NCBI GenBank assembly: GCA_007693745.1
Contig: REDA01000072.1
Location: 1 to 40,855 of the forward strand
Reading direction: 5' to 3'
DNA from: Balneolaceae bacterium
GTDB lineage: Bacteria > Bacteroidota > Rhodothermia > Balneolales > Balneolaceae
DNA: 40,855 nucleotides
Shown here: piece by piece, positions 1-40,855 of the stretch
Numbering within the stretch: the stretch's first letter is position 1
Layout: the number at the start of each line of letters is the position of its first letter
Position numbers and translations under genes: made by a program
The notes under the pieces: generated by a model
What the model was told of the DNA's origin: nothing
Seen by the model: the letters and a program-made list of their open reading frames with translations, nothing else
The model's database searches: none

Positions 1-56
1 TTAAAGTTGCTTCCGCCTTGATCCTGAACAAAACTCCTGGTTTTTCAAAGCCCCCC
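1..56 (-). repeat. Copy of a short dispersed repeat (cut by the window edge)
   Basis: Read on the minus strand, this segment opens with GGGGGCTTTGAAAAAC and continues with AGTTTTG, GATCA and GGCG blocks in the same order and spacing as the segment starting at 34036. The 16 bases at 40-55 also recur exactly at 30603-30618. The left edge of the element is lost at the window start. No gene could be supported in bases 1-119. Confidence 0.45.
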
Positions 57-137
57 TCTGTATTATGGCAAAAAACGGCTTTTGAGTAAATTGATAAAAA
101 TAATTTCCTGAATCAGATATTGGAGGATAACGTAACG

Positions 138-674
138 ATGTATGGCCCGACGAAAAAACAGATGAAAGAGTTCATCAGAAACGGTACTTTTTTCGTGAGT
201 CTGATTATGATCATTTTTCTTACCGGTTGTGGTATTTCCGGGCCTTCGGTGACAGGCGGTGCGGATTCCGTGTCTGCCGGCGACAGAGAAAACCTCAGCC
301 GAAACAGAGTAACTGGTCAGCTCCGGCAAGTCTACAGCGACTGGGCCGGGACGCCATATCTGCTCGGAGGCGAGAGTCGTAACGGAATAGATTGCTCTGC
401 CTTTACCAGGATGGTATTCAGAGATCATTTCAGTCTGGAGATTCCCAGGCATACAAGAGATCAGCTCCAATCGGGAAGAGGTGTGAGGCGAAATGCCATA
501 CAGCCTGGTGATTTGATCTTTTTCAGGACTTCAAAGGATCTGCTTCATGTGGGTATTTCTATTGGAGGTGGTGATTTCCTTCACGCATCCGTCTCCTCCG
601 GCGTGATGATTTCAAACGTGAGGGAAGGCTATTGGGCTTCCAGATATCTTGGCACAAGGAGAGTATTACTTTAA
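138..674 (+). CDS. NlpC/P60 family peptidoglycan endopeptidase, lipoprotein
   Basis: This is a predicted outer-membrane lipoprotein of 178 residues that would cut the peptide stems of peptidoglycan (D-glutamyl-diaminopimelate endopeptidase type, as in Spr/NlpC). The N-terminus has a hydrophobic signal segment ending in a lipobox (LTGC, Cys31). The NlpC/P60 domain fills residues 60-178. The catalytic Cys86 lies in GIDCSAF, the first His137 in LLHVGI and the second His149 in FLHASVSSG, with the usual PGDLIFF strand between. ATG 138 was chosen because GGAGG at 122-126 sits 11 bases upstream; a TTG at 120 and an ATG at 162 are alternatives, and all keep the signal peptide. It stands alone, with 270 bases before the next gene in which I see no further gene. 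Family assignment is firm; the exact bond cleaved is inferred. Confidence 0.9.
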   Translation: MYGPTKKQMKEFIRNGTFFVSLIMIIFLTGCGISGPSVTGGADSVSAGDRENLSRNRVTGQLRQVYSDWAGTPYLLGGESRNGIDCSAFTRMVFRDHFSLEIPRHTRDQLQSGRGVRRNAIQPGDLIFFRTSKDLLHVGISIGGGDFLHASVSSGVMISNVREGYWASRYLGTRRVLL

Positions 675-944
675 CGGGTCTTTTTTCCAAACCCCGGCTC
701 CCCGGAAAGGGAGTAAGATGAGGGATCCGGCATGATGGTGACACTCTCACTCATCGATCTGACTCTGGGTAAAACAACCGTTTTCGATATTCTGCCTCGC
801 TGGAAAGATTAGATGAGGCAGCATATTGCCGTCATCCTGATTGAAAAAGGCAGGGAATAAAAACTGCCAATTTCCGTTCATCTGCTGTATCTTACATTTA
901 CCGTAAAAATCAACCATTTCTGTTCATCTCAAAACAGTTCGATT

Positions 945-1148
945 ATGATCAGACCTATGTTCGGCGCAACTGCCAAACCCAGAAAATTTGACCTTCCGCT
1001 TCGGTATTACGACCCCAGGGAAGATGAGAAACGAAAGGAACGCATACGGATTAAAACAAACCGAAACCGACACCGAAGCCAGAATATCCGGGTTGTCATT
1101 TATGCTTTGGGACTGGCAATGGTTATATGGGCGATATCGATACTTTGA
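945..1148 (+). CDS. Small single-helix membrane protein of unknown function
   Basis: This encodes a 67-residue protein. A conserved-looking N-terminal half contains the segment RYYDPREDEKRKERI, followed by a strongly basic linker and one C-terminal hydrophobic helix (about residues 48-66). This suggests a tail-anchored inner-membrane protein with a charged cytoplasmic part. It starts at ATG 945; a second in-frame ATG lies at 957 (MFGATAKPRKF). The stop is 25 bases before mutL, so the two are probably co-transcribed. I recall similar short proteins next to mutL in related genomes, but I cannot name a function. The frame, hydrophobic helix and position support it being real; the overlapping frame starting at 988 lacks these traits. 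Confidence 0.7.
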   Translation: MIRPMFGATAKPRKFDLPLRYYDPREDEKRKERIRIKTNRNRHRSQNIRVVIYALGLAMVIWAISIL

Positions 1149-1173
1149 CAAGTCAACCGGAATTTTGTGAGAA

Positions 1174-3015
1174 TTGGCCGATAAATTGAGTACAGATAAA
1201 GATGTTATACATTCCGTGATCAGGCAGATGCCTCCGGAGCTGTCCAATAAAATTGCAGCCGGTGAGGTTGTTCAGCGCCCTGCATCGGTTGCCAAAGAGT
1301 TGCTGGATAATGCGATCGACTCCGGAGCGGATCAGATTCGTCTGATTGTTGCTCAGGCTGGGAGGACTCTGATTCAGGTTACAGATAACGGTTGCGGAAT
1401 GTCTGAAACAGATGCAAAACTCTGTTTTGAGAGGCATGCTACATCGAAAATCACTTCGATCGAAGATCTTTTTCGTGTACGAACCATGGGATTCAGAGGT
1501 GAAGCGATGGCTTCAATCGCATCGGTTTCCCAGGTTGAGATGACGACAAGAAGGGTTGAGGATGAAGCGGGGACACACATCGAAATCCGGGGTGGGGAGG
1601 AGAAAGTGTTTGAACCCGCTGCTTTGCCATCGGGGACATCGGTTACTGTCCGAAACCTCTTTTACAATGTTCCTGCGAGGAGGCAGTTTCTGAAAACAGA
1701 TGCGACGGAGCTGAAGCACATTATCGGAGTGTTCCAGAATGCTGCACTGGCCAATAGATCCATCGATTTTGAGATGCATGCAGATGGAGATCAACTCTAC
1801 CACCTGCCGGTTCAGTCTCTGGAAGAGAGAGTGACAGAGCTTTTCGGAAAGCAGTACAGAGCGAGTCTTATCCCGTTTGAAGAAGAGACAAGTTATGTTC
1901 GAATCTACGGGCTTATAGCCGATCCAAAACTTGCCAGAAAAAGCCGTGGAGAACAGTTTCTCTTTGTGAATGGCAGGCCATTCCAGCATCGTTATCTCAG
2001 TTATGTGATTTTGAGCCTTTTTGACAGCTGGACCAAACAGAACGAATATCCCTTTTATGCTCTCTTTTTTGAGATTGATCCTGCGCAGGTGGATGTCAAT
2101 GTGCATCCGGCGAAAATGGAAGTGAAATTTGATGATGAAAGGAGTATTACCCAGCTGGCCCGTTCTGTTGTAAAAAAAGCGATCAATCAATACTTCATGG
2201 TTCCCGACCTGGAGCACTTGCCGGATCACCCGCGTACCATGCAGGGCTTATCTGAATTCGGATCCACTCAGTTCACGGCCGGATCATCACGAAAGGAGAC
2301 CTCAGAAGTGCATTTTCCATCACGTATTAATTTTCAGAATAAAGAGAGGATCCATCCACAGAGTGCAGAACAACTCTACGGGAAGCCTGGGGTTCAGATT
2401 GGCGATTTTCCTGTCACGCTCACATCAGATACCGACTTGAAAAAGCAGGAGCGCGGCATGGGTTTCTGGCAGCTTCACAACCGGTATATTATCACTCAAA
2501 CCCGTTCGGGCCTCTGCATGATTGATCAGCATAGTGCACACAAGCGAATTATCTATGAAAAAGCACTGAGTGCGACGGAAGAGTCTCTTCCGGGTACTCA
2601 GCAGTTGCTTTTTGCTCAGACGCTGGAACTTTCAGCGACTGACTTTTTACTGCTCAGGGAGCTTCTTCCCATTATCCAGAGGATGGGTTTTAGTATAGAG
2701 CTTCTCAGCGGCAATACCGCAATGATCAGTGGTGTTCCTGCAGATATTGAAATCGGGGATGAGCGGGTGGTACTTCGTGAGATGCTTCAGCAATACCGGG
2801 AGCTTGGTGCCCGGGGAAATCTGGACGCAAGAAAAAAAGTAGCCATTGCTTTTGCGTCCCGTACAGCGGTTCCGGCCGGGAAAAAACTACTGGAGCTGGA
2901 AATGGAAAATCTGTTTGATCAGCTATTTGCCTGTGACAAACCGTATGAAGATCCGCTCGGGAAGCCAACATTGATTTATATGTCACTTGATGAACTGAAA
3001 TCCAGATTCAGATAA
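1174..3015 (+). CDS. mutL: DNA mismatch repair protein MutL (altered endonuclease motifs)
   Basis: MutL couples MutS mismatch recognition to strand incision. The 613-residue protein has a complete GHKL ATPase domain: NKIAAGEVVQRP near residue 25, DNGCGM, RHATSKI and GFRGEAMASIASVS. A transducer domain follows with NVHPAKMEV, then a variable linker and a C-terminal dimerisation domain from about residue 420. In that domain the usual metal-binding motif DQHA-x2-E-x4-E reads DQHSAHKRIIYE (from residue 451), with Lys in place of the first Glu. The usual ACR reads ASR (561-563) and the usual CPHGRP reads DPLGKP (from 593). This suggests weak or absent nicking activity. The start is uncertain: TTG 1174 gives 14 extra residues, while GTG 1216 would give the family-typical short N-terminus. 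Neither has a strong ribosome-binding site. Confidence 0.95.
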   Translation: MADKLSTDKDVIHSVIRQMPPELSNKIAAGEVVQRPASVAKELLDNAIDSGADQIRLIVAQAGRTLIQVTDNGCGMSETDAKLCFERHATSKITSIEDLFRVRTMGFRGEAMASIASVSQVEMTTRRVEDEAGTHIEIRGGEEKVFEPAALPSGTSVTVRNLFYNVPARRQFLKTDATELKHIIGVFQNAALANRSIDFEMHADGDQLYHLPVQSLEERVTELFGKQYRASLIPFEEETSYVRIYGLIADPKLARKSRGEQFLFVNGRPFQHRYLSYVILSLFDSWTKQNEYPFYALFFEIDPAQVDVNVHPAKMEVKFDDERSITQLARSVVKKAINQYFMVPDLEHLPDHPRTMQGLSEFGSTQFTAGSSRKETSEVHFPSRINFQNKERIHPQSAEQLYGKPGVQIGDFPVTLTSDTDLKKQERGMGFWQLHNRYIITQTRSGLCMIDQHSAHKRIIYEKALSATEESLPGTQQLLFAQTLELSATDFLLLRELLPIIQRMGFSIELLSGNTAMISGVPADIEIGDERVVLREMLQQYRELGARGNLDARKKVAIAFASRTAVPAGKKLLELEMENLFDQLFACDKPYEDPLGKPTLIYMSLDELKSRFR

Positions 3016-3091
3016 TTCTGTTTTAAGCAGTGTCAGAATTGTTACATTTCCGGTTGAGGGACCTCCTTTTCAAAAACTTAACAGTAAACAC

Positions 3092-4222
3092 TTGAACATA
3101 CTTGCCGTTGAACCTTATTACAGCGGTTCTCACAGAGCTTTTTTAAAGGGGCTGATTGAGAACTCATCGCACAAAATTATTCCGGTAAAACTGGATTACC
3201 GGAGGTGGAAATGGCGCATGCACGGTGATTCGGTCAAACTTGCGGAGATGTCTGCAGAGATCAGGGAAAATATTGACATTCTGCTTGTGAGCAGCATGAC
3301 CAATCTGCCTGCGTTTCTTGCTCTTACTAGCCCGCGTTTTGCCCACACTCCAAAGGTGATGATGATGCATGAAAATCAGCTCACCCAGCCCATTCCAGAC
3401 GGTATGGAGAGGGATATAACCTATTGTTATATCAATTACCTGAGCATGCTCTCGGCCGACAAACTTCTTTTTACAACGAAACATCATCTTAGTGAGTTGC
3501 TGGATGCTTTGCCCGGATTCCTTGAGAATTTTCCGGACGACAAACATTATAACACGGTTGACAAGATCAGAGATAAGAGTCTTGTAATGTATCCCGGTCT
3601 GAACCTCTCGGTATTTGATGGTGAGCCTGATACCCGTCAGAACAACAAGAAACCTGTAATCGTCTGGAATCAGCGCTGGCAGTTCGACCGTAATCCTTCC
3701 ACGTTCTTCAAGGTGTTGAATCGGCTGAACGACATTGATCTTGAGTTTGATCTTATATTAGCCGGTGACACCAAGCACAGGAAACCTGAGGAATTTGAGG
3801 ATGCGTGGAATCGTTTTGGTGAACAGATAACCCATTTTGGATATGTAGAGGATGTGACAAACTACAGCCGGCTGCTTCATTCGGGAGATATTGTTGTATC
3901 CACGGCGACTCACGAATTCTTTTGTGTTGCCATTATGGAAGCGATCTATTGCGGATGCCATCCGTTGGTACCGAACAGGCTTCACTACCCGGAGCTGATT
4001 CCAAACAGCCTGCATAACCCGCTGCTGCATTCTCCGATTTTATACGATACGGAAGATGAACTTTTCAGACATCTTAAGAATTTGCTCACCGGAGAGACCA
4101 AACCCCTGCCAAAAACTTCGCTTCAAAGTATTAACCGGCATCTGGACTGGAGCAGTATGATTGAGAAATATGATACTCTCTTTGAGGAGATGCGCATGAT
4201 GAAGAGCAGAGCTTCATTTTAA
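3092..4222 (+). CDS. DUF3524 glycosyltransferase resembling tRNA-queuosine alpha-mannosyltransferase (QTMAN/GTDC1)
   Basis: This is a 376-residue GT-B glycosyltransferase. The N-terminal DUF3524 part begins ILAVEPYYSGSHRAFLKGL and has LDYRRWKWRMHG (34-45), then MHENQLTQP (92-100) and ERDITYCYINYLS (106-118). These blocks are the hallmark of animal GTDC1/QTMAN, which mannosylates queuosine at position 34 of tRNA-Asp. The C-terminal half is a family-4 glycosyltransferase domain with WNQRWQFDRNP near 192 and, at 274-304, the HEFFCVAIMEA / GCHPLVP / LHYPELIP donor-site motif. The start is TTG 3092, chosen because it begins exactly where family members begin; the ribosome-binding site is weak. It lies 76 bases after mutL and converges on dnaB. 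Family membership is clear; the substrate in bacteria is inferred, and another acceptor is possible. Confidence 0.85.
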   Translation: MNILAVEPYYSGSHRAFLKGLIENSSHKIIPVKLDYRRWKWRMHGDSVKLAEMSAEIRENIDILLVSSMTNLPAFLALTSPRFAHTPKVMMMHENQLTQPIPDGMERDITYCYINYLSMLSADKLLFTTKHHLSELLDALPGFLENFPDDKHYNTVDKIRDKSLVMYPGLNLSVFDGEPDTRQNNKKPVIVWNQRWQFDRNPSTFFKVLNRLNDIDLEFDLILAGDTKHRKPEEFEDAWNRFGEQITHFGYVEDVTNYSRLLHSGDIVVSTATHEFFCVAIMEAIYCGCHPLVPNRLHYPELIPNSLHNPLLHSPILYDTEDELFRHLKNLLTGETKPLPKTSLQSINRHLDWSSMIEKYDTLFEEMRMMKSRASF

Positions 4223-4297
4223 GACCTGTCGGCAGATCTCACTTCAGATAAGCGGATGCGATGTTAAATCGTAAAGGTATTTTGGCGAAGGGAGGAT

Positions 4298-5806
4298 TCA
4301 GAACGGACTTTCATTATCACCACCCGGTGAGTGTGGCAGTGGAGGCGGACCCGGCTGCTGTTCCTGTTCATTTAGATAATCATTGCCTCCCGGTGCCGTT
4401 TCAATTCTTGACAGCCTCTCAAAACGGGCATACTCTTTTACAAAGAACATCCGGGTAGTGCCTACCGGCCCGTTTCTCTGCTTGCCTATGATCAGCTCGG
4501 CGAGACCTGCCGTTGATTCTCCATCCGGTGTAGTGGTAATTCCGTAATACTCGGGTCTGTAGAGAAAACAGACCACATCAGCATCCTGCTCAATAGATCC
4601 CGATTCCCTGAGGTCACTCAGCTGAGGCCGCTTGTCACCTCCCCTCTGTTCAACCTGCCGGCTAAGCTGGGAAAGAGCGATCACGGGGAGATTCAGCTCT
4701 TTGGCCAGAGATTTTAAGCCTCTGGAGATGGTTGCAATTTCCTGCTCCCTGTTCCCCGATTCGCGCACGCTTGCTGTCATCAGCTGCAGATAATCCACCA
4801 CCACAAGCCCGATGTCATGTTCGCTTTTCAATCTGCGGCATTTGGTGCGAAGTTCCATGATACTGAGGCTCGGGGTATCGTCAATAAAAATCTTCGCTGT
4901 GAAGAGTCTGCTTGCGGCATCGATTAGTCTTTTGAAGTCTTCATCCTTTACACGTCCCGTTCTTGCAGACTGGGCATTGATTCGTGCTTCCATGGTAAGA
5001 AAGCGCTGAACAAGCTGATTTGAGGACATTTCCAGACTGAATATGGCCACATTGGTTTGCATCTCTTCATCAGGATGGAGGGCTGCATTCCTGGCAGCGG
5101 TGAGTGTGAAGGCCGTCTTTCCCATGGAGGGCCTTGCGGCGATAATAATGAGGTCTCCGTTTTGCCACCCGGATGTGTAGTGGTCCACATCGAGACCGGA
5201 CGGAACTCCTGTAATCCCTTCCGGCTTGCCCCGAAGGTCTTCCAGATAGGCCAGTGTATCCTTAAGAATATCACTTATTGCAACTGCACTGGCTTTGGAA
5301 CGGGTATTGGCGATGTCGAATATTTTCTGTTCTGCTGCATCGAGCACATCACTTGCATCACTTGAAGAGTCGTATGCTGATTTTATGATCTCATTGCAGT
5401 GCAGAATCAGATTGCGCTTGATCGCTTTCTCAGAAATAATCTGTGCATGATAATCAATATTTGCAGCAGAACTGACAGACCGGGTCAGATCGGCAAGGTA
5501 ACCGGCACCGCCTACGGAGTCAATCAGTTTTTTATCCCTCAATTCGCTCTCCACAGTCAGGATATCCAGAGGATTTCCCCGTTCGTAAAGGTCGAAGAGT
5601 GTTTCGAAAATATGTTTGTTGGCAGGTTTGTAGAAATCTTCTGAGCGGAGAAGCTGCAATGCGATCGTAGCCGCATCTTTCTCAATGAGCATTGCACCAA
5701 GAACAGCTTCTTCAATTTCAACGGCCTGAGGCGGAATTCGCCCGCCCTCATGCGACATGGCAGAGGGTGAAGAGTTGCTGTTTCTGTTACCGTTTTCGGG
5801 TGTCAT
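4298..5806 (-). CDS. dnaB: Replicative DNA helicase DnaB
   Basis: DnaB is the hexameric 5'-3' helicase that unwinds DNA at the replication fork. The 502-residue protein has the N-terminal all-alpha primase-binding domain (about 28-130), a linker helix, and a RecA-like ATPase domain. Walker A is ARPSMGKTA at 224-232 and Walker B is LVVVDYLQL at 334-342. Also visible are FSLEMS (256-261), the ALSQLSRQVE loop and the DLRESGSIEQDADVV segment with the arginine finger region. The N-terminal 27 residues and the C-terminal tail (Pro/Gly/Gln-rich) are low complexity. No intein is present. It is convergent with the glycosyltransferase gene; the 75 bases between them show no clear terminator hairpin. 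Confidence 0.97.
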   Translation of the reverse strand: MTPENGNRNSNSSPSAMSHEGGRIPPQAVEIEEAVLGAMLIEKDAATIALQLLRSEDFYKPANKHIFETLFDLYERGNPLDILTVESELRDKKLIDSVGGAGYLADLTRSVSSAANIDYHAQIISEKAIKRNLILHCNEIIKSAYDSSSDASDVLDAAEQKIFDIANTRSKASAVAISDILKDTLAYLEDLRGKPEGITGVPSGLDVDHYTSGWQNGDLIIIAARPSMGKTAFTLTAARNAALHPDEEMQTNVAIFSLEMSSNQLVQRFLTMEARINAQSARTGRVKDEDFKRLIDAASRLFTAKIFIDDTPSLSIMELRTKCRRLKSEHDIGLVVVDYLQLMTASVRESGNREQEIATISRGLKSLAKELNLPVIALSQLSRQVEQRGGDKRPQLSDLRESGSIEQDADVVCFLYRPEYYGITTTPDGESTAGLAELIIGKQRNGPVGTTRMFFVKEYARFERLSRIETAPGGNDYLNEQEQQPGPPPLPHSPGGDNESPF

Positions 5807-5906
5807 TTGAATATATTAGGATTACTGCTTTGGGGTCCGCGATCAGGTTCGGCGGATCTTCAGTTTCAGTTGATTTCCGGCACAGAGCCGATCATCAAAG
5901 TAAGAA

Positions 5907-6143
5907 ATGTGCAGAGATTTATGGAATAAAGATTTCATAATTTTGGTTCATGCATATGTTGTGGGCAGCCCTCAACAGGTGATTGAAAAAATTCTTTATC
6001 AGCATGAGCTTTTTGGTCACAGCCGCTTTCTGCTTCAGATGAGTGTGGGAAGTATTTCCCATAAAAAACTGATGAAATCGATAGAGCTTTTTGCCACGGT
6101 GGTAGCACCGGAAGTCAAAAAGGCATTATCAGCAGTTGCTTAG
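5907..6143 (+). pseudogene. C-terminal remnant of a luciferase-like flavin monooxygenase
   Basis: From about base 5943 the frame encodes roughly 65 residues matching the C-terminal end of LLM-class flavin-dependent oxidoreductases: [20 protein letters not shown], a hydrophobic LLQMSVG strand, and [17 protein letters not shown] before the stop. The whole TIM-barrel core of about 270 residues that should precede it is missing. The first dozen residues of the frame and the 100 bases upstream to dnaB do not resemble the family. It has no recognisable ribosome-binding site and lies between dnaB and the uracil-DNA glycosylase, both on the other strand. I read it as a deletion relic, not a functional small protein. 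Confidence 0.75.
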
Positions 6144-6150
6144 AGAAAAA

Positions 6151-7020
6151 TCAGGGTTTGCATCCAAGCTCATCATAGCGCTTGCGAAGCTTCTGAACAT
6201 CTTCCCAGACCGGGCGCTTCCAGTGAGGATTTCTCAAAAGCGCTGCAGGGTGATAGGTAACGGTCAGCTCAGCCCCTTTAAACGGATAAAATCTCCCGCG
6301 CATACTCTTTAATGGTTCCTCATGATTCAGAAGAGTATTACCGGAAACCTTACCCAGACAAAGGATTAGTTTTGGCTGTATCAGTTCGATCTGACGTATC
6401 AGATAGGGAAGAGAGCGGGTACGCTCTTCCGGTTCAGGGTTTCGGTTACCCGGAGGCCTGTGCTTCAGAATGTTGGCGATATAGACATCTTCTCTTTTGA
6501 ACTGTATAGCTTCCAGAATTTTATTAAGCAGCTGTCCGGCCGCGCCTACAAAGGGCTCTTCACGCAGATCTTCCTGTTCTCCGGGGGCTTCACCGATCAG
6601 CATCAGGTCTGCATTTGGATTGCCCGTGCCAAATACCAGCCGCGTGTTTTCAAGATCGGTTTTAAGTTCGTCAGCGCTATTACAGAGTTCCAGGAGCTCA
6701 TCCAGTCCGGAGCAACTCATCAGTTGATCCTCAAGTGAATGCTGCCGGTTCACCGGTGCGGGGATATTTATCGGGCTCCCGGGCGACGGGATTGTGTCGG
6801 GTTGATTTTCCCGGGCTGCATTTGAAACGGGTATGTCCACAGGATGTACGCCCGGTGCAGGCCCGATTTCCTCACCGCTATGAGAAATCTTTGAGAGAGT
6901 TTCCTGATTCATGGATGAAACAGAGGCAGGATTCGTATGAACAATAGGACCATAGACATCAGCTTCTGATTCAATGAAGAGGATGATATCTTCTAAAAGG
7001 CGGTTCTCCTGATCGTGCAT
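6151..7020 (-). CDS. Uracil-DNA glycosylase, family 4-like, lacking the usual Fe-S cysteines
   Basis: This enzyme would remove uracil from DNA as the first step of base-excision repair. The 289-residue protein has an N-terminal extension of about 100 residues with low-complexity Pro/Ser/Asn composition, then the catalytic domain. Motif A is GEAPGEQEDLREEPFVGAAG (143-162); motif B is VTYHPAALLRNPHWK (254-268). Canonical family 4 enzymes hold a [4Fe-4S] cluster with four cysteines. Here the position after NILK that should be Cys is His187 (KHRPP), the Cys before PYL is Ser203 (RSLPYL), and of the CxxC pair only Cys113 remains, with Ala116 at the second site. It starts at ATG 7020, 55 bases downstream of the serine hydrolase stop. 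The glycosylase call is firm; loss of the cluster is read from the alignment I hold in memory. Confidence 0.88.
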   Translation of the reverse strand: MHDQENRLLEDIILFIESEADVYGPIVHTNPASVSSMNQETLSKISHSGEEIGPAPGVHPVDIPVSNAARENQPDTIPSPGSPINIPAPVNRQHSLEDQLMSCSGLDELLELCNSADELKTDLENTRLVFGTGNPNADLMLIGEAPGEQEDLREEPFVGAAGQLLNKILEAIQFKREDVYIANILKHRPPGNRNPEPEERTRSLPYLIRQIELIQPKLILCLGKVSGNTLLNHEEPLKSMRGRFYPFKGAELTVTYHPAALLRNPHWKRPVWEDVQKLRKRYDELGCKP

Positions 7021-7075
7021 GGTCTTGAGTTTTTGGATCTGGCGGGTTGGAGCTTATCTCAGTTTAAATTCATCA

Positions 7076-8620
7076 TCAATAGCTCACCCTTTGGAATGGT
7101 ACATTACGGTATGAACTGGCAGGATATGCTCCCACCTGTAACATCAGTGGATTCAGTGAGAATCTGATCTCAGCCGTATCAATTCTGCCTTCATCTGAAA
7201 TCCGAAAATGGATAAATTCCTCCCGCAGGGCTCTATTTTCCCAAAGAACCCTGAACATGTTGTGATGCCAGTGTTCAAGAACGGCTGTCAGTTCCGGGTC
7301 ATCAAACAGTGTCAGAAGCAGCTTGCCGTTTTGCTCCCGGATTGTCAGGCCATCATACAGATCGCTGTGAAACCGACCTGTATAAAAAGGGAGATCATGT
7401 GAGGGTCTTGTATCCGGTATACGGGTAGCCTCAAACTCTTCCCTGAGTCTCGTTGCCGATTCAAACTGCCGAACATAGGAGTCGTGATAAGCTTCCATCC
7501 AGTCGGGACCTTCGACTCCCAGGATGTGATCGATAATATGATAGGGTATTGCGTTCATGAAGTTGTTGAAGGTGTTGGTCATCACGATAATGCCCAGTTC
7601 GAGCTGGGGTATCAGCACATAATTAGTGTTCATCCCGTCCGTTGCACCGCCGTGAGCCAGAACTCTGTATCCTCTGTAGTCTGTAATTCTGTAGCCGTAT
7701 CCATAGCTTTGTTGTGGTGCTTCTGCTGCGGAGATCGGAAGGGTTACCTTCGGCGTCTGAATATCTCTGAGAGTTTGTCCGCTTATGATTTGAATACCGT
7801 TATAAATGCCTGCGTTGAGCTGCATGGACATCCATTTAGCCATATCTGCAGCAGTTGAGTTAATACCTCCTGCAGCCGAAGCCACATCCCAGTTTCTTCG
7901 CTTTATGGGAACCACTTCACCCTCAATATACTGATGGGGCCATGCCGCATTCGATTCATCCAGTTCCAGAATGGAAGTGTTGGTCCGGTCCATTCCCAAA
8001 CGTCTGAAGAGGCGGTCGTACATCAGGTTGTCCCAGTCCCGCCCGGATACTGCTCCGGCAACTTCTCCGGCTACCGTGTACATTGCATTACTGTAAACGT
8101 GAGATGAGCGGAATGGCTCTTCGAATTCATGATAGCGCATTCTGTACATAAGTTCGTAGCGGCTGCGGTTTGTGAGGTATTGCAAGCGGTTGCCAAGAAT
8201 TCTGCCCACTCCTACCTGATGAGTGAGCAGATCATGCAAGGTAACGTGCCTGGCAGCCCATGGATCACTTAGCTCAAACCAGGGTAAATATTCCCGCACG
8301 GGATCGTGCCAGTTCAGCACACCTTCATCCACAAGGAGGCCCAGGGATGTGGCTGTCATGTGTTTACTGACGGATGCGATTCCGAATTGAGTATGTTCAT
8401 CAACAAGGTCCTGCTCTCCAAGCTTTCTGACTCCAAAGCCGTTGGTATAGATTGTCTCACCCTGATAGACTACAGCAATGGCCATACCGGGGATTTCCCA
8501 TTTTTCCATTCCCTGTTGAGTCCACTTTTCAAAATCAACAGGCATCAGATCCTGTGACTGAAGTGTTGTAGCGGAGAGAAGCAGAGTGAACAGAAATGCG
8601 GCAGTTTTGAGCCTGATCAT
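7076..8620 (-). CDS. Secreted serine hydrolase of the class C beta-lactamase fold
   Basis: The 514-residue protein has a signal peptide (about 1-23, ending TLQSQ) and a beta-lactamase/transpeptidase-like domain to about residue 370. The nucleophile motif SxxK is S83-V-S-K86 in GIASVSKHM. The YxN motif is Y176-S-N178. The third motif is H323-G-G325 (LAHGGATDG), the form seen in class C enzymes and EstB-type esterases where KTG is replaced. A further C-terminal region of about 130 residues is beta-rich and includes FYTGRFHSDLYDG, like the lipocalin-type domains appended to this family. Substrates in this family range from D-amino peptides to esters, so no specific activity is claimed. A terminator at 8652-8681 separates it from the upstream peptidase gene, so it probably has its own promoter. 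Confidence 0.85.
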   Translation of the reverse strand: MIRLKTAAFLFTLLLSATTLQSQDLMPVDFEKWTQQGMEKWEIPGMAIAVVYQGETIYTNGFGVRKLGEQDLVDEHTQFGIASVSKHMTATSLGLLVDEGVLNWHDPVREYLPWFELSDPWAARHVTLHDLLTHQVGVGRILGNRLQYLTNRSRYELMYRMRYHEFEEPFRSSHVYSNAMYTVAGEVAGAVSGRDWDNLMYDRLFRRLGMDRTNTSILELDESNAAWPHQYIEGEVVPIKRRNWDVASAAGGINSTAADMAKWMSMQLNAGIYNGIQIISGQTLRDIQTPKVTLPISAAEAPQQSYGYGYRITDYRGYRVLAHGGATDGMNTNYVLIPQLELGIIVMTNTFNNFMNAIPYHIIDHILGVEGPDWMEAYHDSYVRQFESATRLREEFEATRIPDTRPSHDLPFYTGRFHSDLYDGLTIREQNGKLLLTLFDDPELTAVLEHWHHNMFRVLWENRALREEFIHFRISDEGRIDTAEIRFSLNPLMLQVGAYPASSYRNVPFQRVSY

Positions 8621-8651
8621 TCGGTTTTCTTTAGATAAGTGATTGATTTAA

Positions 8652-8681
8652 GGAAAAAACGGGCCTCTTCAGCAGAGGCCC
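8652..8681 (-). terminator. Rho-independent terminator after the M28 peptidase gene
   Basis: An 8-bp GC-rich stem (GGGCCTCT at 8661-8668 pairing with AGAGGCCC at 8674-8681) encloses a 5-base loop. Read on the minus strand it is followed by GTTTTTTCC. It sits 17 bases past the peptidase stop codon. The flanking A-run on the other side gives it some bidirectional character, but no plus-strand gene ends here. Confidence 0.85.
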
Positions 8682-8698
8682 AAAAATTATTCTGTAAT

Positions 8699-10303
8699 CT
8701 ACTCCTTTCTGGGAAGCTTTTCATCCAGCATTGCGGTATGATAGACGAATGTGGCAACGATTACAGCGGTTCTTGCAAGATCCTGCTCCACCAGTCGTTC
8801 GTAGTAGTCCATGTTCGAGTGGTGCGTCATGGTAAAGTATTCAAGCCGGTCCTGAATAAACTGAAAACCCGGAAGTCCGGCACGGTCGAATGAGACATGA
8901 TCGGTGGATCCGGTATTCGTGAACGAGACTGTGGTGGCATCCCATGAAGAAAACGGCTGGAGCCATGTACGGAAGAGAAGACGCAGGTTCTCATTTTCCT
9001 GAAGGTGGATTCCGCGAACCTGACCGCCTCCGTTGTCGATATTGAAGTATGCGGAAAAGTTGTCATAGTCACTCTTTCTCTCCATCTCTTCGGCAGGACC
9101 GAAAGAGCCGGGCAGTGAGGCAAAATGGTCGTTCACATATTCTCTTGAGCCGTGCAGACCTTGCTCTTCACCATCCCACAAGGCGATTCGAATGGTTCTT
9201 CTTGGTTGTACATCCAGAGCTTTCAGAATTCTCATGACCTCCATCATAACAGCTGACCCGGCCGCATTGTCAGTGGCTCCGGTCGCTGCGTGCCAGGAGT
9301 CGAGGTGACCGCCTAACATGACGATTTGATCCTTGAGTTCAGGATCTGTACCGGGGATCTCAGCAACTACATTGTAACCATGCAGATCGTCGTGATGAAA
9401 TTCGGTTTGCATGTCAAGTTCTATTTCGACGGGGATCTCTTTTTCCAGCATTCTGAAAATACGCCCGTAATGTTCGCGTTTCAGTGAGATCTGAGGAATA
9501 ATATCAGCAGGATCTGCCTGATGGGCACGCACTGCATCCCCCCAGCTTGTTCCCGGTGCTATGGGCATTGTAGCAGCGGTTACTGCAATCTGACCGTACC
9601 ATCCGCGGTAACCAAAGTCGAGAAGAGCAAGCGGCTTCTCTTCCTGCAGGAATTTCATGATCTGATAACGCATTTCGGCACGGGCGAGAGCGGCGGGATT
9701 ACCACCACCGGGCTGCGAACCTGACAGAGCTCTGGAGGCGTTGGCAAGGTTGAGCAGCTCGTCGTTACTTCTTCTGGAAGCAAGTGGTTCCCATGACGGG
9801 GCTGAGGGCTGCGGGAAATCCATCATCACAAATTTGTCACTGAGTGTTCCTCTGTACTGCTCCAGGTCTTCGATAGTATCCAGTTCCAGAAAAATTACAT
9901 TGCCTTTTACGGGGCCGTCATGACCCGGCGACCAGGCCTTGGGGAACGCTGTGATTGGAAAATAACTGTGTGGAGTGTTGGCATGCATGGCAAAACGCTT
10001 TAATTCCCAGCCTGAACCGAAGGGTCCCCACTGATGATAATGAGCATTTTGCAATCCAAGTTCTTCAAACTGGCTCTTTACATACTGCCTGGCATATTCG
10101 AGCTGGGGGGAATTGGTGAGTCTCGGGCCATAAACATCTGTCAGCCAGCTGGCAAAGTTCATAACCTGAGAGTTGTCGATGCCTTCGGTTTTGATCTTTT
10201 CGACCATTTCCAGATCAACGGAAAGATCCTCAACCGACTGAGAATAGAGTACCTGAAGAGGCAGGATCCAAAGCAGAAAGAGTGAGAGAATTCTAAGTTT
10301 CAT
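8699..10303 (-). CDS. Secreted M28 family zinc metallopeptidase
   Basis: This is a 534-residue exported aminopeptidase/carboxypeptidase-type enzyme. After a signal peptide (about 1-21, ending VLYSQ), an N-terminal region holds a protease-associated insertion (about 125-270). The co-catalytic di-zinc M28 domain follows from about 310. Ligands can be placed: His333 in GGHLDSW, Asp345 in GATDNAAGS, the Glu pair 379-380 in WDGEEQG, Asp423 in FNIDNGGG and His495 in MTHHSNMD. I chose ATG 10303 because it begins directly at the signal peptide; the frame is open for another 127 codons upstream, but that part overlaps the end of the preceding gene and lacks protein-like character. The 157 bases upstream contain no obvious terminator. 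It probably digests peptides in the periplasm or outside the cell. Confidence 0.9.
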   Translation of the reverse strand: MKLRILSLFLLWILPLQVLYSQSVEDLSVDLEMVEKIKTEGIDNSQVMNFASWLTDVYGPRLTNSPQLEYARQYVKSQFEELGLQNAHYHQWGPFGSGWELKRFAMHANTPHSYFPITAFPKAWSPGHDGPVKGNVIFLELDTIEDLEQYRGTLSDKFVMMDFPQPSAPSWEPLASRRSNDELLNLANASRALSGSQPGGGNPAALARAEMRYQIMKFLQEEKPLALLDFGYRGWYGQIAVTAATMPIAPGTSWGDAVRAHQADPADIIPQISLKREHYGRIFRMLEKEIPVEIELDMQTEFHHDDLHGYNVVAEIPGTDPELKDQIVMLGGHLDSWHAATGATDNAAGSAVMMEVMRILKALDVQPRRTIRIALWDGEEQGLHGSREYVNDHFASLPGSFGPAEEMERKSDYDNFSAYFNIDNGGGQVRGIHLQENENLRLLFRTWLQPFSSWDATTVSFTNTGSTDHVSFDRAGLPGFQFIQDRLEYFTMTHHSNMDYYERLVEQDLARTAVIVATFVYHTAMLDEKLPRKE

Positions 10304-10460
10304 ATGAATTTTGGTAAGATTAATAGTGTATTGGAATATGCCAACTTTTAGCAAAAGATGCGGAAACGATTTCAGCCGATCCAACACATTATTGTAAAAA
10401 TAATTATGATTCGGTTCACAGGCTGTTGCTGTGTTATGGAAGGGGGAAAAGAATGGGTGA

Positions 10461-13400
10461 TTATAAGGATTCTTCCAGCTGCCTGAGCCGTTCAAAGTAG
10501 CGCTCGATAAGCCGTTGATATTCACTTGAAAAGCGTGTATAGTTTGGGTCCTGTAATCTGGACCGGATCTCTTGCTGAAGTTCTTCGAGTGTAATATCGG
10601 GAGGGAGTACCCTTTCGTAGTCGGTTGGGCTTGATCCTTCACGCTCATCTTCTTCGCCCCGTTGCTGAAGAGATTCCTCGGCACTGAGCATTCTGGAGAG
10701 GATATTTTGCTGCCTGTTATTCATAAGCGGGTCGGTAATACCGCCTCTCATATCGTTGATTGCATCTTCCATCTCTTCCATCGTTCTCTGCAGGTCGCTG
10801 AGTGTTCGGTCACCCTGACGCAGGGCACCACTTTGACGTAACTCTTCAAGTTGTCTGCGGATTTCGTTCTGCTGCCGTGCCAGCTGGTCGAGCCGGTCAG
10901 CCTGTTCCCGGGTCAGGCGTTCACCCTGCGCGTCGTTGATCAGATCCTGAAGCTGCTGATTCAGCATCTGCTGATCGCCGGACATATTTTGGAGCTGTTC
11001 GATCATCTGCTGCATACTCATACCGCTCCCCATACCGCCGTTCTGTTGATTCTGAATCTGATCTATCAGAGAGGAGATCATCGAGGCAAGGTCGTTAATG
11101 CCTCCGAGAGACTCTCTGGCGGTGACAGAAGAACCGCGCTGATTCCGCTCAACCATCTGGTCAAGAGATCTGCTGAGCGTTCTTTCCACTTCCGATTTTT
11201 TCCGGTTAATCTGATTGGGTATGCCGGGCAGTTCAGCGGATACCTGAAAAAGAGTGTCAGCGACTCTGGTGAATTGAGTACGGAGATTATTCTGTATACG
11301 TGCCAGATCCACAAATCCCTGATTTCTGTTTTGGGTTTCACCGGCACTGAGTGTGAGGAACTCCTGCAATTCGGAAATTTCCAGGAGTGTATTGAGAGCT
11401 TGCTGAAGTGCCAGGATATTGACCTGGATCTGCTGGCCGCTGATCTGCTGTGAAGCGTTCCGGAAACGGCTGGCTTCGTCACTCAGTCTGTTCTGCAGGG
11501 CTTCATTTAACTGCCTGATCTCTTCGGAGGGAGAGTCTTGTTCACTTTCGATCAGGCTTTCGGCTTCATCCGAGAGATTTTCGGAGCTCTGTCTGATATT
11601 GCCAAGTTCTCTTTCTGCTTCCCTGCGGATTGTGCGTAGTCGTTCCCCTGCTCTGCGCGGAGGATTGGAATCCAGTTGTTGCAGTTGTTCTTCCAGATGA
11701 CTGAAATCTTCCTGCATCCCATTCAGTTCATTCAAAAGATTTACAGGCTCATCATTAGTTTCCTTCAGTCTTGAGGCCATCTCTTCATACTGAGTTGCAA
11801 TCCTGTTCAGATCGCTGTTCATTTTCAATTGCCTGAACAATTCTGCTGTTCTCTGGAGCCTTTCCCGATAGAGGTTCTCATTGAATGTCATATTTTCCAT
11901 TGCCCGTTCGAGTTCCTGCTGCGACATGGACTGAAGAGCTTCCTGGAGAGCCCGAATAGCCTCCAGCAAGTCAGGGTCATCGAGTTCATCCATGAGTTGC
12001 TGAAGCTCATTGTAGGCTCTGCGTGTCTCATCTGAGACATGATTGCTGCTCTCCATGCGGTTGCGCAATTCATCAAACTGCTCCGTTAATTTCTTTACCG
12101 ATTCACTGATCTGCTGCTGCCGTTCTCTCACGTTTTCAAGGAGTTCTTCCTCTTCGAAACCGCCATCCGGGTTTTGGGTCATCTTTTCCAGAAACTGACG
12201 ATACTCCTCTTCCATGAGTGAGAAATTGTCCGAGATCTGATCCAGCTCTGCCTGAAGGTCCCTTTCCTGAGAATCAATTTCGTCGAAGGATTCAGCAAGC
12301 GAGGGGATTCGAAGGAGAACCGGCCTGGAATCACTGAATTTGGGTCCTGTAATCTCATCATTATCCCAGGCCCGTATTCTCACTTCCAGCTGATCTCTTG
12401 GCCTGAGATCCAGAGAGTCCAGCTCCAGACTAAACTGATCGAGTCTTCCGTTCACGGGCCCTCTGAGCGGGATTCTGCCGGTGAGGGGGAGATCGACAAA
12501 TGCCCGCTTCAACTCGTATCTGAGTTCTGCCCGGGTGAGTCCGAAATCGTCTGTGATCTGATATGACAGAGCCAGGAATTCGGGATTTTCCTGAACCAGC
12601 ACCTCTGTGGGCCTGTGAATCACGACCACAGGATATTGGTCTTCCCGTAAATCTATGATGGTTCGAAAAGGATTTCTGTTTTCAAGGCCGGCAGGGTCGG
12701 TGAGATGGAACCGGAGTGTATCACTGCGGGTGGGTTGCAGTGTAGTACTGAATTGGAACGGATTATTCACATCCCTGTACATGGAAATGGTTTGATCGCC
12801 GGTAAGAAGCTCTGCGTTTTCAAGATCTTTATTGGAAATACCGCTGAAATGGATCTGTGAGCCAGGATAGACAGAAAGTAGTGAGTAGGGGTACTGAAAA
12901 ACCTCCTTACCCAGGCCTGTGTACTCGGGGAAGGTAACGGCAGAAGAAAGTTCGTCAAAACGGGGCAGCTGCTGAACATGGATCTGGTAGGTTTCACCGG
13001 TAAACTGATCCATCACAAGCCGGAAGGAGATATCAGAGACAAGTTCCATCCCCGGCAGCATGAAAGTGTCTGCATTTTCCCGAATCATTACCCGTTCTCT
13101 GTAGTGATCTTCCACACCGGTTTTGAATTGAAAAGAGACACTTCCGGGTACGGTTTGATGATTGAAGCTTGCATAAAATGCCAGTGTGGTGCCGTGAGAT
13201 ACGGTTGTATCAGATGGTGAGATTGAATAGGAATAGGGATTTGGCAGGGAGAAGGAGTGCCATGGCTGCAGTGATCTCAGAGCTGTTTCCGGATTCAGTA
13301 CGGAGAAAAGTACAAGAGATAGAAGGGATAAAGGTGAAAAGAGAAGAAGTAAGCGATACAGGCGATTTATGTCAGATTTCCTGAGGTTATTCTCAAGCTC

Positions 13401-13823
13401 TTCGGAGAGTTTGGGCAGCTGACTATTCATCAGGTTAGCGTCTAATGCAGCCTGATAAAAGATCGATTGGGTTTGAGTTTTGTCGAGATAAAGATCGACG
13501 GCAGCCAGCAGTTTTAAATCTCCCTGATTTTTGAAAAAGCTCTCATAAAAAGAGGGGAAATCCGGCAGCAAAAATTTTCTTTTGAGGAAAAAAGAAGTAA
13601 GAACTGCAATCATGACCGAGCTTAGCAGGATAACAATTTTTGCAGAGGCCGGGAGAAATAAGCTGTGTTCCAGTATCAGAAGAAGGAACAGGCCGATGAT
13701 GAAAACGGATATTCCAGCATTAGCGAGAGTGATCTGCTTGCGGAAGTGAAGTTTTCTGTGCATGCTTTTCAACACAGAAACGATCTTGGCCAGCCTGTTG
13801 TCTGCGGATGCCTGCGAAGTCAT
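10461..13823 (-). CDS. DUF4175-type membrane-anchored coiled-coil protein
   Basis: This is a very large protein of 1120 residues. Two hydrophobic helices lie near residues 32-52 and 60-80, and a third near 155-175 (LLLLFSPLSLLSLVLFSVL). A beta-rich, probably periplasmic region (about 185-490) follows, with segments like PEYTGLGKEVFQYP that resemble immunoglobulin-like repeats. From about 500 to 1110 the sequence is almost continuously charged and rich in Gln, Glu, Arg and Leu, with heptad character, so long coiled coils are expected. The layout matches the DUF4175 family of Bacteroidota and Proteobacteria, whose biochemical role I do not know. The start lies 3 bases after the stop of the metallo-hydrolase gene, so the two are translationally coupled. 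Confidence 0.82.
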   Translation of the reverse strand: MTSQASADNRLAKIVSVLKSMHRKLHFRKQITLANAGISVFIIGLFLLLILEHSLFLPASAKIVILLSSVMIAVLTSFFLKRKFLLPDFPSFYESFFKNQGDLKLLAAVDLYLDKTQTQSIFYQAALDANLMNSQLPKLSEELENNLRKSDINRLYRLLLLFSPLSLLSLVLFSVLNPETALRSLQPWHSFSLPNPYSYSISPSDTTVSHGTTLAFYASFNHQTVPGSVSFQFKTGVEDHYRERVMIRENADTFMLPGMELVSDISFRLVMDQFTGETYQIHVQQLPRFDELSSAVTFPEYTGLGKEVFQYPYSLLSVYPGSQIHFSGISNKDLENAELLTGDQTISMYRDVNNPFQFSTTLQPTRSDTLRFHLTDPAGLENRNPFRTIIDLREDQYPVVVIHRPTEVLVQENPEFLALSYQITDDFGLTRAELRYELKRAFVDLPLTGRIPLRGPVNGRLDQFSLELDSLDLRPRDQLEVRIRAWDNDEITGPKFSDSRPVLLRIPSLAESFDEIDSQERDLQAELDQISDNFSLMEEEYRQFLEKMTQNPDGGFEEEELLENVRERQQQISESVKKLTEQFDELRNRMESSNHVSDETRRAYNELQQLMDELDDPDLLEAIRALQEALQSMSQQELERAMENMTFNENLYRERLQRTAELFRQLKMNSDLNRIATQYEEMASRLKETNDEPVNLLNELNGMQEDFSHLEEQLQQLDSNPPRRAGERLRTIRREAERELGNIRQSSENLSDEAESLIESEQDSPSEEIRQLNEALQNRLSDEASRFRNASQQISGQQIQVNILALQQALNTLLEISELQEFLTLSAGETQNRNQGFVDLARIQNNLRTQFTRVADTLFQVSAELPGIPNQINRKKSEVERTLSRSLDQMVERNQRGSSVTARESLGGINDLASMISSLIDQIQNQQNGGMGSGMSMQQMIEQLQNMSGDQQMLNQQLQDLINDAQGERLTREQADRLDQLARQQNEIRRQLEELRQSGALRQGDRTLSDLQRTMEEMEDAINDMRGGITDPLMNNRQQNILSRMLSAEESLQQRGEEDEREGSSPTDYERVLPPDITLEELQQEIRSRLQDPNYTRFSSEYQRLIERYFERLRQLEESL

Positions 13824-13826
13824 GTC

Positions 13827-14729
13827 TCACCGGGAGGTTTTTTGCTTCTCAATTTCATGAAGCAGTAGAGATTCATTCAAAAGATATCTGTTTTCTGATT
13901 TTTTAACGGTGATCACTTCGTGGTCAGCATCATGTTCGAGAAAAAGATACCAGTTTTCCTCTGCTGCTTTTTCGAGAAACGATTCTTTTTCCTGCAGAGT
14001 CTGTACAGGATTCATGTCATACCCCATGATCCATGGCAGGGGGACATGCGCATGTGTTGGAATCAGATCAGCCACGAATACGATTGTATTGTCATCTGCT
14101 TTTATAACGGGAAGTTGTTGACCCAGCGTATGGCCATGAACAGTTAAAACTGTGAATCCGGATTCGAATTCAATCGTCTCATCTGTCAGATTCAGCCGGC
14201 CACTATCAGCAACTGGTTGCAGGTTTTCGCGGAAGAAACTTGCCTTTTCCCGCTGATTGGGATTTGTGGCTGTTTCCCAGTGATGCCTGTTTACGTGATA
14301 GGTTGCATTTTTGAAGACCTCAAGGAGCTCACCATTCACATATTGAGTGGTTCCGCCACAGTGATCGAAGTGAAGGTGAGAGAAGATGATATCGGTGATA
14401 TCGGAGGGAGAAACGGAAAGTTTGGAGAGTGAATGGATGAGTTCGCTGTGTTGATAATCAAAACCGTAAATTTCAGATAGTTTATCACTGAATTTGTGAC
14501 CGCTGCCTGTATCAATCAGGTAGGTCTTTCCCGTCTGTTCAGAACGAATCAACAGGGATCGCATGGCCATTTTGATTCGGTTATCCTGATCGGCCGGAAT
14601 TTTCCGGTTCCACATGGTTTTTGGCACTACGCCGAACATGGCTCCTCCATCCAGAAGAAAACGTCCGGCTTCAACAGAGTTGAGTTGAAAGGGGCCAAAT
14701 TGAAGTGTTTGACTATTTGAACTTGTCAT
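13827..14729 (-). CDS. Metallo-beta-lactamase-fold hydrolase
   Basis: The 300-residue soluble protein has the zinc motif HxHxDH as SHLHFDHCGG (H118, H120, D122, H123), a further ligand His200 in VHGHTLGQ and Asp221 in FVADLIP. The fold order and the H-G-H-T-x-G-Q segment resemble the AHL-lactonase-like and methyl-parathion-hydrolase-like branch of the superfamily. That branch is catalytically diverse, so I make no claim of quorum quenching. No signal peptide is visible. It is the first gene of a two-gene unit with the DUF4175 protein and begins after the terminator that closes the oxidase operon. Confidence 0.85.
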   Translation of the reverse strand: MTSSNSQTLQFGPFQLNSVEAGRFLLDGGAMFGVVPKTMWNRKIPADQDNRIKMAMRSLLIRSEQTGKTYLIDTGSGHKFSDKLSEIYGFDYQHSELIHSLSKLSVSPSDITDIIFSHLHFDHCGGTTQYVNGELLEVFKNATYHVNRHHWETATNPNQREKASFFRENLQPVADSGRLNLTDETIEFESGFTVLTVHGHTLGQQLPVIKADDNTIVFVADLIPTHAHVPLPWIMGYDMNPVQTLQEKESFLEKAAEENWYLFLEHDADHEVITVKKSENRYLLNESLLLHEIEKQKTSR

Positions 14730-14778
14730 ATCTCTGTATGTTTATATTGGGTACTTCCTGAAAACATACCCTTAAAAT

Positions 14779-14810
14779 AAAAAAAGCCGGCCTCTCAACG
14801 AAACCGGCTT
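14779..14810 (-). terminator. Rho-independent terminator of the ACIII-caa3 operon
   Basis: A 7-bp stem, AAGCCGG at 14784-14790 pairing with CCGGCTT at 14804-14810, has a 13-base loop. On the minus strand the hairpin runs into a stretch of seven T. It lies 20 bases past the coxD stop and marks the end of the respiratory operon. Confidence 0.9.
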
Positions 14811-14829
14811 AACATTAACTGATTGTGAT

Positions 14830-15132
14830 CTAAAATGAAGGGATGGGATCATTTCTGTAAAGTGTATCCAGAAGAGTGATTCCGATCATGAGAAGAAAGA
14901 AAGCGGCTGACATCACAAACAGAAGTACGTTAAACTTACTTTCCCAGTAGAGGTTCATAAAGAATGCGGATACAATGAGTGCCTTGACAACGGCAATGGC
15001 AATCGCAACGACAACATTCCAGGGTGATGGAATATGGATCCAGGTTACGGCGACTGTAAGTATGGTGAGCATGAAAAGTGTGATTCCCACGCCCCAAAGA
15101 AATTTTGCAGAAGATATATGATGTCCGCTCAT
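14830..15132 (-). CDS. coxD: Cytochrome c oxidase subunit IV
   Basis: This 100-residue integral membrane protein has three predicted helices (about 12-30, 36-58 and 66-88). The middle one carries AIAIAVVKALIVSAFFMNLYW, where the Lys and the F-F-M-x-L pattern are typical of the small bacterial oxidase subunit IV (COX4-type). It stabilises the caa3 oxidase core and is not catalytic. It is the last gene of the operon, starting 19 bases after coxC and followed by a terminator. Confidence 0.9.
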   Translation of the reverse strand: MSGHHISSAKFLWGVGITLFMLTILTVAVTWIHIPSPWNVVVAIAIAVVKALIVSAFFMNLYWESKFNVLLFVMSAAFFLLMIGITLLDTLYRNDPIPSF

Positions 15133-15151
15133 ATCAGATAAAAATTAAGGG

Positions 15152-15808
15152 TTAGTCGATCAGATAAAGCAAAGGAAAAAGGAAAATCCAAATGATATCC
15201 ACAAGGTGCCAGTAGAGTCCGGTAATCTCAACCGGTGTATAATATCCACTGTGAAATACCTTCTTTTTCGCTTTGTAGACAAGCCAGAGCATCAGGCCGA
15301 TCCCAATGATTACGTGCACGCCGTGAAGGCCAGTCATCATGTAGTAAATACTGAAAAAGATGTTGGCTTTTTCATGGGCCACGCCCTCATAACTGTAGTA
15401 GGAGCCGGGCAGAATCCCCTTGGCAAACTTTTCTGCATATTCGAAATACTTGATCACCATAAATACACAGGCAAGACCGATGGTAATCCATAGATTGATG
15501 ATCAGACCCTTGATCTGGTTAAGCTGAGCAGACCGAATGGCCATTGCCACTGTGAGTGAACTTCCGATCAGTACGAACGTGTTCACAGCCCCCCAAAAAG
15601 TATCGAGTTGTTCGGAAGCCAGAAGATAGAGATCCGGATACCAGGCTCTGTAAACGATGTATGCGACAAAGAGTCCACCGAAAAAGAGAATTTCAGTTAC
15701 CAGAAATATCCACATTCCCATTTTGGAGGCTTCGAACTGCTGATCGCTGTCAATGAAATGGTGCTGAAGATGATCCAGTTTTTCCTCGGTTGCTGAATGT
15801 CCGGCCAT
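15152..15808 (-). CDS. coxC: Cytochrome c oxidase subunit III
   Basis: This 218-residue protein has five predicted membrane helices, the short form usual for caa3 oxidases. Recognisable subunit III segments are MGMWIFLVTEILFFGGLF (30-47), FFSIYYMMTGLHGVHVIIG (150-168) and the C-terminal YWHLVDIIWIFLFPLLYL. The Glu in VTEILFFG is the conserved acidic residue of helix III-type sequences. The subunit supports stable proton uptake by subunit I but holds no metal centre. It starts 11 bases after coxA. Confidence 0.95.
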   Translation of the reverse strand: MAGHSATEEKLDHLQHHFIDSDQQFEASKMGMWIFLVTEILFFGGLFVAYIVYRAWYPDLYLLASEQLDTFWGAVNTFVLIGSSLTVAMAIRSAQLNQIKGLIINLWITIGLACVFMVIKYFEYAEKFAKGILPGSYYSYEGVAHEKANIFFSIYYMMTGLHGVHVIIGIGLMLWLVYKAKKKVFHSGYYTPVEITGLYWHLVDIIWIFLFPLLYLID

Positions 15809-15819
15809 GTTTTTGTCAG

Positions 15820-17559
15820 TTATGCTTGTTCTGTTTCAGTTCTCTTGGCACTCACTTCTTCATGATGATGGTGCCCGTTATGGGAGTTAGCGATGCCAAG
15901 CTGAAATTCTGACATCGGTTTGTGATAATCGTAGGGTCCGTTGACGATCACAGGTGTGTGCTCGAAATTGTGCAGAGGTGCGGGGGAGGTAGTCTGCCAC
16001 TCAAGTGCACGGCTGCCCCAGGGGTTAGCTTTCGCTCGTTCACCTTTCAGGAGAGAGTGAAGCAGGTAGCCAAACATCAGGACAAATGCGACCCCCATGA
16101 TATATGCTCCCAGCGTTGAAAACTGGTGAAATGGCTGGAACTGGTCGATATAATTGAAGTACCGGCGAGGCATGCCCTGAGATCCCATCACAAACTGCGG
16201 GAGGAAGGTCATGTTGAAGCCAACAAACAGGAGTGCAGCCGAAATACGAGCCCAGAACTCGCTGTACATTTTGCCGAACATTTTCGGCCACCAGTAGTGA
16301 AGGCCGGCGAGGAATGCCATTACCATTCCACCCATCATCACATAGTGAAAGTGTGCAACCACATAGTAGGTGTCGTGAAGATGGATATCGACAGAGAGGG
16401 CACCGAGCATAATTCCTGTAAAACCACCAATGGTAAAAAGGAACAGGAATACCATGGCGTAGATCATGGGGGTTTTCATATCGATGGAACCCTTGTACAT
16501 CGTTGCCAGCCAGTTGAAGATTTTGATGCCGGTTGGGATACCCACGAGAAATGTCAGAAATGAGAACACCATGTTGGCCAGAGAAGACTGTCCTGCCGTG
16601 AACATATGGTGACCCCAAACCAGGAATCCAATAAATGCGATCGCAAGGGATGAGAGGGCAATTGCCCAGTATCCAAAAATGGTTTTTCTTGAAAATGAAG
16701 AGATCACTTCAGAAATGATGCCAAATCCGGGTACGATCATGATGTAAACAGCCGGATGTGAATAAAACCAGAAGAAATGCTGATATAGTACAGGATCGCC
16801 TCCCATTGCCGGGTCAAAAATACCAATTCCCAGAAGTCTCTCCATGGTCAGGAGAAGGAGAGTGATGGCCAGCACGGGTGTTGCCAGAATCTGGATGATG
16901 CTGGTTGCGTAGAGTCCCCACAAATTCAGTGGAAGCTTACTCCATGTAATACCGGGTGACCGCATTTTGTGGATGGTTACCATAAAATTGATTCCGGTAA
17001 GAATGGATGAGAATCCAAGGATAAAAATCCCGAATGTCATCGCCATTACATTTCCACCGGTAGTTGCACTGTAGGGAGTGTAGAATGTCCAACCGGTATC
17101 AACTCCGCCGGAGGCGATTGCGTAAAATGTAAAGAGTGCCCCGATTACATAGATGTAAAAACTTGCGAGGTTTAGCCGGGGAAATGCGACGTCCTTGGCA
17201 CCCAGCTGCAGCGGCAACACGAAATTTCCGAGAACAGCGGGGACGGAAGGGACAAGAAAGAAGAAGATCATAATTGCGCCGTGCAGCGTAAAGACCTGAT
17301 TGTACACGTCTGCATCCATAAAAGACCGGGCAGGTGTAAGCAGCTCTGTACGAAGCAGTAGTGCAAGGACACCGGCAATGAAAAAGAAGAAAGCGATGGA
17401 TGCAAGGTACATCAAACCGATCTTCTTGTGATCGACTGTGGTTAGCCAGGCCCAGAGGCCTTTTTCCTCATTGAGGTAGTGCTTCTCCGGAAACTCTTCC
17501 GGCACGAAACGCCTGACCTGGATACGTTTTCTGTTCTTTATTTCTTCGTTCGTAGCCAT
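15820..17559 (-). CDS. coxA: Cytochrome c oxidase subunit I, type A2 haem-copper oxidase
   Basis: This is the catalytic, proton-pumping subunit, 579 residues with about twelve helices. All metal ligands are visible: His93 (TLHGAIM) and His405 for the low-spin haem a, His403 (VVAHFHY) for haem a3, and His268, His317 and His318 (YSHPAVY, VWGHHMF) for CuB, with the cross-linking Tyr272. The D-channel glutamate of mitochondrial-type enzymes (HPEVY) is absent; instead Tyr266-Ser267 precede the histidine (YSHPAVY), the signature of type A2 oxidases such as that of Rhodothermus marinus. The C-terminus is His-rich (HNGHHHHEE). It follows coxB by 5 bases. Subunit I of a caa3 enzyme is the clear reading. 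Confidence 0.98.
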
Positions 17560-17564
17560 TTAGA

Positions 17565-18506
17565 TTACTGTAGGGTTCTTAAGTAAGCGATAATTGCGTC
17601 AATTTGCCGGTCGTTGAGAGTGCCGGTGTAGGATGGCATGACAGGCAGGTAACCTTCAACGATTTTCACATTGGGATCGAGGATACTTTCTCTGATATAG
17701 TTTTCATCTGCGATAATTCGTTCACCGTTATCCATTACTCTTTCAGAGCCGAACAGTCCCAGAAATGTAGGACCCTGAAGGCGGGAACCATCTGAAGAGT
17801 GACAAGTCTGGCAGGCATTACGGCTTACAAGCTCTGCGCCGAGTTCAATTGGATCCATATCGAGATCCGCGGCGCCGGCGGTGAGGAGCCATGTTTCAAA
17901 ATCCTCCTGTTCATGTACATAGGCGGTGGCAAGCATATTTGAATGCGCGGTTCCGCAATATTCTGTACAGAAGATAACCGACTCGCCTGTCTCCGTAGCT
18001 TCAAACCAGAGAGAGGTATATCGGTTAGGAAGAACGTCCATTTTAACCCTGAAGTCGGGTATGTAGAAAGAATGCAGTACATCATCGGAACTCATGACCA
18101 GTCTTACCGGTCTGTTTACAGGTACATGCAACTCATTTACACTCACATATCCATTTTCATAGTGAAACTCCCAGAGCCAGCTTTTACCTACAACACGTAC
18201 TTCATAGGCGTCGTCAGGGACTGTTGTAAGGTTCACGTAACCCCTTAGTCCCCAGCCGAATACGATCATAACCAGGATGAGGGGAATTACAGACCAGCTG
18301 ATTTCGAGAGCACTGTTGTGAGTGATCACGGGTGTGACATCATTTTCAGATCTTCTTCGGTATTTCCATGAGAAATAGATGATGGCAATGGTGATGCCGA
18401 TCAGAAGAATAATGCTGGTTGTCGTGATAAAATGGAATAATGCATCTGTACCCTCAGCAACTGTGCTTTTTTGAGGGGGGAGCATAAATTCACTCAATCT
18501 GTTCAT
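17565..18506 (-). CDS. coxB: Cytochrome c oxidase subunit II with fused cytochrome c domain (caa3 type)
   Basis: The 313-residue subunit has two N-terminal membrane helices (about 25-47 and 70-90), a periplasmic cupredoxin domain and a C-terminal cytochrome c domain. CuA ligands are His145, Cys180, Cys184, His188 and Met191 (CTEYCGTAHSNM), with Glu182 between the cysteines. The haem c site is CQTCH at 232-236, and the likely axial Met lies in GYLPVMPSY. This fusion defines caa3 oxidases, which take electrons directly from a cytochrome or from Complex III. Its ATG overlaps the sco stop codon in ATGA, so translation is coupled. The cytochrome domain closely resembles the second haem domain of ActE in the same operon. 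Confidence 0.97.
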   Translation of the reverse strand: MNRLSEFMLPPQKSTVAEGTDALFHFITTTSIILLIGITIAIIYFSWKYRRRSENDVTPVITHNSALEISWSVIPLILVMIVFGWGLRGYVNLTTVPDDAYEVRVVGKSWLWEFHYENGYVSVNELHVPVNRPVRLVMSSDDVLHSFYIPDFRVKMDVLPNRYTSLWFEATETGESVIFCTEYCGTAHSNMLATAYVHEQEDFETWLLTAGAADLDMDPIELGAELVSRNACQTCHSSDGSRLQGPTFLGLFGSERVMDNGERIIADENYIRESILDPNVKIVEGYLPVMPSYTGTLNDRQIDAIIAYLRTLQ

Positions 18507-19339
18507 TTGCTGTTTAAATCAAATTTGGGTGATGGTGAGGATCTTTTTTCGCGCCTCCAAAAAACGCTCAGGAATATACCGAGAAAAATAACTGTTGCCA
18601 AACCGCCAAGCTTCATAATATTCATCGCTACAGGCACATAACTTTGAGAGGAGGGATCGTAGGTAAAACAGTAAAAAAGTACTCTGTCGAGTGTATTTCC
18701 TATGGTTCCATCTGCGGCTTCGAAGAGTGCATTTCTCAGATCAAATTCTCTGAAAGCTGCGCCATAGAGGTATCTGGTTACAACTCCTTCCGGACTCAAC
18801 ATCATGATACTGGCAAGATGAAGATATTCACCGGTCAGTTCGTCGTACTTGTAACGGAAGCCTACAGCGTTCGTTACAGCTTCTATTGATTCTCTGCTTC
18901 CGGTAAGAAAATGCCACCCATTTTCAGCTCCGGGCCTGTCCAGATCCGATAAATACCGCTGTTTTGATCTGGCTGCCATTTCGGGTGTCTCTGCAGGATC
19001 GATGCTGAAAGAGATGATTGTGTAATCCTTACCGGGACTCCATACCAGGTCGTTTACAACGTTGAAAACAGCATCGAGAACCAGTCCGCACAGCACGGGA
19101 CAGTCGTAATAGAGTGGGTTGAGCAATACAGGTTTTCCACTTTCGAAGAGGTCACCCAGGCGCACGGTTTCACCATAGGAGTTTTTGAAGAAGATGTCGT
19201 GGGGAACAGTGTTCCCCAGTTGTTCATCCACTCCAATTTCATCCAGTATGGCCGGTCTTCCCTGGTTCAGCTGTGCGCTGACAGTTTCGAAAGTGAAAAA
19301 CAGTGTTGCAACTAAAAACAACAGCTGTTTTTTATTCAT
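18503..19339 (-). CDS. sco: SCO1/SenC-family copper chaperone for CuA assembly
   Basis: The SCO family delivers copper or reducing power to the CuA centre of CoxB. The 278-residue protein has a signal peptide (1-22), a thioredoxin-like domain with the copper motif C80-P-V-L-C84 (YYDCPVLCG) and the third ligand His174 (EYLHLASIM). A C-terminal membrane helix (about 236-258, KLGGLATVIFLGIFLSVFW) ends in a basic tail. This C-terminal anchor differs from the more usual N-terminal anchor but occurs in SCO proteins of ACIII operons. Its position directly before coxB, with a 4-base overlap, matches the role. Confidence 0.95.
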   Translation of the reverse strand: MNKKQLLFLVATLFFTFETVSAQLNQGRPAILDEIGVDEQLGNTVPHDIFFKNSYGETVRLGDLFESGKPVLLNPLYYDCPVLCGLVLDAVFNVVNDLVWSPGKDYTIISFSIDPAETPEMAARSKQRYLSDLDRPGAENGWHFLTGSRESIEAVTNAVGFRYKYDELTGEYLHLASIMMLSPEGVVTRYLYGAAFREFDLRNALFEAADGTIGNTLDRVLFYCFTYDPSSQSYVPVAMNIMKLGGLATVIFLGIFLSVFWRREKRSSPSPKFDLNSK

Positions 19340-19354
19340 AACGGGGTTAATTTA

Positions 19355-19843
19355 CTACTCAGATACAATCAAAGTGATTGCACTGTCAATTGGTATTCGG
19401 TAAATCCCTTCATCGGGATCCACTACACCGAATGAGTTCAGTCTCTGCAGGTCATTTCTCTGCAATTCCCGAATGTCGAAATAGATACTCTGTTCAGAAC
19501 TGGTTTGAAGCGATGCTGTCCGTGTATATTCATGCATAAACATAACGGCGACAATAAATATGATGATCGCACCCGTACCAAAGAGTGACCAGAAAGTCAA
19601 TTTGTTGTAATTGAGACGGTCATGAGTAGCACCAAATTCAACAGAGTCGGCAAACTCTTCAGACACATCCAGTGAAAACGTTTCAACGGATTCGGACTTG
19701 CTTTCTTGTATCCACCTGCGAATTTCTTCTGCTGGAACCTGATAATTTTCAGCTATTTTCCGGATCTCGGGATCACCGCCGGAGAGAGCCTTTTCTACGA
19801 TTTCGGCTTTTTCTCTATCCGTGAAATTTTTAGAGGTACTCAT
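19355..19843 (-). CDS. HTH-membrane protein of unknown role within the respiratory operon
   Basis: A 162-residue protein built in three parts. Residues 1-50 resemble the helix-turn-helix of IS3/IS911-type OrfA transposase proteins (FTDREKAEIVEKALSGG, then AENYQVPAEEIRRWIQ). An acidic linker (51-80) follows. Residues 83-103 form one membrane helix. The remaining 58 residues, predicted periplasmic, contain DLQRLNSFGVVDPDEGIYR and end with IPIDSAITLIV. I recall the N-S-x-G-x-V-D and I-P-I-D-x-A motif from small membrane proteins beside oxidase and SCO genes in other phyla. The gene is 20 bases after actF and 15 before sco, so it belongs to the operon. It is not a transposase: there is no catalytic partner and no terminal repeats. 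It could be an assembly factor or a membrane-tethered regulator; neither is shown. Confidence 0.8.
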   Translation of the reverse strand: MSTSKNFTDREKAEIVEKALSGGDPEIRKIAENYQVPAEEIRRWIQESKSESVETFSLDVSEEFADSVEFGATHDRLNYNKLTFWSLFGTGAIIIFIVAVMFMHEYTRTASLQTSSEQSIYFDIRELQRNDLQRLNSFGVVDPDEGIYRIPIDSAITLIVSE

Positions 19844-19863
19844 GATTCGTTGAGATTACAGGA

Positions 19864-21063
19864 TTATTGATGATAGTGTTTGCTCAGCGATTCAGCAAGC
19901 TGCGGATCATTAACTGGTACCAGATTGTTCTTCTTGAGTTGTTGAAAGAACAGACCCATAAATACACCGCCAAGGCCAACGAAAGTAGCAAGATCAAGCC
20001 AGCTGAGGGAGATCCCGCTGTGACTTAAAACCGGCATCACAATCCAGTGCAGTTCGACAATATGCATGACGATAACGAGGACAGAAACACCGATCAGCAG
20101 ATTGTTATTGTGTTTGAGGTCTCTGTTCAAAAGCACGATAAACGGAAGCACGAAGCGGCCAATCAGAATTGCATAGGTTACGAAAGACCAGCTTCCCTCG
20201 AGCCTGTGATAGAACCAGAGAGTTTCCTCAGGAATATTTGCGTAGTAGATCAGCAGGAACTGACTGAATGCGATATAGGCATAAAAGACTGAGAATCCGA
20301 AGAACCAGGCACCCAGATCGTAAATATGGGCTTTGCCGATCGTATTTTTCAGGATTCCGTTTTTATGCATCCAGAATACCATCAGTATGATGATGGGGAA
20401 GAGCACCTGGAAACTCATTGCAAAAAAGTAAACTCCGAACATGGTGGAAAACCAGTGGGCATCGAGTGACATCAGCCAGTCGAAGCTTGCAAATGCAACC
20501 GTAAGGGAAAAAATGAGAATACCGGGGGCACTGATTTTCCGCAGTGCCTGAACAAGTCCCCAGTTGTTTGTGTTATCCATTTCGATGGATATTTTATGGA
20601 GGCGGTATCCCATGTAGCCCCACACTGCAAAGTAAAAGATCTGCCGTATGATAAAAAAAGGTTCATTGAGATAGGGTACTTTACCGAGCATGATTGGGTC
20701 GTTAGCTACATAGGCGGTGTTGGTCCATGAGTAGAGAGTACTCATGCCCAGCAGTACCGGAATAACAAAAATGGACCAGATCCACAGATTTGATGAAAAT
20801 GATTCCGGGATACGCCGGATCACGGTACCCCATGATGATTTGGTGATATGATGGATCATCACAAGGATAAGGGAAGCCAGAGCGATACTTGTAAAAAAAG
20901 TGAAGCTTGTCAGGTATGAGAAAAAGAACTGTTCACTATTCAGGAAGTATCCTGCGAGGCTGGCGATGAGGCCTACGGCGCCAAAACCGTAGAATGTCTT
21001 CACCAGGTTTAGATTGTCGGGAAATTGGACAGAATCGGTAAGTTTGGAACTTGTTGAAGCCAT
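19864..21063 (-). CDS. actF: Alternative Complex III subunit ActF (NrfD-like membrane subunit)
   Basis: This is a 399-residue polytopic protein with about ten predicted helices, the second quinone-type membrane subunit of ACIII and a paralogue of ActC. Recognisable segments include SFDWLMSLDAHWFSTMFGVY (188-207) and FYAYIAFSQFLLIYYANIPE (about 256-275), both typical of ActF. Family knowledge suggests it does not hold a quinone but shapes a proton pathway. It begins 24 bases after actE. Confidence 0.95.
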   Translation of the reverse strand: MASTSSKLTDSVQFPDNLNLVKTFYGFGAVGLIASLAGYFLNSEQFFFSYLTSFTFFTSIALASLILVMIHHITKSSWGTVIRRIPESFSSNLWIWSIFVIPVLLGMSTLYSWTNTAYVANDPIMLGKVPYLNEPFFIIRQIFYFAVWGYMGYRLHKISIEMDNTNNWGLVQALRKISAPGILIFSLTVAFASFDWLMSLDAHWFSTMFGVYFFAMSFQVLFPIIILMVFWMHKNGILKNTIGKAHIYDLGAWFFGFSVFYAYIAFSQFLLIYYANIPEETLWFYHRLEGSWSFVTYAILIGRFVLPFIVLLNRDLKHNNNLLIGVSVLVIVMHIVELHWIVMPVLSHSGISLSWLDLATFVGLGGVFMGLFFQQLKKNNLVPVNDPQLAESLSKHYHQ

Positions 21064-21087
21064 GTAATTACAGTTTTTTATCTCAGA

Positions 21088-22071
21088 TTATTCTTCAGAA
21101 AGTGATCGGATAAATTCGACAAGTGAAAGCAGTTCGCTTTCTGAGAGATGGGTGTAGGCAACCATTACATTATCATATCCCTCCACAATCAGAACTTCCG
21201 GATAGATAATAGATTCCACGAGGTATTCCTCATCAGCAACCCCGCTTGTTCCATCCGTAAACTGTCTCTCAGCCATGTAAAGGTTCAGGAATGAGGGGCC
21301 GACACCGGCTCTTCCATCCACAGAGTGGCATGCCTGACAGGCATTCTGAACATAGAGGCGTTCACCTCTTGCAACGCTGATATCATCGTCACCCACAACA
21401 ACTCTTGAAGCGGCGAGGGCTTCGAGTCTTTCCTGTTCTGCAAAGAATTCATTTCTCAGCTCAGCAAGATTAATATCAAACTGATCCATTTCTGTTTCAG
21501 GAACAAACTGGCTGCGCTGCAACGCGCGAATGTAAGCAACAATCGCCCAGCGATCTTCAACGTTGATCTGGGTAGCATAGGAGGGCATGGTTCTGATGCC
21601 GTTTGCAATGGCTGAGTAGAATTCTCCGTCGGGCATTTCCCTGCTTGCCTCCCGGTGGAATGTCGGAGCGGGAACGTACCCATACTGACCGGTCATAATG
21701 ATACCCTGGCCGTCTCCGGTTCCTCCATGACACATCTGGCAGAAGATATCGTAGCGATCCTTGCCGCGGTAGAGAAAGTCACGTGTCAGGTCGAACGGAA
21801 TTTCAGTAACAAAATCGCCCTGTTCGTCGAGTCCCTCAAAGAGGGCAGTGTCGTGACGCAGTAAACCTCTGGCAACGGTTCCCTCGACCGGCAAGCGCAT
21901 GGCCATTCCATCTTCAAAGAAAGGGTTTTCCTGCTGGGCATTGAAGCGTTCCTGGAAGTTCATATTGAAGTGGGTGCGGACCGGCGGTTTGTCCGTAGTT
22001 TGTCCCCGGCAGGAAAAAAGTGCCATGGAGACGAGCAGTAAAGCACTTAAATGTGTGAGAGCCAATTTCAT
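21088..22071 (-). CDS. actE: Alternative Complex III cytochrome c subunit ActE with an extra cytochrome c domain
   Basis: A lipoprotein (signal to Cys21, LFSC) of 327 residues with two haem c sites. The first, CQMCH at 111-115 with the likely axial Met162 in TMPSY, is the standard ActE domain. The second, CQACH at 245-249, with GPSFLNLYMAERQF and GYDNVMVAY, is an added domain after an acidic coiled segment (190-225). Textbook ActE is monohaem and about 200 residues long, so this is a fusion. The second domain resembles the CoxB cytochrome domain encoded downstream (shared features are NACQ.CHS.DG, GP.FL.L, I.P.V.IVEGY and a final I.SL/L..L). It probably carries electrons from the pentahaem ActA towards the oxidase. 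Confidence 0.95.
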   Translation of the reverse strand: MKLALTHLSALLLVSMALFSCRGQTTDKPPVRTHFNMNFQERFNAQQENPFFEDGMAMRLPVEGTVARGLLRHDTALFEGLDEQGDFVTEIPFDLTRDFLYRGKDRYDIFCQMCHGGTGDGQGIIMTGQYGYVPAPTFHREASREMPDGEFYSAIANGIRTMPSYATQINVEDRWAIVAYIRALQRSQFVPETEMDQFDINLAELRNEFFAEQERLEALAASRVVVGDDDISVARGERLYVQNACQACHSVDGRAGVGPSFLNLYMAERQFTDGTSGVADEEYLVESIIYPEVLIVEGYDNVMVAYTHLSESELLSLVEFIRSLSEE

Positions 22072-22109
22072 AATAATGATTCAGTATGTGGTAATCTGGT
22101 TAAATAGGT

Positions 22110-22661
22110 TTACTCATCAAAAATCAGTTCGATATTTTCAGCGCCTGCTTCCCTGAGCAGTTTCTGTACCTTTTCCTGTTCAAATTGAGGGTCTTCCGAT
22201 TCGATGCAGACAAAATAACCGTCGTCTGTTGCCTTCTTGAAATTATCGGAATTAAACAGCGGATGGTTGAGTCTGGGAAGACCGTTCAGGAAGAACATTC
22301 CGAAAACGGCTCCGAAAGCAGAGAGCAAAACAGTCAGCTCAAATATAACAGGAATCCAGGCAGGGATGTTTACAAGTGATTTTCCACTGATATTCAGGGG
22401 ATAATCGGCAACCATCATGAAATAGATCATTGCAAATGCCCCGGCAAACCCAAGCAGTCCGTGGCTGAAGACGATCCATCCAAGCTTGGATTTTTTCAGT
22501 TTCATGGCTTTGTCCATTCCGTGAATTGGAAAAGGGCTGAATGTGTCGAATTTCTGGTAACCTTTAGCGATGATGAGTCTGGCTGCATCCGTAAGCTCTT
22601 TCGGATTTCTGAACTCGGCCAGAACACCGTAAAGTTTAGTATCTGAATCAGTAGATTTCAT
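22110..22661 (-). CDS. actD: Alternative Complex III subunit ActD (DUF3341)
   Basis: This is a 183-residue protein of the DUF3341 family. The N-terminal cytoplasmic part has the diagnostic SPFPIHGMDKAM motif (41-52). Two membrane helices follow (about 64-84 and 100-125), then a cytoplasmic C-terminal part that ends in EAGAENIELI-type sequence. ActD braces the two large membrane subunits and holds no cofactor. It starts 11 bases after actC. Confidence 0.95.
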   Translation of the reverse strand: MKSTDSDTKLYGVLAEFRNPKELTDAARLIIAKGYQKFDTFSPFPIHGMDKAMKLKKSKLGWIVFSHGLLGFAGAFAMIYFMMVADYPLNISGKSLVNIPAWIPVIFELTVLLSAFGAVFGMFFLNGLPRLNHPLFNSDNFKKATDDGYFVCIESEDPQFEQEKVQKLLREAGAENIELIFDE

Positions 22662-22672
22662 GAGCTAACTCT

Positions 22673-24100
22673 TTAAGAGGTTTTGGTGTAGGGCTGAGGT
22701 ACTTCAACTTTTGGAGGTACAAACTCGCCTTTATCATTATAATTATGCGGATCCGCCTGTGGCATAACCCCTTTCAGCTCGGCAACTGCGATCATAGGAA
22801 GAAACCGCAGGAAGAGCAGGAAGAATGTAAAAAACAGGCCGAATGTTCCAATGTAGGTTGCCACGTCCCAGAAAGTGGGGGAGTAGTATCCCCAGGAAGA
22901 GGGGAGGTAATCGGTGGAGAGAGAGGTGACTGCGATAACAAATCTCTCAAACCACATACCGATGTTCACTACGATGGATATTATAAAGGTAAATGCCACG
23001 TTTCTTCTGAGCTTCTTGGACCAGAAAAACTGAGGAGAAAGAACGTTGCATGCAATCATAATCCAGTAGGCCCAGGCGTAAGGACCGGTAGCGCGAAGAA
23101 TGAAAATGGCTTTTTCATACTCTACCTGACCGTACCAGGCGATAAAAAATTCCATAGCATAGGCAAAGCCAACCATGGAGCCTGTAACAAGAATAATGAT
23201 ATTCATTTTCTCAATATGGTCATCTGTCATGATATCCTGGAGCCCGTAGATTTTCCGGACAATGATCATCAGGGTAAGCACCATTGCAAATCCTGAAAAC
23301 ACAGCTCCTGCCACAAAATAGGGAGGGAAAATGGTAGTGTGCCATCCCGGAATGATAGATACGGCAAAGTCGAACGAAACAATTGTATGTACAGAGAGCA
23401 CCAGCGGTGTTGCCAGTCCGGCGAGAATCATGTACGATTTTTCATAGTTCCACCAGTGGCGGTTACTCCCTCTCCAGCCGAGTGCAAATGTACCATAAAT
23501 CAGCTTTCCGTATTTACTCTTGATGCGATCTCTGATTGTTGCCAGATCAGGCACCAGTCCAACATACCAAAACAGGAAAGAGACAGTGAAATAAGTTGAG
23601 ACGGCAAACACATCCCATAACAGCGGGCTGTTGAAGTTTGGCCACATGGCCATGGAATTGGGGAGCGGAAACACCCAGTAGATCACCCAGATACGCCCCA
23701 CATGTATTGCGGGAAAGATACCGGCGCACATAACAGCAAAGATGGTCATGGCCTCTGCAAAACGGTTGATAGCCGTACGCCAACCCTGCCGGAACAGGAA
23801 CAGAATCGCAGAAATCAGTGTTCCGGCGTGTCCGATACCGACCCACCAGACAAAGTTGATAATAGCCCAACCCCATCCAACGGGCTGATTCAGGCCCCAT
23901 ATTCCGGTACCCTCCCAGAAAAGCCAGGCTATGGATACAAGCAGCAGCAGCAGTAACAGGTTGGAGATCCCAAAGGCGATGTACCAGCCCGTGGGTGTAG
24001 GCCTGATATTGATATCCGTCACCATGGCCGTGATATCCTTAAAGCTGTGATTCCCTTTCACAAGTGCGGGTTCGGGAACGTATTCGTACGTTTTACTCAT
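22673..24100 (-). CDS. actC: Alternative Complex III quinol-oxidising subunit ActC (NrfD family)
   Basis: This is a 475-residue NrfD-family membrane protein with about ten helices that binds the quinol on the periplasmic side and passes electrons to the Fe-S chain of ActB. Typical segments are [20 protein letters not shown] (76-95), containing the conserved His, then [10 protein letters not shown] (about 129-138), [15 protein letters not shown] and [15 protein letters not shown]. The C-terminal tail is hydrophilic. It follows actB by 29 bases. Confidence 0.97.
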
Positions 24101-24129
24101 GTTCAGTCGGTTGCGATAACGATTGTGAA

Positions 24130-27100
24130 TTAACCCAATTCAGGATTCTTGTTTGTAAGTCGTGCCAGATAGGATGTTCGCGGGCGAACATTGATTTCTT
24201 CCAGCATGACATAATTTCTTTCGTTTCTTTTGGATCTTGATATCACGCTGTTTTTATCCGTGAGATCGCCAAAGGTGATAGCGTTTGCCGGACATGCTTG
24301 CTGACAGGCAGTTTTAACAGTTCCGTCGGCCGGTTTTCTTGATCCGGTGGCGATTTTTGAAGCGATTTTACCACGATTGATTCTCTGTACACAGTAGGTA
24401 CATTTCTCAATTACACCCCGGAAACGAACGGTTACATCGGGATTCATGGCCATCTGAATAATCTCCGGATCGTCACCGGTGGTCAGGTACTCTTTCGTAT
24501 AATTGAAGAAATTGAATCGTCTTACTTTGAACGGACAGTTGTTTGCACAGTACCGGGTACCGATGCAACGGTTATAGGTCATCTGATTGAGTCCGTCTTC
24601 ACTGTGTGTGGTGGCGGCGACAGGGCAGACCTGTTCGCATGGAGCGAGTTCACAGTGCATACAGGGAACAGGCTGATGGTAAACAGAGGGATTGTCCGGG
24701 TCACCTTCATAGTATCTGTCGGTTCGGATCCAGTGCATAATTCGTCTTCTGCCCACTTCCCGTTTACCGATAACGGGGATATTGTTTTCGGCCTGGCATG
24801 CAATGGTACAGACGCCGCACCCAAAACAGGCATTCAGGTCGATCGCCATTCCCCATTGAGGCTGATGATCCGGGCCATACTGTTCGTTGAACAGGGAAAT
24901 GGGGCCGCGATCGTCGCCTTTCGCGAGAGCTTCCTTCATGCCGGGTACTTTAAACCCGTGGAAACTTTCAAATGAGGCAAAGTCTGGATTCTCTTTGTAC
25001 TGCTCAAGCGTTGCCGTGCGAATCATATCCCGGCCTTCCAGGCTGTGATGATCCTGTACACAGGCTACTTCGTATGTTCTGCCAGCAGGCTCGGCCACTG
25101 CAGCGGCAAACAACATCGCGTTAGTGTTCCTGAACGGGTAGACATCCACTCCAACTCCATCTGCAACGCGGCCCAGTCCTTTTCGGCCAAAGCCTGCAGT
25201 GAGCGTTATGGAATCATCAGCATGTCCCGGTTCTATCCAGGCTGCAATTTCGATCGTTGTATTTCCGGAGGTGATACGCACTAAGGGAACATCATTGTTC
25301 CTGAAACTACGAGTTGGATTAATGCCAATTTTTTCTGCAGTTGCTGCACTCATCAGTGCGACGTTATCCCATGTAATTTTTGTCATCGGTTCCGGCAGTT
25401 CCTGGAGCCAGCCGATGTTTGCAAACCGGCCGTCAAAAATCCGGGAATCAGGCTTCACAGTGAGTTCAATCCCGGAAACGGCCTGCTGTGTGAGAGCAGA
25501 TTGTACGGCCTCTTCAAACTGATTGTTCAGTAAAACAGAGACCTCGGGAAAGTGACTTTCCTGATCCAATCCGTTGTGCAGGATGGTTTCCCACTCCCGT
25601 CTAAAGTCGGATGAGAGGGAAGAGCTCCAGGTCTGCTGTACCAGCTCATGCCCGGATATTTCCTCTCCGGTAAGCAGCAGGTTTAGAAATTCAATTTCGC
25701 TCAAACCGCCGAATAGTGGAAGAATTTGAGGCTGTATCACAGATCGCTGACCTGTAAAGGAGAGGCCGTCTCCCCACGATTCAATGTAATGGGCTCTGTT
25801 TACATGCCAGTTGCAGATCGCTGAGGTTTCATCTGCATATTCAGAGAGATGGATTGTTGACTGAGCCCGGGAGAGAGCCTCTTCAAAGGCCAGGTCTGCA
25901 GGGGCTGTTTGGCGGATATTGGTACCAACAAGTACAACCGTGTCATAAGTCCCGTTACGCAACTCTTCAACTGCAGAGATAAAAGCTTCCCGTTCATTGC
26001 GGTCCGTATTGTGGGGAATTCGGTGATACGTAACTGTATTGCCGGAATTACCAAGAGCATGATTCAGTACAGCCACCACGGCATGCAGTTCTGCAGAATG
26101 CTCTCTGCTTGCGCTGATTACAGAAGTGCCCCTGTTGGAGAGAAGTTCATTTGCAAGGACTTCAATCCACTTATGGGAAGAAAATTCATTTTCAAACCCG
26201 ATGAAAGCACTTAACCCGCTGAGAGACGAAGAGAGTTTGGCTGCGAGTGCGTAGGTGAAGGGGGCAATCTGTGAAGTTTTAAGGCGCAGTCTGTGATCTG
26301 CATATGAGCCGGTGGAAGTAAGTGCATTTTCAACCGAGTAGATCCGGGACATTGAGTCGGATGCTGTCTCCACTTTTCTTCTGGCCGTCAGTTTAAGAGA
26401 GTTTTCGACACTGTTTGTACTGGCGTGCGGACTCATAAAATCATCATCGAGTGCAATGACCAGATCAGCTTTATCGTAATGCGGAACCGTTCTGAGGCGT
26501 TCGCCGAAAGCGATTTGAGTTCCCTCAATACGGTTATCATCTGAAAACGGTTCATAAGTCACCCAGTCAGCATTTGGAAAAGCGGAAAGTACTTCTTCTC
26601 TGATCCGGTGGTAAGTAGGTGAAGAGGTAGCTTCATCAATAAAGAGCAGCGATTGGTTTCGGTCAGCAAAATGTGAGGATGCAAATTGAACAAATTCCTC
26701 TTTGGAAACTTTTTCACCATTTCGGATCGGGGATCTGGAACGATCCGGATCGTAAAGTCCAAGAATAGATGCCTGATGGAAGATACTTGTTTTACCGCCG
26801 CTTGAGGGGTGGTCTTCGTTCCCTTCAATCTTATTGGGCCTGCCTTCATAATTTGTAATCAGAAGTCCGGTTACCGAGTCCTGAAATGGCATGCTGGTAG
26901 CATAATAGAGGGGTTCTCCCAAAACCATGTCTTCAGGCTGCCGTGAGTAGGGCAGGATTTTCTGAACCGGTTTCCGGCAGGAGGCAAAACCGGCAAGTGC
27001 AATCGAGGCACCCATCACCCTGAGGAAGCTGCGTCTTGAGACCTGATCACTGAGCTCAGTAGCGTCTTCGGGAAACTCTCGTTCCACAAACTTTTTATAC

Positions 27101-27165
27101 TCTTCGTTTTGGGCAAGCTCGTTCAGGCTTTTCCAATAAGTAGTTTGATTTGACTGATCACTCAT
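24130..27165 (-). CDS. actB: Alternative Complex III Fe-S subunit ActB with molybdopterin-like domain
   Basis: This is a 1011-residue periplasmic subunit. It has a Tat signal ([10 protein letters not shown] at 43-52, followed by a hydrophobic stretch and Cys63, a possible lipobox), a large domain of the molybdopterin oxidoreductase fold that in ACIII lacks the cofactor, and a C-terminal ferredoxin-like domain. Four cysteine clusters are visible: [11 protein letters not shown] from residue 780, [26 protein letters not shown] and CTYCVQR paired with CQQACP. They would ligate three [4Fe-4S] clusters and one [3Fe-4S] cluster, as in characterised ACIII; cluster types are from family knowledge. It lies 51 bases after actA, the largest gap inside the act cluster. 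Confidence 0.97.
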
Positions 27166-27216
27166 TCTAAAGTGGCTTTGTTTATTGAATCTGTTATTGG
27201 TTCAGTCGGACACCTG

Positions 27217-27861
27217 TCAGAAGTGACAGCTCTGACAGTAGGTGGGTGCGTTGATATTGTGGCGCGCCACTAATTCACGTCCCAGTTCAAGCTGGTTTTC
27301 AGCTACATAACCCATAGTGGTGACTTCAGATACCGGCCTGACATATTTTTCGGGCTCTCTGTGACAGTCGAGGCACCATCCCATACTCAGCGGTTCTGCC
27401 TGAAATACAACATCCATTCTGTCCACCCTGCCGTGGCACGATTCACATCCCACACCCACATTCACGTGAGCGGCATGGTTGAAATAGGCGTAATCCGGGA
27501 GCATGTGAACCCTGACCCACTGGATAGGCAGACCTGTCTCCCAGCTTTCCCGGACAAGTGCCAGATCATCACTATCAGTCTTGATCTGGCTGTGGCAATT
27601 CATGCAGGTCTGTGTTGCCGGGATGTTTGCATGTTTGGAATCCCATACCTGAGTGTGACAATACTGGCAGTCCATCCCAAGTTGTCCTACATGCACGCTG
27701 TGGCTGAAAGGAACCGGTTGTTCCGGCATGTAACCAACATCAGTAAATTCGGGTGAGAAGAAATACCAGACTGCAAATACAATTGCATTTAGCAGTACTA
27801 TTGAGCCGACCAGGATTCTGCGTGGAGCTTCATTTGTCCACTTAGGAAAAATTTGAGCCAT
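27217..27861 (-). CDS. actA: Alternative Complex III pentahaem cytochrome c subunit ActA
   Basis: The 214-residue protein has one N-terminal anchor helix (17-36) and five CxxCH haem c motifs: 65-69, 86-90, 139-143, 163-167 and 209-213, the last almost at the C-terminus. Five haems in this length match ActA. Additional His residues (HSVHVG, FNHAAH) could be distal ligands. It accepts electrons from ActB and feeds ActE or the oxidase. As first gene of the operon it lies behind the palindrome-containing control region at 27862-28247. Confidence 0.97.
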   Translation of the reverse strand: MAQIFPKWTNEAPRRILVGSIVLLNAIVFAVWYFFSPEFTDVGYMPEQPVPFSHSVHVGQLGMDCQYCHTQVWDSKHANIPATQTCMNCHSQIKTDSDDLALVRESWETGLPIQWVRVHMLPDYAYFNHAAHVNVGVGCESCHGRVDRMDVVFQAEPLSMGWCLDCHREPEKYVRPVSEVTTMGYVAENQLELGRELVARHNINAPTYCQSCHF

Positions 27862-28247
27862 AAAATCTGTTACTCTTAGCTGTTAAGATCGTTGTAGTAT
27901 CTGTACTGTTAGCAGGCTTTAGGAGACACGGAATATAAATAATCTGTACAGATCATTTTTGCCCGAAAATGATATTTAAACTCAGTCTAAATAACGGCTC
28001 ACGAGCTCGCTGTGACCTTCAGTAATTTTTTAAATATAGTGCTCTGCCTTAAAAGTTGCTGAAAAATCGGCCTGTTTTTTTTACAGGTAAGAGTGCTTAA
28101 TGAAGATCCGGTGCGGCACTCATTTTCAGGATTAGCCGGAGTGTGATATTGAACAACTTGTGGTTGATAAGGTTAGCGATTTAAAGGCTGAATGAGAAAC
28201 AGGGGAAATTGAGTGAGTGAAACTTAACGGAAAAAAGTTATTCTTTT
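27862..28247. other. Non-coding region between the ACIII operon and the DUF420 gene
   Basis: This is 386 bases with no credible coding frame on either strand. It holds the palindrome and its partial copies (27865-27953), an AT-rich 8-bp stem (ATCATTTT at 27952-27959 with AAAATGAT at 27966-27973), and a possible minus-strand -10 (TATATT at 27932-27937). From about 28000 to 28245 I see nothing definable. Confidence 0.6.
27899..27953 (-). promoter_or_regulatory. Candidate operator of the ACIII-caa3 operon
   Basis: ATCTGTACAGAT at 27942-27953 is a perfect 12-bp palindrome. A second, imperfect copy sharing the arm ATCTGTAC lies at 27899-27910, so the centres are 43 bases apart, about four helical turns. 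A weaker ATCTGTTAC lies at 27865-27873. Read towards actA, the palindrome is followed at once by TATATT, a possible -10 without a good -35, as expected of a regulated promoter. The binding protein is unknown. Confidence 0.4.
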
Positions 28248-28276
28248 TTAACATGCATGGCTCTTTTTTCTATAAT
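28248..28276 (+). promoter_or_regulatory. Sigma-70-like promoter for the DUF420 gene
   Basis: TTAACA at 28248-28253, a 17-base spacer, and TATAAT at 28271-28276, a perfect -10. Transcription would start near 28283. This decides the start of the next gene, because an in-frame ATG at 28279 would then lie before the transcript. Confidence 0.65.
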
Positions 28277-28320
28277 TCATGGTATTTTTGAGCACAGAAT
28301 CTAAACCCAAAAAGCAGGCT

Positions 28321-28890
28321 ATGGAACCATCCCTGAATGAAAAACTTACGATACAGTTTATAAAAGAGATCAATGTCAGAAAAGCGCTAGCCTTGATATT
28401 AACAGTGAGTGGCATTGCTCTCCTCTTCCTTCTTTATCTGCTCTATTTCAGGGAGGCGACTGAGGTGACAGCTGACTGGGTGACTCAGCTCCCTGCCCTG
28501 AATGCCTTTTTAAATAGCGGAAGTACTCTTTTGATTCTTGCGGGTTTCATTGCAATCAAAAAGAGAAATTTCATTATGCACATGAAGCTGATGCTCACTG
28601 CATTTGTGACTTCAGCACTATTTCTGATCAGCTATCTGATTTACCATGCATACGTCGGGCACACGCCCTTTCCGGGCGAAGGCTGGATCAGGCCGGTCTA
28701 TTTCTTTATTCTGATCACACACATCATTCTGTCCGCCACCGTGGTGCCTCTGGTTCTTACCAGTTACTATTTTGCATTTGCAGGAAAATTCCAGACCCAC
28801 CGGAAAGTTTCTTTATGGACCTTCCCTATCTGGCTTTATGTTTCTGTAACGGGGGTAATGATCTTTTTTATTTTAAATGCCTACATTTGA
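28321..28890 (+). CDS. DUF420 family membrane protein
   Basis: A 189-residue protein with five predicted helices, of the DUF420 family that is commonly encoded next to haem-copper oxidases and suspected in oxidase or haem assembly. Conserved-looking histidines lie at helix ends: MHMKLM, YLIYHAYVGH, ITHIILSATV and THRKVS. ATG 28321 is preferred over the in-frame ATG 28279 because a strong promoter places the RNA start between them. It is divergent from the ACIII operon across a shared control region. Function beyond the association is unproven. Confidence 0.85.
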   Translation: MEPSLNEKLTIQFIKEINVRKALALILTVSGIALLFLLYLLYFREATEVTADWVTQLPALNAFLNSGSTLLILAGFIAIKKRNFIMHMKLMLTAFVTSALFLISYLIYHAYVGHTPFPGEGWIRPVYFFILITHIILSATVVPLVLTSYYFAFAGKFQTHRKVSLWTFPIWLYVSVTGVMIFFILNAYI

Positions 28891-29051
28891 GGCTCAGCTG
28901 TTCAAGCACCGTGGCACGTTGCGAAACCGTGCAGATGGGTGGCTGTGACCCTGCCGCACCCGGGAAAATCTTATTAAAGATTTGCGACTCTGCGGCTCTT
29001 TGATTGCGGAAGCGTTATGCAAAATCAAAAAAAAACGGGTTTTAAAGCCGG

Positions 29052-29762
29052 TCAGCTGAACAGATCATCACCCGGCTGTGGGATCAGAACTTTGGTATCA
29101 CAGTATTCTTCGGTGAAACTTTTGAATTCTTCCGGACTCCCTGACAGTACCGGAAATGTACCATAATGGATCGGAACAGCCAGATCTGCATCCAGCATTT
29201 CACAACACATCGCGGCTTCCTGCGGCCCCATCGTGTAATGATCGCCAATGGGAACTGCGATCACATGAGGTTCATAGAGCTCTCCGTAAAGTTCCAGATC
29301 TCCAAAAATATTGGTATCTCCCAGGTGATAGAAGCAGATGTCATCGTCGAATGAAAGGACGAGGCCGCCTGCTTCGCCGGCATATTCTCCTGCAAAGGAG
29401 GAGCTGTGATTGGCGTGAACAAGCGTGACGGAGAATTCATCATAGTGGATGGTTCCGCCCTTGTTGAATTCAACTGCCTGATCAGGATTCAGCCCGTGTT
29501 TTTTGAGCAGTTGGGACAACTCCACCTGTGCAACTACGATGGAACCGGATGCCCCTGCCATTTGAAGTGTGTCCCCGACATGATCTTCATGCCCGTGAGT
29601 CAGAAGAATATAATCTGCATCGGAGGCATTTTTAAACCGTTCGGGTGTTGAGGGGTTGGAATTCAGAAAAGGATCAATGTAGATAACTTTACCAGAGGGG
29701 GTTTCAATGCGAAATGCTGAATGTCCCAGCCAGGCCGCTTTTAAATTTGTCTTCATACTCAT
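29052..29762 (-). CDS. UPF0173 family metal-dependent hydrolase
   Basis: This is a 236-residue metallo-beta-lactamase-fold protein with the zinc motif LLTHGHEDHVGD (H56, H58, D60, H61), HANHSSSF as a further metal or substrate segment, YHLGDTNIFGDL with the bridging Asp, and VPIHYGTFP near the C-terminus. This order identifies the UPF0173 (YtkL-like) family, whose substrate is unknown. The start is ATG 29762, with a second ATG two codons in. It is convergent with DUF420; the 161 bases between them hold an AT-rich 7-bp hairpin (28966-28983) and a possible worn copy of the dispersed repeat. Confidence 0.9.
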   Translation of the reverse strand: MSMKTNLKAAWLGHSAFRIETPSGKVIYIDPFLNSNPSTPERFKNASDADYILLTHGHEDHVGDTLQMAGASGSIVVAQVELSQLLKKHGLNPDQAVEFNKGGTIHYDEFSVTLVHANHSSSFAGEYAGEAGGLVLSFDDDICFYHLGDTNIFGDLELYGELYEPHVIAVPIGDHYTMGPQEAAMCCEMLDADLAVPIHYGTFPVLSGSPEEFKSFTEEYCDTKVLIPQPGDDLFS

Positions 29763-29942
29763 AAGTGTATTTATTTCGTTTAGTGCGTACCTTATAAACT
29801 ACCAAATGTTCGGGTAAAGGTGAAAATAAGGAGGGAAGAACCTCACGAATTTTGCACCATGAATTAAATGTAAAGCCTGCGGCACTTTATCCCGTAAATT
29901 GTATTTGTTAAATATCTGCCGGATTTGTCCGCTTGGAGATGA

Positions 29943-30623
29943 ATGGACAGAATGAACCTTTTCAAAATGGCACAAAGAATTAAAATTCACGAAACCTCAC
30001 CGCATCGGAAAAGTATTTTTGAACTGACCGATGAGTTGAACAGAGGTGCGGTTGCGCTGATCCCGACCGACAGCCAGTATGCGCTGGTCTGTGACTACAA
30101 GAACAAAAAAGGTATTGAAAGGATACGGCAGATCCGGCAACTCGGGAAAAAAGATCACCTGACAGTGATGTGTCACAATCTTGAGCATGTATCTACTTTC
30201 GCTGCTCTGTCTGATCATAATTTCAAACTGATCAAAGATCTGATTCCCGGTACCTTTACATTTATTCTTCCTGCAACGCGGGAAGTGCCCAGGCTGCTTA
30301 CCCATCCCAGAAAACGGACCGTGGGAATCCGTGTTCCTGATTACCCGATCTGCCTGGATCTGATCCGTGAACTGGGGAGACCATTGGTAGTTACTTCGGC
30401 AAAGCTGCCGGGTGTTGAACATGGAGAACCATCGGGCAATGACAGAGAGCTCTATTTAAGCCGGTTTGAAAACATTGCTGACATCATCGTGGATCACCAG
30501 GGTGATCTTCGGGGCGGGCAGACTTCGATCATAGACCTTACCGGGGAGATGCCTCTGATAGAGCGGGAAGGATTGGGTATGGAGACTCTGAGGGCGGCGT
30601 TCGTTTTTCAAAGCCCCCATTGA
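29943..30623 (+). CDS. YciO/Sua5/YrdC family protein (threonylcarbamoyl-AMP synthase-like)
   Basis: The Sua5/YrdC fold makes threonylcarbamoyl-AMP for the t6A modification of ANN-decoding tRNAs; YciO is a related branch with weaker activity. The 226-residue protein has GAVALIPTDSQYALVCD (35-51), RIRQIRQLGKKDHLTVMCH, the ATP-site basic residues, PGTFTFILPAT, HPRKRTVGIRVPDYPI and PLVVTSAKLPG. Length and the KKDHLTVMC form suit YciO. GGAG at 29935-29938 is only 4 bases from ATG 29943 and 13 from ATG 29952, so either start is possible. The last residues (FVFQSPH) are encoded by a short repeat sequence, described separately. Confidence 0.85.
   Translation: MDRMNLFKMAQRIKIHETSPHRKSIFELTDELNRGAVALIPTDSQYALVCDYKNKKGIERIRQIRQLGKKDHLTVMCHNLEHVSTFAALSDHNFKLIKDLIPGTFTFILPATREVPRLLTHPRKRTVGIRVPDYPICLDLIRELGRPLVVTSAKLPGVEHGEPSGNDRELYLSRFENIADIIVDHQGDLRGGQTSIIDLTGEMPLIEREGLGMETLRAAFVFQSPH
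30603..30618 (-). repeat. 16-bp copy of the dispersed repeat end, inside a gene 3' end
   Basis: GTTTTTCAAAGCCCCC here is identical to bases 40-55 and close to 34160-34174. It encodes the last residues of the YciO-like protein and ends two bases before the stop codon. Beyond the 16 bases the resemblance stops, so chance is not excluded. Confidence 0.35.
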
Positions 30624-30655
30624 AATTACTTAGCTGCTCTCAGCCGCAGGTTGGA

Positions 30656-31705
30656 TTACCCAAAATATGTCTGGATCGATTTACTGTAGTCTGGTTTAAG
30701 AATACCTCTTTCCGTAATTATCGCGGTGATAAGTTCTCCCGGCGTGATATCAAATGCAGGGTTGTAAACATCGATTCCCTCCGGGGCAGTTTTTTTCTCA
30801 CCAAAGTGAGAGACCTCGTCCGCTGAACGCATTTCAATCTCTATGTTATTGCCGTTCTCGATCTGAAGATCAATGGTGGAATAGGGTGCCGCAACGTAGA
30901 AAGGAATCCGGTGTCTGTTAGCCAGCACAGCCAGAGAGTAGGTGCCGATTTTATTGGCGGTATCACCATTCGCTGCGATTCTGTCGGCTCCGGTAATCAC
31001 AAGATCCACCTCACCCTGCTGCATAAGGAATCCTGCTGCAGAATCGATATTCAGTGAAAAAGGAATTCCGGCTTTTTTCAGTTCCCAGGCGGTAAGCCTT
31101 GCCCCCTGCAGAAGAGGCCGGGTTTCATCCACCCATACATGGTTCAGTTTATGCTGCCGGAAAGCGTGCAAGATCACAGAAAAGGCAGTCCCGAATTCAG
31201 CAGTTGCGAGAGAACCGGTGTTGCAGTGTGTGAGGATGCGGGCTGCATCGGGTATCAGTGCAACCCCCGATTCACCAATTCTCTTGCATAACTGACGGTC
31301 TTCTTCATGTATTTCCATCGCTGTCTGCAGAGCCAGTTTCTTGAGGGTGGCAACGGGCAGATCTGATGCCCGCATAAGTTTATGCACGATTTTGTCAAGA
31401 GCCCAGGAGAGGTTGACGGCGGTAGGCCGTGATGAATTGAGATACGATGCGATTTCTTCAGCCTGATGTAAAAAAAGAGCCGGATCATTTTCAGGCAATG
31501 GGGAAATACCAAGATAGAGGCCGTAAGCTCCGGCAATGCCGATCGCCGGAGCTCCTCTCACCTTGAGTTTTTTTATTGCGTCCCATACTTGTCTGTGGGA
31601 GGTAAGTTCCAGGTAGACTTCTTTTTCGGGCAGAAGGGTCTGATCGATGATTGTCAGCTCATCCCTGCTCCAGGAAATTGATACATAGGAAGGTACAGAA
31701 TTCAT
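30656..31705 (-). CDS. mtnA: S-methyl-5-thioribose-1-phosphate isomerase
   Basis: MtnA converts methylthioribose-1-phosphate to methylthioribulose-1-phosphate in methionine salvage. The 349-residue protein has KVRGAPAIGIAGAYGLYL (48-65), the catalytic Cys161 in LTHCNTGSLATAEFG, DETRPLLQGARLTAWEL (193-209) and the catalytic Asp241 in VITGADRIAANGDTANKIGT, positions nearly identical to the Bacillus enzyme. The related eIF2B/ribose-isomerase families lack this exact combination. No other mtn genes are in the window. It converges on the YciO-like gene with 32 bases between stops and is divergent from the DUF2892 gene. Confidence 0.96.
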   Translation of the reverse strand: MNSVPSYVSISWSRDELTIIDQTLLPEKEVYLELTSHRQVWDAIKKLKVRGAPAIGIAGAYGLYLGISPLPENDPALFLHQAEEIASYLNSSRPTAVNLSWALDKIVHKLMRASDLPVATLKKLALQTAMEIHEEDRQLCKRIGESGVALIPDAARILTHCNTGSLATAEFGTAFSVILHAFRQHKLNHVWVDETRPLLQGARLTAWELKKAGIPFSLNIDSAAGFLMQQGEVDLVITGADRIAANGDTANKIGTYSLAVLANRHRIPFYVAAPYSTIDLQIENGNNIEIEMRSADEVSHFGEKKTAPEGIDVYNPAFDITPGELITAIITERGILKPDYSKSIQTYFG

Positions 31706-31956
31706 GAAAGCCGTTTGTTCAGTGGAAAAAAAGGTTCGTTTACTGGAAAAAATGAGGTTTAAAATGAATAGGGCTAGTTTAGAAAAAACAGTAATTAAGA
31801 AGGTCGGGGTTTCCCTTATACCCTGTTCATGCCACGCCTTATTTTCGACTCAGGAAAGCTCTCTGAGCTTCATTGAGTGGCCTGGTGCTATATTCATTAA
31901 GAAAGAAGAAACAGAGATAAAAATTTAAAAATATTAAAATACATTGAGGTACTATT

Positions 31957-32163
31957 ATGATACTGAAAAAAAATATTGGTTACACTGAGTCTGTGGTTCG
32001 CGTACTTATTGGTTCGCTGATTGTTGTAGCAGGCTTATATATCGACAGTTATCTGGGGTTTATCGGTTTGATTCCTGTCATTTCCGGAGCTATTTCCTTC
32101 TGCCCGCTCTACAGGTTTATGAACATGACAACCATGAATCCGGCTTTGGAGAGAGAGAATTAA
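31957..32163 (+). CDS. DUF2892 family small membrane protein
   Basis: A 68-residue protein starting MILKKNIGYTESVVRVLIG, the diagnostic DUF2892 (YgaP transmembrane-type) beginning, with two hydrophobic segments (14-30 and 32-46) and CPLYRFM near the end. The family often accompanies rhodanese or sulfide-handling proteins, but none is adjacent here. GAGG at 31946-31949 lies 7 bases before the ATG, one of the best ribosome-binding sites in the window. A strong terminator follows, so it is probably a one-gene transcript. Confidence 0.9.
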   Translation: MILKKNIGYTESVVRVLIGSLIVVAGLYIDSYLGFIGLIPVISGAISFCPLYRFMNMTTMNPALEREN

Positions 32164-32222
32164 TGGTCTGAACTGATACATATATCAGTACTGTTGCAAT
32201 GTGACGCACGTTTCACATGCAC

Positions 32223-32249
32223 AAAGGGATCTTACAGATCCCTTTTTTT
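32223..32249 (+). terminator. Rho-independent terminator after the DUF2892 gene
   Basis: AAAGGGATC at 32223-32231 pairs with GATCCCTTT at 32237-32245 around a 5-base loop, and the T-run continues to 32249. The hairpin lies 59 bases past the stop codon. It also shows that the following gene must start later than the open frame at 32201 would suggest. Confidence 0.93.
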
Positions 32250-32317
32250 ATTTGCCAGATATCAGAAAAAAGCATTTATTAGCTCCTTGTCTTTTAAACA
32301 ATCAGCACATTTCAGAT

Positions 32318-34024
32318 ATGAGCAGCAGGGAAGAAAGAACGTTTGATGCAATAGTTGTTGGATCGGGAATAAGTGGTGGGTGGGCCGTTAAGGAACTTTG
32401 TGAGAGAGGTCTGAAGACCCTGATGCTGGAAAGAGGAAGGCCTGTGGTTCATCGGGATGATTATCCTACCGCAACCAGCGATCCGTGGGATTTTAAATTC
32501 AGGGGCAGGTTGCCATCCGATGAAAGAGAGCGAAACCCTGTCGTTGCCCGCTGCTATGCCTATGATGACACAACCAGCCATTTTTTCGTGAAGGATGAGG
32601 AGCACCCTTATGTGCAGGAAAAACCGTTTGACTGGATCAGGGGCTACCAGGAAGGAGGAAAGTCGCTGATCTGGGCCCGCCAGGGGCAGCGCTGGAGCCG
32701 ATACGATTTTGAGGGGCCTGCCAGGGACGGATATGGCATTGAGTGGCCGCTCACCTATGATGAAATTTCGCCCTGGTACTCGAAAGTGGAGCATTTTACC
32801 GGCTGGAGCGGAAACAGGGACGGACTTGACCATCTGCCAGACGGGGAATTTCTGCCGCCTTTTGAAATGAATTGCGTTGAGACGCACATCCGTGACAAAA
32901 TTTCTTCAAAGTACAATGACCGATACATGATTCAGGGCCGATGTGCTCACCTGACAGAGCTCAGAGAGATTCACCGTGAGCAGAATCGCGGATTGTGTCT
33001 TGCCAGGAACCTCTGCTACAGAGGGTGTCCTTACGGTGCCTATTTCAGCTCCAATTCTTCAACAATCCCGTGGGCCATGCGCACCGGGAACCTGACGAAA
33101 AGAACCCATGCTGTGGTCGAATCGGTGATCTATGATGAAAATAAAGGCAAAGCTACCGGTGTGCGCGTTGTGGATGCTCTCACCAAAGAGGTGACGGAGT
33201 ATTATGCGCGGATCATTTTTCTGAACGCAGCCTGCCTGAATACCAATTTGATTCTTCTTAACAGCAGATCTTCACGCTTTCCTGCCGGGCTCGGAAACGA
33301 CAATGGATTACTTGGCAGATACATTCTGTTTCATAATTACAGAGGATCCATATCTGCTCAGATGGATGGCTTTGAAGATGATTATTATTACGGAAGAAGG
33401 CCTACGCAACCCATCATGCCGTCGTTCAGGAATGTGTACCGCCAGGATCCGGGGGTTGATTTCCAGGGTAAATATCTGATTGCACTGGGTGCGGCAAGGT
33501 CAGGATGGCAGCGGGGGCTGAATATGGATGAGGTGGGTCCGGCACTGAAGGAGTCGGTGACCCGACCCGGCGGATGGGGAATCTTTATGATGATGCAGGG
33601 CGAGACCGTTCCCTCTTATGACAACCATGTACGGCTGAGTACAACAGAGACGGATCCGTGGGGTATTCCCCAGCTTGTTACCTCTGTAGACTACACCGAC
33701 AATGATGATAAACTGCTGAAGGATTTTCTGGAGCAGGGAGCTGAAATGCTGGATGCAGCCGGTGCCCGGAATATCCGAACATCCGACAGCGGGCAGGCAC
33801 CGGGCCTGGATATTCATGAGGTTGGCGGTGCCAGGATGGGTAAGAATCCCGAGAGTTCAATATTGAACCGCTGGAATCAGATACATAGCTGCAAAAATGT
33901 TTTTGTAACAGACGGCGCAGCCCTGAGTTCGGTGGCCATTCAGAATCCTTCTCTTACCTTTATGGCTCTTACAGCCAGGGCGGCAAACTTTGCAGCGGAT
34001 GAGATGTCAAAAGGAAATCTTTGA
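32318..34024 (+). CDS. GMC family FAD-dependent oxidoreductase
   Basis: A 568-residue flavoprotein of the glucose-methanol-choline family, branch with gluconate 2-dehydrogenase large subunits. The FAD-binding GSGISGG motif is at 15-21, with LMLERG closing the Rossmann strand. GGKSLIWARQGQRWS near 120 is the second family signature, and NLCYRGCPYGAYFSSNSS is typical of this branch. The C-terminus has HEVGGARMG, with the likely catalytic His, and FVTDGAALSSVAIQNPSLT. ATG 32318 is chosen because the open frame upstream contains the terminator at 32223-32249. No signal peptide is visible and no small partner subunit or cytochrome gene is adjacent. The substrate is probably a sugar or other alcohol, not determined. 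Confidence 0.88.
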   Translation: MSSREERTFDAIVVGSGISGGWAVKELCERGLKTLMLERGRPVVHRDDYPTATSDPWDFKFRGRLPSDERERNPVVARCYAYDDTTSHFFVKDEEHPYVQEKPFDWIRGYQEGGKSLIWARQGQRWSRYDFEGPARDGYGIEWPLTYDEISPWYSKVEHFTGWSGNRDGLDHLPDGEFLPPFEMNCVETHIRDKISSKYNDRYMIQGRCAHLTELREIHREQNRGLCLARNLCYRGCPYGAYFSSNSSTIPWAMRTGNLTKRTHAVVESVIYDENKGKATGVRVVDALTKEVTEYYARIIFLNAACLNTNLILLNSRSSRFPAGLGNDNGLLGRYILFHNYRGSISAQMDGFEDDYYYGRRPTQPIMPSFRNVYRQDPGVDFQGKYLIALGAARSGWQRGLNMDEVGPALKESVTRPGGWGIFMMMQGETVPSYDNHVRLSTTETDPWGIPQLVTSVDYTDNDDKLLKDFLEQGAEMLDAAGARNIRTSDSGQAPGLDIHEVGGARMGKNPESSILNRWNQIHSCKNVFVTDGAALSSVAIQNPSLTFMALTARAANFAADEMSKGNL

Positions 34025-34035
34025 TATTTCTTGTT

Positions 34036-34174
34036 GGGCCTTTTGAAAAACAGAGAGTTTTGCATTAGATCAGGGCGCTGTCAAATGCTAAACCACAAAC
34101 TGTTTGCCAACAGTGAGGATGGTTCCTTTGTGACAATGAAGAGTTTGGGCAAAAGAACAGTTTTTCAGAGCCCC
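34036..34174 (+). repeat. Dispersed repeat element with inverted ends
   Basis: Left arm GGGCCTTTTGAAAAAC (34036-34051) is an imperfect inverted copy of GTTTTTCAGAGCCCC (34160-34174). The first 60 bases align with the minus strand of 1-56, with shared blocks TTTGAAAAAC, AGTTTTG, GATCA, GGCG and TAAA. No protein is encoded. The element fills the whole gap between the GMC oxidoreductase and paaZ and touches the paaZ stop codon. It has the look of a small non-autonomous element, but target-site duplication is not evident. Confidence 0.5.
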
Positions 34175-36208
34175 CTACTGATCAAACGGAGAACCGGTTC
34201 TGCGCTTAATCAGGGTTGTGATTGTGTATTCAGCTACAGTCGTTTTTTGCTGATTGGTTACTTCTACATCGAACCAGACCATTCCGTAAGGCTCTTTGTC
34301 TGATTCCCGTTTCTGCCGGAAGGACTTCCGTTTCACGATCAGCCTGGCCTGAATGGTATCACCGGGATAAACCGGAGCGATAAATCGCAGATCGTCCAGT
34401 CCATAATTGAGCAGAACAGGGCCAGGTGAGGGGTGAACAAAGAGTCCGGCAGCTGCTGAGAGTACGAAGTATCCATGGGCTACCCTTTTTCCGAACAGTG
34501 AGTTTTTGGCGGCAATTTCATCAAAATGAGCGTAAAAGTGATCTCCCGTCAGTCCGCCGAAATTAACAATATCGGCTTCGGTTACAGTTCTCCGGTGTGT
34601 GGTGATAGAGTCGCCGGGATTCAGTTCTTCAAAGTACTTTTTGAACAGGTGGTTCTCGGATTCACGGGTAGTACTGCCCTTTACATACTGGCCTGTGATT
34701 GCGCTAAGGGTAGTTGGTGAGCCTTGCAGTGCCACTCTCTGCATGTGGTGAAGGACCGAACGCGCCCCCCCGAGTTCCTCTCCGCCACCGGCTCTTCCGG
34801 GTCCGCCGTGAACCAGTGAAGCGATTGGTGAGCCATGGCCGGTTGACTCTCCGGCGCAGCTTCTGTTGATGATCATGAACCTCCCGTGAGAGTGGGCACA
34901 TCCCATCGCAACTCTGGCTGCGATCTCATCATCAGCTGTAAAGAGAGAGCCGACCAGCGATCCGCCGCCCCGGTTTGCAATGGCAATGGCCTCATCCAAT
35001 GTTTGGTATGGCATGAGGGTGGTTAACGGGCCGAAAGCTTCCAGCTGGTGCACTTCGTCCACTTCCATCGGTTTATGGCAGAGCAAGACCCGGGCGCCGG
35101 TGTAGAGTCCGTCCGCTTCGGGGTTACCCCAGATCGATTCAGTGACTTCCATCAGCCTGGCGGCCTGCTCAGAAAAACGGGCTGACTGATCGTCGGAAGC
35201 GAGCGGACCCATTTTGGTGGCCGGGTCGGCCGGGTTCCCGGGAGTAATATCTCCCAGTTTCCTTTTGAGTGCGTCTATCGTCTTATCCAGCTGTTCAGCA
35301 GGAACAATCACCCGGCGAATGGCGGTACATTTCTGCCCGGTTTTAACAGTCATTTCAGAGACAACTTCGCGGATAAAAATGTCGAACTCATCCATTTCTG
35401 GGGTTACATCCGGACCCAGAAGGGAAGCATTGAGAGAGTCGGCTTCAAGATTGAAACGCACATTATGTTCAATAACGGATGGATGAGATTTGAGTTTTTT
35501 TCCTGTAGCTGCTGAACCGGTGAATAAAATGGTGTCCTGACTGCCCAGGTGGTTGAGCAGATCGCCGGGAATATCAACGGCAAGAAACTGTACAGAACCC
35601 TCCGGGAGATACCCTGATTCAACCATGTCCCGGAATACGGCAAAGGCCAGAAAGCAACTGGTCGGTGAGGGTTTTATCAAAGAGGGGACACCTGCAATGA
35701 AAGCGGGTGCAAGTTTTTCAAGCATTCCCCAAACCGGGAAATTGAAGGCGTTGATCTGCAGGGCGAGACCATGACGGGGAACACAGATATGCTGACCGCT
35801 GAATGTACCTTTTCTGGAGAGAGTAACAGCTCCTCCCTCGACGTGCCATGGGAGGTCCGACAAATTTTTACGGGCCTGACTTGAAAGTCCGAGCGCGGTG
35901 ATCAGGCCCCCTTCAATGTCGATCCAGGAGTCGCGGCGGGTAGCGCCTGTATGAGAGGAAAGAGAATAGTAAGATTCCTTTTTCTCCAGGAGAAACTGAG
36001 CCATGAATTTGATTCTGAAGGCTCTTTCATGAATTGACATCTGCCTGAGTGCGGGTCCGCCAACATTTCGGGCATATTCACATACAGAATGGTAATCCGG
36101 TTCGGCAGCAATAAGAGAGGCAACCGGCTTGTTGTTGATTACGCTGCAAAGGTTACTTTTGTCACCTTCAGATACCCATTCTCCTTTCAGATAGGATTGT
36201 ACTTCCAT
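34175..36208 (-). CDS. paaZ: PaaZ: oxepin-CoA hydrolase / 3-oxo-5,6-dehydrosuberyl-CoA semialdehyde dehydrogenase
   Basis: PaaZ opens and oxidises the oxepin ring formed from phenylacetyl-CoA. The 677-residue protein fuses an aldehyde dehydrogenase (1-510) with a MaoC-like hydratase (about 525-665). The dehydrogenase residues Glu255 (FNLEAD) and Cys294 (GQKCTA) and the hydratase pair Asp556 and His561 (TGDHFYAHFD) match the E. coli enzyme. HGGPGRAGGGEELGG (467-481) is also typical. The final residues lie in a hairpin-forming stretch with a 12-bp palindrome (34190-34201), and the stop abuts the repeat element. It follows the DoxX-like gene by 65 bases. Confidence 0.95.
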   Translation of the reverse strand: MEVQSYLKGEWVSEGDKSNLCSVINNKPVASLIAAEPDYHSVCEYARNVGGPALRQMSIHERAFRIKFMAQFLLEKKESYYSLSSHTGATRRDSWIDIEGGLITALGLSSQARKNLSDLPWHVEGGAVTLSRKGTFSGQHICVPRHGLALQINAFNFPVWGMLEKLAPAFIAGVPSLIKPSPTSCFLAFAVFRDMVESGYLPEGSVQFLAVDIPGDLLNHLGSQDTILFTGSAATGKKLKSHPSVIEHNVRFNLEADSLNASLLGPDVTPEMDEFDIFIREVVSEMTVKTGQKCTAIRRVIVPAEQLDKTIDALKRKLGDITPGNPADPATKMGPLASDDQSARFSEQAARLMEVTESIWGNPEADGLYTGARVLLCHKPMEVDEVHQLEAFGPLTTLMPYQTLDEAIAIANRGGGSLVGSLFTADDEIAARVAMGCAHSHGRFMIINRSCAGESTGHGSPIASLVHGGPGRAGGGEELGGARSVLHHMQRVALQGSPTTLSAITGQYVKGSTTRESENHLFKKYFEELNPGDSITTHRRTVTEADIVNFGGLTGDHFYAHFDEIAAKNSLFGKRVAHGYFVLSAAAGLFVHPSPGPVLLNYGLDDLRFIAPVYPGDTIQARLIVKRKSFRQKRESDKEPYGMVWFDVEVTNQQKTTVAEYTITTLIKRRTGSPFDQ

Positions 36209-36273
36209 TGGTTATGACTTAAGATTGATTGTCTTTAACAGACAATCGAGAAAAAAGATCAGAAGTGCAAAGA

Positions 36274-36774
36274 TCAATCTGAATCCTGTTCACTCAGATC
36301 AGGTTCAGAATCAGAAGAAGCAGTTAAGCCACCACCCCGAACAGTAGCACCGATCACCATGGCTGAACTGATGACAATTACATTTTTAAGAATGTACTGT
36401 CCTTCAATTGTCAATAAAAAAGGAGGAGAATTAAACACAATCTCAGGAAAGAGAAGAACAGGAGACATGGTTCCGATCATCTGAATAATGAGCATGAGTA
36501 ATATAATCCGCATATAGCGTCCAAAGATAAGACCGGCTCCGATCAGCACTTCAAAACCGGCCAGCAGGAACAGTGCCGGTGATTCAGGAATGAGATCGAA
36601 TGTAAGAACGGAAATAGCTGAGAGAGCCAGTTCTTCTGCCGGACTCGCACCCGGGAAAAATTTCAGGCCGCCGAACCAGATAAAAATGAATCCGATAGAG
36701 AGCCGGAGGAATACGATCCCCCTTTGGGCAAGCCAGTGAGTAAGAAAGTGATCGGTTTTGTGATAAAGATTCAT
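36274..36774 (-). CDS. DoxX/DUF417-like (YkgB-type) membrane protein
   Basis: A 166-residue protein with four predicted helices. The first contains LRLSIGFIFIWFGGLKFFPG (about 24-43), the diagnostic start of the DUF417/DoxX-like group; the second region has SPALFLLAGFEVLIGAGLIFGRY, and the last helix is followed by a polar acidic tail. Members such as RclC/YkgB are linked to reactive chlorine or redox stress, others have no known role. It sits between paaJ and paaZ on the same strand, 65 bases before paaZ, and has three repeated hexamer-like sites in front of it. Confidence 0.8.
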   Translation of the reverse strand: MNLYHKTDHFLTHWLAQRGIVFLRLSIGFIFIWFGGLKFFPGASPAEELALSAISVLTFDLIPESPALFLLAGFEVLIGAGLIFGRYMRIILLMLIIQMIGTMSPVLLFPEIVFNSPPFLLTIEGQYILKNVIVISSAMVIGATVRGGGLTASSDSEPDLSEQDSD

Positions 36775-36784
36775 AAGGCAGGGG

Positions 36785-36832
36785 GTGTGAATATTGATAT
36801 ACCTGTGAATCTATATTTACAGTGTGAATATT
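36785..36832 (-). promoter_or_regulatory. Three TGTGAAT direct repeats upstream of the DoxX-like gene
   Basis: TGTGAAT occurs at 36786-36792, 36804-36810 and 36823-36829 (plus-strand reading), with spacings of 18 and 19 bases. The outer two extend to an identical GTGTGAATATT. They fill the 84-base gap between paaJ and the DoxX-like gene, where a promoter for DoxX-like and paaZ would be. They could be an iterated operator. Confidence 0.35.
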
Positions 36833-36858
36833 TGATGTAAAAAACAGCTGAAGATGAT

Positions 36859-38085
36859 TTATGGGCTGCAGTTTTCGAGGATTACGGCGTAACCCTGTCC
36901 CACCCCGACACACATGGTTACGAGAGCCCGTTTTTTGTTCCGGTGCCTCAATTCCAGTGCTGCTGTTTGCAGGATCCTTGCTCCGCTCATACCGAGCGGG
37001 TGACCCAGAGCGAGGGCCCCTCCGTTCGGGTTAATTCTCGGATCTTGATCAGAAAGGGACATTTTGCGCGTACAGGCCAGTACCTGAGCGGAGAAGGCCT
37101 CATTAATTTCGATGATATCTATATCGGATAGTGCCAGGTTCGCTTTTCTGAGGGCAATTTTAGAAGCTTTTACCGGACCGATTCCCATAAATTTTGGAGG
37201 CACACCCGCCGTGCCGGAAGAAACAATTTTCGCAAGGGGGGTGAGGCTGAATTTTATTATCGCTCTTCCGGAAGCTATGAGAAGGGCTGCCGCTCCGTCA
37301 TTGAGTCCGGAAGCGTTACCGGCTGTCACGGTTCCATTGGGTTTAAAAGCGGGTTTCAGTGCAGATAAGATTTCAGGTGTGGTATCGGGACGAATAAATT
37401 CGTCTTCACTAAAAAGAAAAGGTTTCTCTTTTTTAGGCTTCACTGAAACCGGTGCTATTTCCATGGAGAGTCGGCCGGAAGCGCGGGCATCTGCGGCCTT
37501 CACTTGTGAAGAAGCTGCGAAACGATCCTGATCTTCTCTGGAAATGGCGTACTTCTCTGCAAGGTTCTCAGCCGTAATCCCCATAGGATCCGTACCGTAA
37601 AGATTCCTCATCTCAGGATTGATAAACCTCCAGCCAAAACTTGAATCATGGAGTTCCGCATCACCGCCAAATGGGGTTGCAGATTTAGACATCACCCATG
37701 GAGAGCGTGTCATCTGCTCAATTCCTCCTGAAATAACAATATCAGCATCATTAGCAAAAATGGCTCTTTTGGCATGAATAGCGGATGACATGCCGGATGC
37801 ACAGAGACGGTTTACAGTTTCTCCGGGCACGCAATCGGGAAGGCCAGCCAGAAGCAGGGCCATTCTTGCAATGTTTCTGTTGTCTTCTCCAGCCTGGTTC
37901 GCACAACCCAGGATTACATCATCCACGCATTCAGCGGGAATTCCTGGATTGCGGTTCATGAGTTCCCGTATTACATGAGCAGCAAGGTCATCTGCACGCA
38001 CGGCCGAGAGTGAGCCTCTGAATTTTCCTACAGGTGATCGAATTGCATCGATGATGAATGCATCGGAGGGTTCAAAGTGATTCAT
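36859..38085 (-). CDS. paaJ: Thiolase, probably 3-oxoadipyl-CoA/3-oxo-5,6-dehydrosuberyl-CoA thiolase
   Basis: This is a 408-residue acyl-CoA acetyltransferase. The nucleophile Cys95 is in NRLCASGMSS, His362 in ALGHPLGMSG and the second catalytic Cys392 in TMCVGVGQGYA; NEAF (328-331) is also present. Length, EDNRNIARMALLLAGLP and the early SPVGKFRGSLS favour the PaaJ/PcaF degradative type, and paaZ nearby supports PaaJ, which releases acetyl- or succinyl-CoA in phenylacetate breakdown. A general beta-oxidation thiolase remains possible. Its stop lies 84 bases before the DoxX-like gene; it starts 11 bases after the OstA-like gene. Confidence 0.85.
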   Translation of the reverse strand: MNHFEPSDAFIIDAIRSPVGKFRGSLSAVRADDLAAHVIRELMNRNPGIPAECVDDVILGCANQAGEDNRNIARMALLLAGLPDCVPGETVNRLCASGMSSAIHAKRAIFANDADIVISGGIEQMTRSPWVMSKSATPFGGDAELHDSSFGWRFINPEMRNLYGTDPMGITAENLAEKYAISREDQDRFAASSQVKAADARASGRLSMEIAPVSVKPKKEKPFLFSEDEFIRPDTTPEILSALKPAFKPNGTVTAGNASGLNDGAAALLIASGRAIIKFSLTPLAKIVSSGTAGVPPKFMGIGPVKASKIALRKANLALSDIDIIEINEAFSAQVLACTRKMSLSDQDPRINPNGGALALGHPLGMSGARILQTAALELRHRNKKRALVTMCVGVGQGYAVILENCSP

Positions 38086-38096
38086 AAGCCGGGTCT

Positions 38097-39527
38097 TTAG
38101 AGTTCATCGTTTTTTTGGATGGACACCAGGTAGGTTACATATCGAATCGGTGGGGGGAAAGGTATGGAGTCGGTAACCGGAGAAAGTCTTGGGACTTTTG
38201 GGACTGGTTTCTCAGGTTTTTGGTCAGGATTCCATTGAAAGTTCTCCAGTTTTCTTGAGATATTGGCAGGATCTTCAGGAAGCCAGGATCCTTCGATATT
38301 CTCTTCCGCTTTAAAAAAATCGAGTTCTCCATCCAGAAATTGCATCGTGGATCTGCCGAGGGAGATGAGTTCGATTAATCCGTCTGGTTCATCATTTTCA
38401 TCGCGTTGGTGAAAAATGATTTCAGCGTTGTTAAAAACAGAGATTTTCTGAATAGATCCCTCATCAAAATAGGCATGAAGTGTATCTCCGGTCATCTGGT
38501 GCAACCTGCCGGTCAGGGAGTCTTCCTGTACAACGATCGGACGAGTGTAAGATCTAAGGAAATCGATCTCTTCATTCTTCATAAATGCCTCAATATAGGG
38601 TCCTGTAAGCTGCATATTTTTTTGCCACAGAATGGGAGAAGCCCTAAGAATAAATTGTTCTGTATCATCCCTGTATGCGGCGGTATCAGCCACTGCGGCA
38701 AAACCGGGGGTCCATATCCGAACATTGAGGCTGGCATCCATGAACGATGCAGTATCTGTTTCAAGCAGTTCAATGACATCTGCAAAGAGATGAGTGGTAT
38801 CGGATTCTGATTCGTTTACTTCCATAAGCCAGGCATCGCCTCTGAGAAGTCTGTACCCGGATGAATCGGCGTAGAGGTAGTGACCTGCAAAGCGTACATT
38901 GTCTTCAAAATCATCTGCATAAACTCTTCCGAAAAGTTCATAAAGCTCCTTAGACCGGTTCATGAAAAGTGAGTCGGCCTCCAGGTATTGCGTTGAGTCG
39001 GAAAGCTGGACATTTCCACGGAAGATGGCACTGTCGGCTGCCTGGAAATAGAGGCCGTTTTCTGCAATTAAAACGCCCTTATCATCTTCAAAGCGAACCG
39101 GAACGTCAAAAATTGCCATTTCCTCTTCATGATCAACATCTATGGAGTCACTGAAAACAGTGTAATTTTCTGCCTGGATGATGACACGCCCTCTGAGCCT
39201 GCTAAATTCCCTGTTCATGTCGTGATACAGCGTGTCGGCCCAGATCATTTCGTTCCCGGTCTCAATTTCCGCATTAAAAGCCATCAGAAGGCTGCGGTCC
39301 ACATATTGGTAAACACTGTCGGAACGAAGACTGAGGTTATCCGTTGAAAGAAAAACGTTGCCCAGGATTCTTCTGACAAATTCACCATCAATCATGCTTC
39401 CGCTGGCGCTTTCGGCGGCATGTATTGTGACTCTGCTTTGTGCACTGACCGTATGTAAATCCAGAAAAGCCGCCAGTAGCAGCAGAGGAATCAAAAAAGT
39501 AAAGGAATAGGGTTTGATGGGGCTCAT
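38097..39527 (-). CDS. OstA-like periplasmic protein for lipopolysaccharide transport
   Basis: A 476-residue exported protein with a signal peptide (1-29, ending HTVSAQ). The remainder is a repetitive beta-structure with patterns like NVFLSTDNLSLRSDSVYQYV, GRVIIQAENYTVFSDSI and GNVQLSDSTQYLEADSLFMN. This is the beta-jellyroll repeat of OstA/LptA/LptD N-terminal domains, which form the periplasmic bridge carrying lipopolysaccharide to the outer membrane. The form is the OstA-like protein of Bacteroidota, longer than E. coli LptA. The C-terminal 100 residues are Pro-rich. Its ATG overlaps the lptC stop by one base (TAATG), so they are coupled. Confidence 0.85.
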   Translation of the reverse strand: MSPIKPYSFTFLIPLLLLAAFLDLHTVSAQSRVTIHAAESASGSMIDGEFVRRILGNVFLSTDNLSLRSDSVYQYVDRSLLMAFNAEIETGNEMIWADTLYHDMNREFSRLRGRVIIQAENYTVFSDSIDVDHEEEMAIFDVPVRFEDDKGVLIAENGLYFQAADSAIFRGNVQLSDSTQYLEADSLFMNRSKELYELFGRVYADDFEDNVRFAGHYLYADSSGYRLLRGDAWLMEVNESESDTTHLFADVIELLETDTASFMDASLNVRIWTPGFAAVADTAAYRDDTEQFILRASPILWQKNMQLTGPYIEAFMKNEEIDFLRSYTRPIVVQEDSLTGRLHQMTGDTLHAYFDEGSIQKISVFNNAEIIFHQRDENDEPDGLIELISLGRSTMQFLDGELDFFKAEENIEGSWLPEDPANISRKLENFQWNPDQKPEKPVPKVPRLSPVTDSIPFPPPIRYVTYLVSIQKNDEL

Positions 39528-40069
39528 TATTCTACCAGAAACCTGCCTCTGGGTTCAGTGATTGTATAGGTTGAAAGATCTGTGACCCCCTCAAATCCCC
39601 GTCCGGAGATACTGTCCTGCGGGGTGATAATGATTACATCATAAGGAGAAGTAATGAGATCGGTATTCTGAGACCATTTGAGGTACTCAGAGAAGAGGAA
39701 GCGATTGCTGGCAGTCTGTACTCGAACAGAATCGAAAAGTTCAAACTCGGCCTGCTCCTCAAGATAGACTGCCCGTTTACTCCATGCTTCCGTTTCAACG
39801 GCACCGGTGGTGTCAAAAATCTGAACATACACCGGACCGCTTATTTTTGTAAACCGTCGATCTTCCGCCTGATAATTTATGGCATAGCTGCCTTCAATAA
39901 ATAGCTTGGTTTCGCCTTCCTGCATGATCATCATTTCGACATCCCAGCTCTCCGTGGTCACAATTAATGAGTCGTTCAGAGTTGATTGAATTTGCCGGGC
40001 ATCATATTCTGACAGTTCACCGCAGGCTGTCAGAAAATAAAAGAGCAGCAGTGGCAGGATCTGACGCAT
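39527..40069 (-). CDS. lptC: LptC-like lipopolysaccharide export lipoprotein
   Basis: A 180-residue protein beginning MRQILPLLLFYFLTACGE, a lipoprotein signal with lipobox Cys16. The rest has the LptC/OstA beta-jellyroll pattern (EGSYAINYQAEDRRFTKIS, then SKRAVYLEEQAEFELFDSV, then DSISGRGFEGVTDLSTY), where the short G-x-G-F-E-G motif is typical of LptC. LptC links the LptBFG transporter to the periplasmic bridge. I chose ATG 40069 at the signal; the frame runs further upstream into upp without protein character. It begins 7 bases after upp. Confidence 0.85.
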   Translation of the reverse strand: MRQILPLLLFYFLTACGELSEYDARQIQSTLNDSLIVTTESWDVEMMIMQEGETKLFIEGSYAINYQAEDRRFTKISGPVYVQIFDTTGAVETEAWSKRAVYLEEQAEFELFDSVRVQTASNRFLFSEYLKWSQNTDLITSPYDVIIITPQDSISGRGFEGVTDLSTYTITEPRGRFLVE

Positions 40070-40076
40070 AAAACGA

Positions 40077-40724
40077 TCAGAGTGTGCCAAAATACCTGTC
40101 TCCTGCGTCACCGAGACCGGGTACGATGTAAGCGTCTTCGTTAAGTTTTTCATCCAGTGAAGCGGTGATAATGGAGACATCCGGATTATTCTTCATAATG
40201 TGATTAACACCTTCCGGAGCACATATGAGTGAGATAAACCGAATCGTAAGGGCTCCCTTCTGTTTTAGTATCCGTATGGCGTCCTCAGCACTGCCTCCGG
40301 TTGCCAGCATCGGATCCACCAAAAGCACAATTGCATCTTCCATATTTTGAGGAAGGTTTGAATAGTATTCAACGGGCTCATGGGTCGTTTCGTCTCTGTA
40401 CATACCCAAATGTCCGACACTGGCATCCGGAATGAAATCGAGCAGTGCATTTACCAGGCTGAGTCCGGCTCTCAGTATCGGAACGATGATAATCTCAGTA
40501 TCTATTTCAAACCCTGTGGTTTCAGTGACCGGAGTGGTTATCTGAACCTGTCGAAGGGGAAGATCTTTTAGTGCTGTGTAGGCAAGTATGGTTGCAATCC
40601 TCCCCATTGCCATTCGGAAGTGTGCGGTATCGGTTTCCTTATTTCGAAGGATTGTGAGGTCTCTTGCAACGACCGGGTGTTGGATTACAGTGAGCTTGCC
40701 TGAGTCAGCCACAGTTTTTTTCAT
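40077..40724 (-). CDS. upp: Uracil phosphoribosyltransferase
   Basis: This enzyme converts uracil and PRPP to UMP in pyrimidine salvage. The 215-residue protein has VPILRAGLSLVNALLDFIP (81-99), GHLGMYRDE (104-112), the PRPP loop VDPMLATGGSA (136-146) and, at the C-terminus, the uracil-binding IVPGLGDAGDRYFGT. Length and motifs match bacterial Upp closely. Its ATG overlaps the stop of the upstream transporter gene in ATGA, so it is coupled to it. Confidence 0.97.
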   Translation of the reverse strand: MKKTVADSGKLTVIQHPVVARDLTILRNKETDTAHFRMAMGRIATILAYTALKDLPLRQVQITTPVTETTGFEIDTEIIIVPILRAGLSLVNALLDFIPDASVGHLGMYRDETTHEPVEYYSNLPQNMEDAIVLLVDPMLATGGSAEDAIRILKQKGALTIRFISLICAPEGVNHIMKNNPDVSIITASLDEKLNEDAYIVPGLGDAGDRYFGTL

Positions 40725-40855
40725 TTGTCCTCATTCTTCGGATACCGGCTCAGGTAGTCCTGGGTAATTTTATAAACCACCCCGGAAAGAGCGATCAGTC
40801 CCATGATATTTACAAATGCCATGATCCCGAGCATGACATCACCGAATGACCAGAT
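40721..40855 (-). CDS. C-terminal end of an AGCS (alanine/glycine:cation symporter) family transporter, partial
   Basis: The last 44 residues of a gene that starts beyond the window. The sequence reads WSFGDVMLGIMAFVNIMGLI, then ALSGVVYKITQDYLSRY and a short polar tail. The pattern (W.F.D...G.MA..N..GL..LSGVV.K.T.DY) is that of the last helix and cytoplasmic tail of sodium:alanine symporters. Its stop codon overlaps the upp start by four bases. The assignment rests only on this tail. Confidence 0.75.
   Translation of the reverse strand: MWSFGDVMLGIMAFVNIMGLIALSGVVYKITQDYLSRYPKNEDK

Follow-up and report, generated by a model that had tools for sequence, protein, structure and literature searches.

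The act–cox operon and its actG gene

The window analysed here is a 40,855-nucleotide stretch of a Balneolaceae genome (GenBank assembly GCA_007693745.1, contig REDA01000072.1), and it carries on its minus strand a twelve-gene operon for alternative complex III (ACIII) and the caa3 oxidase, actABCDEF, actG, sco, coxB, coxA, coxC and coxD (Table 1). A preliminary description had recognized a twelve-gene respiratory operon, and all twelve genes are now backed by Pfam or PDB matches. These identify an ActA-type multihaem cytochrome, the ActB iron–sulfur protein, an NrfD-like ActC, ActD (Pfam ActD, E = 6.5e-66) and the cytochrome ActE, followed downstream by SCO, COX2, COX1, COX3 and COX4_pro. ActF has no Pfam match and is identified through PDB chain 6f0k_F (E = 3.9e-96). 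Divergent from actA, on the plus strand, a DUF420 membrane protein is encoded at 28279–28890 (E = 7.6e-42). The ActE gene (21088–22071) contains two cytochrome c stretches with two CxxCH sites, whereas R. marinus ActE has one haem; ActE frames across the family Balneolaceae (f1 in our numbering) span 327–387 amino acids, and most other families, with the exception of locus L095, give a shorter match.

The actG frame opens with an ATG and encodes 162 amino acids. It is separated by 20 bases from the end of the ActF gene (19864) and by 15 bases from the SCO start codon (19339), in agreement with the 15–20-base gaps described earlier. A search of genome contigs yielded 12 relatives of the window protein, matches occur in 84 of 394 genomes of the phylum (one of which, G393, is an unrelated helix-turn-helix match), and an ActG profile detects the protein in 226 of the 244 genomes of the class; the frame is therefore not a chance one. 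The actG gene with its fused helix-turn-helix (HTH) domain is real, old and under selection.

Table 1 Features of the window and related loci
Feature	Location	Strand	Basis
actG with N-terminal HTH extension, 162 aa	19355–19843	−	ORF, relatives, synteny, 8k9e_G match
Residues 5–50, HTH domain derived from IS3 OrfA, predicted cytoplasmic	19694–19831	−	Pfam, AlphaFold, Foldseek, hhalign, OrfA comparison
Residues 62–79, juxtamembrane segment, SVxxGVxxDxLNY-like, present also in HTH-less ActGs	19607–19660	−	Alignment
Residues 83–103, predicted single membrane helix, ends approximate	19535–19597	−	AlphaFold, sequence analysis
Residues 104–162, outer (periplasmic) part assigned to ActG	19358–19534	−	Profile searches
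Residues 138–155, FGVVDPDEGIYRIPIDSA, best conserved ActG stretch	19379–19432	−	Profile and alignment
ActF, gene preceding actG	19864–21063	−	ORF, PDB match
SCO1/SenC, gene following actG	18503–19339	−	ORF, Pfam
act–cox operon actABCDEF-actG-sco-coxBACD	14830–27861	−	Pfam and PDB
Fn3-bearing ActG loci	L092–L094, L099, L100, L102, L103, L107, L108, L113		AlphaFold/Foldseek on L107, alignment

The membrane helix and outer part match ActG of alternative complex III

Profile searches and gene order identify the membrane helix and outer part of the window protein as ActG, which is the seventh, optional subunit of ACIII and has one membrane helix. A profile search of the outer part had been proposed earlier, and a profile built from the helix and outer part of 27 relatives placed Chloroflexus ActG (8k9e_G) at the top of nine PDB matches with E = 2.2e-4, followed by a runner-up at E = 0.098. 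Similarly, a single ActG from family f5 found 8k9e_G as its sole PDB match (E = 0.046), with an alignment running through both the helix and the outer part. The link to Chloroflexus is thus significant, its score modest. A phmmer search of PDB with one orthologue returned nothing at E = 1, and no Pfam or NCBIfam model matched the ActG part when the window protein was scanned.

Synteny points in the same direction. Of 80 loci retrieved by position, 78 have the gene flanked by ActF and CoxB, and SCO was detected in between in 74 of those 78; the 80 loci represent 79 genomes, the matching genomes G008, G034, G133 and G270 lying outside the set. The two exceptions are L098, a second copy in genome G219, and L121, an unrelated HTH–membrane protein in G393. 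The L098 protein is a 290-residue ActG-like protein of the Fn3 type described below, and the L121 protein has 202 residues, with an HTH-like N terminus followed by a membrane helix. The stretches fetched around both lack any match to the act and cox genes of the window. In the Chloroflexus aurantiacus respiratory operon, actG is likewise followed by SCO1/SenC and COX genes (PMC3150298).

The outer part contains the IPID-x-A motif noted at the outset, as I150-P151-I152-D153-S154-A155, of which P151 and D153 are the same in every one of 57 aligned proteins (L089 being left out of the ActG alignments). The window protein has a single membrane helix, no cysteine and no cofactor motif. AlphaFold models one long helix starting at residue 79 and assigns low confidence to the outer part (blocks of 56–63 from residue 131 on). 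Counts of lysine and arginine on the two sides of the helix favour a cytoplasmic N terminus only moderately: among 78 proteins, 38 have more basic residues before the helix, 24 have equal numbers and 16 have fewer.

The preliminary description had likened the outer part to small membrane proteins found near SCO and oxidase genes; a small subunit within an act–cox operon it is, and an unnamed oxidase-associated peptide is ruled out by the 8k9e_G match and the ActF/CoxB synteny. Its alternative suggestion of an assembly or supercomplex subunit came near the mark in the second half, because the membrane and outer parts correspond to ActG of ACIII. This subunit is poorly understood. According to a study of R. 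marinus, ActG was detected in purified ACIII by peptide mass fingerprinting and has one predicted membrane helix, yet gave no density, and actG is absent from some act clusters (PMC5928083).

The N-terminal domain resembles the helix-turn-helix of IS3 OrfA

Comparisons at the level of profiles and sequences indicate that the N-terminal 50 residues of these ActGs derive from the HTH domain of an IS3-type OrfA, as the preliminary description had proposed for residues 1–50. Residues 2–55 of the window copy match Pfam HTH_Tnp_1 with E = 4.3e-4 and 20.9 bits, slightly below the cut-off of 24.1, and its genome contains no other HTH_Tnp_1 match at E = 0.01. NCBIfam returned only transposase matches below cut-off for the window HTH. 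Matches over the cut-off come from orthologues. Three of six scanned singly exceed it (32.7, 31.4 and 28.3 bits), two fall under it and one has no match, and when 58 genomes of the family were scanned, at least 13 of their ActGs passed, with up to 34.1 bits, when the places of the matches are paired with ActG loci from the phylum and class searches. Across the alignment, HTH_Tnp_1 matches 27 of 57 proteins at 0.01, and the domain is present in 45 of the 57.

OrfA proteins of the same family allow a direct comparison. We compared the N-terminal domains of 39 ActGs, taken from the genome set and the window (several contig-search loci duplicate genome records, such as L005 = G119 and L008 = G171), with 18 OrfAs retained from 30 loci of the HTH_Tnp_1 family scan after exclusion of ActG copies, L135 (internal stop), L140 (truncated) and L149 (a 737-residue frame). 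Alignment of the two profiles with hhalign gave a probability of 97.9 and E = 4.7e-13, whereas 20 column shuffles reached a probability of at most 0.54. The closest OrfA to 34 of the 39 ActGs belongs to the L136/L138 type, with up to 37% identity over approximately 50 residues. An overlapping downstream ORF, which we take by recognition to be IS3 OrfB-like, accompanies L138.

The predicted structure is in line with a three-helix domain. AlphaFold places helices at residues 9–22, 24–34 and 38–54 of the window protein, with block pLDDT values of 79–85 for residues 11–50, followed by an acidic linker of low confidence; the linker and single membrane helix described earlier are thus both found in the model. 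Structural searches with this model returned weak matches. In Foldseek the best was 2rn7 (TnpE) at E = 0.16 with nothing at 0.001, and in VIA-align 2rn7 ranked second with Z = 5.8, among many unrelated helical matches. Such matches, together with the sub-threshold Pfam scores of the window copy and many orthologues, might suggest that any three-helix bundle could score in this way and that the similarity to OrfA is coincidental. This explanation is strongly disfavoured by the profile–profile score, which lies far above the shuffles, as well as by the orthologues over the Pfam cut-off and the identity to the L136/L138 OrfAs, and we regard it as very improbable.

Purifying selection with loss of OrfA contact residues

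The N-terminal domain is under purifying selection. Of 18 pairs tried, 16 were computable, and in 15 of these dN/dS of the domain was at most 0.28; the exception had a dN/dS of 0.70 at a dS of 0.08. Both parts were computable in 14 pairs, and in 11 of these the domain had the higher dN/dS and the ActG part the lower.

Alignment with the OrfA set shows that the HTH core was kept while key basic residues of OrfA disappeared. Trp44 and Ala19 are found in 39/39 ActG domains. On the other hand, the lysine or arginine that follows the invariant tryptophan in 15/18 OrfAs occurs in 0/39 ActGs, and arm position 4 is basic in 3/39 against 15/18. Positions 39 and 40 are acidic in 25/39 and 22/39 ActGs, respectively, and in 0/18 OrfAs each, leaving a recognition helix that is acidic in most copies. 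Other basic positions have been kept or gained, namely 6 (23/39 against 9/18 in OrfA), 12 (lysine or arginine, 39/39 against 12/18) and 33 (28/39 against 4/18), and the window copy retains R42 and R43.

These patterns bear on the proposal that the protein is a membrane-tethered, one-piece regulator whose HTH domain has retained DNA binding and signals the condition of the complex to the chromosome, for instance at its own promoter. The HTH homology behind this proposal is real, several basic positions persist, and an HTH followed by a single membrane helix and an external part recalls ToxR and CadC. The preliminary description had, however, made the idea depend on conserved basic DNA-contact residues, and the basic positions that flank the recognition helix in OrfA, such as the one after the tryptophan, have not been kept. 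The model also contains no confident zipper or wing, and its linker is of low confidence. Net charge, averaging −3.2 in ActG and +4.6 in OrfA over N-terminal fragments of 56 and up to 60 residues, was dropped as a sole argument against DNA binding. It is weak evidence: across 14 HTH domains encoded in the same genome the charge runs from −4 to +5 with a mean of +1.4, and the window protein has −3 over residues 1–56 and −1 over residues 5–50.

Upstream sequence elements of the operon

A candidate target for such a regulator had been seen in the 12-bp palindrome ATCTGTACAGAT (27942–27953), which is indeed present, 92 bases ahead of actA. Its arms recur, however, in just one (L004; ATCTGCGCAGAT, at 90 bases) of nine further HTH-bearing Balneolaceae upstream stretches of at least 140 bases. 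The right half, CAGAT, recurs in four of the nine (L004, L005, L011 and L012), and L013 has a different palindrome at 104 bases. The palindrome therefore fares poorly as a conserved target of the HTH domain.

A second element is more widely shared. The AT-rich inverted repeat ATTTAGAnTnnnTTnAAAT lies on the minus strand of the window at 27974–27992, 131 bases before actA, as an exact copy. Eight of the nine further HTH-bearing stretches also have it exactly and L013 differs at one position; in every case it lies 122–135 bases ahead of actA. Exact copies occur too in four of six stretches upstream of operons with HTH-less ActG (L087, L089, L095 and L096), with two mismatches in L088 and four in L120. 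The pattern was drawn by eye, so that the shuffle values for it are after the fact. ATTTAGAnTnnnTTnAAAT is likely an operator or promoter element of the act–cox operon; since it also precedes operons with HTH-less ActG, it does not depend on the HTH domain as an operator. Taken with the lost contact residues and the domain's absence from 6 of 45 Balneolaceae ActGs, these observations make a tethered one-component regulator quite unlikely.

Distribution and history of the ActG N-terminal domains

We placed the fusion on a 77-taxon tree built from ActB, ActC and CoxA, from which L098 and L121 were left out and L045 and L111 were dropped for a missing gene. Only family f1, the Balneolaceae, has the HTH form, and a single gain following the divergence from L095 would account for the tree (support for the f1 node 0.949; some inner nodes are weak). 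Conservation of the fusion within the family is broad and incomplete: the domain is present in 39 of the 45 f1 ActGs of the phylum search set, whereas G159, G317 and the clade G077/G139/G143/G191 lack it. Provided that the HTH was never regained, these absences amount to three losses. The distribution fits fusion of an OrfA HTH to ActG at the base of the Balneolaceae, with one gain and three losses, and the repeated loss suggests that the domain is not essential.

One could read these losses, and the six f1 ActGs without the domain, as the mark of a passenger, a captured domain that folds and has no partner, kept because it is harmless or because it aids folding or translation of ActG. The weaker constraint relative to the ActG part agrees with this account, as does the search for a partner within the operon, in which the lengths of ten other operon proteins show no clear change tracking the presence or absence of the HTH. 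Purifying selection on the domain and the family-wide conservation of Trp44, Ala19 and Lys/Arg12 argue against it, and we consider a mere passenger unlikely.

The ActGs of families f8, f11, f13 and f14, which we guess may include relatives of Salinibacter, carry a different N-terminal domain in proteins of 246–274 amino acids. In the AlphaFold model of L107 this domain forms a beta sandwich (block pLDDT 88–97), for which Foldseek finds fn3 with E = 2.1e-5; Pfam fn3 matches only one of 11, weakly. With an HTH in f1 and an Fn3-like domain in these four families, the N terminus of ActG has gained different domains in different clades.

Discussion

Retention of the HTH core, loss of the basic residues of OrfA and purifying selection together make a protein-contact role the best-supported reading of the domain. 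We propose that the window gene is an actG whose domesticated transposase HTH probably serves as a cytoplasmic protein-contact module on an accessory subunit of ACIII. By analogy with its family, ActG would dock to ACIII through its one membrane helix and short outer segment. Homology shows, in line with the tree, that an IS3-type OrfA HTH was joined to its N terminus, which is predicted to be cytoplasmic, in the ancestor of the Balneolaceae. The domain has retained its core, while important basic residues of the parent OrfA have gone and acidic ones have appeared on the recognition helix. It most likely makes protein–protein contacts on the cytoplasmic face, either bracing ActG against ActD, ActC or ActF or recruiting a cytoplasmic partner. 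The module is optional: several lineages have lost it, and in another branch of the class an Fn3-like domain occupies this position. That the domesticated HTH has kept contact with the chromosome or with the machinery of transcription, making the ACIII–caa3 supercomplex a membrane-anchored regulator, appears a long shot.

The turning of a transposase DNA-binding domain into a module of a respiratory complex would be an unusual domestication, and the predicted cytoplasmic end of ActG emerges as a site of domain capture, where one family has acquired an OrfA HTH and another branch carries an Fn3-like domain. We found no report of HTH–ActG or Fn3–ActG fusions in the available text of the literature on ActG, ACIII and transposase exaptation. 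For a subunit present in R. marinus preparations, without density there and missing from some clusters (PMC5928083), the 50-residue N-terminal domain may offer a concrete handle on its role.

The protein can be set against four known systems. With ActG of ACIII in R. marinus, C. aurantiacus and 8k9e chain G it shares the place after actF and before SCO and the cox genes, the single membrane helix, the lack of a cofactor motif and the outer IPIDxA segment. The Balneolaceae copies differ in that their predicted cytoplasmic end is extended by approximately 50 HTH residues and an acidic linker, the Chloroflexus protein having 112 amino acids against 162 in the window copy. The Fn3-bearing ActGs of f8, f11, f13 and f14 have the same ActG part and operon place, with an Fn3-like beta sandwich where the Balneolaceae have an HTH. 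With IS3-family OrfA, such as L138, the N-terminal domain shares the three-helix core, the invariant tryptophan and the FK..V..EA pattern; unlike OrfA, the ActG copies are fused to a membrane protein and have lost key basic positions, and no companion OrfB integrase lies beside actG, whose neighbours are act and cox genes. Finally, regulators of the ToxR/CadC type have a DNA-binding winged HTH inside the cell, one membrane helix and an outer part. This layout is common to both, whereas the ActG fusion has lost contact residues of the OrfA type and its outer part is that of a respiratory subunit.
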